Positions 1-64,000 of a stretch of 64,000 nt of DNA are shown one piece after another. This DNA is from Richelia sinica FACHB-800. GTDB taxonomy: Bacteria > Cyanobacteriota > Cyanobacteriia > Cyanobacteriales > Nostocaceae. The DNA is taken from NCBI RefSeq assembly GCF_014698825.1, contig NZ_JACJTT010000026.1, forward strand, positions 1 to 64,000. Direction: 5' to 3'. A program made the position numbers and the translations under genes. Position 1 is the stretch's first letter, and every line of letters begins with the position of its first letter. The notes below the pieces were generated by a model. The model saw nothing but the letters and a program-made list of their open reading frames with translations, made no database searches and was not told the origin of the DNA.

Positions 1-396
1 TGATACTTATTTTCATTAACTCTCTTAGGACTTAAATAAGCTTTAGTTCTTGTGTACTATTTTGGTGGCTTTTTTTGATGTGTGACAGTTAGGGTGCGGA
101 AGGTGGGTTACATGTATATAATTTTGCTTACTTCAATAATTAATGTATTTACTTTACTTAGTTTGTAAGTCTAGATAGAATAGCAACATTGAAAGGTTGT
201 TTTCGTAACTCAGTAAAAATTTTTCTGAATTAAAGATGATTTTTATAGCAAATCCAAAGTTTGATTTGACTTTTATAAAAAATCAGCTTTTATTTTCAAG
301 CTTAAAAGTAACAATCTATTAACTGTATCTATTTATTAGAACTAAATTTTCTACAATAATTAAAAAGACTTTTATAAAAGGTGTAAGTAAAAAATA
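1..396. other. AT-rich non-coding stretch before the CBS gene
   Basis: Very AT-rich sequence with no open reading frame that looks real on either strand. It presumably holds the promoter of the CBS-domain gene that starts at 397, but I cannot point to a clear -35/-10 pair. No repeat or RNA gene was recognised. Confidence 0.5.
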
Positions 397-855
397 ATGT
401 CTAAAACTGTGGCAGACGTGATGAGCAAAGACCCTATTCTCGTCCGTCCTGAAACTCCTTTAAAAGAAGCAATCCAAATTTTAGCAGAGAAAAGGATTAG
501 TGGATTACCTGTAATTGATGATGCGGGTAAATTGGTGGGGATTATCTCAGAAACTGATCTGATGTGGCAAGAAACAGGTGTTACTCCTCCTGCATATATC
601 ATGTTTTTGGATAGTGTAATTTATTTACAAAATCCTGGAGCTTATGAGCGGGATTTACATAAGGCTTTAGGTCAAACAGTGGGAGAAGTAATGAGTAAAA
701 ATCCCATTACTATTGCTGCTGATAAACCTTTACGAGAAGCAGCAAAGGTGATGTACGATCGCAATGTTCATCGTCTTCCAGTGCTTGACAGTAGCTCTAA
801 AGTGATTGGTATTCTGACTCGTGGTGATATTATTCGTGCCATGGCATCAGACTAG
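397..855 (+). CDS. CBS-domain pair protein
   Basis: A 152-residue soluble protein made almost entirely of two CBS domains, at about residues 3-56 and 95-150, each with the usual DVMSKDP / EVMSKNP opening and a GI(I/L)(S/T)..D ending. Stand-alone CBS pairs normally bind adenine nucleotides and sense energy state, regulating a partner enzyme or channel; the partner is not evident here. The ATG at 397 gives a protein beginning right at the first CBS domain, so no N-terminal part is missing. The downstream HEAT-repeat gene is 78 bp away on the same strand and could be co-transcribed, but nothing links them functionally. Family assignment is firm, biological role unknown. Confidence 0.9.
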   Translation: MSKTVADVMSKDPILVRPETPLKEAIQILAEKRISGLPVIDDAGKLVGIISETDLMWQETGVTPPAYIMFLDSVIYLQNPGAYERDLHKALGQTVGEVMSKNPITIAADKPLREAAKVMYDRNVHRLPVLDSSSKVIGILTRGDIIRAMASD

Positions 856-933
856 GTAACAAGTGACAGGGAGAAAAATTACCCTTCACTCATTACCAGT
901 TACCATGTTAAAACTTTAGGATAAGAAATTAAA

Positions 934-1593
934 ATGACCGTTTCCGCTGAATCTGTTAGAGAATTACTGAGTTCGGAAAATTTAGGCGATCGCTTGCGTG
1001 CGGTCAATCAAATTCGCGAACTGGAACCCAAAGTGGGTTTTGAACTGGTTCAAATTGCTATTGGTGATTCTAGTTCTCGTGTCCGTTACTCAGCATTGAG
1101 TCAAATGGATACTCTAGGGGCACAGGATTTAGACTTATCTTTGCAAATTTTGCGCGATCGCTTACTCAATGATCCAGAAGCTGATGTACAAGCGGCAGCA
1201 GCCGATTGTTTAGGTGCATTAAAACTACAATCGGCCTTTGAAGATTTACAAAATCTGTACCACTCTAGTCCTGAATGGTTAGTAAAATTTAGTATTATTG
1301 CTGCCTTAGGGGAATTAAGTGATCCCCGCTCCCTAGAATTACTGAAACAGGCTTTAGTTTCTGATAATGAGTTAATCAAAACTGCGGCCATTAGTTCTCT
1401 GGGTGAGTTGGGTGATCCACAAGGTATTAGTTTATTAACTCCCTATGCCACAGACCCAGATTGGCAAGTTCGTTATCGAGTCGTGCAAGCCTTAACTCGT
1501 TTAGGTGGTGCAGAAGCTCAAGCTATCCTGAAGACTATGGTTGATGATGAAGTAGAAGCGATTGCCACAGAGGCGAAAAGAGCTTTGTTTTGA
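934..1593 (+). CDS. nblB: HEAT-repeat protein, NblB-like (phycobilisome degradation / bilin lyase-related)
   Basis: A 219-residue all-helical protein built from consecutive HEAT/PBS-lyase-like repeats; repeated signatures such as AALGELSDPRSLELLKQAL and SSLGELGDPQGISLL are visible around residues 125-175. Cyanobacterial HEAT proteins of this size include NblB, which takes part in phycobilisome breakdown during nutrient starvation, and the related CpcE/CpcF phycobilin lyases. Its length matches NblB as I remember it (about 220 residues), and it is not next to phycocyanin genes, which argues against CpcE/F. The NblB symbol is therefore an inference; HEAT repeats are certain. Starts at an ATG with a GC-rich HIP1 site (GGCGATCGC) close inside the gene, as is common in this genome. 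Confidence 0.68.
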   Translation: MTVSAESVRELLSSENLGDRLRAVNQIRELEPKVGFELVQIAIGDSSSRVRYSALSQMDTLGAQDLDLSLQILRDRLLNDPEADVQAAAADCLGALKLQSAFEDLQNLYHSSPEWLVKFSIIAALGELSDPRSLELLKQALVSDNELIKTAAISSLGELGDPQGISLLTPYATDPDWQVRYRVVQALTRLGGAEAQAILKTMVDDEVEAIATEAKRALF

Positions 1594-1634
1594 CCAGTCA
1601 CCACTCTCAAAGTTGTGTTTAGTAGGGGCGGGTT

Positions 1635-1790
1635 CACATATACCTTGGGTGATGAATACAAGATATTGATAAACCCGCTCGTACAATACTGCCCGTACAC
1701 ATATACCTTGGGTGATGAATGCAAGATATTGATACATTCAGCCGTACAATTACTGTCCGTACAATACAAGATATTGACAAACCTGCCTAC
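1635..1790. repeat. Tandem ~63-bp repeat, two full units plus a partial third
   Basis: Unit 1 (1635-1697) and unit 2 (1698-1761) both begin CACATATACCTTGGGTGATG and end TACTG(C/T)CCGTA; a third unit (1762-1790) lacks the first ~20 bases and restarts at AATACAAGATATTGA. Units differ by a few substitutions, including a more divergent middle (AAACCCGCTC versus CATTCAGC). The array sits just after the HEAT gene in the non-coding stretch 1594-2048. All reading frames through it are low-quality and look like chance. Function unknown; it resembles the long tandemly repeated repetitive sequences described in heterocystous cyanobacteria. Confidence 0.85.
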
Positions 1791-2048
1791 CACACCCTTG
1801 ATTGAGGGGTAAGCCTTTTAACGAGCCAATACCAAACGCAAATTTGGATGTACTCCGCCCTATTTAATTGCTTTTCATCTTTACTGCGTGGGTTAATTTC
1901 TACCATTGACAGTTAGGAATTCCACAAGCACGGATTAGGACGGGTTTCAACCCAAATTTTCTATAAAAAAATAGACCTGGTTGGTCAAGGATAAAATTTC
2001 CACCAGATCGACAGTTAAGGTATGGATATTAAACTCTGTTTTTTAAAA
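1791..2048. other. Non-coding spacer between repeat array and PEP-CTERM gene
   Basis: About 260 bases between the tandem repeat and the end of the leftward PEP-CTERM gene. No believable gene and no clean terminator hairpin with a T-run was seen in either direction. Confidence 0.45.
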
Positions 2049-2699
2049 CTAAGCTTTGACTAGCTTGCGACGACGAGCAAAGGTCATACCTGCACCTACT
2101 AAACCTAAGCCGAGTATTGTAGCGGGTTCAGGTACTTGTAAAGCTACTGACCCGTTATATGAACCACCACCTAGTGTATTAATATCTGAAAATTGAAGTG
2201 CCGAAGCAAAGAGTGAGAAATCAGTCTCTCCTATGTTCTCGACTAATGGCACTAATTGATTTGGAGCTAAGTCAAACTGTAAGGAGTTATTGGTGTTATG
2301 GAAACCTATAAATTTAGTGCCAATTCCCCAAGTCAGCTTTGCTCCATTAGTAAATTGAAACACCAAGTCGTTGACAAGTTCATAAGTATAACTACTGCCT
2401 AAAGTGCTGACCCATTTAAATTCAGCTTCAGAATTTGCTACACCTTGAACAGGGCTACCATCAAATGGAGGGGTAAAATAGCCATTTTGGGTAGTAACGA
2501 AGTTAATATTGAAAGGATTAAACTTCACAGAAAAAGTATCCCCTGCCCCTGGAGCTACTTCACTAAACCAATCATCAGTACCGTCAGCGAAGGAAAGAGT
2601 ACCAACTACACCAGCTTGAGCAGAACCAGCGAAAGATACAGCAGCAGCAACTGGTAATACAGCAGCAACACCTAATAGTTGAGATTTAAAGTTAAACAT
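2049..2699 (-). CDS. PEP-CTERM sorting-domain exported protein
   Basis: A 216-residue secreted protein. Residues 1-29 form a signal peptide (KSQLLGVAAVLPVAAAVSF, then a predicted AQA/G cleavage). The last 28 residues (189-216) are a textbook PEP-CTERM signal: VPEPATILGLG, a hydrophobic glycine-rich segment, then the basic cluster ARRRKLVKA. In PEP-CTERM systems an EpsH/exosortase-type membrane protease recognises this tail and the protein is delivered to the cell surface, often with exopolysaccharide. The central region (30-188) is rich in aromatic and polar residues and I recognise no enzyme domain. The exosortase gene is not in this window. Divided from its neighbours by large spacers, so probably monocistronic. 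Confidence 0.9.
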   Translation of the reverse strand: MFNFKSQLLGVAAVLPVAAAVSFAGSAQAGVVGTLSFADGTDDWFSEVAPGAGDTFSVKFNPFNINFVTTQNGYFTPPFDGSPVQGVANSEAEFKWVSTLGSSYTYELVNDLVFQFTNGAKLTWGIGTKFIGFHNTNNSLQFDLAPNQLVPLVENIGETDFSLFASALQFSDINTLGGGSYNGSVALQVPEPATILGLGLVGAGMTFARRRKLVKA

Positions 2700-3173
2700 C
2701 GTCGCCCAAAGCTCCTGTCAAAATAAATTGGGAAAATAGTTGCTTTACTAATCAAACACAGTCCCAACGGGTTGCTAAGATATACAAAATCTACAAGTAG
2801 TATTCCCTAGCAACTTGAGATTTTATTTTTTATCCTTTAAGTAGGGATTCTTAGGATGATACGCAAGTGAGGAATGTAAGTATTGGACTTAGACTATTCA
2901 GTTGCTTGTGTATTCCCTACAATTAGGATAATTACATATCTAAGTGTTTTTTGGCAATCTATACTTAGATATCTTGACACAATCTTCATCAAGGAGCTTC
3001 GTGGGTTTTTCCGTATTAATACATCAAATATGATGTTTATATCAAAACAATAATTATGTAATTCTCAGATTATTAAATATTTTTTATAACCTCTAGCTGC
3101 TATTTCCGCAACCAGACATCTGCAAAATCTTAAAGTTATTGTAAAGCTATTCTATGGGTATTCAGTAAAAAAT
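2700..3173. promoter_or_regulatory. Upstream region of PEP-CTERM gene with a 9-bp inverted repeat
   Basis: A 474-base spacer. ATATCTAAG (2936-2944) and CTTAGATAT (2964-2972) form a perfect 9-bp inverted repeat separated by 19 bases; there is no T-run after it in either direction, so it is more like an operator or an mRNA hairpin than a terminator. It lies about 240 bp upstream of the PEP-CTERM start, which makes a direct operator role uncertain. Nothing else was recognised in the spacer. Confidence 0.3.
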
Positions 3174-3692
3174 CTAACCGCTATAGACTTGTGGCCAAGT
3201 TGACCAAATAAAAGTGATGAGGGCGCTAATGGCTAGTATACCTTGAATTAAATTACCTACTAGAGTGCCTACTGTAATTCCTATACCAGCTTTAACTGCT
3301 GCACCCAAGTTACGTTGATAGAGATATTCACCAACGATCGCCCCTAATAAAGGACCGATTAACATTCCTAGTAGGGGTCCTCCAAAGGGTAATGCGGGTA
3401 AAAGTCCGAAAATTCCTAAAAACAACCCCACTAATGCCCCAATTTGCCCCCACTTGCTAGCACCTGCTTGCTTTGCTCCCAGATAACCAGCTAAAAAATC
3501 TACTCCCATACTCAGGATTAAGACAATACCTGTTACCAATAAAGGTATCTTGATGGCAGCAAAGGAACTACTAATAATTCCCCAAGCAATGACAGCAATT
3601 AAAATTAAACTGCTACCAGGAATGGCTGGAACTACTGAACCAATCACTCCTACCACCATGACAGCAATTAACAGCCAATAAATCACAACCAT
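3174..3692 (-). CDS. DUF456 family membrane protein
   Basis: A 172-residue integral membrane protein with about five hydrophobic segments and many small residues; glycine-zipper-like runs (GGPLLGMLIGPLLGAIVGE near residues 104-123) and an IPGS motif near residue 25 are typical of the DUF456 family. Members are widespread in bacteria and have no established function. It lies 41 bp downstream of the CCB2/CCB4-like gene and 745 bp downstream of rpaB on the same strand, so the three may form one transcript. No obvious link of function; the position simply makes it a possible passenger of a photosynthesis-related operon. Confidence 0.8.
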   Translation of the reverse strand: MVVIYWLLIAVMVVGVIGSVVPAIPGSSLILIAVIAWGIISSSFAAIKIPLLVTGIVLILSMGVDFLAGYLGAKQAGASKWGQIGALVGLFLGIFGLLPALPFGGPLLGMLIGPLLGAIVGEYLYQRNLGAAVKAGIGITVGTLVGNLIQGILAISALITFIWSTWPQVYSG

Positions 3693-3733
3693 AATAAATT
3701 TTGCTCACGCTTTATTCACGAAATATTTATTAA

Positions 3734-4381
3734 TTATGAATGATGAAAACTCAGAGTAACAGCTAATTTATCACTAATGGCAGAAATCCAATTTTCATCT
3801 TGTTTGGTGTAACTACGTGGTGCATTAGCACCCAAAATGATCACCCCTTGTTCACCAATTGGTTGACAAATTACACCTTGGGTATTTTCAGGTAAATAAT
3901 CAAATTCAATTTTGCCGGGATAAATTTGTAGTGCTACTAAATAAACTGGTTTTTTCGTGGCTAATACCCTTTGCACAATTGGCCCTGGAGTGATTTCTGA
4001 TTTGGAACCCAGAATACCGCGACGTAACAAAACTTTGCCTTGATAGTAAACTACGAGCGATCGCGTGACGGTATTAGTCAATAATATATGCGATGCCCAA
4101 GCTAATTCTGTTTTCACGGCTTCTGGTAAATTCTCAGCCAGAAAAAAACCTTCCTCTCCCATTAGTTCTACAACCTCAGGCGATCGCGGCTGTACTTGTT
4201 GCCAAATTAAACCTGTTAAAATTAACACCGCGCTCAAAATTACTCCCAGGACATCCCCCCGCGCTTGGGAATCTGTGAGTTCCGGTGTTAATAACCGATT
4301 GACTAGCAAAAGTGTAGCTCCTAAGCCACCGACAGCTAGGGGTAGAAGACGTAAAACTCCATTGGGATCAGGTTTTTTCAT
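3734..4381 (-). CDS. Cofactor assembly of complex C subunit B (CCB2/CCB4-type)
   Basis: A 215-residue protein with two N-terminal membrane helices (about 10-28 and 43-60) followed by a soluble domain of about 150 residues. This layout and the motifs LAENLPEAVKTELAWAS and KVLLRRGILG fit the CCB2/CCB4 family (earlier DUF2930). In plants and algae CCB2 and CCB4 help attach the extra haem c(i) covalently to cytochrome b6 on the stromal side of the thylakoid membrane (system IV); cyanobacteria carry one or more homologues. Located 56 bp downstream of rpaB on the same strand, so probably expressed with this regulator. Identification is by sequence pattern from memory and I regard it as fairly secure. 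Confidence 0.8.
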   Translation of the reverse strand: MKKPDPNGVLRLLPLAVGGLGATLLLVNRLLTPELTDSQARGDVLGVILSAVLILTGLIWQQVQPRSPEVVELMGEEGFFLAENLPEAVKTELAWASHILLTNTVTRSLVVYYQGKVLLRRGILGSKSEITPGPIVQRVLATKKPVYLVALQIYPGKIEFDYLPENTQGVICQPIGEQGVIILGANAPRSYTKQDENWISAISDKLAVTLSFHHS

Positions 4382-4437
4382 CAGTCATTGGTCATTTGGC
4401 ATTGAGACAATAAATTCTTTTTGCTCTCACCTGTCAC

Positions 4438-5175
4438 CTACTCTTCTCCTGGTTCAATGATTCTCTGGAATAAATATCCAGTTCCTCTAGCAGTGAGAAT
4501 TAATTCTGGGTTACTGGGGTCGTCTTCTAATTTTGCCCGTAAGCGAGAGATATGCACATCCACCACGCGAGTATCTACATGGCGTTCTGGCGTATACCCC
4601 CATACTTCTTGAAGAATCTCGGAGCGAGAAAAAGCTTCACCAGAACGACTTACTAATAGCTCTAATAAGCTAAATTCCATTCCAGTTAAGCGAATTCGCT
4701 CATCTCCTTTATATACTTGGCGCTTATTCGTATCAATTTTGATATTACCAACATGAATTACCCCAGAGCTAGGAATTCCAGTCGCACCGGTTTTATCTAC
4801 ACGGCGTAAAACTGAGCGAATTCGCGCTTCTAGTTCTTTAGGAGAGAAAGGTTTAACTACATAGTCATCTGCGCCCAATTCTAAGCCAGTGATGCGATCG
4901 GCTACATCACCCAAGGCTGTTAGCATAATAATTGGGACATCTGATTCCTTACGTAATTCTTGACAAACACCATAGCCGTCTAGCTTTGGCATCATCACAT
5001 CCAAAACCACTAAATCAGGGTCAGCTTTACGAAATGTTTCTAAAGCTTCTTCTCCGTCACCAGCAGTTACTACATCGTAGCCAATCATGGAAAGGCGTGT
5101 TTCCAAAATCCGGCGAATGCTGGCTTCGTCGTCTACTACCAAGATTTTTTCTTTATGACTTTCCAAGTTTCTCAA
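4438..5175 (-). CDS. rpaB: Response regulator RpaB (Ycf27), OmpR family
   Basis: A 245-residue OmpR/PhoB-type response regulator. The receiver domain (about 9-125) has the acidic pair D15-D16, the phospho-acceptor D59 in VVLDVMMPKLDGYG, and the K in VVKPFSP; the winged-helix DNA-binding domain occupies about 140-238 with the VVDVHISRLRAKLEDDP recognition region. The sequence matches cyanobacterial RpaB closely. RpaB is an essential regulator that binds HLR1 elements and controls high-light and photosystem genes, with the NblS (Hik33/DspA) sensor kinase as its usual partner. The kinase gene is not nearby. First gene of a likely rpaB-CCB-DUF456 run on the minus strand. Confidence 0.95.
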   Translation of the reverse strand: MRNLESHKEKILVVDDEASIRRILETRLSMIGYDVVTAGDGEEALETFRKADPDLVVLDVMMPKLDGYGVCQELRKESDVPIIMLTALGDVADRITGLELGADDYVVKPFSPKELEARIRSVLRRVDKTGATGIPSSGVIHVGNIKIDTNKRQVYKGDERIRLTGMEFSLLELLVSRSGEAFSRSEILQEVWGYTPERHVDTRVVDVHISRLRAKLEDDPSNPELILTARGTGYLFQRIIEPGEE

Positions 5176-5337
5176 CTCTCCTTAACTAAAATTTTTCATG
5201 ATTAATTTTTAATACCATAATATTAAGATATCATTCCATCTATTGATTGGTAAAAAGCTTGCAATTATCACATTATTCAAATTTCCTTGCATCGGATAAA
5301 TTAATAAAAAATTAAGATTATTTGCTAAAATTAAAGA

Positions 5338-6864
5338 ATGCCAAAGCCAAAAACTATTTACATTTGTAAAGAATGCGGAACCCAGTATTCACAATGGTAC
5401 GGCAAATGTTCTCATTGTGACACATATGATTCCTTAGTAGAACAAACAGCTAGTCATTATTCAGTAGATATACTAGGTAGAGGTGGCGTAAGTAACTGGC
5501 AGTCAACAACGAGTAACGGTAAATCTCATGGACAACCAGCTAAACCTAGAGCGTCACTCAAATTTGACCAAATTACTGACCGCCAAATTGCTCGCTGGGA
5601 GTCTGGATACGGGGAATTAGACCGGGTATTAGGAGGGGGAGTTGTTCCTGGTTCAATGGTGTTGATTGGTGGTGATCCTGGTATTGGTAAATCTACCCTA
5701 CTTTTACAGGTATCAAATCAATTGGCGCAAAGATACAGAATTCTCTACGTAACAGGAGAAGAATCTGGTCAACAGGTGAAATTACGGGCTTCTCGTTTAG
5801 GAGTTTCCACCCCTGTTAGTGTAGTCAACCAGGATAATGAGTCAGCAACGACAGATGTTGAACCACAACCAGAAGCTGAAGTTGCTAGCGCAGATTTATA
5901 TGTGTTACCAGAAACGGATTTAGAAGAAATTCTCAGAGAAATTGACTCCCTCAAGCCAAATTTGGCTGTAATTGACAGTATTCAAACAGTTTTCTTTTCT
6001 TCTCTGGCTTCAGCCCCTGGTTCTGTGGCTCAGGTAAGGGAATGCACGGCCGCACTGATGAAGGTGGCCAAGCATGAAGATATTACTATGTTAATTGTTG
6101 GTCACGTGACCAAAGAAGGGGCGATCGCTGGGCCGAAGGTGTTGGAACATTTAGTGGATACAGTATTGTATTTTGAGGGCGATCGCTTTGCTTCCCATCG
6201 TCTATTAAGAACCGTCAAAAACCGTTTCGGTGCTACCCACGAAATTGGTATATTTGAAATGGTATCCCACGGCTTACGAGAGGTTCCCAACCCCTCAGAA
6301 TTATTCTTAGGCAACCGTGATGATCCAGCCCCTGGAACTGCAATTGTCGTAGCCTGTGAAGGCACAAGACCAATAGTAGTTGAATTGCAAGCCTTAGTTA
6401 GTCCTACCAGTTACCCATCTCCCCGGCGGGCGGGAACTGGCATTGATTATAACCGCTTAGTGCAGATTCTTGCGGTGTTAGAAAAGCGGGTGGGCATTCC
6501 CATGTCCAAATTAGACTCCTATGTTGCGTCTGCTGGGGGTTTGAATGTAGAAGAACCGGCAGTAGACTTAGGAATAGCGATCGCTGTAGTAGCCAGTTTT
6601 CGCGATCGGATAGTAGACCCCGGTACAGTGATGATCGGAGAAGTGGGTTTAGGAGGACAAGTCCGGCCAGTTTCACAAATGGAACTACGTTTAAAAGAAG
6701 CAGCCAAACTCGGCTTTAAACGAGCCATAGTTCCCAAAGGACAAAAATTTCCCGACCTCAACATCGAAATATTACCAGTCTCTAAAGTAATAGATGCAAT
6801 CATTGCCGCGATTCCTCAGCATTCCTTAGAGGATAGTGATTTAGATCCTGATGAAGAAGAATAA
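5338..6864 (+). CDS. radA: DNA repair protein RadA/Sms
   Basis: A 508-residue RadA. An N-terminal C4 zinc finger (C10, C13, C24, C27) is followed by a RecA-like ATPase with Walker A GDPGIGKST at about 112-120, Walker B-like LAVIDSIQT, the diagnostic RadA KNRFG motif at about 294-298, and a C-terminal Lon-protease-like domain. RadA is a helicase-like ATPase promoting branch migration in recombinational repair. Compared with typical RadA (about 455 residues) it has an acidic, low-complexity insert at about 163-185 between the ATPase strands and an acidic tail (DSDLDPDEEE); such inserts are common in cyanobacterial copies. Three HIP1-type sites lie inside the gene. Divergent from rpaB with a 162-bp shared promoter region. 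Confidence 0.96.
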   Translation: MPKPKTIYICKECGTQYSQWYGKCSHCDTYDSLVEQTASHYSVDILGRGGVSNWQSTTSNGKSHGQPAKPRASLKFDQITDRQIARWESGYGELDRVLGGGVVPGSMVLIGGDPGIGKSTLLLQVSNQLAQRYRILYVTGEESGQQVKLRASRLGVSTPVSVVNQDNESATTDVEPQPEAEVASADLYVLPETDLEEILREIDSLKPNLAVIDSIQTVFFSSLASAPGSVAQVRECTAALMKVAKHEDITMLIVGHVTKEGAIAGPKVLEHLVDTVLYFEGDRFASHRLLRTVKNRFGATHEIGIFEMVSHGLREVPNPSELFLGNRDDPAPGTAIVVACEGTRPIVVELQALVSPTSYPSPRRAGTGIDYNRLVQILAVLEKRVGIPMSKLDSYVASAGGLNVEEPAVDLGIAIAVVASFRDRIVDPGTVMIGEVGLGGQVRPVSQMELRLKEAAKLGFKRAIVPKGQKFPDLNIEILPVSKVIDAIIAAIPQHSLEDSDLDPDEEE

Positions 6865-6868
6865 GCAG

Positions 6869-6920
6869 CATCTAAATTTAGATGAGGTTTTCACCCAGAC
6901 TATCGGTATTTAGCCTGGGT
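6869..6920. terminator. Possible convergent terminator between radA and ycf66
   Basis: Two inverted repeats fill the gap between the convergent genes: a perfect 16-base palindrome CATCTAAATTTAGATG (6869-6884) followed by AGGTTTT, and a 6-bp stem ACCCAG (6893-6898) / CTGGGT (6915-6920). Neither has a strong T-run, so this is only a possible terminator. Confidence 0.35.
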
Positions 6921-6937
6921 AGGGACAATAGCTAGAA

Positions 6938-7609
6938 CTATGACTTGGTTGCTTGTGTTTCTTCTGGTGGTACTTCCGCGGGAGGAGCAAGTACAGCATC
7001 AGGTGCAATTTCTTCCACAGGGATAGTTAGTTTAGCTTCAGGTTGAGGTTGTGCAGCTTCTACTAGTTCTGGTGCAGGTGGGTTTGGGGGAATCACTTCT
7101 GGTACAGTTTCTGATTCCTCTGTTGTAGGAGCAGTGTGATCAATAATTGTGACAGCAGGTTTGGTAGTTGGTGTAGTTGATGGTTGACTTACTGCTGTTT
7201 TTTCTGTGGGTGTGGTTTTACTTTTGCTATTACTAAACAAATTACCAATGAATGCTAGTAATTGTCCTAGCTTTTGCTGTAGAGAAAACTTTGATACTTG
7301 TTCTTGGATACTAACTTTGACTAATTCAGGACTGGGTATAGGTGTTTGTTGGATTTCCGGTGTCAGTTGCCGACGTAATGAGAGAGTTTGCCAACCGAAC
7401 CAAACTAAAAGTGCCACACTGGCTACATGACCAAGTAAGAGTCCCCCTGTAATTCGGGGGGCAAAAATCCACAACACTAAAGCGTAGAAAAAACCAATAC
7501 CACTCCAGACAAAATCATTCTTGCGGTGAATTTCTGGAAAGAAGAAAGCAGCCATATAAATAGCTAAACTACCTATTGCGACTATTGAGGCGAGAAGATA
7601 TGCCAGCAT
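6938..7609 (-). CDS. ycf66: Ycf66 family membrane protein
   Basis: A 223-residue protein. Residues 1-75 hold three predicted membrane helices with the Ycf66 signature (FFPEIHRKNDFVWSGIGFFY around 27-46, then VLWIFAPRITGGLLLGH). The rest is a long, probably disordered tail rich in Pro, Glu, Thr and Val (for example VIPPNPPAPELVEAAQPQPE). Ycf66 is conserved in cyanobacteria and some chloroplast genomes; its function is not established, though a thylakoid location is usually assumed. The tail length varies greatly among species, so its 130 residues are not unusual. Convergent with radA. Confidence 0.9.
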   Translation of the reverse strand: MLAYLLASIVAIGSLAIYMAAFFFPEIHRKNDFVWSGIGFFYALVLWIFAPRITGGLLLGHVASVALLVWFGWQTLSLRRQLTPEIQQTPIPSPELVKVSIQEQVSKFSLQQKLGQLLAFIGNLFSNSKSKTTPTEKTAVSQPSTTPTTKPAVTIIDHTAPTTEESETVPEVIPPNPPAPELVEAAQPQPEAKLTIPVEEIAPDAVLAPPAEVPPEETQATKS

Positions 7610-7828
7610 TTTTAAATACTCCTTACTCTTTCAATTGTGCCAATATTTCAATTTTGCAAGTTCTGCACATAAATTGTTGACTTAGATACAAATAAAAATT
7701 GATCATCTGTGTTAATCGTGATTTTTTGACTTTTTCAAAAACTCTTAATGTCTTCTTTAGGAGTGAAGCCAAAATCTCGGATTACCCTTATAGATGAAAG
7801 GATCTGCAAGAGTTAGCCAAACAAATTT

Positions 7829-9259
7829 ATGACACTACAAAGCTTTGGTGTGATTGGATTAGCCGTTATGGGCGAAAACATTGCTCTAAACGTTGAGCGT
7901 AATGGCTTCCCAATTGCAGTGTACAACCGCTCTCGCGAGAAAACCGATGCCTTTATGGCCCAAAGGGCCCCAGGACGGAACGTCAAAGCAGCCTTTACCC
8001 TGGAAGAGTTTGTCGCTTCACTAGAACGTCCCCGCAAAATTTTGGTGATGGTACAAGCTGGTAAACCAGTTGATGCGGTAATTCAGCAGTTAAAGCCTTT
8101 GCTGGAAGAAGGCGATATTATTATCGATGGTGGTAACTCTTGGTTTGAAGATACCGAAAGACGTACTCAGGAGTTAGAACCAACTGGTTTACGTTATATC
8201 GGTATGGGTGTCAGTGGTGGTGAAGAAGGGGCGCTAAATGGCCCTTCATTGATGCCTGGTGGTACAAAGAGTTCCTATGAGTATTTATCTCCCATTTTCA
8301 ACAAAATCGCTGCTCAAGTCGATGACGGCCCCTGTGTAACCTATATTGGCCCCGGTGGTTCTGGTCACTACGTGAAAATGGTACACAACGGCATTGAGTA
8401 TGGCGACATGCAATTAATTGCTGAAGCTTACGATTTGCTCAAAAATATCGGTGGTTTGAGTGCTGCACAGCTACATGAAGTTTTTGCAGAGTGGAATACA
8501 ACCGATGAACTCAATTCATTTTTGATTGAGATTACAGCCAATATTTTCCCCTACGTTGACCCAGAAACCAAGATTCCTTTGGTTGATTTAATTGTTGACG
8601 CTGCGGGACAAAAAGGAACAGGTCGTTGGACTGTACAAACTGCTTTGGAGTTAGGCGTTGCTATTCCTACAATTACTGCTGCTGTGAATTCTCGGATTAT
8701 CTCTTCAATTAGAGATGAACGGATTGCTGCTTCTAAACAATTAACTGGGCCTGTACCTAATAAATTTAAAGACACAAGAACTTTTGTGAACATGGTGCGT
8801 GATGCGCTCTATTGTTCCAAAATCTGTTCTTATGCTCAAGGTATGGCGTTGATATCCACCGCTTCTACCACCTATAATTGGGGTCTGAATCTGGGTGAAA
8901 TGGCACGGATTTGGAAGGGTGGTTGTATTATTCGTGCTGGCTTCTTGAATAAGATTAAGAAGGCATTTGACCAAAATCCCACTTTACCTAACCTGTTGTT
9001 AGCACCTGAGTTTAAGCAAACAATTCTCGATAGACAAGCTGCTTGGCGAGAAATCATTGTCACTGCGGCCAAAACAGGTATTCCTGTTCCTGCTTTTAGT
9101 GCTTCCCTCGATTATTTCGATAGCTACCGTCGGGAACGCTTACCTCAAAACCTCACTCAAGCACAACGCGATTACTTTGGTGCTCATACTTACAAACGGA
9201 CTGATAAAGACGGAACTTTCCATACAGAATGGGTTCCCATTACCGAAGCGAAGAAGTAA
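7829..9259 (+). CDS. gnd: 6-phosphogluconate dehydrogenase, decarboxylating
   Basis: A 476-residue full-length enzyme of the oxidative pentose phosphate pathway, converting 6-phosphogluconate and NADP+ to ribulose 5-phosphate, CO2 and NADPH. Visible landmarks: the N-terminal dinucleotide-binding motif GLAVMGENIALN (about 9-20), the substrate-site motif VSGGEEGALNGPSLMPGG (about 126-143), HNGIEYGDMQ (about 182-191) and the C-terminal YFGAHTYKRTDKDGTFHTEW. In heterocyst-forming cyanobacteria this route supplies much of the reductant for nitrogen fixation. It stands alone, with an apparent terminator after it. A short tail (VPITEAKK) follows the conserved end. Confidence 0.97.
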   Translation: MTLQSFGVIGLAVMGENIALNVERNGFPIAVYNRSREKTDAFMAQRAPGRNVKAAFTLEEFVASLERPRKILVMVQAGKPVDAVIQQLKPLLEEGDIIIDGGNSWFEDTERRTQELEPTGLRYIGMGVSGGEEGALNGPSLMPGGTKSSYEYLSPIFNKIAAQVDDGPCVTYIGPGGSGHYVKMVHNGIEYGDMQLIAEAYDLLKNIGGLSAAQLHEVFAEWNTTDELNSFLIEITANIFPYVDPETKIPLVDLIVDAAGQKGTGRWTVQTALELGVAIPTITAAVNSRIISSIRDERIAASKQLTGPVPNKFKDTRTFVNMVRDALYCSKICSYAQGMALISTASTTYNWGLNLGEMARIWKGGCIIRAGFLNKIKKAFDQNPTLPNLLLAPEFKQTILDRQAAWREIIVTAAKTGIPVPAFSASLDYFDSYRRERLPQNLTQAQRDYFGAHTYKRTDKDGTFHTEWVPITEAKK

Positions 9260-9304
9260 GTTGCGTCTGGTTTCAGGTCTAACTGATTGAGACTTACAAA
9301 TTGA

Positions 9305-9338
9305 GAAAGTGACTCTGTTTATCAGGGTCACTTTCTTT
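9305..9338. terminator. Rho-independent terminator between gnd and the DUF1517 gene
   Basis: A 13-bp stem, GAAAGTGACTCTG (9305-9317) with CAGGGTCACTTTC (9323-9335), has one G.T wobble and a 5-base loop, and is followed by TTTGA. It lies 46 bp after gnd and before the end of the convergent DUF1517 gene, so it may serve both. Confidence 0.72.
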
Positions 9339-9375
9339 GATGGGGGAGAAAAGATACTCCTGAACTCCTGTAAGG

Positions 9376-10350
9376 TTAAACCAACTTCAAATCAGGATAT
9401 TCAGCTAGCAAATCATCTGAGGTGAGGGTATCACCTTCGGCTTGAGGAGTCCACAGGACTTCTATCGCTAATAGCTGTTCGCTGGGAAGACTGCCAATTT
9501 GACGTAAGGCTTGGCGTAGGTCTTCGGTGCTGTTAATGGGAGGAATGGAGAATTTACCCAAGGTTGCAGCTAATAGGGTGACGATAATGTATTCTCCTGG
9601 CCCTTCACTGATGAGACGGGTGGGGTTATCTAATTCTTCGGCTGAGGGTAATGCTTCTTTAGCCAGGACTGATTTTAGTTGGTTGTTGACGTTAGTGAGG
9701 GTTTCTTCACTAAATTTGCTGCGTTCTGCTAAGGAAAGACGGTTGAATTGAGATTCGGCTGAGTTTAATTTCGCCTGTTGTGTGCCACCTCCTGCATATA
9801 CCCAGTATTCAGGATGGCGTAGTAAGGCTAGACTAGCTTCTTGTAAAATTTCTGCTCTACCTTGGGGGGTATTAGTATCAGCAGCTTCGGCGATATGGTT
9901 GAGTTCTGTTTGTAGGTTTCTTGCTTGTGCTAATAAACCGACTTGTAGACGGGTAATGGCTACGGAAGGGTTGCTGCTGTAACCTGGGTCTTCTGTGTCG
10001 TTGCTGGTGACACGACGGAAGGTTTGGAAGATAAAGTTAGCGATCGCCAAAAAGATTAAAATCGAGAACAGGCTACCAAATCCACCACCAAAACCCCACA
10101 AAGGAAGTAGGAAGGGAAAGCCAAAGCCTCCACCACCATAGGGAGAATAATAACCCCCACCAGGAGGTGCATAGGTACGAGGTGTGTAGGTACGGCTAGA
10201 GGGCATTCTAAAGGAACCACCGCCAATGCGTCCACCTGTACGGGCTGCTAATGCACCGTCTGCATGACTGAAAGCTAAAGTCAGGACTAAACCCAAAACA
10301 AGGAATGTTTTTAACAGGGGTTTGAAGGTTTGTTGTAATTTTTTACGCAT
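9376..10350 (-). CDS. DUF1517 domain protein, membrane-anchored
   Basis: A 324-residue protein with a signal peptide-like N-terminus (about 1-36, ending DGALAA), a Gly/Pro/Tyr/Arg-rich linker with GGRIGGGSFR and YSPYGGGGFGF around 38-80, one membrane helix (about 85-110, LPLWGFGGGFGSLFSILIFLAIANF) and a soluble C-terminal DUF1517 domain (about 125-324). DUF1517 proteins occur in cyanobacteria and plastids; function unknown. The glycine-arginine linker followed by a single helix is typical of this family. Single gene with terminator-like sequence at its end. No enzyme motif was seen. Confidence 0.85.
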   Translation of the reverse strand: MRKKLQQTFKPLLKTFLVLGLVLTLAFSHADGALAARTGGRIGGGSFRMPSSRTYTPRTYAPPGGGYYSPYGGGGFGFPFLLPLWGFGGGFGSLFSILIFLAIANFIFQTFRRVTSNDTEDPGYSSNPSVAITRLQVGLLAQARNLQTELNHIAEAADTNTPQGRAEILQEASLALLRHPEYWVYAGGGTQQAKLNSAESQFNRLSLAERSKFSEETLTNVNNQLKSVLAKEALPSAEELDNPTRLISEGPGEYIIVTLLAATLGKFSIPPINSTEDLRQALRQIGSLPSEQLLAIEVLWTPQAEGDTLTSDDLLAEYPDLKLV

Positions 10351-11374
10351 AATACATACTCTGGCAAAGGAATATCTTATAGTTTCTCCCCCTGGTGGCA
10401 GGAGTTTCGCTGTGTGTGGGTAACACTATATTCAATCTACCGCGTTTGATTAGGGGCAGTTAGCGATCGCTAGGGGGATTTCTCGCGTTGATAACCGTAC
10501 CGCGAAACCACTGCAAAATCCCCTAACTTTGGAATCAATTAATGATTTATCTCCGTGATTGTTACCTCTACGACTGGCAAAATGTCGGGATTCAGTCATA
10601 GAGATGAAGATGAAATTATTTTAATTATTAATTATCTTTGTAGATTTTTTCCCGGATTGATCAAAAATGTTGAGTTAATTATAACTAGAAGGATTTAAGT
10701 TATTTCTCAGTAAACTTACTGTAGAAATCACAACCAATGCCTAAGTTTATCCATCCGGTTAAATCACAATTCATACTCTTGTAGGTGAGATGTTTTAAAC
10801 TCATTATTCACCCACAGAAATGGCTGATATTGATTCCTTCAGGGATAGCTAATCTTAACCATGATTTGCAGAATTTTATATCTGAGACATATTTATTTAC
10901 CAACTGATACACACTGGTAAAAATTTTATTGTTGTTGCAGAGTAAAATATATTACAAAAACACATTAACCATGACGATATTTTGGCATTTTGGCACACAA
11001 AATCAACAGATTTGGGATAATATATGGTTATGGGTAAGAAAAAGTTGTGATTTTGCCATCAGCGTTATCTATCAAAATAACAACAGAGCCATTGGCTAAT
11101 TGCCACAAGACTTTTCCGTCAGCTTCCAAGTCAGCATATACTATTGCAAATAGCTAGATTTAAAATCAATTCAATTGTGAATTGATGGATTTATTGTTAA
11201 TCAAAAAAAACAAATTTAATTATCAGAGATATTTACTTATAATCCTTTTTACTTGAAGTTTTACATCTTCAAGACTATTGTTTTTAGATTTTTTAGATAA
11301 AAGCCAATTTCCATAAATGTATGAACTTAATTCGCAATTAAAAACATAAATTAGCTAATTTAGCAAACTCAATC
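10351..11374. other. 1-kb AT-rich spacer with a protein-coding fragment
   Basis: Long spacer between a leftward and a rightward gene. It contains one HIP1 site near 10463 and, at 11028-11153 on the minus strand, a short stretch that translates like real protein (described separately). Apart from that I see no gene, RNA structure or insertion-sequence end. Much of it could be promoter for the divergent neighbours or decayed sequence. Confidence 0.45.
11028..11153 (-). pseudogene. Possible protein-coding remnant (C-terminal fragment)
   Basis: On the minus strand 41 codons run from just after an in-frame TAG to a TAA. They read LFAIVYADLEADGKVLWQL and then ANGSVVILIDNADGKITTF, with SYP at the end. 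The composition, with the repeated (E/N)ADGK pattern, looks like genuine beta-rich protein rather than chance. There is no ATG, GTG or plausible start with a ribosome site, and the sequence upstream does not look coding, so this is best seen as the remaining C-terminal end of a decayed gene. I do not recognise the family. Confidence 0.35.
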
Positions 11375-12610
11375 ATGGAACATATTTCACAACTAGGCAC
11401 ACAAATTCAGGAAAAAACTGCTAATCCAGAGATTTTGGTCATATCGAGATTTTTTCGCCCTGCGGAAGCTGTGATTGGTGAATATGTTTATAACCGCTGT
11501 TTACAAGATCCAGACAGAATAATTATGCTAGCGGCTGGCTGTTCTGGGGATAAAATCTTTGATCAAGCCCAAAAATTTCCAGTGTATCGCTGGCCTAATT
11601 TGCATGTTTGCCGAGGTAATTTACTAGGAAATATTCTCCAGCCTTGGTTGCATATCATTGGTTCTTTATTAATAGCTATTAAACTGTATTTTCGCTATCA
11701 TTATCGCTATATTGAATGGTGTCATGGATACGATTTCCCAGCATTGTTGTTACTCAGCTATATTTTACCCATTCGGTTTTTTATCTATTTACATGGTAAC
11801 GATTTGCTGAATGTAGTCCGTAATCCTGTATGGCGATCGCTCTTTGCCTTTACTTTACAACGGGCTGAAGGGATAGTCTGCAATAATTCCTATCTGCGCG
11901 ATGCTTTAAGACAGAGTTTTCGGTTTGATACCCCCACCCACGTGATTAATCCTGTGGTTAGACCGGAAAAATTTGGCCATGCTACTAGTCCCAGTCATTT
12001 AGATGATTTACGCCAGCGCATTCGTCAAATATATAATATTCCAGAAACAGCAATTGTGATTCTTTCTGTTGCTAATTTAGTCACCTATAAAAGTATTGAA
12101 CGAGTAATTGATAATATTCCTTTGCTCTTAACTGTAGGTGTAGATGTTCACTACATTATTTGTGGCGAGGGAGATGAGCAACTACATCTCAAATCCAAAA
12201 CAGAAAGATTGCGAATAAATGACAGAGTACATTTTTCTGGGCATGTTGCCGAACGAGAATTAGCGGGTTATTTTGCTGCTTGCGATATCTTTGCTCAACT
12301 GAATGTGTGGGATAGAAATAACCAAGATATATATCACTTTAATCTGGTTTATTTAGAAGCAGGTTATTTTAGTAAACCAGTAATTGCCTCCCGCACAGGT
12401 AGTGTTTTAGATGTAGTGCGTCATGAAGAGAATGGTCTGTTGGTCAATCCTGAATCAGGATATGAAGTATTTCAGACCTTTAATCGTCTGTGTCAAGACC
12501 AACAGCTAAGGGAAAAACTCGGTCGTCAAGGACAAGAATTAGCCAAGCGTAGAACTTATTATCGCTGGTTATATGAGCCTGAATCTCGTTCTTCCTGCCT
12601 ATTAAACTAA
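11375..12610 (+). CDS. Glycosyltransferase, GT4-like (GT-B fold)
   Basis: A 411-residue glycosyltransferase. The C-terminal half has the group 1/GT4 donor-site pattern: VILSVANLVTYKSIERVID (about 228-246), YIICGEGDEQLHL, VHFSGHVAERELAGYFAACD and the E-x7-E region FNLVYLEAGYFSKPVIASRTGSVLDVV (about 326-352), and ends with LRQDQ-like sugar-nucleotide-binding helices. The N-terminal acceptor domain includes the hydrophobic segment YFRYHYRYIEWCHGYDFPAL. Substrate cannot be told. It stands alone, away from the two polysaccharide loci further right, and its stop codon overlaps that of the convergent thiS gene by 4 bp. Confidence 0.85.
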   Translation: MEHISQLGTQIQEKTANPEILVISRFFRPAEAVIGEYVYNRCLQDPDRIIMLAAGCSGDKIFDQAQKFPVYRWPNLHVCRGNLLGNILQPWLHIIGSLLIAIKLYFRYHYRYIEWCHGYDFPALLLLSYILPIRFFIYLHGNDLLNVVRNPVWRSLFAFTLQRAEGIVCNNSYLRDALRQSFRFDTPTHVINPVVRPEKFGHATSPSHLDDLRQRIRQIYNIPETAIVILSVANLVTYKSIERVIDNIPLLLTVGVDVHYIICGEGDEQLHLKSKTERLRINDRVHFSGHVAERELAGYFAACDIFAQLNVWDRNNQDIYHFNLVYLEAGYFSKPVIASRTGSVLDVVRHEENGLLVNPESGYEVFQTFNRLCQDQQLREKLGRQGQELAKRRTYYRWLYEPESRSSCLLN

Positions 12611-12819
12611 CCACCACCAACAATGGTTACAACTTCCAAGCGATCGCCACTTTGCAGATGAGTCTCTGACCAAAACTGACGGTGGAGAATTTCGCCATTA
12701 TATTCTACCGCCACTAAGCGAGGATTAAAGCCCAACTGCTGAAGCACTTCTGGTAAGGGAGTGTGGGAAAAACAGTTTCTCGTTTCTCCATTTACTAGTA
12801 AGGTAATCTGATTAGACAT
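12607..12819 (-). CDS. thiS: Sulfur carrier protein ThiS
   Basis: A 70-residue ubiquitin-fold protein starting MSNQITLLVNGE and ending VVTIVGGG. ThiS carries sulfur as a C-terminal thiocarboxylate on its Gly-Gly end for synthesis of the thiazole ring of thiamin, working with ThiF-type adenylation and ThiG. One additional glycine (GGG) precedes the stop, a small variation from the usual GG end. It lies 105 bp downstream of larC on the same strand and its last 4 bases overlap the end of the convergent glycosyltransferase. No other thiamin genes are in the window, and no TPP riboswitch was seen in the short upstream gap. Confidence 0.9.
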   Translation of the reverse strand: MSNQITLLVNGETRNCFSHTPLPEVLQQLGFNPRLVAVEYNGEILHRQFWSETHLQSGDRLEVVTIVGGG

Positions 12820-12924
12820 AAAATGATGTACAGAAAAATTGCCAAATTTGTGGATTGATTATACCAACTGCAAAAATGATGGTAAAAGTGGGAAAAATAA
12901 CTAAGCCATTTTTCCCCAACCTAA

Positions 12925-14211
12925 TTAATGTGCTGCCTCTAAATACCAACTTTGTAAAGCCAGTCGCTGAATTTCTCGCCAAGGAACTTGATATTTCCGA
13001 GCTAATTCGGCACAATCTTCATATTCTGGCTGAACATTGGTGATAATTTTTTCTTGATTATTGTTTGGCCACGCCACCTTCACCCGCACCTTACCATATT
13101 GAGTGGCAACGGTTTGGATTTCTCGCTGGAGGATAGACCGTTGTTCAGTAGTCCGACGAATTCCCAAGGTACTGGTTTCGCGAAAAATGACGGCTTCGCA
13201 ACTAGCCAGGTTTTCTGGATGACAAATGACCGTTAACAGAATACCTGGACGGGATTTTTTCATGCCGATGGGTTGGGTAAAAACATCGACAGCACCAGCA
13301 GTAAACAAAGCTTCAAATAAATAGCCAATGGCTTGGGGATTTAAATCATCAATTTGGGTTTTGAGGACAGAAATAGTTTCTAAATGGGGGCTAGTATCCG
13401 TTCCATGGCTGTGATGAGTGTGGGAATTTGTACTTTCGCCCAACCAGAGACGGAGAATATTGGGAATTGGTAAATCTAGGGAACCTGCACCCAGACCCAC
13501 TTGTTTGATGGTCATAGGCGGTGGTGGGCCAAAGTTTGTGGCTAAAGTAGTAGCGATCGCTGCTCCTGTTGGTGTGACCAATTCTCGCTCAATGCCATTG
13601 CTATAAACTGGGCAACTTCTCATTTCCCATAACTTCAACACCGCCGGTACAGGAACTGCCATTTGCCCATGGGCAGCCCTCACCGTCCCACCACCAGTTG
13701 GAAAAGCTGAACAGTAAAGTAAAGGTAATCCTGACTCCGTACTGTCAATCCCCAACCAATCTAAACCTAAACAAGTCCCCACAATATCTACAATGGCATC
13801 CACCGCCCCCACTTCATGAAAATGAACTTTTTCCGGTGCAATGCCATGTACAGCCCCTTCTGCCACTGCTAACTGCCGGAAAACAGCTAAACTCCATGCC
13901 TCTGCTCTGGCTGGCAAGTTAGCCTTAACAATCATGTCTTCTATCTCTGGCAGATGGCGGCCGTGATGATGTTGATGATGATGCCCATGACCATGATGGT
14001 GGTGATGATTCACCAAATCTACATTAATTTTTGTTGCTTGTTGAGTTTGACGGTGAACAAATTCTCCTCGCAATTGATATTCTTGCTCAATTCCCAAGCC
14101 ATTGAGCTTGGCGATTAAATACTCTAAGGGCACCCCTAGACTTACTAAGGCTCCCAGACACATATCGCCGGAAATTCCCGTCGGACATTGAAGATAAGCG
14201 ATTTTACTCAT
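12925..14211 (-). CDS. larC: Nickel pincer cofactor biosynthesis protein LarC (DUF111)
   Basis: A 428-residue LarC-family protein, starting MSKIAYLQCPTGISGDMCLGA, with the conserved PTGGG, GAAIATTLA and GLGAGSLDLP segments. LarC is the CTP-dependent cyclometallase that inserts nickel into the pyridinium-dithiocarboxylate nucleotide to give the nickel-pincer cofactor used by lactate racemase and relatives. A very histidine-rich stretch at about residues 69-87 (HHHHHGHGHHHQHHHGRH) is likely to bind metal, as in other members. LarB and LarE are not adjacent, nor is a racemase. The ATG at 14211 begins directly at the conserved N-terminus. Confidence 0.9.
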   Translation of the reverse strand: MSKIAYLQCPTGISGDMCLGALVSLGVPLEYLIAKLNGLGIEQEYQLRGEFVHRQTQQATKINVDLVNHHHHHGHGHHHQHHHGRHLPEIEDMIVKANLPARAEAWSLAVFRQLAVAEGAVHGIAPEKVHFHEVGAVDAIVDIVGTCLGLDWLGIDSTESGLPLLYCSAFPTGGGTVRAAHGQMAVPVPAVLKLWEMRSCPVYSNGIERELVTPTGAAIATTLATNFGPPPPMTIKQVGLGAGSLDLPIPNILRLWLGESTNSHTHHSHGTDTSPHLETISVLKTQIDDLNPQAIGYLFEALFTAGAVDVFTQPIGMKKSRPGILLTVICHPENLASCEAVIFRETSTLGIRRTTEQRSILQREIQTVATQYGKVRVKVAWPNNNQEKIITNVQPEYEDCAELARKYQVPWREIQRLALQSWYLEAAH

Positions 14212-14219
14212 AGAGTATG

Positions 14220-14260
14220 AATTGGTGATTGGTGATTGTTAATTGGTGATTGGTGAGTCA
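14220..14260. repeat. Short direct repeats (ATTGGTGATTGGTGATTG type)
   Basis: Upstream of larC the motif ATTGGTGATTGGTGATTG occurs twice in about 35 bases (GAATTGGTGATTGGTGATTG and then TTAATTGGTGATTGGTGAGTC). This is a short tandemly repeated sequence of the kind scattered in Nostoc genomes, in the shared larC / Sua5 upstream region. Confidence 0.6.
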
Positions 14261-14459
14261 AGCTGGTTTTGGCGAGCCACTGCGGTCTTGGAGTCTTACC
14301 CAGAAAAAACAGTGGTGTAGTTTGTCCCATGAACAACTGACAAAGCCCCCAGGGGTGATTGTTCTTTTTTCATCACCCATTACTAATTACCCATTACCCA
14401 TACCATTGTTACTATTTTCCTGCCAATGCCAAAATCCTATCTCTACATCAGCATCTTTT

Positions 14460-15128
14460 ATGGCAAAAATTTTCCCGATCCATCCTGATAATCCCCAAAA
14501 TCGTAGAATAGAGGAAATAAAGTTGGCGCTATTAAATGGCGCGATCATGCTCTACCCAACTGATACAGTCTATGCAATTGGTTGTGATTTAAATGCCAAG
14601 TCGGCAGTGGAAAAAGTGCGACACATTAAGCAGTTAGCAAATGATAAACCACTGACTTTTTTATGTCCTTCTCTTTCCAATGTATCTACTTATGCCTTCG
14701 TAAGTGATACGGCTTATCGGATTATGAAAAGGTTGATTCCTGGCCCTTACACTTTTTTGTTACCTGCTACTAAATTAGTTCCACGGCTGGTACAAAATCC
14801 TAAGCGCAAAACCACAGGAATTCGTGTTCCTAATCACCCGGTTTGTTTGGCATTACTGGAAGCTTTGGGTAATCCCATTATTTCTACTTCCGCCCATGTC
14901 CCCACCAATGACTATGACATAGACGATGAGGAAATAGATGACAAATATAAACAACAAATTTTGTCTCAGGTAGAGTTATTTGATCGCTTAGATAAAGTGG
15001 TAGATATCATTATCGATACTGGTGAAGAACCAACGGATGAAGTCTCCACAATTTTAGATTTAACGACAGATGAACCATTAATTACACGGAGGGGTTTAGG
15101 TTGGGAAGCAGTCGCAGCTTGGGTATAA
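14460..15128 (+). CDS. L-threonylcarbamoyladenylate synthase (Sua5/YciO/YrdC family)
   Basis: A 222-residue YrdC-fold protein that would make threonylcarbamoyl-AMP from threonine, bicarbonate and ATP, the first step of t6A37 tRNA modification. Landmarks: LYPTDTVYAIGCDL (about 30-43) and KPLTFLCPSLSNVSTYAF, RLIPGPYTFLLPATKLVP, GIRVPNHPVCLALLEALG and STSAHVP. The reading frame is open back to 14250, but the conserved family sequence starts at MAKIFPIHP, so I chose the ATG at 14460; the 70 residues before it look like translated non-coding sequence. It is the YciO-like, short form without a C-terminal Sua5 domain, so YciO-type function is an alternative. Confidence 0.85.
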   Translation: MAKIFPIHPDNPQNRRIEEIKLALLNGAIMLYPTDTVYAIGCDLNAKSAVEKVRHIKQLANDKPLTFLCPSLSNVSTYAFVSDTAYRIMKRLIPGPYTFLLPATKLVPRLVQNPKRKTTGIRVPNHPVCLALLEALGNPIISTSAHVPTNDYDIDDEEIDDKYKQQILSQVELFDRLDKVVDIIIDTGEEPTDEVSTILDLTTDEPLITRRGLGWEAVAAWV

Positions 15129-15498
15129 GAATCAGATTTTTTCGGTGTAACCCTCTGTTTCGGAAATTGTGATAAACATACTCCACTTTTAAAATTGTCA
15201 TAATCTCAGGCGCTCTGATTACTAGACAGGTGATCGCGTCAAATCTTCACCGAGTAAGGAAATCAAGTAAATGGAGCGCCTGCGGTAGACCTACATGCCA
15301 CCTTTTATCTAGTTGCTTGTGAAAAAGCGACACACTTGACAGGCCCTTAACTTTTTAAATTTCTTACAGTCTTATATGTGAGCAGTCCAGGCGGTGCATC
15401 TTGCTGGGGTTTATCCATCAAGATTTTATCGCTAGCTCTGCCATGAAGCACTGTGTCTGCATTTGAGTTAAGGTGCAATACCAATCCCAGGAAAAGTC
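15129..15498. other. Spacer upstream of the HetZ-family gene
   Basis: A 370-base non-coding region. It probably contains the promoter of the hetZ-like gene. I looked for a HetR-type inverted repeat (GAGGG...CCCTC) and for an NtcA box (GTA-N8-TAC); only an unconvincing GTGTAACCCTCTG half-site near 15148 was seen. No repeat or RNA gene was recognised. Confidence 0.4.
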
Positions 15499-16719
15499 AT
15501 GAAAGCTAATATCGCTAATCTGCCAACTTCTACATCTGCTTTTGACCACCATATTTCCGTTGAAGATTTGTCAGCTAATAACACTGAGACATTGGTGCAA
15601 CTGTTATGTCAGGAAATGCAATCTCAGATGAAGGCTACACCTGGATGTATACAAGCTGTAGCAAAACGTATTGCTAAAGAGGTAGAACGTATTTGCGATA
15701 AAAGCTCTCGCATCCAAACTTCAGGGCAAATTAGGTCTTGGCAGATTACTTTGGCTAGACATCGCTTGCAAAAGTGCTTGCGTTATCACCAACTAGGTTC
15801 AAAACAAGGGCGTGTGGAACTACATAGTAGTCTGGGTGCTATTGTTTATCGCCATGTCACCGTTGCTGGTTCGGATTTGGGTTTTGATGCCCGTTACAAT
15901 TTGATTGAAGACTTTCTGCAAGCGTTTTATATTGAGGCGATTAAGGCTTTTCGACGGGAAAATGAGTTACCTGAAGATTACACTCCCCGGACGCAATTAC
16001 AATTAGCCGAATACATGGCATTCACAGAGCAGTATGCCAAACGTCGGATTAATTTGCCTGGTGGTGCCAATCAACAGTTAATTGTGTTACGCGCTCAAGG
16101 TTTTGCCCGTCGTCAACCCCAAGAAACGACTGTAGATATCGAAATGGCAGTGGATTCTGCTAAGACTGAGGAAGCGGAAACTTACCAACGGAATTTGGCT
16201 GTACAACAGATTCGCTCGCAAATGATTGCTAAACCAACTTTTGACCCTTCTGAGGAGTCAGAACGCGATCGCGTCATTACTGAGTTGATGAAATATCTGG
16301 AGTCTCAAGGCCAATCTGATTGTATGGACTATCTCTCCCTCAAACTCCAAGACCTCTCCGCACCAGAAATTGACCAAATCTTAGGGCTAACCAGTCGTCA
16401 ACGGGATTATCTTCAACAAAGATTTAAATACCATGTGGAAAAATTCGCCAAACAACATCAATGGCAATTGGTTCATCAATGGTTAGGTGCTGGTTTAGAA
16501 CATAAGTTAGGTTTATCTTCCCAGCAGTGGGAATATTTCTGTAATCAACTCAATGAACAGCAGCAGCAAATCTTGGAATTGAAAATTGCTCGTCAAAATG
16601 ACCAAGCGATCGCTAAAGCTGTACAATGTACCCCCAAACAGCTACAAAAACGCTGGACACAGATGCTCGAACTAGCATGGGAAATTCGCAACGGTCATAC
16701 AGAAGCCAAAATTAATTAA
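15499..16719 (+). CDS. HetZ-family heterocyst differentiation regulator
   Basis: A 406-residue protein that I recognise as a member of the HetZ family, based on length, the central segment SRIQTSGQIRSWQITLARHRL (about 73-93), GRVELHSSLGAIVYRHV and the sigma-like end QAIAKAVQCTPKQLQKRWTQM (about 374-394), which resembles a helix-turn-helix. HetZ acts early in heterocyst differentiation under HetR in Anabaena. Genomes of this group often carry more than one paralogue; usually hetZ is followed by patU, but here the next gene is a restriction-modification pair 601 bp away, so this may be a paralogue rather than hetZ itself. Two HIP1 sites lie inside the gene. Family call is moderately confident, role inferred. 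Confidence 0.68.
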   Translation: MKANIANLPTSTSAFDHHISVEDLSANNTETLVQLLCQEMQSQMKATPGCIQAVAKRIAKEVERICDKSSRIQTSGQIRSWQITLARHRLQKCLRYHQLGSKQGRVELHSSLGAIVYRHVTVAGSDLGFDARYNLIEDFLQAFYIEAIKAFRRENELPEDYTPRTQLQLAEYMAFTEQYAKRRINLPGGANQQLIVLRAQGFARRQPQETTVDIEMAVDSAKTEEAETYQRNLAVQQIRSQMIAKPTFDPSEESERDRVITELMKYLESQGQSDCMDYLSLKLQDLSAPEIDQILGLTSRQRDYLQQRFKYHVEKFAKQHQWQLVHQWLGAGLEHKLGLSSQQWEYFCNQLNEQQQQILELKIARQNDQAIAKAVQCTPKQLQKRWTQMLELAWEIRNGHTEAKIN

Positions 16720-17320
16720 CAGCCCAGGTAAATCCGCTTAATTTCAGGTTAGTCTCTACTTATCACATGTTGCCAGAAAGCGTTTCTTTCCTCTCATTCT
16801 CCCCGCTACTCATGGGAGAATAGGAGGAGAAATTATGGAAGTTAGAAATTAACAATTAAAAATTTAAAAATATATATAATACAGTTGTTTTCTCTTCTTC
16901 ACTGCTGCTGAAATTAACAAACTTGCTATTGTCGCCCTATCTATAAATTTACCCCTTATATAATACATTTGTTTCTTAAGTACGCAAGTACCCATTTAAA
17001 TTTTAATTAAAAAACACATGCTTGTTAATTTTTATTCAATGGAATGAAATTCCGATTTGATCCGTTACTGAGTTTTAGTTTATGATTAACCGTAGATAAA
17101 ATGTATCATTAAAAATGCGTATCTCTTTATAAGAGAGATAAAATTTCTAGCCTATTCTTAAACTCGAATACACTAGAAAGCTTATCCTGCACTAATTTAT
17201 TAAATATTTTTTATTTGGATGCTTTTGCTCACAACCTTTGTAAGTTATATTTATTGGTTTCCTCACAAATATAAATCATGATACAATTGTACTAAAAGCA
17301 ATTGAACTACAGGTTAAAAA
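16720..17320. other. AT-rich spacer before the restriction-modification genes
   Basis: 601 bases without a gene. Two inverted repeats are visible: ATTCTCCC (16796-16803) with GGGAGAAT (16814-16821), which has no T-run after it, and TATCTCT (17120-17126) with AGAGATA (17134-17140). A TACAAT hexamer at 17282-17287, 34 bp before the methylase start, is a reasonable -10 box but no good -35 partner is apparent. The AT content rises towards the methylase, marking the probable left boundary of acquired DNA. Confidence 0.4.
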
Positions 17321-18166
17321 ATGGTTTCTGTCAATAAGCTGGTCAAACCTTTTCTGAAATGGGCAGGAGGAAAACGACAACTCGTTCCATTAATTCTGGG
17401 AAATTATCTTCCTAAAAATTACAATTACCAAACTTACTATGAACCTTTTCTTGGCGGAGGAGCAGTTTTATTCGCTTTGCAACCTAAAAAAGCTGTAATT
17501 AATGATAGTAATACTGAATTGATTAATTGTTATAAAGTTGTTAAAGAATCTGTTGAAGAATTAATTGATAGTTTAAAAAAACACCAAAATAATGAGAATT
17601 ACTATTATGAAATTCGAGATTGGGATAGGGACAATGGTTTTCACAAAAGAACGCCAATAGAAAGAGCATCAAGGATTATTTTTCTTAATAAAACCTGTTA
17701 CAATGGGCTATTTAGGGTTAATTCCCAAGGACAGTTTAATGTGCCTTTTGGTAAGTATAAGAATCCCAATATCTTAGATGTAGCTGTTTTAAAAGCAGTG
17801 AGTAAATATTTGAATGAAAACGAAATTACAATTTTAAATTCTGATTTTCAAGATGCTCTTAAAGATGCGAAAAAAGGAGATTTTATTTATATTGATCCTC
17901 CATATGATCCAGTTTCAGATACTGCTTCTTTCACGGGTTATGATATACAAGGATTTAATAAAGATGAACAAATTAGATTGAAAGAGACATTTGCTGCTTT
18001 AGATAAAAGAGGTTGTAAGGTTCTATTGAGTAATGCTTATACAAAATTTATTGTAGATTTGTATAATGATTATAAATGGTCTAAGGTTTCGGCTATTAGA
18101 TCCATTAATTCCAATGCTCAAAAAAGAGGTAAAGTAGACGAAATTTTAGTAAGAAACTATGACTGA
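17321..18166 (+). CDS. DNA adenine methyltransferase, Dam/DpnM family (type II modification)
   Basis: A 281-residue N6-adenine methylase of the alpha (Dam) class. Motif X is FLKWAGGKRQL (about 11-21), motif I is YYEPFLGGGAV (about 40-50), the family-specific NKTCYNGLFRVN...FNVPFGKYKNP segment lies around 125-148, and the catalytic motif IV is DPPY at 192-195. It transfers a methyl group from S-adenosylmethionine to an adenine in its site. Members of this class often recognise GATC, but the target cannot be read from the sequence. The gene overlaps the downstream nuclease by 8 bp, is far more AT-rich than its neighbours and holds no HIP1 site, pointing to acquisition by transfer. Confidence 0.93.
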   Translation: MVSVNKLVKPFLKWAGGKRQLVPLILGNYLPKNYNYQTYYEPFLGGGAVLFALQPKKAVINDSNTELINCYKVVKESVEELIDSLKKHQNNENYYYEIRDWDRDNGFHKRTPIERASRIIFLNKTCYNGLFRVNSQGQFNVPFGKYKNPNILDVAVLKAVSKYLNENEITILNSDFQDALKDAKKGDFIYIDPPYDPVSDTASFTGYDIQGFNKDEQIRLKETFAALDKRGCKVLLSNAYTKFIVDLYNDYKWSKVSAIRSINSNAQKRGKVDEILVRNYD

Positions 18167-19481
18167 TATATCGAAAACAAAACAGCAATCTAAGAATGAT
18201 ACTGCTTGGGAGAAATTATTTCTAAAATATAATATTTTAGAAGAGATATCCAAGACAGGTTTTTTTGAAATTGAATCTTCAAGTATTAATGAATTTAGAG
18301 AAAGTAGATTAATGGCAAAATTTGATCACTATGACACATTGCCTAAAATTTTTAAGAAAAATGGACTCTCTATATTATCTATATCCAGAAATAAATACAT
18401 TATTGGTAAATTTGATGCTTATTTAAAAGTTATATACGATAATAAAATAGAAGCAATTCCTGTGGATTTTCCAACAGGAATAGAAAGTATAGATTATACA
18501 AATTTATATTCAGAAAGTTCGGCATTAAGCTGTGCTTTTAATACAGGTATAATGAATGACTTAGTTAACGGAGAAGATTTATATCATACAGTTTATGGAA
18601 GAATGTCTACAGGAGTTTTTAAATTTAGTATAAATAAGATAGTAGATGACCTTCAACATACTATAGAAGTTAATAATGCTCAATGCGAAATAGATGCAGG
18701 ATTTGAAAGTGAACATTACTTTTTGCTACTAGAAGCAAAATTATATGATGTAGATGATTTTTTGGTCAGACAACTATATTATCCATACAGGCTTTGGTCT
18801 AGTAAAATTACCACTAAAGAAGTAATTCCTGTTTTAATGACTTATTCCAATTCCACTAATATATTTAGCTTTTTTATATATAAGTTTAATGACATTACGA
18901 ATTATAATTCTATAAAATTATTAGAACAAAGAAATTATGTCATAGCGCCTGAAATTATCACACATGATGATGTAGATAAAATTTTCAACTGTGTTAACTT
19001 AGCTCCTGAACCAGATAATATTCCATTCCCCCAAGCAGATCAATTTGAACGAATTATAGATTTATTAACAGTTTTATTAGACAAAGAATTAACAAAGGAA
19101 GAAATAACAGCAAATTATCAATTTGATGAACGACAAACCAGTTATTATACTGATGCAGCTAGATATCTTAATTTAATGGATAAATATGTAGACCAAAATA
19201 CTAAACAAATAACATTTCGCTTAAGTTCTGAAGGTGGCAATATAATTAAGAAAAAATATAAAACAAAAATACTCTGTTTAATTGAGCAAATTTTGAAACA
19301 TCAGGTTTTTTATAAAACTTTTGAATTTACTCTTTTAGATGGTAAGATTCCAGATACGAGAGTAATTTGTGATATTATGAATTCCTGTAGTTTAAACATT
19401 AATCCTACAACTATTAAAAGACGCTCAAGTACAGTTAGGGGATGGATTACATGGATTCTAAATATGCTATCAGATGAATAA
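18159..19481 (+). CDS. Putative type II restriction endonuclease, PD-(D/E)xK
   Basis: A 440-residue protein that I do not recognise as a specific named enzyme. Its position, overlapping the end of the methylase by 8 bp, is the classical layout of a type II restriction pair. The centre carries a catalytic-looking PD-(D/E)xK pattern: D179 in EIDAGFES, then E192-A-K194 in LLLEAK, with 12 residues between D and E, followed by a QLYYPYRLW helix. The N-terminus (about 1-120) and the C-terminal 150 residues, which look like winged-helix segments (ELTKEEITANYQFDERQTSYY), may recognise DNA. AT-rich with many AAA/ATA codons. Function as a nuclease is inferred from context plus motif. Confidence 0.78.
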   Translation: MTDISKTKQQSKNDTAWEKLFLKYNILEEISKTGFFEIESSSINEFRESRLMAKFDHYDTLPKIFKKNGLSILSISRNKYIIGKFDAYLKVIYDNKIEAIPVDFPTGIESIDYTNLYSESSALSCAFNTGIMNDLVNGEDLYHTVYGRMSTGVFKFSINKIVDDLQHTIEVNNAQCEIDAGFESEHYFLLLEAKLYDVDDFLVRQLYYPYRLWSSKITTKEVIPVLMTYSNSTNIFSFFIYKFNDITNYNSIKLLEQRNYVIAPEIITHDDVDKIFNCVNLAPEPDNIPFPQADQFERIIDLLTVLLDKELTKEEITANYQFDERQTSYYTDAARYLNLMDKYVDQNTKQITFRLSSEGGNIIKKKYKTKILCLIEQILKHQVFYKTFEFTLLDGKIPDTRVICDIMNSCSLNINPTTIKRRSSTVRGWITWILNMLSDE

Positions 19482-19505
19482 ATTATAAAATTATAATTGA
19501 TTTTT
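19481..19505 (+). terminator. Possible terminator after the restriction gene
   Basis: AATTATAA (19481-19488) and TTATAATT (19491-19498) form an 8-bp all-AT stem with a 2-base loop, followed by GATTTTT. It overlaps the stop codon of the nuclease. Weak stem, hence low confidence. Confidence 0.4.
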
Positions 19506-19628
19506 GCAGAAATTTTATGGAATCGAATAACAAAATAAAGCTTGATTTTAGTGAGTCTACAATCATTGCCACTCTAAGTTTTTAATTTTTTAATCTTTTG
19601 AAATTTTCTACGGTATGGTTATTTGATT

Positions 19629-19775
19629 TTAATGGCGTACCATCAAACCAACGAAAGAACCACTATGTTTAATGTTATTAAATACATCATGGTTAATTTT
19701 ATATTGTTTAACTAGCTCTCTCATTGGTCTGCAAAAGGGACGTGGGCAAGTTTGTTTGGGGATTTGACTTACCAT
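19629..19775 (-). CDS. Possible small protein or remnant with a CPRPFC motif
   Basis: A 48-codon ATG-to-TAA frame on the minus strand, in the 459-bp gap between the restriction gene and the DUF751 gene. It begins MVSQIPKQTCPRPFCRPM and ends SGSFVGLMVRH, with a plausible mixed composition (RELVKQYKINHDVFNNI). C10 and C15 in CPRPFC could coordinate metal or simply be chance. No ribosome-binding site stands out. It may be a real small gene, a fragment of a larger decayed one, or a spurious frame; I do not recognise homologues. Confidence 0.3.
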   Translation of the reverse strand: MVSQIPKQTCPRPFCRPMRELVKQYKINHDVFNNIKHSGSFVGLMVRH

Positions 19776-19940
19776 TTACTTTAGGATTTCACCACAACGA
19801 GCTATTTAATCAAGTTCAATATAACTAACGAATCATATTTTATCTGAACTGAGTAATTTTCTATCCCTATAGATTACAATTAAGCTAAACAACTGGTTGA
19901 AAATAAACTTACAGTCTATAACAAGGTAATCTGCTTTCAA

Positions 19941-20147
19941 ATGTTTGACGGATTTTGGGATAATGTCTTTCGCTACCCCCGCTACTTTATTACCATTCTT
20001 GTTGGTCTTTTCGTTAACACCTTTGCACCCTTAGTACCACTGTTTAAACGTCCAGTTACTTTGGTGGCCCTCATCGGGTTATTTCTGGGTGGTATATTTT
20101 TCCTGACACTCACCCTCCGTGCCATGTTGGGCTTGAGTGCAAGCTAA
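19941..20147 (+). CDS. ycf33: DUF751 / Ycf33 family small membrane protein
   Basis: A 68-residue protein with two membrane helices (about 16-33 and 42-62), beginning MFDGFWDNVFRYPRYFIT, the DUF751/Ycf33 signature. It is conserved in cyanobacteria and red-lineage plastids; role unknown, though phenotype reports elsewhere link it loosely to photosynthetic electron flow. It ends 108 bp before rbfA, on the same strand, an arrangement that is common in cyanobacteria and suggests co-transcription. Confidence 0.88.
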   Translation: MFDGFWDNVFRYPRYFITILVGLFVNTFAPLVPLFKRPVTLVALIGLFLGGIFFLTLTLRAMLGLSAS

Positions 20148-20254
20148 ACTAGGGTGATATGGACTTTTGCTAGGGCTATCTGAGCCGCGAGCAATGTCCT
20201 TTCATCAGCATCTATATCATTATCGTACAACCTCTGTGAGAAGGCGGAATCTAT

Positions 20255-20650
20255 ATGGCTACAAGTCGCCGCGTTTCCCGCGTAGCTGAATTAATTAAAC
20301 GGGAAGTTAGCCAAATGCTAGTTAACGGTATTAAAGACGACCGTGTAGGAACGGGTATGGTTAGCGTCACCGATGTGGATGTTTCTGGTGATCTACAACA
20401 TGCCAAAATCTTCGTCAGTATTTATGGAACAGAGGAAGCCAAAGCCGAAACAATGGCAGGATTAAGGTCTGCTACTGGTTATGTTCGGAGTGAACTTGGT
20501 GCTAGGGTGCGGCTGCGTCGCACTCCAGAGGTCATCTTCATTGAAGACAATTCTATTGAAAGAGGCACTAAAGTATTGACCCTATTAAACCAACTCAGAC
20601 AAGAACGCACAAATACGCCAGAGGAAGACGAAGAATTTGTAAGTGAATAA
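20255..20650 (+). CDS. rbfA: 30S ribosome-binding factor RbfA
   Basis: A 131-residue RbfA with the KH-like fold. Landmarks: [17 protein letters not shown] at the N-terminus, the [20 protein letters not shown] segment (about 37-56), and the C-terminal [18 protein letters not shown] (about 88-105). RbfA binds the 30S subunit and assists maturation of the 16S rRNA 5' end, particularly in the cold. An acidic tail (EDEEFVSE) follows. Closed by a good terminator at 20726-20752. The ATG at 20255 gives the usual start. Confidence 0.97.
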
Positions 20651-20725
20651 AAAAGCTTTCTCATGTCCTAACTGGCTTGTCTACACTTATATTTCTCAAA
20701 ATTTGTAAAGTTTTGTTCTGACACC

Positions 20726-20752
20726 AAAAACCTGGCCTAGTGCCAGGTTTTT
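20726..20752 (+). terminator. Rho-independent terminator after rbfA
   Basis: An 11-bp perfect stem, AAAAACCTGGC (20726-20736) with GCCAGGTTTTT (20742-20752), and a 5-base loop CTAGT, with T-rich sequence after it. This is symmetrical and could work in both directions. Confidence 0.88.
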
Positions 20753-21089
20753 ATTATGGACAATTTTAAGTTTTGTAACAATTACTGTGGTTAACCCCTC
20801 TTCTGTTTTCCCGATAGGTAACTTCACTTGTGATGAGGAAGGTAATATCAAGGCTTTTAGCTGTTAAGTCGGGATTTTCGGGCGGTTACACAATGTCTGT
20901 AACGACGACCACAAAAATAAGCTGTTAATAGTAGTACGGTTAAAAAAATATGAATAGATTGATAACTACAAAGCTGGGTAGTGTAACTTAGCGTTTGTAA
21001 CTAGCGATCGCTTATATTTGCTTCACTCAAAATAATATTCCCACAGAATTCTTTACCAAAATTTAAAGAACTCTGCTCAGAATAGAAAT

Positions 21090-21165
21090 GGAAAGGTTTA
21101 CACGCTGCGATGTGTAAATCCTAAAAATCTCAGGAAACACAGGCTGCTACGGTGTTTCTTTTATT
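21090..21165 (+). ncRNA. Candidate small RNA with two tandem hairpins (possibly Yfr2-like)
   Basis: Two hairpins follow each other. The first pairs AGGTTTACAC (21094-21103) with GTGTAAATCCT (21112-21122), with one bulged base. The second pairs GAAACAC (21134-21140) with GTGTTTC (21152-21158) around an 11-base loop and is followed by TTTTATT, like an intrinsic terminator. The linker contains CAGGAAACAC. This arrangement, and the GGAAACA element, recall the Yfr2 (Cyano-2) small RNA family of cyanobacteria, as I remember it. It lies in an 806-bp gene-free gap between rbfA and the DUF4327 gene and is not preceded by a gene that would need this terminator. The transcript start is unknown. Confidence 0.42.
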
Positions 21166-21456
21166 CGTAATGGCCTGGCCATACAGACCATTAACTTTAG
21201 TTGACTGTCAATTACTGGGTTTTGGGCTAAAGTTTGCTAATAATTTTTACTTAAAATGGAGGTGGAAAGCAGAAAAGTCAGCGTTTGTTGACAAATTTAA
21301 TATTTCTTTAGATAATTTACAAAGGTATAGCGTCAAAATGATAATAGTTCCGTATAGCAAACTACAAAACCCTAGCCACAGGTCTGTTTATTGCCATGTT
21401 TGTTCCTCAACCAAGATTGGGAACACTATCTAAGTGTAATTTTGTGAGTAAAAAAA

Positions 21457-21693
21457 ATGAGTGTGAATACGGTGCCTTCTATCAATTACTACTCTTTAGA
21501 CGTAATCCAGGACGAAGCACGACGACTTGTGCAGAAGGGGATGGTTAGCCGTCAGCAGCCAATATATACACTCTGCCAATTCATCCCAGCTAGAGAGTGG
21601 GTTTGTGTTGAATGCGAATTAGAAAAATGTGATTTTTTATTACGCGATCGCATTGGTGATTTGATTGGACGTGAAGAATGGGATAACGACTAA
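21457..21693 (+). CDS. DUF4327 family protein
   Basis: A 78-residue protein of the cyanobacterial DUF4327 family: YSLDVIQDEARRLVQKG (about 12-28), RQQPIYTLCQFIPAREWVCVE (about 32-52) and the strongly conserved end LLRDRIGDLIGREEWDND. Soluble, with a few conserved cysteines (C40, C50, C54, C59 by count). No function is established. A HIP1 site lies in the RDRIGD codons. The gene stands alone. Confidence 0.88.
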   Translation: MSVNTVPSINYYSLDVIQDEARRLVQKGMVSRQQPIYTLCQFIPAREWVCVECELEKCDFLLRDRIGDLIGREEWDND

Positions 21694-21998
21694 TCATCTG
21701 CTCAGATGCTGGTTTTGAATTGGGTGTTTAATTTTGGGAATTTCAAAAAAAATCATTTAACGTCCATATCGAGATAGTTTCTCTCAATCTGAATAAGTTT
21801 TTCCTAATTCAAAATCATGTGTCGGGGCAGTTGTTCATTTACAGCTGCTCCGATCATTTATGTACCATACTGCTGGAAGATCCGGGATGTGGGGTGTGAT
21901 CCCGATGACAAATGAGAAATTAAAAATTAAAAACTCTCAAATCTAGACGCTACAAGAGTTTTCCTGTTGAAATTTATTGCTGGATTATGGATTGAAAA
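21694..21998. other. Spacer between DUF4327 and a leftward hypothetical gene
   Basis: About 305 bases between convergent genes. A loose stem GGGGCAG / CTGCTCC near 21825-21852 is the only structure noticed; it lacks a T-run. No gene or repeat was seen. Confidence 0.4.
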
Positions 21999-22352
21999 TT
22001 AACCAACTTGCTCTAAATATTGGTTAATATCCTCAATCATGCGGGTTAATTCCGCTTCTGTTGTCAAGCGAATACCCATATTGCGAATGGTTAATAGAAC
22101 CTTGGCAGCAAAAGGGCTAGGCCAAATATTAGGATTGCAAAAAACCTCTAAAAACACATCCCCTGTGTAACGGTATTCCAAAGGGGTTTGGGGTGTAGCT
22201 TTTCCAGTACCTGGAGTAGGTTTAGCAGCAACAACTTTCAGTCGTGCCATCAATTCATCAATCGCTGCTTTCAATTCCCTTGCTGCTTGGGGTGAAAAGC
22301 TGAAAGAAACAGATCCTTCCGTCAAGTTGAGAGTAAGAGGCGTAGAAGACAT
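21999..22352 (-). CDS. Conserved hypothetical cyanobacterial protein
   Basis: A 117-residue soluble protein that I cannot assign to a named family. The frame is open four codons further (to 22364), but MSSTPLTLNLTEGSVSFSFS reads as the natural start. The N-terminal half has alternating beta-type residues followed by the helix SPQAARELKAAIDELMARLK (about 20-39), a proline/threonine linker (AKPTPGTGKATPQTP) and a C-terminal part with LLTIRNMGIRLTTEAELTRM. It lies 69 bp downstream of the Uma2 gene and may be transcribed with it. No catalytic motif is evident. Confidence 0.6.
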   Translation of the reverse strand: MSSTPLTLNLTEGSVSFSFSPQAARELKAAIDELMARLKVVAAKPTPGTGKATPQTPLEYRYTGDVFLEVFCNPNIWPSPFAAKVLLTIRNMGIRLTTEAELTRMIEDINQYLEQVG

Positions 22353-22421
22353 AAGGAAGAACAACTCATAGCTACTTACTTATGTTACTGGACAAGGTTA
22401 TCCAGTCTGATTCAGAAATTG

Positions 22422-23153
22422 CTAATTTGGCTCAATTCCCAACGCTCTTAATTGTGCTTCTAATTGTGCTGCCCTTTGTTTAGCAGCTTCGGCTTCTTGT
22501 TTGGCACTCTCAGCCTCTTGTTTAGCCGCTTGTGCACTTTCTATACCTGTGGGTAAAATCGTGCCAGTGTTGTCACACCACCGTAACCAAACATCTTGTT
22601 TACCTTCAAAGATGCCTTCCCACAAACTTAAGCCTAAACCTACCCCAGCAAACCAGAAATTTTCCATTTCTAGATATTGCCTAATATTTAGTTGGTAGGT
22701 TCGCAGCAACTTATCCCCCAACATTTGCAAAGGATCAAATACAGCATAGTAGGGGACTCCCATTCTGGCGTAATCTTTTAATTTAGAACCGAGTTCATTA
22801 CCTTCCCGGTTAGAAACAATTTCTATGACTACATCAGGTGCTTTACCAAACTGCCAAGTAAAATAACTACGATTCTTTTTTTCTCCCCAATCTTGAGGCA
22901 TGGTTACATCAAGACTGAGAAAAACATCTGGGACAAGTGGTGGCAACCCAATATTATAAAATACTCCCACATTAGCAGAGGCAATAAAACTTTGTGTATC
23001 TGTGGGAGGAACCCAACCGTTGTATAAAACTTCTGTTAGTAGACGCTGTTGTTTTTCAGAAAGAAAATTATCCACTGGTGTGTCGTCTTCAGTAACAACA
23101 TGGCTGAGATCAATTTCAGGAGCGAGTTCTGAAGATAAGGCTTCTTGTACCAT
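22422..23153 (-). CDS. Uma2-family (DUF820) PD-(D/E)xK protein with coiled-coil tail
   Basis: A 243-residue Uma2-family protein. The nuclease-like core has PPLVPDVFLSLDVTMP (about 73-88), and the conserved PDVVIEIVSNREGNELGSKLKDYARMGVPYYAVFDP (about 109-144), where the acidic/EIVS and K residues correspond to a PD-(D/E)xK site. The C-terminal 40 residues form a coiled coil of AKQEAE repeats (about 205-240). Cyanobacterial genomes carry dozens of Uma2 proteins whose role is unresolved. Nothing next to it suggests a defence island or toxin-antitoxin pair. Confidence 0.88.
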   Translation of the reverse strand: MVQEALSSELAPEIDLSHVVTEDDTPVDNFLSEKQQRLLTEVLYNGWVPPTDTQSFIASANVGVFYNIGLPPLVPDVFLSLDVTMPQDWGEKKNRSYFTWQFGKAPDVVIEIVSNREGNELGSKLKDYARMGVPYYAVFDPLQMLGDKLLRTYQLNIRQYLEMENFWFAGVGLGLSLWEGIFEGKQDVWLRWCDNTGTILPTGIESAQAAKQEAESAKQEAEAAKQRAAQLEAQLRALGIEPN

Positions 23154-23292
23154 GGCTGTCTCCTTGACGAGGGGCCTGCTTTATATCGTACCTGTTTCAA
23201 TATCGTTAGTGCAGGAAGCAAAGTGCTGTATTTGACCAAATACTAGGAAATATTGTCATATTTCCATGAGGTTATTTTGTATGATTGGCCTG

Positions 23293-24087
23293 CTATTTTC
23301 CTGTTAATTTCACTAAGAAAATTCCACCAAAATATAAACCTAAAACGGCTCCAGCTAATAAACTTTGCGTGAGTGGGTCAGTGGAAGGTGTGATAACTGC
23401 ACCTAAAACTACTGCGGCCATAATTACATAGCGCCAACCAGCCAACATAGTTTGAGAAGAAATGATTCCCAAATTAGCTAATATTAATTGGATGACGGGA
23501 ATTTGAAATGCTAACCCAGTGCTGAATGCCAGTAAGAGTACGAATTCAAAATACTTTTCAATTGACCATAGTTGCTCAACTACGTCTGCACCATAGCTGA
23601 TGAAAAACTGCAAAGCTGCGGGGATTAAAATTAAGTAGGCAAAAGCTAACCCACCAACGAAGAGAATACTAGAGCCAAATACGACTGGGCCCAACAGACG
23701 ACGTTCTCGACGTGTTAGACCTGGTAATACAAACTGAATAATTTGATAAAGAATGAAGGGACTGGCAACGACTAAACCACTGTAACCTGCGACTTTCAGG
23801 GATACAAAGAAATACTCACCAGGTGCTAGTTGCAAAAATTTGATGCCTTTGGCTGGAACTTCTAGCAGTCTGACTAAAGGTTTAACTGCGATGAAACAAC
23901 CAACCATACCCACTGCTACAGCGATGAGGGCATAAAAAATTCTTTGCCGTAATTCTTCAAGATGGTCAAACAGTGACATTTCCACTTCATCAGGCAATTC
24001 ATCCAGGGGATTGACTGCCGAGTTGTTGTATGATTCTGGGTCGAGATTGGGGGAATTGATAGTATCTACCTGTTGTGAATGCGTCAT
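23293..24087 (-). CDS. tatC: Twin-arginine translocase subunit TatC
   Basis: A 264-residue TatC with six predicted membrane helices and the conserved N-terminal cytosolic motif [18 protein letters not shown] (about 39-56). Also visible: [24 protein letters not shown] (second helix region), RRERRLLGP and the end [18 protein letters not shown]. TatC binds the twin-arginine signal peptide and forms the core of the Tat export pathway in plasma and thylakoid membranes. A 38-residue acidic extension precedes the core, as in other cyanobacteria. No tatA gene is adjacent. It is divergent from the arsR-type gene. Confidence 0.96.
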
Positions 24088-24286
24088 GGATTAGCAAATG
24101 GGCAACATTCCTTCACTATTTTATCTGTGTGGGTGTCTAGGGGATGGGGTGAATGGTCTGAGGTGGGGAAATTAGGCTACATTTTTATATTTGATTAAAT
24201 AAGTACAAGTAATTTTAGTTAAAAAAATATTTATTGATATGTATTATATAAGATTAGAAATACTCTCATTTTCATTGGTATTTGGT

Positions 24287-24307
24287 TATAATACTAATTA
24301 GTTATTA
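24287..24307 (+). promoter_or_regulatory. Candidate promoter -10 box with overlapping palindromic operator
   Basis: TATAAT at 24287-24292 is overlapped by an imperfect palindrome: TAATA (24289-24293), CTAATTAG (24294-24301), one extra T, then TATTA (24303-24307). It ends 33 bp before the ArsR-family start codon. Autoregulation through such a palindrome is usual for ArsR-type repressors, but there is no clear -35 box and the operator role is inferred. Confidence 0.4.
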
Positions 24308-24340
24308 AACAATTTTTTGTGGTGATCATTAAATTTTCCT

Positions 24341-24703
24341 ATGGCAAATACCAAGCCACCTCAGCCTGACTCACCGATTTTTGTGGCAGTTGCTGACTAT
24401 TTTAAGGTGTTATCAGAAGTCAGTCGGCTACAAATTTTAACTTGTCTGAAGTCAGGCCCGATGAATGTGATGGAAATTGCCGAGGTAACTGGACTGGGAC
24501 AAGCAAATCTGTCTAAACATTTGAAGGTGTTAACTCAGGCAGGAATTTTATCTCGTCAAACTAAGGGTACTAGCGCCTTTTATGAGATTACAGACCCGAT
24601 GATTTTTGATTTGTGTGAGCTAGTATGCGATCGCATCAGTGAACGCATCCAGCAGCAAGCAGCAAGTTTGAAAGCCCTGCGTGGCAAAAAAGCCATGTTC
24701 TAA
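24341..24703 (+). CDS. ArsR-family winged-helix transcriptional regulator
   Basis: A 120-residue winged-helix regulator: ADYFKVLSEVSRLQILTCL (about 18-36), the recognition helix region MEIAEVTGLGQANLSKHLKVL (about 46-66) and the wing GILSRQTKGTSAFYEI. The classical ArsR/SmtB metal motif ELCVCDL is absent; C34 and the LCELVC pair near residues 92-97 might sense redox state or metal, but that is speculation. It is followed 104 bp later by a flavin oxidoreductase on the same strand, the probable co-regulated gene. The upstream palindrome at 24289-24307 may be its operator. Confidence 0.9.
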   Translation: MANTKPPQPDSPIFVAVADYFKVLSEVSRLQILTCLKSGPMNVMEIAEVTGLGQANLSKHLKVLTQAGILSRQTKGTSAFYEITDPMIFDLCELVCDRISERIQQQAASLKALRGKKAMF

Positions 24704-24807
24704 ATCCACTCTATAGCCAGTAATTTATCTATGGTTAGCATAGATATTAACTATGTAATGTTAAAATTACTGATCAGCTATTTAGTCAATTACTGAAATA
24801 TTTGTCT

Positions 24808-25905
24808 ATGTCTTCAATCCTCCATCCCTTGCGGATTGGCAACCATATTGCCCGCTATCCCATTATTCAAGGTGCTATGGCGGTGCGGGTATCGGGTGCA
24901 AAACTCGCTGGTTCTGTAGCCCAGGCTGGTGGAGTGGGGGTGATTGCTTCCTGGGGGTTAGGTTTGCATTCTCCCTACTTTAACCAACGCAAACGTGGGG
25001 GTTTTTTTGCTGCTAATCGACTGGCTTTAAAAGATGAATTACGCAAAGCCCGCGCTATTAGCCCTGACGGTATCATTGGTGTCAATGTAGTTGTTGCCAC
25101 TAAAGATTACTCAGTTTTAGCTCAGACTGCGGCCGCTGAAGGTGCAAATTTAATTGTGACTGGAGCAGGTTTACCCCTGAACTTACCAGAATATACAGCC
25201 GATTATCCTGATGTTGCCCTAGTGCCGAGTGTATCTAGTGTGGAAACTGCTCGATTAATCTGCCAGGCTTGGCAAAGTCAATATAACCGTCTTCCTGATG
25301 GCTTTATTGTGGAAAATTGTCAGATGGTAGGTGGTCATTTTTCGCAGTGTGAACAAATCACCTTACCAGGATTTTCGATTAAGTTTGTCATTGCCCAATT
25401 GCGAGAATATTTAGAGCAAGAACTAGGAGTTTCCATTCCCTTAATTATCAGTGGTGGAGTTTGGGATCATGGTGATATTGAAAAAATGTTAGGGATGGGA
25501 GCCGATGGAGTACAAATCGGCACACGCTTTATTACCACTGAAGAATGTGATGCTGATGAGCGTTATAAAGAATTTCACCTCAAAGCCACCAAGGAAGATA
25601 TTGTCACCGTACCTAGTCCAGTGGGAAAACCCACCCGGGCTTTACGTAATCAATTTGCCGAACAAGCAATTATCGGCTCATCTAATTTAGAGCGACGCTG
25701 CATAGCCAATTGTTTAGAATCATGTTTATGTCGCGACACAGGTAAAACTTATTGTATTCTCCAGGCACTAGACCAAGCCACCCAAGGCAATTTAGAACAA
25801 GGTTTAATTTTCTCTGGTGCTAATATTGGTGACACTGAACGCATCATGTCTGTTTCTGAATTGATGACAGAACTCACCCAATCCCATCAATTGTTGTACA
25901 TTTAA
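24808..25905 (+). CDS. NAD(P)H-dependent flavin oxidoreductase / nitronate monooxygenase family
   Basis: A 365-residue TIM-barrel FMN protein of the nitronate monooxygenase (2-nitropropane dioxygenase) class. Landmarks: PIIQGAMAVRVSGAKLAGSVA (about 18-38), GVGVIASWGLG, GVNVVVATKDY, IVTGAGLPLNLPE, PLIISGGVWDHGDIEKMLGMGADGVQIGTRF (about 212-242), which forms the FMN phosphate site. Substrate unknown; such proteins can oxidise alkyl nitronates or act as FabK-like or quinone reductases. The frame has an earlier TTG at 24802, but the ATG at 24808 is the more natural start. C-terminal Cys-rich part (CIANCLESCLCRDTGKTYC) is a feature of one cyanobacterial subgroup and could bind metal. Probably regulated by the preceding ArsR-type protein. 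Confidence 0.87.
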   Translation: MSSILHPLRIGNHIARYPIIQGAMAVRVSGAKLAGSVAQAGGVGVIASWGLGLHSPYFNQRKRGGFFAANRLALKDELRKARAISPDGIIGVNVVVATKDYSVLAQTAAAEGANLIVTGAGLPLNLPEYTADYPDVALVPSVSSVETARLICQAWQSQYNRLPDGFIVENCQMVGGHFSQCEQITLPGFSIKFVIAQLREYLEQELGVSIPLIISGGVWDHGDIEKMLGMGADGVQIGTRFITTEECDADERYKEFHLKATKEDIVTVPSPVGKPTRALRNQFAEQAIIGSSNLERRCIANCLESCLCRDTGKTYCILQALDQATQGNLEQGLIFSGANIGDTERIMSVSELMTELTQSHQLLYI

Positions 25906-26010
25906 AATTCCCCATCTTGGCTTTGGGTGTAAAGTGTGGGATAGAGCAGAAAATAATTTGTACTTTTTCATTCCACACTATCAAACCTAATTTTTAATTT
26001 TGAATCATTT

Positions 26011-26724
26011 ATGAATCTCGATGAAATTATTAAATCCTATGCTGCTGGAAAAAGAAATTTTCAAAGACTGAATCTGCTAGAAGCAGAGTTAACCAATGTA
26101 AATCTCAGTGGTACTGATTTTAGCTATGCTGATTTGCGGCAAACACGACTGGGTAAAACGAATTTCAGTCGTACTTGTTTACGGGAAGCTAATCTCAGTG
26201 AAGCATTGCTTTGGGGAACAGATTTAAGTGGTGCAGATTTATCTTGTGGGATTTTGCGAGAAGCTGATTTGACCGGAGCAAAGCTAATTCAAGCAAATTT
26301 GACAAACGCAAATTTAATCAAAGCTAGTTTGTGTGGTGCTAATTTGACTGGGGCAAAATTGACTGGTGTGCTGTTGTTTCAAGCTGATTTTCGTCCGAGT
26401 TCTGACCAAAGGACTGATTTGGGATATGCAGTCTTGACTGGGGCAGACTTGAGTTATGCTGACCTGAGAGGCGCTTCCTTGCATCACACAAACTTAGATC
26501 GGGCCAAGTTGTGCCGAGGGAATCTCAGTCCCAGACTACAGTGGGGAGATGTGGAAACGGATTTAAGTGAGGCGAGTTTACAAGGGGCAGATTTAAGTTA
26601 TGCCAATCTGAGTCATGCGATTTTACGCAAAGCAAATTTGCAAGGTGCTGACTTAACAGGGGCAATTCTGACAGATGCTGACTTAACAGGGGCAATCATG
26701 CCTGATGGTACAGTTCACGATTGA
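26011..26724 (+). CDS. Pentapeptide repeat protein
   Basis: A 237-residue protein made of A(D/N)LXX pentapeptides, for example ADLSCGILREADLTGAKLI and ANLTNANLIKASLCGANLTG, which fold into a right-handed quadrilateral beta-helix. The repeat is broken twice, at about residues 129-140 (FRPSSDQRTDLG) and 168-180 (NLSPRLQWGDVETD), where loops project. There is no signal peptide or membrane helix. Cyanobacteria carry many pentapeptide proteins; roles are mostly unknown. Downstream lies a mosaic of repeats with no gene. It is translated from the ATG at 26011. Confidence 0.92.
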   Translation: MNLDEIIKSYAAGKRNFQRLNLLEAELTNVNLSGTDFSYADLRQTRLGKTNFSRTCLREANLSEALLWGTDLSGADLSCGILREADLTGAKLIQANLTNANLIKASLCGANLTGAKLTGVLLFQADFRPSSDQRTDLGYAVLTGADLSYADLRGASLHHTNLDRAKLCRGNLSPRLQWGDVETDLSEASLQGADLSYANLSHAILRKANLQGADLTGAILTDADLTGAIMPDGTVHD

Positions 26725-27302
26725 AACCATCCAGGAATGTAGGAGAAATCAAGGGAGGAAACAGCCTTGTATTGTGTATAGCAATGGACAGAACGGTTAG
26801 GACATTAACTAACACTAAAACAGAGACAACCAAAGGGTTCTAGCACTGTCACCCCGTTCGCGGAGCGTGGCGTTAGCCATAGGGGTGCGCCAGTCGCTCA
26901 TGGGGAAACCCCCAAGACCGCGCTGGCTTACCTGTCACCTGTTAACTGTCACCTGCTATATATTCCTCCCAGGTAGGATTATCAATAGATAAAAATATGC
27001 AAAAATAATATTGAGAGTGTGTTTTAGGAAACAAAGGTATGGAAGCGTGAGGGTGTAAGGATGTGGTCAAGAAAAACAGGAAATATAGTGATGGGTATTA
27101 GGTTTTAGTGAAGATAGAGGCTAATTTTACTGCTGTTTTTGACATCGATAACTAAGATTGAGATGTTATAAAATTAATGTGATCATATTTACATATATTT
27201 TCCAGTGACCAAAGTAGTTGTAGGGCGAGTATTTTGAACAGGTGCTGGATGTAAACAATGTATTTCGAGCCTTGAATTTCTATCCTCAGAGGAGGTGAAA
27301 TC
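26725..27302. repeat. Non-coding repeat mosaic: dispersed repeat, palindromic insert and STRR
   Basis: Three layers are visible. A ~72-bp dispersed repeat (26782-26853) shares with 44727-44798 a 27-base identical core, GGTTAGGACATTAACTAACA followed by CTAAAAC. At 26854-26930 a GC-rich, Nostoc-style palindromic block is inserted (GTTCGCGGAGCGTGGCGTTA, then pieces such as GGGGAAACCCC and the GCCAG...CTGGC pair). At 26931-26953 CACCTGT-type heptanucleotide repeats resume. The rest (26960-27302) shows no gene; it ends in a strong ribosome-binding site for the next gene. Confidence 0.8.
27290..27302 (+). promoter_or_regulatory. Strong Shine-Dalgarno site of the BtuF-like gene
   Basis: AGAGGAGGTGAAATCATG: the AGGAGGTGA core at about 27291-27299 is close to a perfect anti-SD match, 4 bases before the ATG at 27303. 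Such a full SD is unusual among the genes of this window and confirms this start. Confidence 0.8.
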
Positions 27303-28235
27303 ATGGAAAACCAAAATCTTAGAATAGTTTCCCTGTTACCTAGTGCAACGGAAATAGTCGCGACCCTGGGGTTAAAGGATGCAATTGTGGGGCGATCGCA
27401 TGAATGTGATTATCCTCCAGAAGTTGCCGAATTACCAGTTTGTACAGAAGCTCGTTTAAATAGTAACGGTTCTAGTCAAGATATCCACAATGAAGTAAAT
27501 AATTTACTGGCATCGGCTTTAAGTATTTATCAAATCAAATTGAATGTTTTAGAAGAACTAAGACCTACCCACATTATTACCCAAGACCAATGTGATGTTT
27601 GTGCAGTCAGCTTTTCTGAAGTGAAAACCGCAGTCAGCAAACTGATTCATAGCTCACCGGAAATTATCTCCCTCCAACCTAACACCCTGCAAGATGTATG
27701 GAATGATATTGAACATATCAGCCATACCTTTGATGTTGATTCAGTCAAAATTCTCGAAAATCTAGAAGCCAGGGTGAAAATTTGCCATCACCGTATTCAA
27801 GGATTATCTTTAACCGAACTACCCAAAGTTGCTTGTATTGAATGGGTTGAACCCTTAATGACTGCTGCTAATTGGGTTCCTGAAATCATTAATCTTGCAG
27901 GAGGACAAACACTATTTAGTATTGTTGGTGGGACTTCTGCTCATGTCAATTGGGAAACCTTAGTAGCCAGTAATCCAGATGTAATGATTTTTATGCCTTG
28001 TGGCTTTGATTTACAGCGCACGAAACAAGAAGCACAGCTATTGCTTCAACATCCAGAATGGAAAAAACTCCACGCTGTACAAAGCGGTAGAGTCTACATT
28101 ACTGATGGTAACTATTACTTCAATCGTCCTGGTCCACGACTAGTAGATTCTTTAGAAATTGCCGCAGAAATATTACATCCAGATATCTTTGATTATGGCT
28201 ACAAAGGGACGGCTTGGGAACCTTTAACCGTGTAA
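27303..28235 (+). CDS. Cobalamin-binding / BtuF-like periplasmic-binding-fold protein
   Basis: A 310-residue member of the BtuF/FepB substrate-binding family: RIVSLLPSATEIVATLGLKD (about 7-26), the GRSHECDYPP segment, TQDQCDVCAVS (about 95-105), WVEPLMTAANWVPEIINLAGG and the C-terminal PGPRLVDSLEIAAEIL. The protein has no signal peptide or lipoprotein box, so it may stay in the cytoplasm; cyanobacterial genomes often carry such a stand-alone 'cobalamin-binding protein' without an ABC permease. Its ligand is therefore not certain. No cobalamin riboswitch was seen upstream. The start is fixed by a strong ribosome-binding site. Confidence 0.85.
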   Translation: MENQNLRIVSLLPSATEIVATLGLKDAIVGRSHECDYPPEVAELPVCTEARLNSNGSSQDIHNEVNNLLASALSIYQIKLNVLEELRPTHIITQDQCDVCAVSFSEVKTAVSKLIHSSPEIISLQPNTLQDVWNDIEHISHTFDVDSVKILENLEARVKICHHRIQGLSLTELPKVACIEWVEPLMTAANWVPEIINLAGGQTLFSIVGGTSAHVNWETLVASNPDVMIFMPCGFDLQRTKQEAQLLLQHPEWKKLHAVQSGRVYITDGNYYFNRPGPRLVDSLEIAAEILHPDIFDYGYKGTAWEPLTV

Positions 28236-28267
28236 ATTTGACCCGATTAGCTACCGAAAATGCTCAT

Positions 28268-29056
28268 TTAAAAGTCTAAACTTGGCCAGTCAGTTTGACG
28301 ATAATAGTTGGTCATGTCATCAAACTTTCTTAATTCCACACGCTGGATCATCAACTCTGGAGAATCTGCCAGCCATTGTTGATTTAACTCTGCAATCTTT
28401 TGACCGAATTTTTTTCTGTCGAATTCAGGCGGAATTTCGCCAAAATAGGCCAAGGTGATATGGGCAGTTAAATGATAATGTTGTTCAATACCCAAGGCCA
28501 TGAGTTGGGGATTTTGATAAATTTGCCGACGGAATTGGACAATTTCTTCATAGCATCGCTCATCTTTAGGTACTAAACAAACACCTAAAGCCCTGGGCAT
28601 CACCACCAATCCTAACATTTGCCAGGCAATTGGTTGCACTGGTTTGTTGAGTGACGATTGATACTGGCTAAAAATGTCCTGGATACAAAGTTGTAACTCC
28701 TCTGGAAACTGAGGATTTTCTTCACAAGCATGGTAGTAGGCACTATCCCAGATTAAGTCCGCTAAAGTTAGATGAAAGCTAGCGGGAGGGAGAGGTACAA
28801 TTAATTCACTGTCACCAGTTAACTGGAGGAGTTGGTTTTGATAAACCTCTAGTTGTTGATAAAAGGCAGAATTTTGAGTATCTTCTGCTGCTGGTGGTGT
28901 GATGAGGGTATAACCAGGAAACGGTGCTGCTTTTCTGATTCCCGAATAGGGCTGAAATTTAGACGATGTCTGGATATGCTCAACCTGGTTTTTGTAAGCT
29001 TCTGGTAGCATCATTTTTGCTACCCGATTTAAGTAGGTTTGGTAGTTGTCGTCCAA
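28268..29056 (-). CDS. DUF1868 protein, 2H phosphoesterase-like
   Basis: A 262-residue protein whose two HxT motifs, H95-L-T97 in SFHLTLADL and H199-I-T201 in AHITLAYFG, form the active-site pair of the 2H phosphoesterase (2'-5' RNA ligase-like) superfamily. It matches the DUF1868 group seen in cyanobacteria. Substrate unknown; members act on cyclic phosphate or RNA ends. It is convergent with the BtuF-like gene and divergent from holA, sharing a 90-bp region with the latter. Confidence 0.82.
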   Translation of the reverse strand: MDDNYQTYLNRVAKMMLPEAYKNQVEHIQTSSKFQPYSGIRKAAPFPGYTLITPPAAEDTQNSAFYQQLEVYQNQLLQLTGDSELIVPLPPASFHLTLADLIWDSAYYHACEENPQFPEELQLCIQDIFSQYQSSLNKPVQPIAWQMLGLVVMPRALGVCLVPKDERCYEEIVQFRRQIYQNPQLMALGIEQHYHLTAHITLAYFGEIPPEFDRKKFGQKIAELNQQWLADSPELMIQRVELRKFDDMTNYYRQTDWPSLDF

Positions 29057-29146
29057 TCTTCTATAGCCTCAAGCTCTCTTGATAGATTGTAGGGAAAATT
29101 CTTGAGGATCAGAGCATAGTGTAAAAAGTATTTAGATTTTGTTTGT

Positions 29147-30148
29147 ATGCCGATTTATTTTTATTGGGGTGAAGATGACTTTGCTATTGAGAAAGCTGTA
29201 GGGAGTTTACGCGATCGCATTTTGGATTCTGTCTGGCTCAGTTTTAACTATACTACATTCCCCCCTGACCAAAGCGACGCGGTGATCCAAGCCTTAAATC
29301 AAGCTATGACACCTCCTTTTGGTAGCGGTGGACGCTTGGTATGGCTAATTAACACTACTTTATGTCAAAGCTGTCCAGAAAACATCCTGACGGAATTACA
29401 GCGTACTCTTCCCGTCATTCCCCAAGATTCTCATTTATTACTTACCAGTCGCAACAAACCTGATGAACGTCTCAAAGGGACTAAATTTTTGAAACAACAC
29501 GCTACGGAGTTTCGAGAATTTCCCCTGATTCCCCCGTGGAAAACAGAATTGATAGTTCAAGCGGTTCAAGAAGTAGCTGCAAGTACAGGAGTGAAATTAA
29601 CTCCCCTAATTGCCGAATTTTTAGCGGAATCTGTGGGTAATGATACAAGGTTACTTTACAATGAAATGGAAAAATTACGTTTATATACAGAGAATAGCCA
29701 TCAACCTTTAGATGTAAAAATAGTATCTCAATTAGTAAGAAATACTACCCAAAATTCCCTACAGTTAGCTGCGGCAATTAGAGGTGGAGATACGGCGAAA
29801 GCATTAGTAATATTAACAGATTTATTGAATGCAGCAGAACCAGGATTAAGAATAGTCGCAACCTTAATCGGTCAATTTCGGACTTGGTTGTGGGTAAAAA
29901 TCATGATGGAAAGTGGAGAAAGAAACCCCCAAGCGATCGCTCAAGCCGCAGAAATCAGTAACCCAAAACGTATTTATTTTCTCCAACAAGAAGTTAAAAA
30001 TATTACAGTTCAACAACTCCTAGATACCCTCCCCCTCCTACTAGAATTAGAAGTAAGTCTCAAGCAGGGTGCATCGGAAATAATTACACTCCAGACTAAA
30101 GTGATAGAACTTTGTCAATTATGCAAAACTACCACCAGTAGAATCTGA
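29147..30148 (+). CDS. holA: DNA polymerase III delta subunit HolA
   Basis: A 333-residue delta subunit of the clamp loader. Landmarks: MPIYFYWGEDDFAIEKAVGSLRDRI at the N-terminus (as two segments), IPQDSHLLLTSRNKPDERLKGT (split), the helical NDTRLLYNEMEKLRLYT (about 165-181), and GLRIVATLIGQFRTWLWVK (about 234-252). Delta opens the beta clamp. The divergent N-terminus compared with E. coli is usual for cyanobacteria. Contains HIP1 sites near its start and near 29935. The neighbours are not replication genes. Confidence 0.92.
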   Translation: MPIYFYWGEDDFAIEKAVGSLRDRILDSVWLSFNYTTFPPDQSDAVIQALNQAMTPPFGSGGRLVWLINTTLCQSCPENILTELQRTLPVIPQDSHLLLTSRNKPDERLKGTKFLKQHATEFREFPLIPPWKTELIVQAVQEVAASTGVKLTPLIAEFLAESVGNDTRLLYNEMEKLRLYTENSHQPLDVKIVSQLVRNTTQNSLQLAAAIRGGDTAKALVILTDLLNAAEPGLRIVATLIGQFRTWLWVKIMMESGERNPQAIAQAAEISNPKRIYFLQQEVKNITVQQLLDTLPLLLELEVSLKQGASEIITLQTKVIELCQLCKTTTSRI

Positions 30149-30270
30149 TTCAGTATATACGGAAAGTTTTATAAAGCTTTGATGAAGTGTTGTTTAATTG
30201 GAACTTTTGAACTTTTAAATCATTCAAATCCCCTATACTATCTTGACTATACTAGTGTGTCACCTATCTT

Positions 30271-30747
30271 ATGAAAGAAATTTACCGTTTTTATTTGCAA
30301 ATTCCTTTGGCTGGGATGCTTTTACGCTCATTAATAGTTAAACCTCTAGCTACAACTGGTTTTATTATTGGTCTTGTGAGTTTTAGTACCCCAACTCTGG
30401 CTCAAAATTTAAAAGTCGATAGTAGAGAAGTTACTAGCTATGCTCAAGCAGTATTAGCTATGGAACCAGCACGTCAACAAGCTTTTGAAGAAATTAAGAA
30501 AGTCATTGGTAGTAAAGAAGTACCAAAAATAGTTTGTAATGATCCCAACAGCATCAATGCTCTGCCCAGTAAAGCTAGAAACATTGCTGTTAATTATTGC
30601 AACCAATCTCAACAAATAGTTTCTAGTCAAGGTTTAAGTATTGACAGATTTAACCAAATTACTATTGAGTTGACAAATAATGAGGCATTAAAGAAACAGG
30701 TTTATAACACCTTATTAATGCTCCAAAAAAATCCTCCATCTCGATAG
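30271..30747 (+). CDS. DUF4168 family exported protein
   Basis: A 158-residue protein with a long N-terminal hydrophobic signal region (about 24-44, ending PTLAQ, likely cleavage after A44 or Q45) and a DUF4168 domain: VTSYAQAVLAMEPARQQAFE (about 54-73) and SQGLSIDRFNQITIELTNNE (about 120-139). DUF4168 proteins are periplasmic or envelope proteins in proteobacteria and cyanobacteria with no known function. Two cysteines (C90 and C111 by count) could form a disulfide bond. It lies 122 bp after holA. Confidence 0.8.
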   Translation: MKEIYRFYLQIPLAGMLLRSLIVKPLATTGFIIGLVSFSTPTLAQNLKVDSREVTSYAQAVLAMEPARQQAFEEIKKVIGSKEVPKIVCNDPNSINALPSKARNIAVNYCNQSQQIVSSQGLSIDRFNQITIELTNNEALKKQVYNTLLMLQKNPPSR

Positions 30748-31014
30748 ATAAATAGAATATTATTACCTGAAAATTAGATGAATTTTCCATCTAAAGCTTA
30801 GTAATTTGCTTGCATAAATTAATCAGTTTAGATTTCCCCAGTTTGGGGAATTATATAGAATATAACTTTGGCAAAAGTCATTATTTGTCTTCTTGTTTCT
30901 GCACTTTTGTGTGAATGAAAAAAAATATTTATTTATCAATACCTTTGCCAAGGGGGCTACAGGTGGGTGTTATTATGTGCATCTTCAGACAAAATTAGGA
31001 TGAAGCGAGAAGCG

Positions 31015-31635
31015 TTAATGATAATTCCTTAACTGCTTGTGAACTACAGACAAATACCACATATAATCATCAATTTTATATTGGTCAGCAGCTTTGACTA
31101 TATATTCCTGTGCCAAATCAATTTGATTAGCCACTTCATAATACAATCCTAAATAAAGATGGCTGTAAAAATTGCCTTTTTTCCCCTCAGTACGACCAAT
31201 ATTTAAAACATCATCTGCTTGACAAATACCAGCATAAAAATCATAGACACAACGCATAATTCTTCTAGGATCATTTTTGACTGGTAATAAAGCATTACGT
31301 GCTTGTTCTACACCAGTTAAACGAGCCATACAAAGATATCTCCACACAGTTTCTTCCACATCTTGAGCATTGACAGTTAAATCAATTTCAAACTGTTTCA
31401 CTCCTTCAGCAAATCTTTCCACATAATAATAAGATAAACCTCGTTGCCAAAGATAGGGTGTGAGGCGAAAATCTATCTTTTCAGCACTGTCAAAATCTTG
31501 AATTGATTCCTCAATTTTGCCCAGTTTAAAATAAACCATACCCCTGCGAATATAAGCATTAGGGTTATGGGGTTGCTGACTAATGGTATAATTCCACTGC
31601 TGAAGTTGACTTTCTAGAGAATTGAGGAAAAACAT
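31015..31635 (-). CDS. Tetratricopeptide repeat protein
   Basis: A 206-residue all-helical TPR protein. Clear repeats: NPNAYIRRGMVYFKLGKIEE (about 25-44) with SIQDFDSAEKID, then LTPYLWQRGLSYYYVERFAE, and a C-terminal one at LYLGLYYEVANQIDLAQEYI. There is no clear signal peptide; the MFFLNSL start is not hydrophobic enough. Resembles the cyanobacterial homologues of lipoprotein NlpI in the arrangement of the last repeats (YLCMARLTGVEQARNALL), but without a lipobox. Likely a scaffold for protein interaction; partner unknown. Confidence 0.85.
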   Translation of the reverse strand: MFFLNSLESQLQQWNYTISQQPHNPNAYIRRGMVYFKLGKIEESIQDFDSAEKIDFRLTPYLWQRGLSYYYVERFAEGVKQFEIDLTVNAQDVEETVWRYLCMARLTGVEQARNALLPVKNDPRRIMRCVYDFYAGICQADDVLNIGRTEGKKGNFYSHLYLGLYYEVANQIDLAQEYIVKAADQYKIDDYMWYLSVVHKQLRNYH

Positions 31636-31737
31636 AAAAACTCTGATTTGTATAGATAGTTATTCTCAATGAATCAGATGGCTATCTCAGCCCATCTTCA
31701 AAATACATGATTCTCAGTATGATATTTTTTCTAGAAA

Positions 31738-32211
31738 ATGAACAGCATAGTTGAATTTCCTTGGCAACAAGCAGCAATAATTATTCATAGTCAACTGATC
31801 ATCAAGAGTTTTCAGCGTTGGTTAGGGCGTTCTTTGCTGGATGTAGATGGTTCACCAGTAGATATAGCAAAAGCACTATTTGAAGCCCCCTTTGTCTTAG
31901 CTGCCCACGGCATAGAGGCTGATCCAATTTTTAACTATGGTAATCGCAAAGCTTTAGAACAATGGCAAATGTCTTGGGAAGAATTCACACGCACACCTTC
32001 TCGGAAAAGTGCTGAAGCGGTAGAACAAACAGAAAGAAATCGTCTCTTAGCAGAAACGACAACTCAAGGTTTTAGCTACTTTTCTGGAGTCAGAATTACT
32101 AGCACTGGTCAACGCTTTCGCATTGAAGATGGTATTGTCTGGAATCTTCTGGATGAAGAAAATCAATACTGCGGTCAAGCAGCTGTTTACTCTAAATGCC
32201 AATTTATTTGA
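31738..32211 (+). CDS. MEKHLA-domain protein
   Basis: A 157-residue protein consisting of a MEKHLA domain, a PAS-related fold: VLAAHGIEADPIFNYGNRKA (about 51-70), LEQWQMSWEEFTRTPSRKSA (about 71-90) and GFSYFSGVRITSTGQRFRIE (about 111-130). MEKHLA domains occur at the end of plant HD-ZIP III proteins and as stand-alone proteins in bacteria; a role in sensing a small molecule or light/redox is assumed but unproven. Divergent from the TPR gene. Confidence 0.87.
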   Translation: MNSIVEFPWQQAAIIIHSQLIIKSFQRWLGRSLLDVDGSPVDIAKALFEAPFVLAAHGIEADPIFNYGNRKALEQWQMSWEEFTRTPSRKSAEAVEQTERNRLLAETTTQGFSYFSGVRITSTGQRFRIEDGIVWNLLDEENQYCGQAAVYSKCQFI

Positions 32212-32365
32212 ATTACCGACCCAGAAACCACAGTATGAACCAAGGACTAGAGGCTTGGTATTTATTCCTGTTGATGAGATTAATAGCAAATAAAGAAAGT
32301 CAAAGACAGGAATATGGTTATTGAACCAATTAAGCTATTAACAGGAAGTAAACGAGGTAAAACAC

Positions 32366-32560
32366 ATGATCCTACCTGGAGCAACTGTTCGCGTCACAAA
32401 TCCAGCTGACACCTATTATCGTTTTGAAGGACTCGTGCAACGGGTAAGTGATGGTAAGGTGGCAGTATTATTTGAAGGTGGCAACTGGGATAAAATTATC
32501 ACTTTTCGGCTGCCTGAATTAGAACTAGTAGAGACAACAGGCAAGAAGAAAGGCAAGTAA
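32366..32560 (+). CDS. ndhS: NAD(P)H dehydrogenase-like complex subunit NdhS
   Basis: A 64-residue SH3-like protein: [20 protein letters not shown] (1-20), then [20 protein letters not shown] (21-40) and [16 protein letters not shown]. It matches NdhS (DUF3252), the ferredoxin-docking subunit of the thylakoid NDH-1 complex that supports cyclic electron flow. A lysine-rich tail (KKKGK) closes it. The only NDH subunit in the window, as is usual for this unlinked gene. Followed by a possible terminator at 32595. Confidence 0.92.
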
Positions 32561-32594
32561 TTCAGGTAATCCACTTGCAAGTTGTATGATGATG

Positions 32595-32629
32595 GTGGGC
32601 TGGGCTGTTCAGCCCACAAGAGTTTTATT
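32595..32629 (+). terminator. Possible terminator after ndhS
   Basis: GTGGGCT (32595-32601) can pair with AGCCCAC (32611-32617), or GGGCT with AGCCC inside it; TTTTATTT follows six bases later. Confidence 0.55.
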
Positions 32630-32759
32630 TATAGGCAAAAATCACTAATAACATTGTTAGTTGACGGGGAAGAAGTGATGGAGTAAAAATGAGTTTTCTT
32701 CCTGTTGTGTCTCACCTGTAACCTGATTCCCAACTCAGCAGTTAACAACCAGCAGTAAC

Positions 32760-33416
32760 ATGCGACTACCCTTACCACAGTTTGCCACAGGCGATCGCCA
32801 TCCTCTTCATTTTGCAGAGGTGATCGAAACTGCTACAACTGAATTTTTGGCACAGTGCTTGGAACCAGAAGACCTGAGTTTCCCAGCTATGCCACCTTTT
32901 GGCAGTTGGGTGTGTGCTGTGGATGAGGAATCTGGCAATCAAGTTTATGGTGTGGTGTATCATGTCACAACTACACCGATAGATTCTGTACATCGGGCCG
33001 TCGCTTTAGGCCTGTCCCTACAAACTTTACGAGAAGAACAACCCCAAATATTTGCTATGCTCAAAACTGAGTTTCGAGCAGCGATTGTGGGTTTTGTTCA
33101 ACCTGCGGCAGTGACAGGACATAGGCCAAAAATTTATCAGTATCTACCACCCCGTCCACCGCAAATACATCAAGCCGTTTATCGGTGTGAACCAGAAGCA
33201 ATTATTCAGTTCACCCAGGAACTTGACTTTTTAAGAACATTACTTTTAATCAACAGTGCTCCTGTAGAGTCTTTGGCCGCAGCAGCGATTCGAGAAGTAT
33301 ACCAGCTACGTCAGGCTGATCGAGAATGGCTGATTAAAGCTGGCAGAAACCTCAGTGTATTATTGAAAGATGATTACGATCGCTTGCGATTCATTTTAAG
33401 CCAAATCCATCCGTAG
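32760..33416 (+). CDS. HAS-barrel domain conserved protein
   Basis: A 218-residue cyanobacterial protein whose N-terminal part (about 12-110) fits a HAS-barrel-like beta domain (HPLHFAEVIETATTEFLAQCLE, in two pieces, then MPPFGSWVCAVDEESGNQVYGVVYHV split). HAS barrels usually sit on HerA/FtsK-type ATPases, but this protein has no ATPase domain. The C-terminal half is helical with REVYQLRQADREWLIKAGRN (about 181-200). Function unknown. The assignment is by resemblance to annotated cyanobacterial homologues. Confidence 0.65.
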   Translation: MRLPLPQFATGDRHPLHFAEVIETATTEFLAQCLEPEDLSFPAMPPFGSWVCAVDEESGNQVYGVVYHVTTTPIDSVHRAVALGLSLQTLREEQPQIFAMLKTEFRAAIVGFVQPAAVTGHRPKIYQYLPPRPPQIHQAVYRCEPEAIIQFTQELDFLRTLLLINSAPVESLAAAAIREVYQLRQADREWLIKAGRNLSVLLKDDYDRLRFILSQIHP

Positions 33417-33691
33417 GTAGTTTCACGATCATTACCTAACTGTGTAAGTTGAAGTTTTTTCATTGTTGTCAGGGAAATTGTGACTTTGCTTTGAGTTAAG
33501 CAATTGACTGTTGTTTATCGCCTTTTAACTGATGGAACTACTTTCTTGATCAGGAAGTCAGGTTTTCTATGGTTAAAGGTGCTACTCCTTAATTCCCTCC
33601 CTACACCCAGATCCAACCTTGATTGCCCAAACTTCTACACCTAGTGTCTAGAGTTGGGTGATTTGCCAAACAACAACAAGCTGCAAGTTAA

Positions 33692-35842
33692 ATGTGGAAT
33701 AGCTTATTACAAGTTCTGGCTTTGGAACTAAATTCCCAAGTACGTGGACAGGAACTAATTGTTCCTATGTTGATATTACTGGTAGTCATTCTCATTGTAC
33801 CGATGCTCTTTGACCACCTTAAACTACCAGGATTAGTAGGTTTGGTGGGTGCTGGGGTATGCTTTAGTCAATTTGATGGCAATTTATTTCGGCCTGATGG
33901 AGTAATTCTAGAACTACTATCAGAGATTGGGTTAGTCTACTTAATATTTATTGCGGGGTTAGAATTTGACTTACCATTGCTACGACAAAATCAAGGTCGT
34001 TCCTTGTGGTTTGGGGGTTTGAGTTTTGGATTAACTTTATTTTTGGGCACTGGTGTTGGACAAATTTGTGGCTATAGTTTGATTCCCTCTGTACTCATTG
34101 GCTGTTTACTGACTTCCTCTACTTTGTTAGCCTATCCAATTCTCAATGGTTTGGGATTGATTAAACATCCAGCGATCGCTCTAGCTGTGAGCAGTACAAT
34201 TGTTACAGATATGGGAACCTTGCTAGTCTTTGCAGTCTTGGTAGCAGTTGCCCATGTGGAAACCCTCACCCTTTCCCAACTACTCATTACCTCTGCTTGG
34301 GTCATAGCCTACTTCCTCGCTGTTGTACTAGGCTTCAATCAAGCAGGTAAAGCTTTCTTTCTCCATTCTGGAGATGATAATAGTAATAAATTATTGTTTG
34401 TGTTGCTATGTATCTTTGTGGCGACAATGGTAGCTCAAGTGATGGGTATTCCCACAATTGTCGCTGTGTTTTTAGCTGGGGTAGCAGTCAATGAAGCTAT
34501 TGGGGAAGGCCCAGTCAAAGAAAAATTAGTTTTTATTGGTAGTTTTTTATTTATTCCTATTTTTTTCTTCCGTTTAGGCTTAATTCTCAATATATCTGGA
34601 CTCATCCATCAGCATTTACTATTGTGGCTGACATTGATAGTGGCAATTGCTAGCAAATTTCTTGCCGCGGGGTTAGCTAAATTCCTCTACCGCTACCGCT
34701 GGACAGAAACCCTAACTATGTGCTCAGTATCTATTCCCCTAATGGGGACAACATTAGCAGTGGCTGTAGAAGGGGTAAAGTTAGGCTTTTTACCACCACC
34801 AATTTTAGACACCGTGATTATTTTAATGTTGATGACCACAACCTTGGGTGTGTGGTTGACTAATTATGTGGGGGTAAATTTAACCAATTATCCAGCCTCA
34901 GAATCAGCAATTGCCATTCCTACACTCTATCATCCACCAACAATAGAAAACGGCACTATCGTTGTACCTCTGGTTAATTCAACAACTCAACAAAACTTAA
35001 TCGAATTAGCTGCATTATTAGCTTCCCAAACTCATGGCAAAATTGTACCCTTAGCGATCGCCCCGGCAACAGCCCAAATGGATGCTCCCCAGTTAGAGCT
35101 AGCTTGTCAGCAAAGTGAGCGGTTGCTGGCTAGAGCTACAGCCCAAAGCCAATTACTGGGAGTCCCAGCCAAACCATTGTTACGCATCGATGATGCCATA
35201 GCATCAGGAATTACTAGAGCCGCAAGGGAAAAAAAAGCCGATTTAATTATTCTCAACTGGGATCAACATCACAGCTTGCGGGCGCGGTTATTTGGTAACT
35301 TGATTGATAATGTGCTGTGGTCTGCCCATTGCCCGGTGGCATTGACCAGATTAGTAGAATCACCGAAACGAGTTCAGCGCATACTAGTTCCCATCGAAAA
35401 CTTAATTACGCCCACATTAGAGCCTGTGCAGTTAGCCCAAACCATAGCACAAACCAATCAAGCTCAAGTGACGGTATTGAATGTGTGTGTGAATGAAGCT
35501 TGCCGCAAAAATCACCAAACTGCTGCTACTCATATTGCCGCCAGGCGATCGCATCTGGAGCAAATCTTAGCACCACTAGCTTTAGCTAATCCGCCAGAAT
35601 TGCAAATCATTATCCATGATAATTTTACCCAGGCAATTTTGCAGGCAGCAAGATTGTATGATTTAATCGTCTTGCCTTTTCATCGTTATCGTCATCTTCC
35701 TGGAGGATTAGTGATGAGTGATTTGACAACCCAACTAGCCAGACAACTGACTTGCTCAATGATTATTCTCAGTCAGCCACCGCACAATTACCCAACGGTG
35801 TTGCCGACACGAACATCTCGCACTAACCTCCTAATCAGCTAA
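33692..35842 (+). CDS. Cation:proton antiporter (CPA2) fused to two USP domains
   Basis: A 716-residue membrane protein. Residues 1-400 form about twelve membrane helices of the monovalent cation:proton antiporter-2 family (KefB/NapA-like), including LVYLIFIAGLEFDLP (about 81-95) and GIPTIVAVFLAGVAVNEAIG. Residues about 430-560 and 560-716 hold two universal-stress-protein-like domains: ADLIILNWDQHHSLRARLFG / IDNVLWSAHCPVALTRL and RILVPIENLITPTLEPVQLA / DLIVLPFHRYRHLPGGLVMS. USP domains on antiporters are thought to gate transport by nucleotide binding. Substrate (Na+ or K+) undetermined. Monocistronic by spacing. Confidence 0.9.
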   Translation: MWNSLLQVLALELNSQVRGQELIVPMLILLVVILIVPMLFDHLKLPGLVGLVGAGVCFSQFDGNLFRPDGVILELLSEIGLVYLIFIAGLEFDLPLLRQNQGRSLWFGGLSFGLTLFLGTGVGQICGYSLIPSVLIGCLLTSSTLLAYPILNGLGLIKHPAIALAVSSTIVTDMGTLLVFAVLVAVAHVETLTLSQLLITSAWVIAYFLAVVLGFNQAGKAFFLHSGDDNSNKLLFVLLCIFVATMVAQVMGIPTIVAVFLAGVAVNEAIGEGPVKEKLVFIGSFLFIPIFFFRLGLILNISGLIHQHLLLWLTLIVAIASKFLAAGLAKFLYRYRWTETLTMCSVSIPLMGTTLAVAVEGVKLGFLPPPILDTVIILMLMTTTLGVWLTNYVGVNLTNYPASESAIAIPTLYHPPTIENGTIVVPLVNSTTQQNLIELAALLASQTHGKIVPLAIAPATAQMDAPQLELACQQSERLLARATAQSQLLGVPAKPLLRIDDAIASGITRAAREKKADLIILNWDQHHSLRARLFGNLIDNVLWSAHCPVALTRLVESPKRVQRILVPIENLITPTLEPVQLAQTIAQTNQAQVTVLNVCVNEACRKNHQTAATHIAARRSHLEQILAPLALANPPELQIIIHDNFTQAILQAARLYDLIVLPFHRYRHLPGGLVMSDLTTQLARQLTCSMIILSQPPHNYPTVLPTRTSRTNLLIS

Positions 35843-36178
35843 AGGGCAACACAGATTTATACAACGACATATAACGATGAAAACCCATAACAGCTTGTGA
35901 CTCAGGCCTTACTGTAAAAACAGCTTATATCCTTGTTGAAGATTTGATAAATTCAGGACAAAAACGATACCTGAGATTAGACAATGTAGTTTAATTTATT
36001 TAAGTAAAATATGTTTGCTCCCTGTATAAAGATGAGATTTTTGTGGGAACCAAAGATATGCAATTGACCACAAAGAGTAGTCTGAATTAGTTTAGATAGG
36101 CTACTTTTTTACAAGCAACCCTCAAGCATGTAAACAAGCGAAAATCTACTGAAAATAGCTGGAAATAACTGGAAAATT
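35843..36178. other. Spacer before the UDP-sugar genes
   Basis: A 336-base AT-rich spacer. It probably carries the promoter for the UDP-sugar and glycosyltransferase run. I saw no clear promoter boxes, repeats or RNA structure. Confidence 0.4.
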
Positions 36179-37114
36179 ATGAGAATTTTAGTCACAGGTG
36201 GCGCTGGGTTTATTGGTTCCCATCTCATTGACAGACTTATGAATGATGGCCATGAAGTAATTTGTCTAGATAACTTTTACACAGGACATAAACGCAATAT
36301 TGCTAAATGGTTAGACAACCACAACTTTGAGCTAATCCGTCACGATATCACCGAACCAATTCGCTTAGAAGTAGAGCAAATTTATCATTTAGCTTGTCCA
36401 GCTTCTCCAGTTCACTACCAGTACAACCCCGTCAAAACCGTGAAGACGAATGTCATGGGAACATTAAATATGCTGGGGTTAGCGAAACGAGTGAAAGCTA
36501 GGTTTTTACTAGCATCTACCAGTGAAGTCTACGGTGATCCAGATGTGCATCCCCAATATGAAGAGTATCGGGGCAATGTCAATCCCATCGGCTTACGTTC
36601 CTGTTATGACGAGGGTAAAAGAATCGCCGAAACCTTAGCATTTGACTACTACAGACAAAATAAAGTAGACATTCGTGTGGCCAGAATATTCAATACCTAT
36701 GGCCCTCGTATGCTGGAAAATGATGGTCGTGTAGTGAGTAACTTTATTGTCCAATCATTACAAGGTATTCCTTTAACTGTCTACGGGGAAGGAACACAAA
36801 CTCGCAGTTTCTGCTACGTCTCTGACCTAGTAGAAGGTTTAATGCGATTAATGAATGGTGAGTATATCGGGCCCATCAATTTAGGAAATCCCGAAGAATA
36901 CACAATTTTAGAATTAGCCCAGGCAGTTCAGAATCTAGTCAATCCAGAGTCCAAGATTCAATTTGAACCATTGCCATCAGATGATCCCCGTCGTCGTCGT
37001 CCCGATATCACTAAAGCCAAAACTTGGTTAAATTGGGAACCAACAATTCCTCTAACAGCAGGTTTGAAGTTAACAATTGAAGATTTTCGGGCACGAGTTA
37101 ATAGTCAAAATTAG
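36179..37114 (+). CDS. UDP-glucuronate decarboxylase (UDP-xylose synthase)
   Basis: A 311-residue extended short-chain dehydrogenase. It has the NAD-binding GGAGFIGSH (7-15), the catalytic Y143-x3-K147 in [11 protein letters not shown], and the UXS-type segments [20 protein letters not shown] (about 76-95) and [11 protein letters not shown]. It decarboxylates UDP-glucuronate to UDP-xylose. Its substrate is made by the next gene, 81 bp downstream, so the two form a pathway pair. It lacks the extra membrane domain of eukaryotic UXS. First gene of the polysaccharide run. Confidence 0.92.
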
Positions 37115-37195
37115 TAAATATTTGGTGGTCTATGGGTTCACTGCTGACCACTGAGTATATGTGAAAAAACTTGAACTATCTAGGAGTATAACAAC

Positions 37196-38584
37196 ATGCG
37201 TGTTTGCGTTATTGGTACTGGTTATGTGGGTTTAGTAACAGGGGCATGTTTAGCTCATATTGGTCATGATGTAATTTGTATAGATAATAACGAAGAAAAA
37301 GTAAAGCTCATGAAGTCCGGACAGTCTCCTATTTTCGAGCCAGGACTGTCGGAGATTATGCAATCTGCTATTCATGCTAATAAAATCCAATTTTCTACAG
37401 ATTTGGCAGCGGGTGTAGCCCATGGGGAAATTTTATTTATTGCCGTGGGAACACCACCATTACCCACTGGCGAAAGTGATACCCGTTATGTAGAAGCTGT
37501 GGCCCGTGGCATTGGTGCCAACCTGAATGGTGGTTATAAAGTAATCGTCAATAAATCTACGGTACCAATTGGTTCTGGTGACTGGGTACGGATGATTGTT
37601 TTAGATGGGATTGCAGAACGTCAAAAAACTTTGGTGACAGCGGGTGGTGGCATTGAAGAAAAATTACCAGAAACGAATGTTCAGTTTGATGTAGTCAGCA
37701 ATCCTGAATTTTTGCGTGAAGGTTCAGCAGTGTATGATACCTTTAACCCTGATCGAATAGTTTTGGGTGGAAACAGTCCAAAAGCGATCGCCCTGATGAA
37801 AGAACTATATGCACCCATCGTTGAGCGCAAATATGCAGAAGACCAGTCCCTGCCACCAGTGCCGGTGCTTGCTACAGACCTTAGTTCCGCAGAAATGATC
37901 AAATATGCGGCCAATGCTTTTCTAGCCACCAAAATCAGTTTCATCAATGAAGTTGCCAATATATGCGATCGCGTGGGTGCAGATGTTACCCAGGTGGCTA
38001 AGGGCATCGGTTTAGACTCCCGCATAGGCAACAAATTCTTACAAGCAGGCATTGGTTGGGGTGGTTCCTGCTTCCCCAAAGATGTATCAGCGTTGATTCA
38101 TACTGCCGATGATTATGGCTATGAAGCACAACTACTCAAATCTGCCGTCAGCGTCAATGAACGTCAACGTCTCATTGCCCTGGAAAAACTGCAACAAGTT
38201 CTGAAAATCCTCAAAGGTAAAACCGTTGGTTTACTTGGTTTAACCTTCAAACCAGACACCGATGACCTACGTGATGCACCCGCATTAAATTTAATTGAAC
38301 AACTTAACCGCTTGGGTGCTAAGGTCAAAGCCTACGACCCCATCATTTCCCAAACAGGTATGCGTCATGGCATTTCTGGTGTTCTTGTCGAAACTGATGC
38401 GGAAAGATTAGCTGATGGTTGTGACGCTTTGGTACTCGTTACTGAATGGCAGCAGTTCAGCACCTTGGACTACACCAAAATGGCAAAATTAATGGCCCAT
38501 CCAGTCATTATTGATGGTCGTAACTTCTTAGATCCAGAGGCGATGGCCAAGGCCGGTTTCCAATATGTAGGTGTAGGTAGATAA
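37196..38584 (+). CDS. UDP-glucose 6-dehydrogenase
   Basis: A 462-residue enzyme oxidising UDP-glucose to UDP-glucuronate with two NAD+. N-terminal Rossmann motif CVIGTGYVGLVTGACLAHIG (4-23), catalytic C292 in GGSCFPKD, and C-terminal GLTFKPDTDDLRDAPALNLI (about 350-369). There is an insert of about 20 residues with RQKTLVTAGGGIEEKLPETN (about 142-161) that makes the chain longer than the ~440 usual for Ugd; I recall the same in cyanobacterial copies. Together with the preceding gene it supplies UDP-GlcA and UDP-Xyl for polysaccharide synthesis. A terminator follows at 38608. Confidence 0.94.
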   Translation: MRVCVIGTGYVGLVTGACLAHIGHDVICIDNNEEKVKLMKSGQSPIFEPGLSEIMQSAIHANKIQFSTDLAAGVAHGEILFIAVGTPPLPTGESDTRYVEAVARGIGANLNGGYKVIVNKSTVPIGSGDWVRMIVLDGIAERQKTLVTAGGGIEEKLPETNVQFDVVSNPEFLREGSAVYDTFNPDRIVLGGNSPKAIALMKELYAPIVERKYAEDQSLPPVPVLATDLSSAEMIKYAANAFLATKISFINEVANICDRVGADVTQVAKGIGLDSRIGNKFLQAGIGWGGSCFPKDVSALIHTADDYGYEAQLLKSAVSVNERQRLIALEKLQQVLKILKGKTVGLLGLTFKPDTDDLRDAPALNLIEQLNRLGAKVKAYDPIISQTGMRHGISGVLVETDAERLADGCDALVLVTEWQQFSTLDYTKMAKLMAHPVIIDGRNFLDPEAMAKAGFQYVGVGR

Positions 38585-38607
38585 GCTGTTATTCCTGCCA
38601 TAATTAT

Positions 38608-38635
38608 GCCGTCTGGATGATTCTAGACGGCTTTT
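38608..38635 (+). terminator. Rho-independent terminator after UDP-glucose dehydrogenase
   Basis: GCCGTCT (38608-38614) pairs with AGACGGC (38625-38631), with a 10-base loop, followed by TTTTG. It separates the UDP-sugar pair from the glycosyltransferase genes that follow. Confidence 0.8.
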
Positions 38636-38788
38636 GTAGTTTCTCAATTGACGGATATTGTTTGGTAGCTAAGTTGAGAAAATAGACCTCTGGTGAAAAT
38701 GAATGTAGAGATTTTCCGACAGAACGTCTCTACTACAAGGGTTTCAAACCATAAGTCTAGTGTAATTATTCATTGCTGATTTATCATC

Positions 38789-40423
38789 ATGCTCAAACAG
38801 CAGCGCAAATCAAAATTGTCCAAAAAGCAGTCATCAGGAGAAACACCAACCCTGAGCCTGAAAGAACAATTAGCCCAAAAGCGCAAAGCTATTCAAGCTC
38901 GAAAGGAATTTATCAGCTTAATCTCTACTTCTACCGCGATCGCCTTATTTTTAGGAATGGTGTTGTTTTTTGTTGGTGGAATCAAAGCAGCAGCACCTGC
39001 GGTCATGGGAATTTTAGTATTTTCTCTATCCTACAAATATCACCGTCAAGCTCTATATGCTTTTATCCTCTACGTACCTTTGAGTGGAACCATAACTTAT
39101 TACTTGGGCAACAGTCCCATTTTGCAATTAGCTAAAGATGCTTTTTACCTTCCTGCTGCCATTGGACTATGGCAAACTTGCCGTCAAAAAAAATTACCTT
39201 TTATTATTCCCCCAGGTATCAAAGTTCCACTTTATATCGTGTTGACTACATCTTTACTTACCCTCGTATTTATTAATGGAGGGCAGCAATTATCACAGGG
39301 AGGAGGTTCGGAAAATCCCATAGGTATGGGGATTTTGGGGTTAAAAGTATTTTTAGGCTATGTTCCTTTAATTGCTTGTGCTTACTATCTGATTCGTAAT
39401 CAGCAGGACTTCTTATTATTATCCCGCCTCCAAATTTTGATGACTCTTTTTTGCTGTTTCTTAGGATTAATTCAATATCAACTATTATTATCAGGTGTTT
39501 GTCAAGGGACTAGAGGGTTAGAAGGAGATGCTTTATTTAAAGCCTCACTAGAGGCCCGATGCTATTTTGGTGGAGCACTGCTGTACTCACCAGAACAAGG
39601 AGTGATTCGCCTCCCAGGCACCTTTGTTGCACCTTGGCAGTGGGCTTGGTTTTTAATTTCCAGCACTTTTTTCACTTTTGCGGCTGGTTTTACAGACCCA
39701 TCAATGATTTGGCGGGCTATCAGTTTATTATCTTTGGCATCTGTATTTGCTAATGCAGTGGTTTCTGGGCAAAGAATAGCCTTAGGCTTAGTGCCTGTCT
39801 TCTTTGTGATTTTGCTATTTTTTACTGGTCAAATTGGTAATCTGAAGCGATTCATTCCTATTGGAGCCGGACTAGCTTTGATATTAGGAATAGCTATGGC
39901 TGCTAACCCTACAGTTGTACAAGAGAGAATCGACAGTTTTACAGGACGTTGGGAAGCGTCTCCTCCACAGCAATTTATTGTTGATCAATTTCATGAAAAC
40001 TGGAAAAGTGTTGATACTCCCATTGGTAATGGTTTAGGAAGAGCAACCAACTCAGCACGGGCAATGGGTTCTACTAAGCTGGTAGAAACATACTATCCTA
40101 AAGTTCTTTATGAAGTGGGTATTATCGGCTTATTAGCTTTTGTGGCATTAGTTACGACATTAACAATTTTGGCTTTTAAAGCATATAGAAAAATCAAAAA
40201 CCGTAATTACCGTGCTTACGGAGCTACATTATGGATATTTATATTGTTTATTTCTTACAACACTTATTATTATCCCCTAGATGTTGATCCAGTTTCTGTT
40301 TATTATTGGTTTTTTGCTGGTGTATTATTCAAATTACCAATAATTGACAAACAAGAACAGAAAGAAAATCCACAGCTTCAGTCAATAAGAAGCAAAAAAT
40401 CCCGTAAAATTAGGGCAAAATAG
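38789..40423 (+). CDS. hpsL: O-antigen ligase-like membrane protein, HpsL-like
   Basis: A 544-residue polytopic membrane protein with about eleven helices and a basic N-terminus (LKQQRKSKLSKKQSS). A large loop with YSPEQGVIRLPGTFVAPWQW (about 264-283) and the later PIGNGLGRATNSARAMGS (about 411-428) are typical of the Wzy/WaaL O-antigen ligase fold. I recall cyanobacterial proteins of this kind annotated as hormogonium polysaccharide biosynthesis HpsL; the following three transferases fit HpsN, HpsO and HpsP in type, order and size. The symbol is a recollection, not proven. The polymerase or ligase role is inferred from fold. Confidence 0.65.
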   Translation: MLKQQRKSKLSKKQSSGETPTLSLKEQLAQKRKAIQARKEFISLISTSTAIALFLGMVLFFVGGIKAAAPAVMGILVFSLSYKYHRQALYAFILYVPLSGTITYYLGNSPILQLAKDAFYLPAAIGLWQTCRQKKLPFIIPPGIKVPLYIVLTTSLLTLVFINGGQQLSQGGGSENPIGMGILGLKVFLGYVPLIACAYYLIRNQQDFLLLSRLQILMTLFCCFLGLIQYQLLLSGVCQGTRGLEGDALFKASLEARCYFGGALLYSPEQGVIRLPGTFVAPWQWAWFLISSTFFTFAAGFTDPSMIWRAISLLSLASVFANAVVSGQRIALGLVPVFFVILLFFTGQIGNLKRFIPIGAGLALILGIAMAANPTVVQERIDSFTGRWEASPPQQFIVDQFHENWKSVDTPIGNGLGRATNSARAMGSTKLVETYYPKVLYEVGIIGLLAFVALVTTLTILAFKAYRKIKNRNYRAYGATLWIFILFISYNTYYYPLDVDPVSVYYWFFAGVLFKLPIIDKQEQKENPQLQSIRSKKSRKIRAK

Positions 40424-40469
40424 TTTAATTTTTCAAAAGTATCTATTGCCATTATTTGAGTTTAAAATC

Positions 40470-41450
40470 ATGGAAAATCAACCTTTAATTTCTGTTGTTA
40501 TTCCCACTTATAGAAGAGAAAAGTTACTAGTAGATAGTATTGTCGATGTCTTAAAACAAGATTATCCTCATTTTGAAGTATTGGTAGTAGACCAAACCCA
40601 AAATCATGAACCAGAAACTCAAGCTTTTCTGGAGGAAATGGCTAATACAGGTAAAATTAAATTCTTTCGTTTAGATTGGGCTAGCTTACCAGGTGCACGC
40701 AACTATGCAGTGAGAAGGGCAGCAGGTGAAATAGTTTTATTTATTGATGATGATGTCCAGTTAGTACCTGGGTTTTTAGCGGCACATGCTCAAAATTATG
40801 TGCAGAACCCGGAGATAGGTGCGGTTGCTGGTCGGGTATTTGACAGAATGAAATTAGGTGATTCTGGGGGAGGCTTGGAGATTGAATATTTACCACCAGC
40901 AGCAATGGACCCAGGTATTGCTTGGTATCACATCGATTTAGTACATACTACTAAACCCCAACAAGTTCTAACAGCTAGGGGTTGCAATATGTCTTTCCGA
41001 CGGGAAATTTTTACTCAATATGGACTGAAATTTGACGAAAGATTTCGTGGTAGTGCAGTCAGGGAAGAATCGGATTTTTGTTTAAGGATACGACAGACAG
41101 GGTACAAAATTTGGTATGACCCACAGGCATATTTAGTGCATTTAGGGGAAGAGACAGGGGGTTGTCATGATATTAGTATGCGATCGCTCCAATATCAACT
41201 CACTTTCTACCATAATCATTTCCTCCTCGGCTTAAAAAACCTCACCTTTACCCAAGCTTTACGCCTCTATGCCCGTCTCTTTGATTGTCACGTCCTTGGC
41301 AACCCACCTTGTTATAAAAGCGGTTCTCCCATTAAAGTTGCCACTCGTGGAATATTCTATCTTTTGGGTTTTCTCAAAGCTTTATTAACCGTGATTCAAG
41401 CATTATGGAATGATGGACAAATTTATAGTCGCCTAGATACACAAAGTTAG
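40470..41450 (+). CDS. hpsN: GT2 glycosyltransferase, HpsN-like
   Basis: A 326-residue family 2 (GT-A) glycosyltransferase: MENQPLISVVIPTYRREKLL at the start, then the acidic metal-binding DDDV motif in EIVLFIDDDVQLVPGFLA (about 94-111) and the acceptor-side EESDFCLRIRQTGYKIWYDP (about 208-227). A TTG at 40446 would add eight residues, but the ATG at 40470 begins at the conserved strand. It lies between HpsL-like and HpsO-like genes with short gaps, in one transcript. Type and order match the hps gene set as I remember it; donor sugar unknown. Confidence 0.68.
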   Translation: MENQPLISVVIPTYRREKLLVDSIVDVLKQDYPHFEVLVVDQTQNHEPETQAFLEEMANTGKIKFFRLDWASLPGARNYAVRRAAGEIVLFIDDDVQLVPGFLAAHAQNYVQNPEIGAVAGRVFDRMKLGDSGGGLEIEYLPPAAMDPGIAWYHIDLVHTTKPQQVLTARGCNMSFRREIFTQYGLKFDERFRGSAVREESDFCLRIRQTGYKIWYDPQAYLVHLGEETGGCHDISMRSLQYQLTFYHNHFLLGLKNLTFTQALRLYARLFDCHVLGNPPCYKSGSPIKVATRGIFYLLGFLKALLTVIQALWNDGQIYSRLDTQS

Positions 41451-41505
41451 AATACTTGCCACTCAATTTTGTTGTCCAACATTTCTAAATCCCCAAGAGT
41501 AAACC

Positions 41506-42684
41506 ATGAGAATTTTAGTTGCTAGCCATACCTATATAGTAGACTTAAACTGTGAAAAGCTGCGTGCTTTGGCAAAACTTGAACCTGGAATTGAAGTCAC
41601 GGTAATTGTTCCCAAAAAGTGGAAACCAGGTGGTGTACAAAACAAGATTATTGAATCTCAATATCGAGACGAGGGAAATTTTAAAATAGTGCCATTGAGC
41701 AATTTTAGTCAAAATCATCAAGGACTGTTGACGTTTGGATTTGATTTAGTTGCTTTATTACAAAAATTTCGTCCCCATATTATTCAAGTAGAACAAGCTT
41801 CTAGAGGACTTGCTTACACCCAAATGATTATTTTGAATCATTTACTGGGGTTAAAAGCTAAGAATATATTTTTTACTTGGTGGAACTTACCTTATGAATT
41901 AAAGTTACCCATAGAATTATTAGAAAAATTCAACTTAAACAATAGTCACGGCATTATTTCTGGAAATCAAGATGGCGCAGATATTCTCTACCAAAGAGGA
42001 TATCAGGGAGCGATTAAAGTCCTGCCCCAATTGGGAGTAGATGAAAAGGTTTTTACACCTCAACCACAGCCGGAGTTGGCAGCCCAATTAGGCATTAAGT
42101 CTGATGATTTTGTTGTGGGTTTTGTGGGTAGATTTGTACCAGAAAAAGGTTTAATAACCCTCTTAAAGTCCTTAGTTAATTTGCAAGAAAAGAAATGGAA
42201 ATTACTGTTGTTAGGACGGGGAGATTTAAAAGAAGAGTTAATTAAAATATCATCGGAAAATAATATTCAAGATAGAGTAATTTTTGTAGAAAGTGTACCT
42301 CATGACCAAGTACAAAATTATATTAATTTAATGAATACTTTGGTATTACCTTCCGAAACGACTTATAAATTTAAAACCCTGACGGCTGTGGGTTGGAAAG
42401 AACAATTTGGTCATGTATTAATAGAAGCAATGGCTTGTAAAGTACCTGTTATTGGTTCTGATTCTGGAGAAATTCCCCATGTCATAGGTGATGCAGGATT
42501 AATCTTTCCTGAAGGAAATTCTGCTGATTTAGCTAATAGACTCTGCCAATTAATGGATAATCCAGCCTTAGCCCAAAAATTAGGCGAAATGGGATATCAA
42601 CGAACAATGTTAAATTACACTAATCAAGCTTTAGCTAAACAACAGTTAGAGTTTTATCGAGAACTTGTGAACCAAGATAATTAA
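41506..42684 (+). CDS. hpsO: GT4 glycosyltransferase, HpsO-like
   Basis: A 392-residue GT-B enzyme. The donor-binding half has DDFVVGFVGRFVPEKGLITL (about 201-220), KLLLLGRGDLKEELIKI and the E-x7-E region FGHVLIEAMACKVPVIGSDS (about 302-321) with GEIPHVIGDAG. The start MRILVASHTY is typical of the acceptor domain. It lies 55 bp after the GT2 gene and 23 bp before the next transferase. Sugar specificity unknown. The hps name is by resemblance. Confidence 0.7.
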   Translation: MRILVASHTYIVDLNCEKLRALAKLEPGIEVTVIVPKKWKPGGVQNKIIESQYRDEGNFKIVPLSNFSQNHQGLLTFGFDLVALLQKFRPHIIQVEQASRGLAYTQMIILNHLLGLKAKNIFFTWWNLPYELKLPIELLEKFNLNNSHGIISGNQDGADILYQRGYQGAIKVLPQLGVDEKVFTPQPQPELAAQLGIKSDDFVVGFVGRFVPEKGLITLLKSLVNLQEKKWKLLLLGRGDLKEELIKISSENNIQDRVIFVESVPHDQVQNYINLMNTLVLPSETTYKFKTLTAVGWKEQFGHVLIEAMACKVPVIGSDSGEIPHVIGDAGLIFPEGNSADLANRLCQLMDNPALAQKLGEMGYQRTMLNYTNQALAKQQLEFYRELVNQDN

Positions 42685-42707
42685 TCAATGATTTTTGATG
42701 TTTAAAT

Positions 42708-43877
42708 ATGCAAATATTGCAAATAGTACCTTCAATTTCCTTAATTTATGGTGGGCCTAGCCAAATGGTATTAGGTCTAGCCCCGGCTTTAGCAAAAGCT
42801 GGTGTAAAGGTAACAGTGATTACCACAGATAGTAATGGTGATACTGGTCAAACACCTTTGGATGTACCTTTAAATCAACCTGTGGACCAAGATGGATATG
42901 AGATTATTTATTTTCGATGTGCACCATTTCGCCGCTATAAGTTTTCTCTCGATTTATTAAAATGGCTAAATCATCACGCCCAAGATTTTGATTTAGCTCA
43001 TATTCATGCCCTATTTTCTCCAGTTAGTAGTGCAGCAGCTACTATTTGTCGTCAAAAAAATTTACCTTATATTTTGCGTCCTTTAGGAACTCTTGACCCA
43101 GCTGATTTACGCAAGAAACAACAATTAAAAAAGTTGTATGTAGCAATGATAGAACGTGCTAATTTAGCAGGGGCAGCAGCAGTTCATTTCACCAGTACAC
43201 AAGAAGCCAAAATTTCCGAAAGATTCGGAGTGAAAACCAAAGATTTAGTTATTCCTTTGGGGGTAAATCCGCCTATTTTGTCAAATGAAGATGTACTCAG
43301 TCGATGGGGTATTGCCAAGGATAAACCTGTGATACTCTTTATGTCGCGAATTGACCCGAAAAAGGGTTTAGAATTATTAATTCCTGCCTTGGAAGAGTTA
43401 TTAACAGCAGGTTATGATTTTCATTTTGTTTTAGCTGGGACAAATCCCCAAGACCCTGGTTATGAAGAGAAAATAAAAACTCAAATCGCCAATTCATCTT
43501 TGCGATCGCACACTAGTATCACTGGTTTTGTGACTGGAGTTGCTAAAGCTAGTTTACTCCAAGCTGCTGACATATTTGTCTTACCTTCCTACTACGAAAA
43601 TTTTGGCATTGCTGTAGCGGAAGCGATGGTAGCAGGAACACCCGTAGTCATTTCTGATCAGGTGCATATTTATCAGCAAGTAGAGGATAGTGCCTCTGGA
43701 TGGGTAGGGACTACAGATACCCAATCTCTAGTAGAGTTACTCAAACAAGCTTTATCAAACCCAGCAGAACGCCAACGTCGGGGTGAGAATGCCAGAAATT
43801 ACGCCCTAGAAAATTTTAGCTGGCAAGCGATCGCCCTGCAAATGATCCAAGCTTACAAATCAATTACCAAATTATAA
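42708..43877 (+). CDS. hpsP: GT4 glycosyltransferase, HpsP-like
   Basis: A 389-residue GT-B enzyme: N-terminal MQILQIVPSISLIYGGPSQM (1-20), donor domain FMSRIDPKKGLELLIPALEE (about 212-231), FVLAGTNPQDPGYE and the E-x7-E region YYENFGIAVAEAMVAGTPVV (about 299-318). Last gene of the + strand glycosyltransferase run. The minus-strand protein at 50539-51714 has the same architecture (SRIDPKKGLDLL-like and GGTTKIVLELA), so the two are paralogues or related acquisitions. Function by family. Confidence 0.72.
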   Translation: MQILQIVPSISLIYGGPSQMVLGLAPALAKAGVKVTVITTDSNGDTGQTPLDVPLNQPVDQDGYEIIYFRCAPFRRYKFSLDLLKWLNHHAQDFDLAHIHALFSPVSSAAATICRQKNLPYILRPLGTLDPADLRKKQQLKKLYVAMIERANLAGAAAVHFTSTQEAKISERFGVKTKDLVIPLGVNPPILSNEDVLSRWGIAKDKPVILFMSRIDPKKGLELLIPALEELLTAGYDFHFVLAGTNPQDPGYEEKIKTQIANSSLRSHTSITGFVTGVAKASLLQAADIFVLPSYYENFGIAVAEAMVAGTPVVISDQVHIYQQVEDSASGWVGTTDTQSLVELLKQALSNPAERQRRGENARNYALENFSWQAIALQMIQAYKSITKL

Positions 43878-43993
43878 AATTGTCAACTTAACATTTTGTT
43901 GCCAAGCGCGTCATTCCGATGGGGTAATCGGTGTTTTATGTCATGATTACAAGGTAGAATACAATATGTCTTTCTAACCACAGGGAATCTCGC

Positions 43994-44632
43994 ATGACTC
44001 TCCGTCTTGGTGATACAGTACCAAACTTTAAGCAAGCCTCCACACATGGCGAAATAGATTTTTATGAATGGGCAGGTGACAGCTGGGTAGTGCTGTTTTC
44101 TCACCCTGCTGACTTCACTCCAGTATGTACTACCGAATTGGGTACAGTTGCAAAGCTCAAACCAGAATTTGATAAGCGCAATGTCAAAGCTATTGCCCTC
44201 AGCGTTGACGATGTGGACTCCCATAAAGGATGGGTAGGGGATATCGAAGAAACCCAAAACACCACTCTCAACTACCCCATCTTGGCAGATCCAGATCGTA
44301 AAGTTTCTGAACTTTATGACATGATTCACCCCAACGCTGCTGCCACTGTGACAGTCCGTTCAGTATTCATCATTGACAACAACAAAAAACTGCGTCTCTC
44401 CTTTACCTATCCCCCCAGCACTGGACGCAACTTTGATGAAATTTTGCGAGTCATCGACTCTTTGCAATTAACTGATAATTACAGCGTTGCTACCCCCGCA
44501 GATTGGAAAGATGGTGACGACTGTGTGATTGTTCCATCCCTCAAAGATCCTGATGTTCTTAAGGAAAAATTCCCCAAAGGTTATAAGGAAGTCAAACCCT
44601 ATTTGCGTTTAACTCCCCAACCCAACAAGTAA
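43994..44632 (+). CDS. 1-Cys peroxiredoxin (Prx6 type)
   Basis: A 212-residue peroxiredoxin with the peroxidatic C45 in HPADFTPVCTTELG and no resolving cysteine in the usual place, therefore of the 1-Cys/Prx6 class. C-terminal features LSFTYPPSTGRNFDEILRVI (about 137-156) and VATPADWKDGDDCVIVPS (about 166-183) fit this class. It reduces hydrogen peroxide and organic peroxides. It lies 116 bp after the last glycosyltransferase but has its own terminator and is probably transcribed separately. Confidence 0.95.
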   Translation: MTLRLGDTVPNFKQASTHGEIDFYEWAGDSWVVLFSHPADFTPVCTTELGTVAKLKPEFDKRNVKAIALSVDDVDSHKGWVGDIEETQNTTLNYPILADPDRKVSELYDMIHPNAAATVTVRSVFIIDNNKKLRLSFTYPPSTGRNFDEILRVIDSLQLTDNYSVATPADWKDGDDCVIVPSLKDPDVLKEKFPKGYKEVKPYLRLTPQPNK

Positions 44633-44687
44633 TTTTGTCAAAATCTGACTTCAAGTTCTCAGATGTGGAACTTGCAGCAAAACAAAT

Positions 44688-44716
44688 AAAGTCCGCGCAG
44701 GCGGACTTTAGTTTTA
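44688..44716 (+). terminator. Rho-independent terminator after the peroxiredoxin
   Basis: AAAGTCCGC (44688-44696) pairs with GCGGACTTT (44701-44709) around a GCAG loop, followed by AGTTTTA. A 9-bp perfect stem. Confidence 0.88.
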
Positions 44717-44726
44717 TTCAAAATAC

Positions 44727-44860
44727 CAATGAACAGAGTGGTTAGGACATTAACTAACACTAAAACTTATACAGCCAAGGGCTTTTAGCACTGTCACCTG
44801 TCACCTGTCACCTGTCACCTGTTCCCTGTCACCTGTCACCTGTTCCCTGTCACCTACTAT
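44727..44860. repeat. Dispersed repeat followed by a CACCTGT heptanucleotide array
   Basis: 44727-44798 is the second copy of the ~72-bp repeat found at 26782-26853 (identical core at 44740-44766). It runs directly into a short tandem array (about 44790-44858) of CACCTGT units, in which two units are CCCTGT-type (TTCCCTGTCACCTGTCACC). This is the STRR class described in heterocystous cyanobacteria. It lies between convergent genes. Confidence 0.9.
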
Positions 44861-44865
44861 ACCAG

Positions 44866-45705
44866 TTAACCACTGCGGGGAATCCGCTCTATTTCTGCAT
44901 AACCGCTAAAAATTAACCTTTGACCATCTGTTTCTAATCGATTCAGACGCATTTTTACACCATCTAGGTCAAAACGGTCTAAATCCACCATATTATCTAA
45001 AATTTCCACCAAGGCTAGACTCAATGTTTCACCAACTTGGCGTTGTGCTGACGATAGTTCTGAACTAAGCTCAATATTTGGTGATTGAAAAGACACTCTG
45101 CGCCTTTTTTCAATACCGATAGTCAGTGTCATACACAAGGGAATGGTTTCCCCATTGTTTAAATCAGCTATAGCAGCCAGATTTAAGCAATTATTTGGTA
45201 ATAATTTAACTTGCACATTTGTAAAGGAAATCGGTTGACCACCAGATACCGTTGTTAAAGCTGGTGCAGATAAATTCAATAGACGCTGTTTTACTAATTC
45301 TGCCTGAAAAGCTTGGTTTATACCGTCTTCTGATAAAATTACCTGTGCTACCGCTTGGGTAGGTTGTTTTAGCTTGAGTTTACCGCTTAACACTGATGCA
45401 AAGTCAATAGCAACTGCGTCGGTTTCAAAGGACATTTCTTCCACGGCAAAATCTTTGCGAATCACCAAGCCGCGACCGTTCATTCTAAAACTATCAATGC
45501 TGCCTTGCAATAATTTACTGGAAGGATAACAGCGCACAAAGACTTCTACTGACTCGCTTTGGCTAAATAAGTGGCGAATCGTTTGGCTGGCAACTGTATT
45601 GAGCATCTGCTCGCCCCAATCAGTGCCTTTGGGATCTGTCAAACCAGTAAGTCCGCCGAACATGGGGTTGTGCGTCTCTAGAAGTTCTTTGTACTTTTGT
45701 AACAA
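44866..45705 (-). CDS. DUF2993 (LmeA-like phospholipid-binding) family protein
   Basis: A 279-residue protein with the DUF2993 pattern: TLLSVASQTIRHLFSQSESV-like start (residues about 34-53 read MLNTVASQTIRHLFSQSE), SKLLQGSIDSFRMNGRGLVI (about 63-82) and FETDAVAIDFASVLSGKLKL (about 93-112). This family includes LmeA of mycobacteria, which binds phospholipid, and envelope-biogenesis proteins; in cyanobacteria its role is unknown. No clear signal peptide is present at the chosen start. It lies downstream of the Wzc gene on the same strand but 197 bp away, with a possible terminator between. Confidence 0.85.
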   Translation of the reverse strand: MLQKYKELLETHNPMFGGLTGLTDPKGTDWGEQMLNTVASQTIRHLFSQSESVEVFVRCYPSSKLLQGSIDSFRMNGRGLVIRKDFAVEEMSFETDAVAIDFASVLSGKLKLKQPTQAVAQVILSEDGINQAFQAELVKQRLLNLSAPALTTVSGGQPISFTNVQVKLLPNNCLNLAAIADLNNGETIPLCMTLTIGIEKRRRVSFQSPNIELSSELSSAQRQVGETLSLALVEILDNMVDLDRFDLDGVKMRLNRLETDGQRLIFSGYAEIERIPRSG

Positions 45706-45829
45706 AATGTGACGAACAGTGCAACCCCTCAGCTATAGGTTGTGCTGATGAATGGCTTTAGAATTTCTGAGCTAACAGAATTCTATACCATCAACCATCA
45801 GATTTTTTAGTGCTTTTTAATACAATTAA

Positions 45830-45850
45830 AGATTAAGCCATGCTTAATCT
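45830..45850 (-). terminator. Possible terminator after the Wzc-like gene
   Basis: AGATTAAGC (45830-45838) and GCTTAATCT (45842-45850) form a perfect 9-bp stem with a 3-base loop; read leftwards it is followed by TTAATTGTATT, a weak T-run. It is 52 bp beyond the stop of the Wzc-like gene. Confidence 0.5.
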
Positions 45851-45902
45851 CTAAAGTTAGACTATCACACTATATTCCATGAATATGCACTACAAAGCTA
45901 CC

Positions 45903-48113
45903 CTAATTCCTTTGTTTATTGGCATTGTAGTAGTAGTTATAACTTTGGTAATTAGTTCTATCTGCGTTGGCAACAATTCCTAAAATATTAATTGGGGCAA
46001 CTCTCAAGCTATCCTGAAGCTGCATCAATCCTGATTTATCTGTTTGTTCCAATCTTACTACTAACACTACTCCATCACTTTGTGGAGCAAGCAGTCTTGC
46101 ATCTACTAATCCCAACATAGGTGGAACATCATAAATCACTAGGTCAAAGTTTTGATGGAAATTCGCCATGAGTTGTTTCATCTTATCTGATGATAACAAC
46201 CGGGCTGGATCTGGTGGGGTGGGGCCAGAAGTAATGACAAATAAGTTATCCATCACAGGTGATTGCTGAATTACCTGCTCTACGGGCATATTAGTAGAGA
46301 TTAAATTACTTAATCCCCACAAGTTATTCAAATCTGTTAGGTTATGGATTTGGGGACGACGCAAATCAGCATCTACCAGTAATACACGTTTCCCCATAGC
46401 TGTAGCGATTTGAGCTAGGTTAAGGGCGATCGTACTTTTACCATCACCAGGCATTGCTGAAGAAACTACAAGGGAGCGAATAGACTCATCGGAACCAAGG
46501 AGTTGCATATTCGCATAGAGAACTTGTAGGGATTCCCAATATTTACCTTGAATGTAGTAGCGATCGCTTGCAGATTTGCGATTAAACATTTTGGATAAAC
46601 CACCACTGCTGCCTGGTAAACTTGGTGGCATCTTTCCTTGTGTAATCGTTTTACCATCCAAGCTTGATAATTGATACCCTTGAATAGCCTTATCAAAAGG
46701 CAAAGTTCCCAGGACAGGTAGTTGAATAGTCTCTTTCAAGGACTCTACAGAATGATAGGTATTATCTAGCTTCTCTCTGAGTAAGGCTATTCCCAGTCCA
46801 GAGGCTAAACTAGCAATAAATCCTAATAACAAACTGCGTTGGATGTTGGGTGATAAAGGTGTATTGAGCAACGAAGGTGCTTTGATTAACTCCCAAGGTA
46901 GTTCTGTTTGTGCTACTTCGATTTGTAGGTTTTCACGAGTAGTTAAAAACCGATTTAAACTTTCATTAGCTAGTTGTAAATTGCGTTGAATTTCACTATA
47001 TTGCCTAGCCAAAACAGGTAATTGTTCAAATTTCCGCTTTAACTGCTGTTCTGCGGTCGCTAATTCTTGACTTTCTACTTCCACCTTTTGGATCATGGTT
47101 GCTGCTTCAGCCACCTTAATCATCACAGAACGTTTTGCTTCCTCTTGTATAACAGGTAAAAGATTTTGTCTTTTGTCCTGTAAAGTTTGGATCATAGGAT
47201 TATCTGGTTGAAACCTTGCTAATTCTCCAGAGATTTGCGAATCTAATTGCCGTAACTGACCAATTAACTGTTGATATATCGGTGAATTATTAATTACCGC
47301 TAATTGACCTTCCTTCGTTTGTAAACTACTGAAGTTAGCATTGGCAGCAGCTAGTTTTTGATTAATTGTTAGTCTTTTTTCTGACAAATTTTGCATTTGT
47401 TGGGCAATTGCTGCTGCTTGATTCTCTGGATCAACGAAGTCGTATCTCTGCCGGAAATTTTGTAATTCTTGTTGTAATTGCGTAACTCTTTTTTTGATAT
47501 CAGGTAGTTGAGCTTCTACAAATTGCGCTCCTTGGCGCAACTTAGTTTGTCTTTTTTCTAAACTATATTTTAGGTAAAAATCTGATATAATATCTAGGAT
47601 TGATTTAATTTTTTGAGTATCTTCACTTTTATAACTAACTTCTATAATCTTAGTTTGCCCTAAGCGTCGAATAGTCAAATTTTCAATTAAGGAACTATAA
47701 TTAATATCAGGATATTTACTATTTAACTGATTAACCACACTACTTAAGAGTTCAGGACTCTTCAAAACCTGGATTTGACTTTCATAATCTAAAGATTGCT
47801 TACTAATATTAGAATCTGCTAGAGTCAGTCCATCAAGCTTGTCGTCGTTATTTACCCCTTCTACTAATAATTGAAAAGACCCTTGATATACTGGCTCTTC
47901 ATGTAAAGTCTTGTAAATAACAGCACTCATTAATACTGCTACAACACCAGTAATTACCAACGCTTGCCGCTTTAATAAGCCTAAAAATTGTTTGGGATTG
48001 AATTCATTAACCTCAGGAGCAAAAAATGGCACTGGTTGAGGATTCAACAATGCTGGAGCAGGAATTAAGTTGCCAGGAACACTTGAGGTTATCTGGGAAT
48101 GCTTCTCAATCAT
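45903..48113 (-). CDS. Wzc-like polysaccharide co-polymerase with BY-kinase domain
   Basis: A 736-residue protein combining a Wzz domain and tyrosine autokinase. The first membrane helix (about 50-68, ALVITGVVAVLMSAVIYKT) is followed by a long periplasmic coiled-coil region (about 170-400), the second helix (about 425-445) and a cytoplasmic BY-kinase with Walker A GDGKST at 556-561, Walker A' VLLVDADLRRP (about 577-587) and Walker B LVIYDVPPMLG. The C-terminus is a tyrosine cluster (NYQSYNYYYN) for autophosphorylation. It controls chain length and export of Wzy-type polysaccharide. Last gene of the large leftward locus; 255 bp separate it from the WcaF-like gene. Confidence 0.93.
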   Translation of the reverse strand: MIEKHSQITSSVPGNLIPAPALLNPQPVPFFAPEVNEFNPKQFLGLLKRQALVITGVVAVLMSAVIYKTLHEEPVYQGSFQLLVEGVNNDDKLDGLTLADSNISKQSLDYESQIQVLKSPELLSSVVNQLNSKYPDINYSSLIENLTIRRLGQTKIIEVSYKSEDTQKIKSILDIISDFYLKYSLEKRQTKLRQGAQFVEAQLPDIKKRVTQLQQELQNFRQRYDFVDPENQAAAIAQQMQNLSEKRLTINQKLAAANANFSSLQTKEGQLAVINNSPIYQQLIGQLRQLDSQISGELARFQPDNPMIQTLQDKRQNLLPVIQEEAKRSVMIKVAEAATMIQKVEVESQELATAEQQLKRKFEQLPVLARQYSEIQRNLQLANESLNRFLTTRENLQIEVAQTELPWELIKAPSLLNTPLSPNIQRSLLLGFIASLASGLGIALLREKLDNTYHSVESLKETIQLPVLGTLPFDKAIQGYQLSSLDGKTITQGKMPPSLPGSSGGLSKMFNRKSASDRYYIQGKYWESLQVLYANMQLLGSDESIRSLVVSSAMPGDGKSTIALNLAQIATAMGKRVLLVDADLRRPQIHNLTDLNNLWGLSNLISTNMPVEQVIQQSPVMDNLFVITSGPTPPDPARLLSSDKMKQLMANFHQNFDLVIYDVPPMLGLVDARLLAPQSDGVVLVVRLEQTDKSGLMQLQDSLRVAPINILGIVANADRTNYQSYNYYYNANKQRN

Positions 48114-48368
48114 CGATTTCTATTATGATTAACAGATTGGGGGATGTTATCTGTAAGGGAAAATATTAAATACAAGTTTTGTATAGCAAATGCCAAGGAA
48201 GTTAGAAAATTGACTGTTCATCAAACATACATAAAAGTTTTAAGCCTGTCACCTGTCACCTTTTCCTTCGTCATTGCTATATCGGTAGCATCTAATAAAT
48301 ATGCTCACATTTTACACGCTGTTTCATTAGTGTGTATCTCATTTTGGCAGAAATATTTCACATCCGCC

Positions 48369-48926
48369 CTAAGAGCTTGATTTTTCGCCCTTGTTCCTCT
48401 GTTTAATAGGTTTGGCTGGATTACCTGCGTAAATTGTTAAAGGTTTTAAGGACTGACTAGTAACACTACCTAATGTCAGTACAGAACCATAACCAGTAGT
48501 TACACCTGGGCCAATGACAGCCTTAGCAGCGATCCAACATCCTTCTTCGATCTGAATAGGTGCAATCATCAGTTGGAAATTTGGATGATTCCAGTTATGG
48601 TTACCAGTGCAGAAGTAAACTCCTTGGGATATACAGACATGGTTTTCAATGCAAACAGAAGCCAGGTTATCAATCCAAGTATTTTCCCCTATCCAAACAT
48701 AATCACCGATGCTTAAACGCCAAGGAAATTTAACCTTAACTCCTGGTTTAATTCGCACACCTTGGCCAACACTAGCACCAAATAACCGCAATACACCTAC
48801 TTTGACTGATGAAATAGGTATGTAATAACTCTCCACTAACGGAGAGCCAAAAAAATACCATAAAAGCTGCTTCCAGTAAGGCGCACCAGGGGTATAATCA
48901 CCAAGCGAGTAATTATCAAGACGCAT
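48369..48926 (-). CDS. WcaF-type extracellular polysaccharide acetyltransferase
   Basis: A 185-residue left-handed beta-helix protein with hexapeptide repeats: VGVLRLFGASVGQGVRIKPG (about 43-62), YVWIGENTWIDNLASVCIEN (split) and GCWIAAKAVIGPGVTTGYGS (about 128-147). The N-terminus with GDYTPGAPYWKQLLWYFFGS (about 9-28) is the signature of WcaF/NodL-like acetyltransferases. It would O-acetylate a sugar of the repeating unit using acetyl-CoA. The active-site histidine is probably in CTGNHNWNHP. Located between Wzc and a GT2 gene. Confidence 0.9.
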   Translation of the reverse strand: MRLDNYSLGDYTPGAPYWKQLLWYFFGSPLVESYYIPISSVKVGVLRLFGASVGQGVRIKPGVKVKFPWRLSIGDYVWIGENTWIDNLASVCIENHVCISQGVYFCTGNHNWNHPNFQLMIAPIQIEEGCWIAAKAVIGPGVTTGYGSVLTLGSVTSQSLKPLTIYAGNPAKPIKQRNKGEKSSS

Positions 48927-49027
48927 GAAAAAAATAGGAATTAAGCTAGTTCAATCAGCATAACCGAAATCAAGCTAGTGTAGCTTCATTCACACTTTAG
49001 GTCTTTCCCCTCACGATCAAGACGGTA

Positions 49028-49795
49028 TCAATCTTTTAATTTCTCTGCTTCTATTAAATGTATAGAAAGCAGAATCTCTGCCAAAACACGTTGAAAAGCA
49101 TAGTAAAGTCCATGCCAACCGTCGAGAATACCGCCTTTAATAATCAAGCAGTAGACTAGGATAATGAAAGGAGCGAGGATTTTTTGCTTACGGATGCGAT
49201 CGCCCAAACTCAGTTGATTATTTGGTGTTTCTAAAAGCTTTTTACTTTCAAGAATCATATAACGATCTTGCGCCCATAGCCAACGACTCAAAGGTTTGCG
49301 ATCATCATGATGAATGTAAGCAGATAGTTGAACAGAAGATCCCTGATTTTTTAGTAGTTGAGTATGACCATCATCAATATATATGGCTTTATCTTTGCGA
49401 AATAGTACCTCACGGGGTGGGAGTATAGTCCCACGTAAAGGCTTACCAAATACACAATATTTAAATTTAACAAAGTAGCCATCAATACTAATATCTAGAG
49501 ATAAAGTATTAATTTTATTAATCAGTTCATCTGTGAGGACATAATCAGCATCCAAGGATAAAGCCCATTCTGTTTTCACTTGTTCTAACCCATAATTCCA
49601 TTGATTAGCATGGGTATCAAATTTTCTTGGAAATAGTTCTACTTGAGGGTAGTAAGACACTATTTCTAATGTTTCATCTGTACTGTAACTATCAATGACA
49701 ACTATTCTTTTTGCCCATACAAGTTTTTCTAAAGTACGCTTTATGTTAAGTGCTTCATTATAGGTAAGAATAAGTGGGGTAATTTCTTCTAGCAT
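49028..49795 (-). CDS. GT2 glycosyltransferase, WaaE/KdtX-like
   Basis: A 255-residue GT-A enzyme: ITPLILTYNEALNIKRTLEK (about 5-24), VVIDSYSTDETLEIV and the metal-binding DAD in WALSLDADYVLTDELI (about 77-92). The length and the PREVLFRKDKAIYIDDGHTQ segment (about 126-145) match the short WaaE/KdtX-like transferases common in cyanobacterial exopolysaccharide loci. A C-terminal hydrophobic segment (ILAPFIILVYCLIIKGGILD) suggests membrane association. Ends 101 bp before the WcaF-like start. Confidence 0.88.
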   Translation of the reverse strand: MLEEITPLILTYNEALNIKRTLEKLVWAKRIVVIDSYSTDETLEIVSYYPQVELFPRKFDTHANQWNYGLEQVKTEWALSLDADYVLTDELINKINTLSLDISIDGYFVKFKYCVFGKPLRGTILPPREVLFRKDKAIYIDDGHTQLLKNQGSSVQLSAYIHHDDRKPLSRWLWAQDRYMILESKKLLETPNNQLSLGDRIRKQKILAPFIILVYCLIIKGGILDGWHGLYYAFQRVLAEILLSIHLIEAEKLKD

Positions 49796-49832
49796 TTTTT
49801 AAAAATATTTATTTAAATGTATTTTAAAATAA

Positions 49833-50513
49833 TTATTTTATTGATAATGGATTGCTAGCACATAACATTGATTTCCAAAGATAAGGAAATCTACCTGCAA
49901 ACCTAAACTTGATATTGGTATAATTTTCTGATTTGAGTAAAGTGGTCATGGTTGCTACTGAGAAAAACTTAATATGACCTCCATCCCACAAAGTTGTCAA
50001 ATGTTGATCCATTTTACCTATAGCGGCAATAATCAAATTTTTTAAATAGCCATTATATGGTGTAGTAATGATTAAAACTCCATTTGGCTTGAGACATTTT
50101 TTTACATTTCTAACTAATTCTTTTGGATAATATAGATGCTCGATCACTTCACAGGCAATAACCACATCAAACTTATTTCCTAATTCTGGATAGGGGATAT
50201 TGTAAATACTTCCTTGTATAAAACTACAATTGGGAAAAGATTGATTTGCAAACTTAACACCGGATTCCGATTCCTCAAGCCCAATCACTTCATATCCATT
50301 TTGTGGAATTACATTAGTCAAACTGCCATTACCACAACCAATATCTAAAATCCGAAGAGGTTCTTTATCTCCACGAAGAGTAGCAAATTCAGAAATCATA
50401 TCTAAAAGAGGTTTAGTAAGATAAGCATGATGGTGTCCGAGTTTCGCATCACTATAAAAATATTCGTATTCTTGATAAGTTATAATTTCATTCGATTTTG
50501 GTTTATATAACAA
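49833..50513 (-). CDS. Class I SAM-dependent methyltransferase
   Basis: A 226-residue methyltransferase with motif I ILDIGCGNGSLTNVI (about 56-70), GYEVIGLEESESGVKFA, VVIACEVIEHLYYPKELV (about 112-129) and LKPNGVLIITTPYNG. It is of the UbiG/type 11 class, the kind that methylates sugars in polysaccharide loci. A stretch after the core (AAIGKMDQHLTTLWDGGHIK) matches the same subgroup. 37 bp upstream of the GT2 gene in the same transcript. Confidence 0.88.
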   Translation of the reverse strand: MLYKPKSNEIITYQEYEYFYSDAKLGHHHAYLTKPLLDMISEFATLRGDKEPLRILDIGCGNGSLTNVIPQNGYEVIGLEESESGVKFANQSFPNCSFIQGSIYNIPYPELGNKFDVVIACEVIEHLYYPKELVRNVKKCLKPNGVLIITTPYNGYLKNLIIAAIGKMDQHLTTLWDGGHIKFFSVATMTTLLKSENYTNIKFRFAGRFPYLWKSMLCASNPLSIK

Positions 50514-50538
50514 TGTAAGTAATTTGAGTGATTAAGTA

Positions 50539-51714
50539 TCACTTTATAGGAGTACCATTAATAATGTCTTTATACAGTGATACCATTTTTGATGCTACCC
50601 TATCCCATGTATAATTTTCGAGGATAAACTCACGAGCGCGATCGCCCATTTTTTTAGCTTCATCAGTATCTTGTAAAAGTTGAATTAACGCATCAGCTAT
50701 ATCATCAGCATTAATATCAACCACGCTGGCAACCTCAGCCGCAGCAGCTTCAGGGAAATTACAGCCAGTGGTGATGACACAGGGTAAACCAGCAGCCATT
50801 CCTTCCAAGACTGACATACTAAAACCCTCGGAATAGGAAGGAGCAACATAAATGTTAGCTGCTGCTAAAGCTGCATACTTTATATCACCTGTGACCATTC
50901 CCGTAAAGGTAACAGCATTTCTACAGCCTGCTTCAGTAAAGTAATTTTCAGCTGTAGGTAAAAATCCTGTATTGTCCGGACCAGCAACAATCAGGTGAGT
51001 TTCAGGGAATTTTTTATGCGCTTTAGCAAAAGCAGGAGCTAATAAATCCAATCCTTTTTTGGGATCAATGCGTCCTAAAAATATAATTAGTATTTGATTA
51101 CGAGTCTCAGGAAACTGCTGATAAAAAATATCTGGGTTAGGGAGAGAGAGAAAGTCTGCACTATGAATACCATTAGGTACAAAAACTAAGGGATTTTTTA
51201 AGCCAAGACTTTTGATGTGCATAGCTTCTGTAGAAGCTGTCATTTGCAGAGCATTGGCTTTTTGTAGTGATGGCTTTTCCAAAAAAGTAAAGTAAAGTTT
51301 TTTCTTCCAAGCTTTATAAGCTAATGCCCAAGGCTCCATCATACCGTGAGGAGTTGCAATATATGGAACTTTATGACATTGACAAGCCCAATGAGCTGCT
51401 AGAACTGGATAGGAAAATATCGCATTAGTATGTACTATATCGTAATTAGGCACATTCTTAAATAACCATTTACTCATGGACAAACTAAACTTGTAATCTA
51501 GTACATCCAAATAGGGAAAATACTGCACACGATAATAATCTTTTATTATCCATTGATGTAATGGCAAATCTAGCTGAGTCAAACCATTTGCATTCGTAGC
51601 AACTATATCAACACTGATACCTAATTTACCAACAGCTTCTGCCAACTCAAGTACAATTTTTGTTGTACCACCATAGACATTTCCCAATGCAGGGATAACC
51701 ATTAAAACTTTCAT
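50539..51714 (-). CDS. GT4 glycosyltransferase
   Basis: A 391-residue GT-B transferase: MKVLMVIPALGNVYGGTTKI (1-20), donor domain FLGRIDPKKGLDLLAPAFAK, VTFTGMVTGDIKYAALAAAN and the E-x7-E segment YSEGFSMSVLEGMAAGLPCV (about 297-316). Closely similar in layout to the HpsP-like enzyme at 42708-43877. 12 bp separate it from the preceding transferase gene. Confidence 0.92.
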   Translation of the reverse strand: MKVLMVIPALGNVYGGTTKIVLELAEAVGKLGISVDIVATNANGLTQLDLPLHQWIIKDYYRVQYFPYLDVLDYKFSLSMSKWLFKNVPNYDIVHTNAIFSYPVLAAHWACQCHKVPYIATPHGMMEPWALAYKAWKKKLYFTFLEKPSLQKANALQMTASTEAMHIKSLGLKNPLVFVPNGIHSADFLSLPNPDIFYQQFPETRNQILIIFLGRIDPKKGLDLLAPAFAKAHKKFPETHLIVAGPDNTGFLPTAENYFTEAGCRNAVTFTGMVTGDIKYAALAAANIYVAPSYSEGFSMSVLEGMAAGLPCVITTGCNFPEAAAAEVASVVDINADDIADALIQLLQDTDEAKKMGDRAREFILENYTWDRVASKMVSLYKDIINGTPIK

Positions 51715-51726
51715 ATTTGTTTATAT

Positions 51727-52875
51727 TTAACAATGTACTAAAGCATATTTCACTGCTTGCACTAATCCTTGAGAAAAATAGTGAGGAGAATATTTTTGAA
51801 TATGCTCTAGAGAAGCGTGGCTCATTTTCTTCAAGTCAATTTTTCCTGAACTAATTTTCAGCATCAAATCAGTTAGCTCTTGAGGATTTTCTGGGTCAAA
51901 ACCAAAACCGTTGACTCCCTCAATCACCAAATCTTCAAAACATCCACAGCGATTCGAAACCAATACTGGTAAACCTGCTGCCATTGCTTCATTTACCACT
52001 AATCCCCACTGTTCCTGAATACTGGCATGAATGAAACACTTAGCATGGGCAAAGTAAGGTAAAAGTTGCTCCTGTTGCAGAAATCCAGGAAGATGAACAT
52101 AATCCTTGATACCCTGTGTGGTAATTTGCTCTTCTAGTTGTAAACGTAATTCACCATCACCACAAATAACTAAATCCCAGGCATTAGCATCTACTGTTTG
52201 ACGATACTTAGCATACGCTGAAAGTAGAAATGGTAAATTTTTTTTCTCAACAAATCTATTAATAGCTAAAAAGAATGGTTTATCTAATGGACAAGATAAG
52301 AATTTAATCTGATGAGGGTGAAAAACATGATTACCAACAATGTCATAACCCAGAAAAATAGCATCTGAGGGCATTCCTAATTTGACTAGGTAACGCTTAT
52401 GTGGTTGCCCTCCTACTAAAGCAGCTTTGTAGAGTTTAACCAGCAAACTTTTTATTTTTTCTTTCCACCAAGAGCGTGGTTCATCATACTCTGTAGTTTC
52501 AGAGAAAAGAATAGCTGGTTTGCGGTTCCAGAGACACCACAATAGTGCAGCAAGCATAGATGGACGAGCATAACCAGAAATTGCTACAACTTCTGGTGAG
52601 GTTTGATTTAAAATAGAGATTAATTTAGCCAATAATTGGCTAAACTTTGCCTTTTCCAGCGGACAGTCATTAATTACTGAAATCAGTTCACAGGGAAATT
52701 GTTCAGCTTGAGTTTGCCAAGGATACTCTTCTTCACAACGAGCTAGTTCAATGCCAACTACAGTTGATCTTTGAGAAGAATAAGCTTGATAAGCTGCCTT
52801 CAGTCTAGCAAGATGATAAGGTCCATAATTAGCAAATAAAATTGCTATTTTAAGGTCATTATGAGTGTGATTCAT
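51727..52875 (-). CDS. GT4 glycosyltransferase
   Basis: A 382-residue GT-B transferase: N-terminal KIAILFANYGPYHLARLKAA (about 7-26), donor domain FFLAINRFVEKKNLPFLLSA (about 202-221), VHLPGFLQQEQLLPYFAHAK and the E-x7-E region QEQWGLVVNEAMAAGLPVLV (about 293-312). The frame is open to 52929, but the ATG at 52875 (MNHTHNDLKIAIL) is preferred; the 17 bases up to there overlap the end of the Wzy-like gene, which fits translational coupling. Confidence 0.9.
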   Translation of the reverse strand: MNHTHNDLKIAILFANYGPYHLARLKAAYQAYSSQRSTVVGIELARCEEEYPWQTQAEQFPCELISVINDCPLEKAKFSQLLAKLISILNQTSPEVVAISGYARPSMLAALLWCLWNRKPAILFSETTEYDEPRSWWKEKIKSLLVKLYKAALVGGQPHKRYLVKLGMPSDAIFLGYDIVGNHVFHPHQIKFLSCPLDKPFFLAINRFVEKKNLPFLLSAYAKYRQTVDANAWDLVICGDGELRLQLEEQITTQGIKDYVHLPGFLQQEQLLPYFAHAKCFIHASIQEQWGLVVNEAMAAGLPVLVSNRCGCFEDLVIEGVNGFGFDPENPQELTDLMLKISSGKIDLKKMSHASLEHIQKYSPHYFSQGLVQAVKYALVHC

Positions 52876-54208
52876 TGTCAAAATAATAAGACTGAGTGGC
52901 AAATTTTTTAAGTAATCGGCGACGCTCAAGGCGTTCTAAATAGCGGACAATAACATAGCCAAAAATCATAGGCCAAAGCACAAGTAGTGTAATATCCCGC
53001 CCTAAGTTTGGTGTAATTCCCAAACCAACTAAGAAAAGTGCAAGGCGTAATATTGATACTCTCTGAGTCCAAAGACGTGCTAGAAAACCAGCCCACACTC
53101 CTAGTAAAATAGCAGGTGCAATTGGTCCCAAGCAAGGACCGAAATTCATGACTCCACGCCCAATAAACCCAGCGGCGATTGTTGCGTTAATGCCACTAGC
53201 AGGCGCTCGCAGAGCATTGTATTCGTATCCTATCAATGGTTTATCTGGCAAGATAAATCTGGGTATAATATTCATGGCTTCAGCCCAGTAATCTAATCCA
53301 TACTGTAAAGTTAACTGTTTTTGTTCGTAAAAATTATTGATATAAAATAACTCCTCAGCCATGTTTAACCCGTTATGCTTAACTTCAGGATTTATAGTAG
53401 CATTACCTTCAAAATAAGCTAGAATACCTGAGTCACGAAAGTTAATTATGATTAACATCAGGTAGTTAAAAACAAAAAATATTCCGACTGAAATTCCTGC
53501 TTTCACCCACCACTTGTGACGAGAAGTAAAAATATATGTCATATAGGCTGGCACAGATACAGCGAGAAAGGTGTTTCTTGTACCGGAAAGTAAAAAAGAA
53601 GGCCAGCTGATAATAATCATGATTAAATTAATAATTTTAGCTTGGCGTTGACGTTGAAAGAAAATCAAAACCCCAAACATTGCACATACTAAGGAGTATA
53701 TGTATCCAGCAGCAGAAATAATAAAGTCACTTCCTTCTCCTACAGCACCGCGAGCCCAAAGTTTTGCAGACCAACGTCCACCTTGAGGGAATAAAGCTTG
53801 CAAAAAATTCCAGTCCAAGCGGCTCACACCATAAATGAATAAAAATATCCAGAAAAATAATAAAATTTTCAGCAGTTGATGAGGATTTAACGTAAACCAA
53901 TTGAACGCTGTGACTTTAGATGGATATCTGACTATACTACTGGTACAGTAGGGCAGTAAGCAACGGAACACAATTAAGAAAATGCAGACTTGATAGTATC
54001 CTTGCTCTAAAATATGGGGTTCAAAAATAGTCAGTCGTTCAGGGGTATAGAATACCTCTGTAAAGTACCACATTCCTGTGGTTAGGTAGATAATCAAGGA
54101 GGGTATTGCCCAATGCTTGGATATCTTACTTACTGCCTCTACAGAGAAACAGAATAATATAGCAGCTGCAATGTAATAACTAAAAGGAATTTCGAGATTT
54201 ACGGGCAT
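52859..54208 (-). CDS. Wzy-like oligosaccharide repeat-unit polymerase
   Basis: A 449-residue polytopic membrane protein with about ten to eleven helices and a periplasmic-loop-like section (about 260-330) containing NNFYEQKQLTLQYGLDYWAE and FILPDKPLIGYEYNALRAPA. Length, topology and the RNTFLAVSVPAYMTYI segment (about 210-225) are typical of O-antigen/exopolysaccharide polymerases, which have little sequence conservation. It would join repeat units on the outer face of the plasma membrane. Position inside the transferase cluster supports this. Two bp separate it from the next gene upstream. Confidence 0.82.
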   Translation of the reverse strand: MPVNLEIPFSYYIAAAILFCFSVEAVSKISKHWAIPSLIIYLTTGMWYFTEVFYTPERLTIFEPHILEQGYYQVCIFLIVFRCLLPYCTSSIVRYPSKVTAFNWFTLNPHQLLKILLFFWIFLFIYGVSRLDWNFLQALFPQGGRWSAKLWARGAVGEGSDFIISAAGYIYSLVCAMFGVLIFFQRQRQAKIINLIMIIISWPSFLLSGTRNTFLAVSVPAYMTYIFTSRHKWWVKAGISVGIFFVFNYLMLIIINFRDSGILAYFEGNATINPEVKHNGLNMAEELFYINNFYEQKQLTLQYGLDYWAEAMNIIPRFILPDKPLIGYEYNALRAPASGINATIAAGFIGRGVMNFGPCLGPIAPAILLGVWAGFLARLWTQRVSILRLALFLVGLGITPNLGRDITLLVLWPMIFGYVIVRYLERLERRRLLKKFATQSYYFDNESHS

Positions 54209-54210
54209 GG

Positions 54211-55422
54211 TTAAAGGTTAAGAAGGTGTTCTGCCAGAGTTGCGAGTGTGAATTTGTTAGTAATTTGGGAATTTTTTGATAAAACTGTGAGTTTTTCAGG
54301 ATGATCAAGACAGATTCTTAAGAGATTTGCGATCGCTTCACCGCTGACTTCAGGCAATATCCAACCATTTACACCGTCTACAACTACCTCACCACAATTA
54401 CGAGAAGCGATAATTGGTAATTGCCAAGTTTGTGCTTCTAGTTGAGTTATCCCAAATCCGTCGGAGAGAGTAGGAAAAAGAAAAATATCAGCAAGCTGGT
54501 AATATTTAGCGGCTTCACTGCGGTTTACATGACCTACCCAACGAACTTGAGTATGGCTTTGGAAGTATGACGTAATTTCAATTTGTTGAGAGCCTACAAT
54601 CCAAAATTCAATTGGCAATCCTTCTAGAAGCTTGATAGATTCTAATACAGATGCAATTCCTTTTCTTAAAATTACTTGCCCCAGAAATAAAACACGCAAC
54701 GGTCGCTCCTGATTGTAAGATGTTGGATAAGTTCGGATAAAGTTTTTTGCTTTTTCTGGCGGAGTATAAACCAGAGGTACTACTTGGAGTTTGTTTGGTG
54801 AAACTCCTGATTTTTCAAGCAGTTGACGTGACCAATGAGAATTTACCACAATAGCATCAGCCAACTTACATTCCTCTTCCCATATTTGCCAATATTCTAG
54901 GGGCGCAGTTTGCCATTTTTTAGCATACTGGGGATATTTTTCATGCTCTTGAATAACAACTTTTTCTTCCCATAAACCAGGGTCAATTTGACCTAGAACA
55001 GTGTACCAACCTTGCTTTTTAGCAAATCTAAATAATTCTAATGCAGCGTAGCTATAGGAGAATAAAATTGGAGAATTAGTTAACTTGGAATTTAACTTTA
55101 CAAGTTTATTAATGGCTTGTTTTTGAAACCAATGGTTCCGGGCAATAATTCTTTCCCAACCGAAATTATTTTTAACCTTTTGAGTAGCTTCAAAAGCAAT
55201 TAGAGAACTGTTAAAACTGTAGACTTTTACCTGAGCCAAATCAGGATGAAAACGTTCTCTGAATCCCGTTATCGGGAAAATCGTGAAAGGAGAGGAAGGA
55301 GAAACCCAAGCATCAGTGATTAGGTAAGCTAATTTTTCCTGCTCATTTAACGCTCTGGGAATTGCATAGTGTTCTCTTGCACCAATTTGGCAGCAAATCC
55401 AATTACTATAATTTTTCTTCAT
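54211..55422 (-). CDS. GT4 glycosyltransferase
   Basis: A 403-residue GT-B transferase. N-terminal domain WICCQIGAREHYAIPRALNE (about 8-27) without Rossmann glycine motif; donor domain LRVLFLGQVILRKGIASVLE (about 243-262), VRWVGHVNRSEAAKYYQLAD, and the acidic E-x7-E region SDGFGITQLEAQTWQLPIIA (about 328-347). Its ATG overlaps the stop of the preceding gene by 4 bp (ATGA), so the genes are translationally coupled. Confidence 0.9.
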   Translation of the reverse strand: MKKNYSNWICCQIGAREHYAIPRALNEQEKLAYLITDAWVSPSSPFTIFPITGFRERFHPDLAQVKVYSFNSSLIAFEATQKVKNNFGWERIIARNHWFQKQAINKLVKLNSKLTNSPILFSYSYAALELFRFAKKQGWYTVLGQIDPGLWEEKVVIQEHEKYPQYAKKWQTAPLEYWQIWEEECKLADAIVVNSHWSRQLLEKSGVSPNKLQVVPLVYTPPEKAKNFIRTYPTSYNQERPLRVLFLGQVILRKGIASVLESIKLLEGLPIEFWIVGSQQIEITSYFQSHTQVRWVGHVNRSEAAKYYQLADIFLFPTLSDGFGITQLEAQTWQLPIIASRNCGEVVVDGVNGWILPEVSGEAIANLLRICLDHPEKLTVLSKNSQITNKFTLATLAEHLLNL

Positions 55423-56297
55423 GACTTAGATGCTAATTTGCGGCTTAATTCTAGTGTCTGAACCTTCACTGGATCACGCTGATCACGATAGCGTGACAAT
55501 AGACCTGGTATTTCCCATAACCCTCGGCTGATGCCGTTCCATCTTCCTACACTAGCTGCATATCGCATTCTGTTAAAGACCTGAAGTATTCCCAAAGGCC
55601 AATAAGTAATTGGATAACGCAAATAAGCTAACAGGGCTGTATTAGCAATATGCGCTGCGTTAACTGATGGATTGTTATGATGCTCTAAGGCTGTATCGTG
55701 AAATACGCGCAAATTAAACGATTCTAGTATTTGCCAATCAAGTTCTAGAAGTTGTAGAGCAACATCAGCTTCTTCCATGCCGTAAGCATAGCGCAGAGGT
55801 AAATAGCCACGGGTTTGTAAGAAAGCCTCTCGACGAATTACACAGGCACAGTTTTGAAAACAGTTAGCTTCTTCTACATAACTGTTATCTATATTACTTT
55901 TATCAGGCTGTGGTGATACACTAGGACGTATCTCTTGGGCAAGAATTACAGATGCTTGAGGATAAAGAGAAAAAAGTTCTATAGCTGTGGCAAAGTAATT
56001 TTTATCCAAAGGCCAAGAGTCATCATCAAAAGATGCAAGAATCGGGGACTTTGCTTGCTTGATCAACTTATTCCTACCTCCACCCGGACCTTGGGTGATG
56101 GCGCTGCTGAACCAACGAACAAGGGGATAACTTTTAGCGGTAAGAAAAGATTCTGTTTCGGAATCACCTGCATCAATATGAATGATAATTTCTGATGGGA
56201 GGGGATCACAGGCAAGAATTTCTTGGAGACAAGTTTCTAGTTTATCAATTCGCTTATATGTTGGAATTATGACCGAAATTGTGGGAGAATTTAACAT
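55419..56297 (-). CDS. GT2 glycosyltransferase
   Basis: A 292-residue GT-A transferase: TISVIIPTYKRIDKLETCLQ (about 5-24), GPGGGRNKLIKQAKSPILAS (about 71-90), then the DDD motif in SFDDDSWPLDKNY and the acceptor-side YGMEEADVALQLLELDWQIL (about 166-185). Similar in type to the HpsN-like protein. Upstream of and overlapping the GT4 gene by 4 bp. Confidence 0.9.
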   Translation of the reverse strand: MLNSPTISVIIPTYKRIDKLETCLQEILACDPLPSEIIIHIDAGDSETESFLTAKSYPLVRWFSSAITQGPGGGRNKLIKQAKSPILASFDDDSWPLDKNYFATAIELFSLYPQASVILAQEIRPSVSPQPDKSNIDNSYVEEANCFQNCACVIRREAFLQTRGYLPLRYAYGMEEADVALQLLELDWQILESFNLRVFHDTALEHHNNPSVNAAHIANTALLAYLRYPITYWPLGILQVFNRMRYAASVGRWNGISRGLWEIPGLLSRYRDQRDPVKVQTLELSRKLASKS

Positions 56298-56385
56298 CTG
56301 TATTCATCATCAAAAACTTATATTTCTAATTTAAATAGCTGCTTGGATGATGGCTGATATGATTTCTCAGTCTTGCCAACTGCTT

Positions 56386-57504
56386 TTAGAGACAAGAGTG
56401 GAACATATCCATATAGGCTGGAATCAAATTTTTCCAACTAAAACGTTTCCGAACATACTCACGTCGATGAATTATTGCTTGTGGTGATTGTGGTTGTTGT
56501 AAGATTTGAGCGATCGCTTGAGTCATTGCACTAGGTTTAGATAAGTCAGCAAATGTTCCCTCAGAACCCAGTACATAACGCATTACAGGGTGGTCATGGA
56601 CAATACAAGGCAATCCGTGAATCAGTGCCTCTAAATAAACTCGCCCGAACCCCTCCTGTAGTGACCCAAGCACAAATATGTCAGATACTTGATAATATTG
56701 ACTCACCTGTTCATACGGCACAGAAAGGGCAGTAAATCCTTCCTTTCCTAGACGCAATGTGGCTTGATTAATAATAGTCTGACTATCTTCATTTATATGT
56801 CCCAACATCACCAAATAGGGGCGTGGTTCAGGCAAGGCTGCTACTTCATCCACTACATAATCCATACGCTTATGGGTAGCACTAATCCAACCTACACTAA
56901 TAATAATTGGGCGATCAATTGGCAACCCTAACCTTTGCTTAAGATTTTGTCTTTCATTCTGATTGAGCAAAGGATTTCCCTGTGGCACATTAATACCGTA
57001 AGGAACAAGAAAATGTTTTGAAGGTGACTCTCCTGCTTTTAAAGCTTGCTCCAAGTAAAATGGGGCTACCTGCTGAACATAGTCTGTTCTACTAAACGGT
57101 GGATGACAAGGACCTCCATTAGAAAAAATCAACCGATAAGGCACACCAATTTGCTTACGCCACCAGTAGAGTTGAAACCCAAGGTTAGAATCACTGTAGA
57201 AGATAATATCTGGTTTGCCCTTTTTAATTTGGTAGACAAAAGGCAGGAAAGAAGATAATTGTTCAACTACATAGCCGTTGCGCTTGATCAACTTACCTAA
57301 TAATTGTGCTATCTTTCCATTGCGTGGCACATTCCACAATCGTTGTTCATCTGTTTTTTCCTCTCCTGCACCTTTAAATAGTTCAATTTGTAATCCTTCA
57401 GTACCATGTAGTCCATCAAAACATTCACGGGCAAATGTTTCGATACCTCGATTAATTATCCCTACGCCTGTGCAGGCAAGATATACTTTAAGCTTTTTTT
57501 TCAT
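56386..57504 (-). CDS. GT4 glycosyltransferase
   Basis: A 372-residue GT-B transferase: N-terminal VYLACTGVGIINRGIETFAR (about 7-26), donor domain PIIISVGWISATHKRMDYVV (about 199-218), and the E-x7-E region QEGFGRVYLEALIHGLPCIV (about 285-304). Codons 11-23 are duplicated as a 37-bp direct repeat just upstream of the gene (57532-57568). The ATG at 57504 follows the repeat copy and gives an intact N-terminus, so the gene itself appears functional. Confidence 0.9.
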   Translation of the reverse strand: MKKKLKVYLACTGVGIINRGIETFARECFDGLHGTEGLQIELFKGAGEEKTDEQRLWNVPRNGKIAQLLGKLIKRNGYVVEQLSSFLPFVYQIKKGKPDIIFYSDSNLGFQLYWWRKQIGVPYRLIFSNGGPCHPPFSRTDYVQQVAPFYLEQALKAGESPSKHFLVPYGINVPQGNPLLNQNERQNLKQRLGLPIDRPIIISVGWISATHKRMDYVVDEVAALPEPRPYLVMLGHINEDSQTIINQATLRLGKEGFTALSVPYEQVSQYYQVSDIFVLGSLQEGFGRVYLEALIHGLPCIVHDHPVMRYVLGSEGTFADLSKPSAMTQAIAQILQQPQSPQAIIHRREYVRKRFSWKNLIPAYMDMFHSCL

Positions 57505-57568
57505 AATTACTCAATTTTAATTAAACACACATTTCGATACCTCGATTAATTATCCCTACGCCTGTGCA
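57438..57568. repeat. 37-bp direct repeat bracketing the start of a GT4 gene
   Basis: TTTCGATACCTCGATTAATT followed by ATCCCTACGCCTGTGCA occurs perfectly at 57438-57474 (inside the GT4 gene, codons 11-23) and at 57532-57568 (in the 71-bp gap before it, 94 bp away). The outer copy starts eight bases or so from the stop of the neighbouring GT2 gene. It is probably the scar of a duplication or recombination rather than a functional site. Confidence 0.92.
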
Positions 57569-57575
57569 TTTAATT

Positions 57576-58547
57576 TCAAGACTTAAGTTTTAAATCTGCG
57601 CTTAATTCTTTTATAAGTAACTGATTAATTTCTTCTGAAATTGGTTGTGGTTGAGTATGATTAGAGAATCCGGGACGAGTCAAGTCTAGAATTGGCAGTA
57701 GAGAAGCATGAACTAATCGCTGTACCAACCGAATATGTGCTGGTTTCAAGTGATTAGTAAACTGGTAGCGCGGTAACTCTGTACCTGGTTTCCAGTATTG
57801 CAATTCAGGGTTGTCGTTGCTCACAACAAATTTACGCCAATTTGTTTCTGACCAATGATGTTCTTCTGGCCTTGACCAATTTTTACGGTTTGTTGCATCA
57901 GCCATCATAATTGCTCGCAACCGATAGCGCCGCTCTAGTTGAACAGGATCACGATGGGGATAATGTCGAATTGGTAGTCTTTCTTTAGCAACAAAACCTG
58001 CATTAATGGGAAAAGAGCAGGTTTCAGGCCATTTCATGGTACTGCGATAGCGACATAAACGTGGTTCACTGTAGTAACTAGGTGTAAAATAACGGCGACG
58101 TTCCGCTATTGAACTCTGACGGTCATGGATAGTTTCTTCACCTCGTTGCCAAGCTGCTAATTCTTTTTCGGTCAATTGGAAATCATAATATTGATGATAA
58201 ACAATTGTTTCATAGGGACGCAAATAGGTTTTGACAAACTCTGGGGGTGGAATGTGGTGAAACTCATCAGCATCAACTCTTAAAAACCAATCACCATCTC
58301 GCATTTCCTCACGGGCTATATGAAACATATAGCCACGTAATTTAGTTTCAGAAAAATATACAGGTTCTTTACGAATTGGTTTAACGCGCTGATCTTGAGA
58401 AGCTATATCTAAAACAATTTCCCAAGAATCATCAACACTACCAGTATCGAAAACATATACAGTATCCACCCATTGGAGAAGATGTTGTAAACACTGTCTA
58501 ATAATATCCGCTTCATCACGGACAGGAAGTAAAGCGTAAAATTTCAT
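57576..58547 (-). CDS. GT2-like glycosyltransferase
   Basis: A 323-residue protein with a GT-A start: MKFYALLPVRDEADIIRQCL (1-20), VDTVYVFDTGSVDDSWEIV and the DADEF metal site in GDWFLRVDADEFHHIP (about 85-100). The C-terminal half is rich in aromatic and basic residues (RRYFTPSYYSEPRLCRYRST, about 150-169) and lacks a typical GT2 acceptor domain; it resembles the small 'glycosyl transferase family 2' proteins of cyanobacteria with RHYPHRDPVQLERRYRLR. Acceptor unknown. Confidence 0.85.
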   Translation of the reverse strand: MKFYALLPVRDEADIIRQCLQHLLQWVDTVYVFDTGSVDDSWEIVLDIASQDQRVKPIRKEPVYFSETKLRGYMFHIAREEMRDGDWFLRVDADEFHHIPPPEFVKTYLRPYETIVYHQYYDFQLTEKELAAWQRGEETIHDRQSSIAERRRYFTPSYYSEPRLCRYRSTMKWPETCSFPINAGFVAKERLPIRHYPHRDPVQLERRYRLRAIMMADATNRKNWSRPEEHHWSETNWRKFVVSNDNPELQYWKPGTELPRYQFTNHLKPAHIRLVQRLVHASLLPILDLTRPGFSNHTQPQPISEEINQLLIKELSADLKLKS

Positions 58548-58548
58548 A

Positions 58549-58610
58549 GTTAATTATTTTCACTAAACAAACAAAAATTGTTAATTATTTTCACTAAACA
58601 AACAAAAATT
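58549..58610. repeat. Perfect 31-bp tandem duplication
   Basis: GTTAATTATTTTCACTAAAC followed by AAACAAAAATT occurs twice in direct succession (58549-58579 and 58580-58610), in the 97-bp gap between two transferase genes. Identical copies mean a recent duplication. The first copy touches the GT2 start region on the minus strand, so it changes the 5' leader of that gene. Confidence 0.92.
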
Positions 58611-58644
58611 CTAAATTAATATTGGTAAAATATGAAAATTTCAA

Positions 58645-59841
58645 CTATGAATCTTTGAGAATATTTTCCATAACGCTAAAAAATATATCTGTCGCTCTTG
58701 ATGAATGTGCATATTCTTGATACCATCTAAATACTTTAAATGCTATGTCATATACATCTAATAATTGATCAGCATTTGAAGAGGAAAATTTATCATCTTT
58801 AATGAAGACAAAACCTGGATGGTTAAAAACTCCAATAGCATATTCCATACCTGGATTACCAAACACAGGAATTGTTCCATGAGAGCAAGCTGTTGCAAAA
58901 ACTCCAGACTTAAAAATTAGTGATGAATCAGCTAATAAATTTCGGGTAAAATAGTACATATAACAGAATCTAGAAATACTAAAAATGTAGCTTGCTTCTT
59001 GATTTGAAATACCAGGTAAGTAGTTGACAATAGGAACATCAGCTTTAAGTTTATTTACAAGATTTAGAATATAGGGATCAAACTTTCCGCCTATAATATT
59101 AACTGTATCAATCGATAGTTTTGACTTTAGTATAGGTATTTGTTCAATAAACTTATGCAATGTTTTTTTCAAATTGTCAGTTGAGCCAAAAATTACCCAT
59201 GAATTTTCTTGTTTACTAGCAAGATTTGTAGGTTCACAGATATTTGAGAAAACTGGATATGTAAATATTTTTAGAGATGGAACTAAACTCTTTAGTTGCC
59301 TTTCAACAACTGGATTACTACATATTGCTGCATCAGCACTTTTAATAACTTTCTTCATTAAGAAATTTTGTATTGGCCTCAATATGTAGTCTCGTCTACG
59401 CTCAACAATAGGTGGGAAAAATTCATGAAATACTATTATTAACTTTGTTCCATCATCTTTATTTTTATTAAATAAATTTATGAATTTACGAAGATGCTTA
59501 GTAAAATAATATTTTTCAAATCCTTCTTTATCTATATAAGTGTCATAAAACCCTTTATCATAATGTAAAATCACTATATTTTTACTATTGTTAAGCTTTT
59601 GTAAAACTTGTATTAACGTATCGGATAAATTACTATCGAGTTTCTGTAAAGAATAGATATTACAAATATTATTATCATCGTTTTGATCAGTATCTTTATT
59701 ACAATCATCAAAAACTATAAAAAAGCTATTTATGTCATATTTATTTTTGATGTTACAAGCAATTTTAAATGCGTAATCACCAATCCCATGAAGACTGGGT
59801 GGCAATTTTTCGGTAATTTGAATTATATTGAATTTGACCAT
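58645..59841 (-). CDS. Divergent glycosyltransferase-like protein (GT-B fold suspected)
   Basis: A 398-residue protein, more AT-rich than its neighbours (many N, K, I). The start KFNIIQITEKLPPSLHGIGD (about 3-22) with HGIGDYAF resembles the acceptor-domain opening of GT4 enzymes, and FGSTDNLKKTLHKFIEQIPI (about 219-238) occupies the place of the usual donor-site strand. The E-x7-E motif is not recognisable. It is placed in a run of transferases, which supports the call; the donor and acceptor are unknown. Possibly a recent acquisition. Confidence 0.6.
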   Translation of the reverse strand: MVKFNIIQITEKLPPSLHGIGDYAFKIACNIKNKYDINSFFIVFDDCNKDTDQNDDNNICNIYSLQKLDSNLSDTLIQVLQKLNNSKNIVILHYDKGFYDTYIDKEGFEKYYFTKHLRKFINLFNKNKDDGTKLIIVFHEFFPPIVERRRDYILRPIQNFLMKKVIKSADAAICSNPVVERQLKSLVPSLKIFTYPVFSNICEPTNLASKQENSWVIFGSTDNLKKTLHKFIEQIPILKSKLSIDTVNIIGGKFDPYILNLVNKLKADVPIVNYLPGISNQEASYIFSISRFCYMYYFTRNLLADSSLIFKSGVFATACSHGTIPVFGNPGMEYAIGVFNHPGFVFIKDDKFSSSNADQLLDVYDIAFKVFRWYQEYAHSSRATDIFFSVMENILKDS

Positions 59842-60240
59842 TTGTCTTAGAAAAAGAAGCTCTCTTAGACTAGATATGAAAACTTACAGTAGATTGCAAC
59901 TAAATGAGGTACAGTTTATTCTCAGGGGAAATGGGATTCGCTTTTACCTGTGTACCTCATACACCTGAAAAACGCTGTAATACTAATGCTTGTTTGAATT
60001 CATTATGTAACAAGAGATTCAATAAAGTAAAAATTTGTTTTTATCAAAACCTGCTGTTTTATATTCATGGAATCCTTGTTCACAATATTTTCAATCATTA
60101 TTTTTTATAAACTTGGCATACCCACTCCGGGAGAGCCAAAAAAGACCAATATTAGAAATAGTAATATCACCCATTAAGGGCACCTTTAAGTGTTTGTCTT
60201 CATAAATCTAAGGCAGACAAATAAGATATTAATTATTTAC
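59842..60240. other. AT-rich spacer inside the exopolysaccharide locus
   Basis: A 399-base gap in an otherwise tight gene run. No believable gene on either strand, no repeat and no insertion-sequence end was recognised. It may hold an internal promoter for the leftward genes, or it is what remains of a lost gene. Confidence 0.4.
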
Positions 60241-61188
60241 TTATCTTTGAAGTAATTTCCGATATAGAGGAGATACAAAAGACTTAAAAAACGGTAATTT
60301 TTCTAGGCGGTTTCTCAATAAATCATATTTTTTCACAGAATCTACCAAAGAATATAGCTCCCTCTTTGCTATATCCTCGGCACCATATTTGGAGATAAGT
60401 AGTATTGTTTCTGCCCTACTGTATACTCCCTGTCCTACCGTTTTGCTGGCATCATGAGCCAACGCGCAAGAAAGTACGTAGTTGACTGATTCCAAGGAGT
60501 ATCTCTGACTTATTTCAAGCCATAATTTCAAATCCATGCAATAATCAAGACTAGTATCCAGTGGACCACAATCTAGCCAAGCTTTTCTATTGATGAAGCA
60601 GGAAGGCTGTAAAAAGTTGGAGTAACTCATCCAATCTAAAAAAGCCTGAAAATTCGTTTCTTTAGGTTTAAGGGTACATAATATTCTGTCATGTATATCA
60701 ACTGTATGTCCAATACCCACTATAGCCCCAATACCATATTTCCAGGGAAAAGCTCCAGATATCATGAAAGCATTTGGTAGATAATAATCATCACTATTTA
60801 ACCAAGCTAATATTTCTCCATTAGTCTTGGCAAAACCTTTATTGATTGCTTCGCTCTGACCATTATCTGGTTCACTTATCCAATAAGACAGCCAAGGCTC
60901 ATACTTTTTGATAATTTCAACTGAAATATCTGTAGAAGCACCATCAATAATAATGTATTCAAGATTAGGATAGCCTTGAAGTAAAACTGAACGAATTGTT
61001 TTTTCTATAAACATTCCTTGGTTATAACTAGGAGTTACAATACTAATACGAGGCCAATCAGAGCCATTTGGCATTTTTTCAGGCAATGTTTCTGTCTGCT
61101 CTGTCCAAGGCCAGCCTGTTTTTCCTGGTGGGGGTGGTGGAAGTTCACTTAATGTAGGGCAACGCATAAGCATAAGATAGTTTGCCAT
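60241..61188 (-). CDS. GT2 glycosyltransferase
   Basis: A 315-residue GT-A transferase. The extended start PTLSELPPPPPGKTGWPWTE (about 11-30) is characteristic of a cyanobacterial GT2 subgroup. The core reads ISIVTPSYNQGMFIEKTIRS (about 48-67), LEYIIIDGASTDIS and the metal site in GEILAWLNSDDYYLPNAF. C-terminal LWLEISQRYSLESVNYVLSC. 211 bp or so upstream lies the MITE-like element. Confidence 0.9.
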   Translation of the reverse strand: MANYLMLMRCPTLSELPPPPPGKTGWPWTEQTETLPEKMPNGSDWPRISIVTPSYNQGMFIEKTIRSVLLQGYPNLEYIIIDGASTDISVEIIKKYEPWLSYWISEPDNGQSEAINKGFAKTNGEILAWLNSDDYYLPNAFMISGAFPWKYGIGAIVGIGHTVDIHDRILCTLKPKETNFQAFLDWMSYSNFLQPSCFINRKAWLDCGPLDTSLDYCMDLKLWLEISQRYSLESVNYVLSCALAHDASKTVGQGVYSRAETILLISKYGAEDIAKRELYSLVDSVKKYDLLRNRLEKLPFFKSFVSPLYRKLLQR

Positions 61189-61326
61189 GTAAGATTTTTT
61201 ATTATTTTTTGTTAAAAATTGTTATGTTAATCAAGTCATAATTTTTGACTTAATTAGAGCTTGTGTTTTTGCCCAAATTGCTTGACATAATTCAATATCT
61301 CTTTGCTTGTAATTCTAAAGAATATT

Positions 61327-61513
61327 CTTTTATTGGGAGCATCCCGATTTCGCAAAAATAACCGCAGCAACACCAAAAACTCTCTTCTTCCTTCTTACCT
61401 ATGCCTTCGGCACGCTACGCGAACGTGTCCTTCGCTCCTTCGTGGTTCGTTCATTTCACGTCTTGAACTCAAGCAAAAAATAAATTTACACATTTGGGAT
61501 GCTCCCCTTTTAT
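61327..61513. mobile_element. MITE-like element, 172 bp, with terminal inverted repeats and target duplication
   Basis: GGGAGCATCCC at 61335-61345 and its exact complement GGGATGCTCCC at 61496-61506 bound a 172-bp segment. It is flanked by a 7-bp direct repeat CTTTTAT (61327-61333 and 61507-61513; the eighth base differs, T/C). Inside is a GC-rich Nostoc-type palindrome fragment (CCTTCGGCACGCTACGCGAA, 61411-61430). There is no transposase. The ~8-bp duplication would suit an IS1-like mobilising transposase, but that link is inferred. Confidence 0.82.
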
Positions 61514-61585
61514 CGCAATTTCTCGACAATTTTTACTCATTTTTTCGCGTAAATTATTATCTTATAAAATTCCATAATCATAGAA

Positions 61586-62404
61586 CTACAATTTAGGAGA
61601 ATATAGACTTAAAGCTTCTTCATAGGAAATTTTTGTAAATATTTTTAATTTACCATTGACTGTAGCATCATAAATTTGACGATTAGCTCTATTATAATGA
61701 AATTTAGCAAGATGATAGGAAAGCTCGGATGCTTCTAGGTCAGGAAGATGCCATTGTTGATTACAAAAATAATTAGGAGCAAAATGGTTAGGGTCTTCTC
61801 CTTGTAAAATCTGTTGTTCATTAGGTTGACCTTTAGCTATAAAATTGTGATCTACTCCAATCAAAAAAACTTTGCTAAAGCCCATATAAAATGCTATTTG
61901 CATAGCCACATAAGTAACGGTGTGACCTTCACAAATTATTTCTAGAGGATTAGAACTAAATTTATATGAACCTCCAGTTAGAATATAATAAATGTGGTCA
62001 AGAGGACGGATTGATGTACGTGCAGGTATATAGGATAAGAAAGATGGACATTGTAAAGCTTCAAATTCTGAGACGCTTTGTTCTATCACTAAAGGGTTAA
62101 CTGCAACATGATAACTGAGATTGAGATCAACTTTATCAAACATTAAATAAATTTTATTTAACCCAAAGGTGTGATAATTTTTCAGAGGAGACAGATCCAT
62201 ATTGTTTAAAGATGGACCGTTACCTATAATAAAGCAGCTTTCTCCTTTATGAATATCTTTGAATTCGGCTATTTTTTTTCCAAATCTAAAATACCATTGT
62301 TGGTAAATTTTATTATCGTAATATTTCAAGTAAGCATCAATATCATTTTTTATGGGTTTAAGGGCTGTTTTTAAGGAATTAATCAGCATTTTGTTGATTC
62401 TCAT
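61586..62404 (-). CDS. DUF115 / MptE-like protein
   Basis: A 272-residue protein with the DUF115 pattern: GESCFIIGNGPSLNNMDLSP (about 54-73), FGLNKIYLMF, EGHTVTYVAMQIAFYMGFSK (about 165-184) and VFLIGVDHNF. The family includes the archaeal 6-hydroxymethylpterin diphosphokinase MptE and Maf-type proteins involved in glycosylation of flagellin or surface polysaccharides. In this location a sugar-nucleotide or glycosyl-transfer role is more likely than folate synthesis, but no substrate can be named. It lies 23 bp downstream of the SDR gene. Confidence 0.75.
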   Translation of the reverse strand: MRINKMLINSLKTALKPIKNDIDAYLKYYDNKIYQQWYFRFGKKIAEFKDIHKGESCFIIGNGPSLNNMDLSPLKNYHTFGLNKIYLMFDKVDLNLSYHVAVNPLVIEQSVSEFEALQCPSFLSYIPARTSIRPLDHIYYILTGGSYKFSSNPLEIICEGHTVTYVAMQIAFYMGFSKVFLIGVDHNFIAKGQPNEQQILQGEDPNHFAPNYFCNQQWHLPDLEASELSYHLAKFHYNRANRQIYDATVNGKLKIFTKISYEEALSLYSPKL

Positions 62405-62427
62405 TCTGTGCTAAGTCTGGCGGTAGA

Positions 62428-63150
62428 TCAACCATCAACAACGATTGATTGACCTGTCATGAAAGAAGATTGATTATTATCAGCTAAAAATAGGATTGCT
62501 TGAGCAATTTCTTGAGGTTTACCAATCTTTCCTATTACAGTTTTTTGGGCTAAGTTTTGTTTCAATTGATTGAGGTTTGCTCCCGAAAGATGTCCTCTCA
62601 TTAAACCTGCATCCAGCATGGCAGTATCTACCGCTCCTGGCAAAATGGCATTAACTCTTATTTTATCTTTAGCCCATTCTATGGGTAAAGCACGGGTGAA
62701 AGCAACTAATCCTCCTTTACTAGCTGCATAAGCAGCAATATTAACTGAAGTTACGATCGCATGAACTGAGCTAACATTAACCATACTTCCTTGAGTCTTT
62801 CGGAGCAAAGGATAGGCTGATTGAGATAATAAAAAAGCAGAACGAAGGTTAATTGACATAATTGAATCCCATTCTCCTATTTCCGTTTCTAAGACTGGCT
62901 TACAAATTGAAATAGCAGCGTTATTAATTAGGGTATCTAATTGTCCCTCTTTTTGATGTACTTCCTCAACAATTTGAGCCACTGCTTGATCATCGGAGAT
63001 ATCTGCACAAATATAATGACTTATACTGTCAAGTTTCAAGTCAAGTTCACGATCTACTCCTATGGTACACCAGCCTTTAGCCTGAAACAGTTCTGCTGTG
63101 GCTTTACCAATACCACCAGCTACTCCTGTAATTAAAGCCACTTTTGTCAT
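62428..63150 (-). CDS. Short-chain dehydrogenase/reductase (SDR)
   Basis: A 240-residue classical SDR: nucleotide-binding TGVAGGIGKATAE (about 8-20), NNAAIS, catalytic S127/S128 in NVSSVHAI and Y141-x3-K145 in YAASKGG. Ends SFMTGQSIVVDG, only one residue short of the usual VDGG. It probably acts on a sugar or nucleotide-sugar in polysaccharide synthesis; NAD(P) preference is not clear. Its ATG overlaps the end of the (frame-corrected) GT2 remnant by 4 bp, showing that the two were once translated together. Confidence 0.88.
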   Translation of the reverse strand: MTKVALITGVAGGIGKATAELFQAKGWCTIGVDRELDLKLDSISHYICADISDDQAVAQIVEEVHQKEGQLDTLINNAAISICKPVLETEIGEWDSIMSINLRSAFLLSQSAYPLLRKTQGSMVNVSSVHAIVTSVNIAAYAASKGGLVAFTRALPIEWAKDKIRVNAILPGAVDTAMLDAGLMRGHLSGANLNQLKQNLAQKTVIGKIGKPQEIAQAILFLADNNQSSFMTGQSIVVDG

Positions 63151-63382
63151 TTTTTGTCCCCTATAGTAGCTTGTTTTAAATCTCTGACTAAATTATCTAT
63201 AGCCATTTGATTTACTTTTAAAACTGCTTCTATGGAAATGGTTGCATGGTTGCATCTGTTGAACCCGAATCAACTACAATGATTTCTACATCCTTAATAG
63301 TTTGTTGAATGATACCACTCAATAACCGCCCAATATGTTCTTCTTCATTGTAACAACGAATAATAATTGATATTGTAGGCAT
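63147..63382 (-). pseudogene. Truncated, frameshifted GT2 glycosyltransferase remnant
   Basis: The ATG at 63382 opens MPTISIIIRCYNEEEHIGRL and IVVDSGSTDAT, the conserved N-terminus of a GT2 enzyme. The frame stops after about 48 residues at a TAG. At 63238-63253 (plus strand) the 8-mer ATGGTTGC is tandemly duplicated; removing one copy restores the frame as DATISIEAVLKVNQMAIDNL and on to GDKK, ending in a TGA that overlaps the SDR start (ATGA). Even repaired it would be only 75 residues, so most of the catalytic domain had already been deleted, or the gene is a GT2-to-other fusion. It begins one base after the FkbM stop. Confidence 0.8.
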
Positions 63383-63383
63383 T

Positions 63384-64000
63384 TTATTGTTTGTCAAGGA
63401 TTACTGATTTGACTAAATTGTATAATTGTTTAGCTCCGGGAATTTTTTTGGCCAAGTTTCTAAGATCAGCTTGTTGTTCCGCTTTTTTTAATTGTTTTAG
63501 GTATTTCTCAAGAGTTATAGAAAATTTCTCTTGATCTGAATTAGGAACAAAAATTAAGTTTCCCCAAGCTGGTTCATGATCTAAGGGATAGGGAACACAT
63601 TGAATCCATAAATGAGGTGGAGTGGCCACCCCTTCTCTACCATACTCTTTTATATCTTCCCATTCCGACACAAATGCAGTATATCCATAGTCTTTCATAT
63701 AACAAACAACATCGTGATGAGTATAACCAAAACTGGGCTTAGTTCTTTCATCCATAAACTCGGTCATTATAAGTTCAGGTTGATATTTTACAAAGTCAAA
63801 ACTCTTCAATGCCAAAAAATCAGCCCCCTCTATATCAATTTTTAGCAAAGTGACAGAGGCTATTTGTAGTTCTATTAGGACATCATCTAACCTTACTGTT
63901 TCTACTTCATAGGCAAGTTTATGAGTTTTATGCCAAGATGTTAGTGAATGAATGCCATAATGTTCATCACTGACATAAAAGGGAACTTTTGCGCCCGTTA
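63384..64000 (-). CDS. FkbM-family methyltransferase (5' part outside window)
   Basis: Partial gene, with 205 complete codons visible, cut at the right edge and read leftwards. The reading frame continues unbroken to base 64000 beyond an internal TTG: VPFYVSDEHYGIHSLTSWHK, YEVETVRLDDVLIELQI, then SVTLLKIDIEGADFLALKS, which is the FkbM SAM-binding/D-I-E-G motif. The end has a charged helical tail (EKYLKQLKKAEQQADLRNLA). FkbM enzymes methylate sugar or other hydroxyl groups; in a polysaccharide locus an O-methylation of a glycan is likely. One base separates its stop from the GT2 remnant's start. Confidence 0.85.
   Translation of the reverse strand, partial: TGAKVPFYVSDEHYGIHSLTSWHKTHKLAYEVETVRLDDVLIELQIASVTLLKIDIEGADFLALKSFDFVKYQPELIMTEFMDERTKPSFGYTHHDVVCYMKDYGYTAFVSEWEDIKEYGREGVATPPHLWIQCVPYPLDHEPAWGNLIFVPNSDQEKFSITLEKYLKQLKKAEQQADLRNLAKKIPGAKQLYNLVKSVILDKQ

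Follow-up and report, generated by a model that had tools for sequence, protein, structure and literature searches.

Gene content of the locus

The window, that is, the whole 64,000-nucleotide stretch of Richelia sinica FACHB-800 DNA that was analysed, carries near its right end part of a variable surface-polysaccharide cluster, in which all the genes discussed here are read from the minus strand. The first of these encodes an FkbM methyltransferase (63384..64000; PF05050), which continues past the window edge and is 277 aa long in locus L014. It lies directly 5' of the remnant of a GT2 glycosyltransferase gene (63230..63382). The first-pass annotation had described the GT2 start as intact, and this holds: the ATG at 63382 is found one base past the FkbM stop, and the stub reads MPTISIIIRCYNEEEHIGRLLSGIIQQTIKDVEIIVVDSGSTDAT. 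The stub comprises 153 bases, or 145 (~48 codons) without 8 extra bases, and covers positions 1-41 of the 168 in the Pfam Glycos_transf_2 profile.

The extra bases form a tandem doubling at 63238..63255 (ATGGTTGC on the plus strand, GCAACCAT on the minus strand), a perfect period-8 run of 18 bp. Beyond the doubled 8-mer, the GT2 reading frame meets an in-frame stop, TAG at 63232-63230. The GT2 sequence goes on for 8 bp past the doubling before it reaches a seam at 63229..63233, where the GT2 side runs to CCATAG (last base 63230) and the other side, which goes on with AAGCAG from 63229, belongs to a gene for a D-2-hydroxyacid dehydrogenase (DH). Only the 3' end of the DH gene is present (63147..63231), amounting to its last 83 bases, or 85 if a shared AG is counted. 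This AG, at 63231-63230, fits both the GT2 and the DH sides, and the exact sequence shared at the seam may be only 2 bp.

The frame beyond the doubling leads to a TGA at 63149-63147, overlapping the ATG of an SDR oxidoreductase gene (62428..63150). With a single copy of the 8-mer, one register of 228 bases (76 codons including the stop) would specify a 75-residue chimera that contains neither the GT2 body nor most of DH. The last gene of the set encodes an MptE-like, DUF115-type protein (61586..62404; Pfam PF01973); the family assignments of SDR and MptE-like were made on the window copies. A scan of 62400-63500 returned 5 promoter-like sites, compared with 3.5 expected, and no terminator-like sites.

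Comparison with the cluster of Anabaena sp. FACHB-1237

The DNA search gave a split match to the genome of Anabaena sp. FACHB-1237 (G034): window 63001-63235 corresponds to C54:7900-8134 and window 63246-63361 to C54:11215-11330, two parts on the same strand that lie 3.1 kb apart. The gene order in this locus (L015) is FkbM, GT2 (329 aa), cyclase (212 aa), a CMP-sugar synthetase-like cytidylyltransferase (225 aa), DH (320 aa), SDR (249 aa), and MptE-like. The cyclase belongs to the Pfam family Cyclase, with arylformamidase as its top NCBIfam model, and the top NCBIfam model for the cytidylyltransferase is PseF; both NCBIfam scores are below the cut-off. The set on contig58 of Anabaena sp. FACHB-1237 (L030) is 100% identical to L015 in 7/7 compared proteins.

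With the L015 proteins as queries, GT2 matched C19:63242-63376 with residues 6-50 of 329 (89% protein identity), and the match ended at residue 50, in agreement with the earlier statement that the GT2 gene is broken and its body missing; no match of the GT2 C-terminus to the 3' part of the window sequence was reported. Instead, DH matched C19:63150-63242 with residues 290-320 of 320 (77% protein identity). In L015 coordinates, DH occupies 9008..8046 and SDR starts at 8049, and the overlap of DH stop and SDR start is ATGA there too. In L015 terms, the window retains the GT2 gene as far as nucleotide 154 of 990 together with the last 83 of the 963 of DH, and L015 8129-11206, which is 3,078 bp spanning two complete genes and the greater part of two more, has no counterpart in the window. 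The Anabaena set thus resembles the window in both ends and in the downstream SDR and MptE-like genes, with protein identities from 77% (DH tail) through 89% (SDR) to 91% (MptE-like). However, the window lacks the middle 3,078 bp, has an SDR that is 9 codons shorter, and carries a different FkbM upstream of GT2, since the two FkbM proteins are only ~38% alike.

We conclude that window 63147-63382 is very probably the scar of a ~3-kb multi-gene deletion that fused the start of GT2 to the tail of DH. Its two ends derive from separate genes that lie close together in the relative, and the intervening block is absent elsewhere in the genome. The ancestor would have carried, on the minus strand, GT2, cyclase, CMP-sugar synthetase, 2-hydroxyacid dehydrogenase, SDR, and MptE-like. 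With the cyclase and CMP-sugar synthetase genes wholly lost and only short pieces of GT2 and DH left, the copy of the pathway in the window would be dead as a set. Comparison with L015 establishes the joining itself; for the molecular route, we infer a single illegitimate recombination or replication slip over ~3.1 kb. The sequence shared by the deletion ends was read by eye over ~70 bases per end, and such a short overlap, possibly only 2 bp, favours illegitimate recombination or slippage. A repeat search of window 62400-63500, a stretch without the deleted ends, detected direct repeats of 13-18 bp, all imperfect and all away from the seam.

Multi-gene deletion scars, seen as chimeric gene remnants, occur in bacterial polysaccharide clusters. 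The window is like them in joining two truncated genes with little shared sequence at the seam, and unlike them in carrying a perfect 8-bp doubling 8 bp away from that seam.

The differences that separate the remnants from L015 are mostly synonymous. For the GT2 stub we counted 20.5 synonymous and 4.5 nonsynonymous differences, and for the DH tail 8 synonymous and 5 nonsynonymous codons, two of these nonsynonymous ones being located at the seam or on its GT2 side. Measured against the divergence, the break therefore appears young. In the GT2 stub, however, synonymous divergence is near saturation (20.5 of 28.5 sites over 43 codons), far above that of SDR (42 of 164). This argues against a uniform history, and judged from sequence divergence the GT2 end may have a recombination history of its own. 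In SDR, a TGA at 62428-62430 replaces the glycine codon at residue 241 of the L015 protein, removing the last 9 residues; the tail STARLSTE is still in frame behind it. The dN/dS values relative to L015 are 0.18 for SDR and 0.30 for MptE-like, which are averages over the whole divergence and no proof of present function.

Distribution of the gene set

In a DNA search of 60 genomes, our own included, matches at E 0.001 or better were present in 28, i.e., in 27 of 59 relatives; apart from those in G034 and G040, they were 25-57 bases long. Among 217 family genomes, again including our own, 13 gave matches with E values of 1e-6 or better; of the best few candidates scored per genome, only those in G034 matched both sides at length. 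The CMP-sugar synthetase was detected in 6/217 of these genomes at E 1e-30 or better, counting a divergent copy on contig C2 of our own genome, and the set is therefore patchy in the family.

In the G040 locus (L016), the order from GT2 through cyclase, CMP-sugar synthetase, and DH to SDR is that of L015, except that an extra, putatively FkbM-like gene separates DH from SDR; the MptE-like part belongs to a 1104-aa protein. CMP-sugar synthetase, DH, SDR, and MptE-like occur together in 5/15 SDR loci drawn from genome_contigs (L030-L034; 4/14 without L030), which come from Anabaena, a Crocosphaera MAG, and three putative Chloroflexi. Four of these five contain GT2, the exception being L033, and two contain the cyclase, which was not seen in L032-L034; L031 carries both genes on the opposite strand. 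In the other 10 of the 15 SDR loci, some of which have short flanks, the SDR gave the only match at E 1e-8.

The set is co-located in L016 and, in an arrangement that varies in order, spacing, and content, in L031-L034, so the long form probably came first. The gene set is not rigid among L031-L034, and this counts against the deletion reading, as do the unlike FkbM proteins upstream of GT2 and the high synonymous divergence of the GT2 stub. Our picture of the intact state in the lineage of the window is inferred from another genus, Anabaena.

A recurrent set of GT2, in some cases cyclase, a PseF-like CMP transferase, 2-hydroxyacid DH, SDR, and MptE-like was observed in cyanobacteria and putative Chloroflexi (L015 6442-11360; L016 6763-15298; L029 9723-16241; L031-L034). 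It is perhaps a CMP-sugar route not yet described; the parts of the sources returned by a literature search held nothing on such a route. The Pfam NeuB profile gave above-cut-off but weak hits of 34-42 bits in our own genome (G000), G034, and G040, and G096 and G101 each had one strong NeuB (~289 bits) plus a weak one. The lost set was probably not fed by a NeuB enzyme. In L033, NeuB lies in the same locus as the recurrent set.

In our own genome, the best full-length matches to the L015 proteins were 45% for DH, 47% for CMP-sugar synthetase, 29% for cyclase, and 43% for GT2. Neither the removed cyclase nor the removed CMP-sugar synthetase has a close copy in the assembly, and therefore the block was not simply moved to another contig. 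The GT2, CMP transferase, and DH matches, together with an SDR (38%), stand in a row on contig C2, followed by putative FkbM-like and flippase-like genes and an MptE-like gene whose product is 41% identical to the L015 protein. This set has no cyclase; the best cyclase match is on contig C65. The divergent C2 set may make the loss tolerable. For the window, the deletion would mean that one more gene set has been lost from a variable surface-polysaccharide cluster, with a divergent set persisting elsewhere in the genome.

Origin of the 8-bp doubling and alternative explanations

The first-pass annotation had also reported an exact 8-bp doubling that shifts the frame, and the run starting at 63238 bears this out. 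By comparison, the doubling is a true insertion, because the counterpart GT2 gene of L015 carries one copy at this site. The single copy reads ATGCAACCAT, with AT flanks on both sides that would allow a slip adding 8 bp: the stretch would already have had AT around six other bases. The doubling, which breaks the reading frame, would have arisen in the same event as the deletion or later. The window contains 6 perfect period-8 doublings (at 10979, 16856, 19480, 19579, 30201, and 63238), compared with a mean of 1.15 and a maximum of 3 in 40 first-order Markov simulations. Thus, a doubling as such is not unusual there; the one at 63238 is the longest run among the six.

One could imagine that the deletion and the doubling came from one template-switching event and that the remaining SDR and MptE-like proteins are used with precursors made by the C2 set. 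We consider this combination unlikely; if true, two surface-sugar pathways would have merged across the genome.

Several IS families make 8-bp target duplications, and the doubling could be the target-site duplication left behind by an insertion sequence that was excised and also caused the deletion, particularly as a MITE-like repeat lies 1.7 kb away (61335-61506). However, nothing lies between the two copies, the 8 bp of GT2 beyond the doubling would demand an extra clean excision, and the AT flanks of the L015 single copy already permit a slip. This origin is quite improbable. We give still less weight to an assembly artefact, in which the block exists in the organism and was dropped from the assembly. 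The assembly is a draft of 79 contigs, and the seam is ~5.5 kb from the contig end. Nevertheless, the assembly is rated 99.99% complete, no other contig was found to hold the block, and decay is also indicated by the doubling and the SDR stop. An artefact is thus very unlikely.

The original reading of the locus was that of one GT2 gene with an internal deletion and an 8-bp slippage, whose own 3' end overlaps SDR. Its observation that removal of one copy brings the frame to an ATGA overlap with SDR is correct, but the overlap is no internal proof for GT2, since it is the DH/SDR junction of L015, and the tail shows homology to the C-terminus of DH (residues 290-320 of 320, 77%), with no reported match of the GT2 C-terminus there; we find this reading hardly credible. 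An in-frame tail and an ATGA overlap looked like one broken gene, and a plausible reading is corrected by the finding that the tail comes from another gene. That both remnants share a frame when one copy is removed is a one-in-three coincidence.

The suggestion that gain or loss of the 8-bp unit might switch the gene on and off has next to no chance of being right: the tandem doubling is exact and in principle reversible, but there are two copies only, neither register holds the GT2 body or most of DH, and at most a switch would toggle the 75-residue chimera and its coupling to SDR. In phase-variable (contingency) loci with short repeats, loss of a short tandem unit changes the frame. The window is like such loci in having a short tandem unit whose loss would alter the frame, and unlike them in having only two copies and in encoding a complete enzyme in neither register. 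We accordingly rejected on/off switching of GT2, as neither one copy nor two yields a complete enzyme. The first pass had named a conserved short protein with the doubled sequence in relatives as grounds for a real small gene; this was not supported, as no seam-spanning match at E 1e-6 or better was found in the 216 other family genomes, among the best few candidates scored per genome. The locus shows ordinary decay of a variable polysaccharide locus, with no sign of a switch or a small gene.

The MITE-like element at 61335-61506 has inverted ends (GGGAGCATCCC). Our own genome gave 34 matches to it, of which four besides the window copy are nearly full-length (83-86% identity). On either side of the element lie short stretches that match L015 5785-5843 and 5871-5901, and it may therefore be located within what is left of a GT4-like gene, a putative assignment taken from an L015 ORF.
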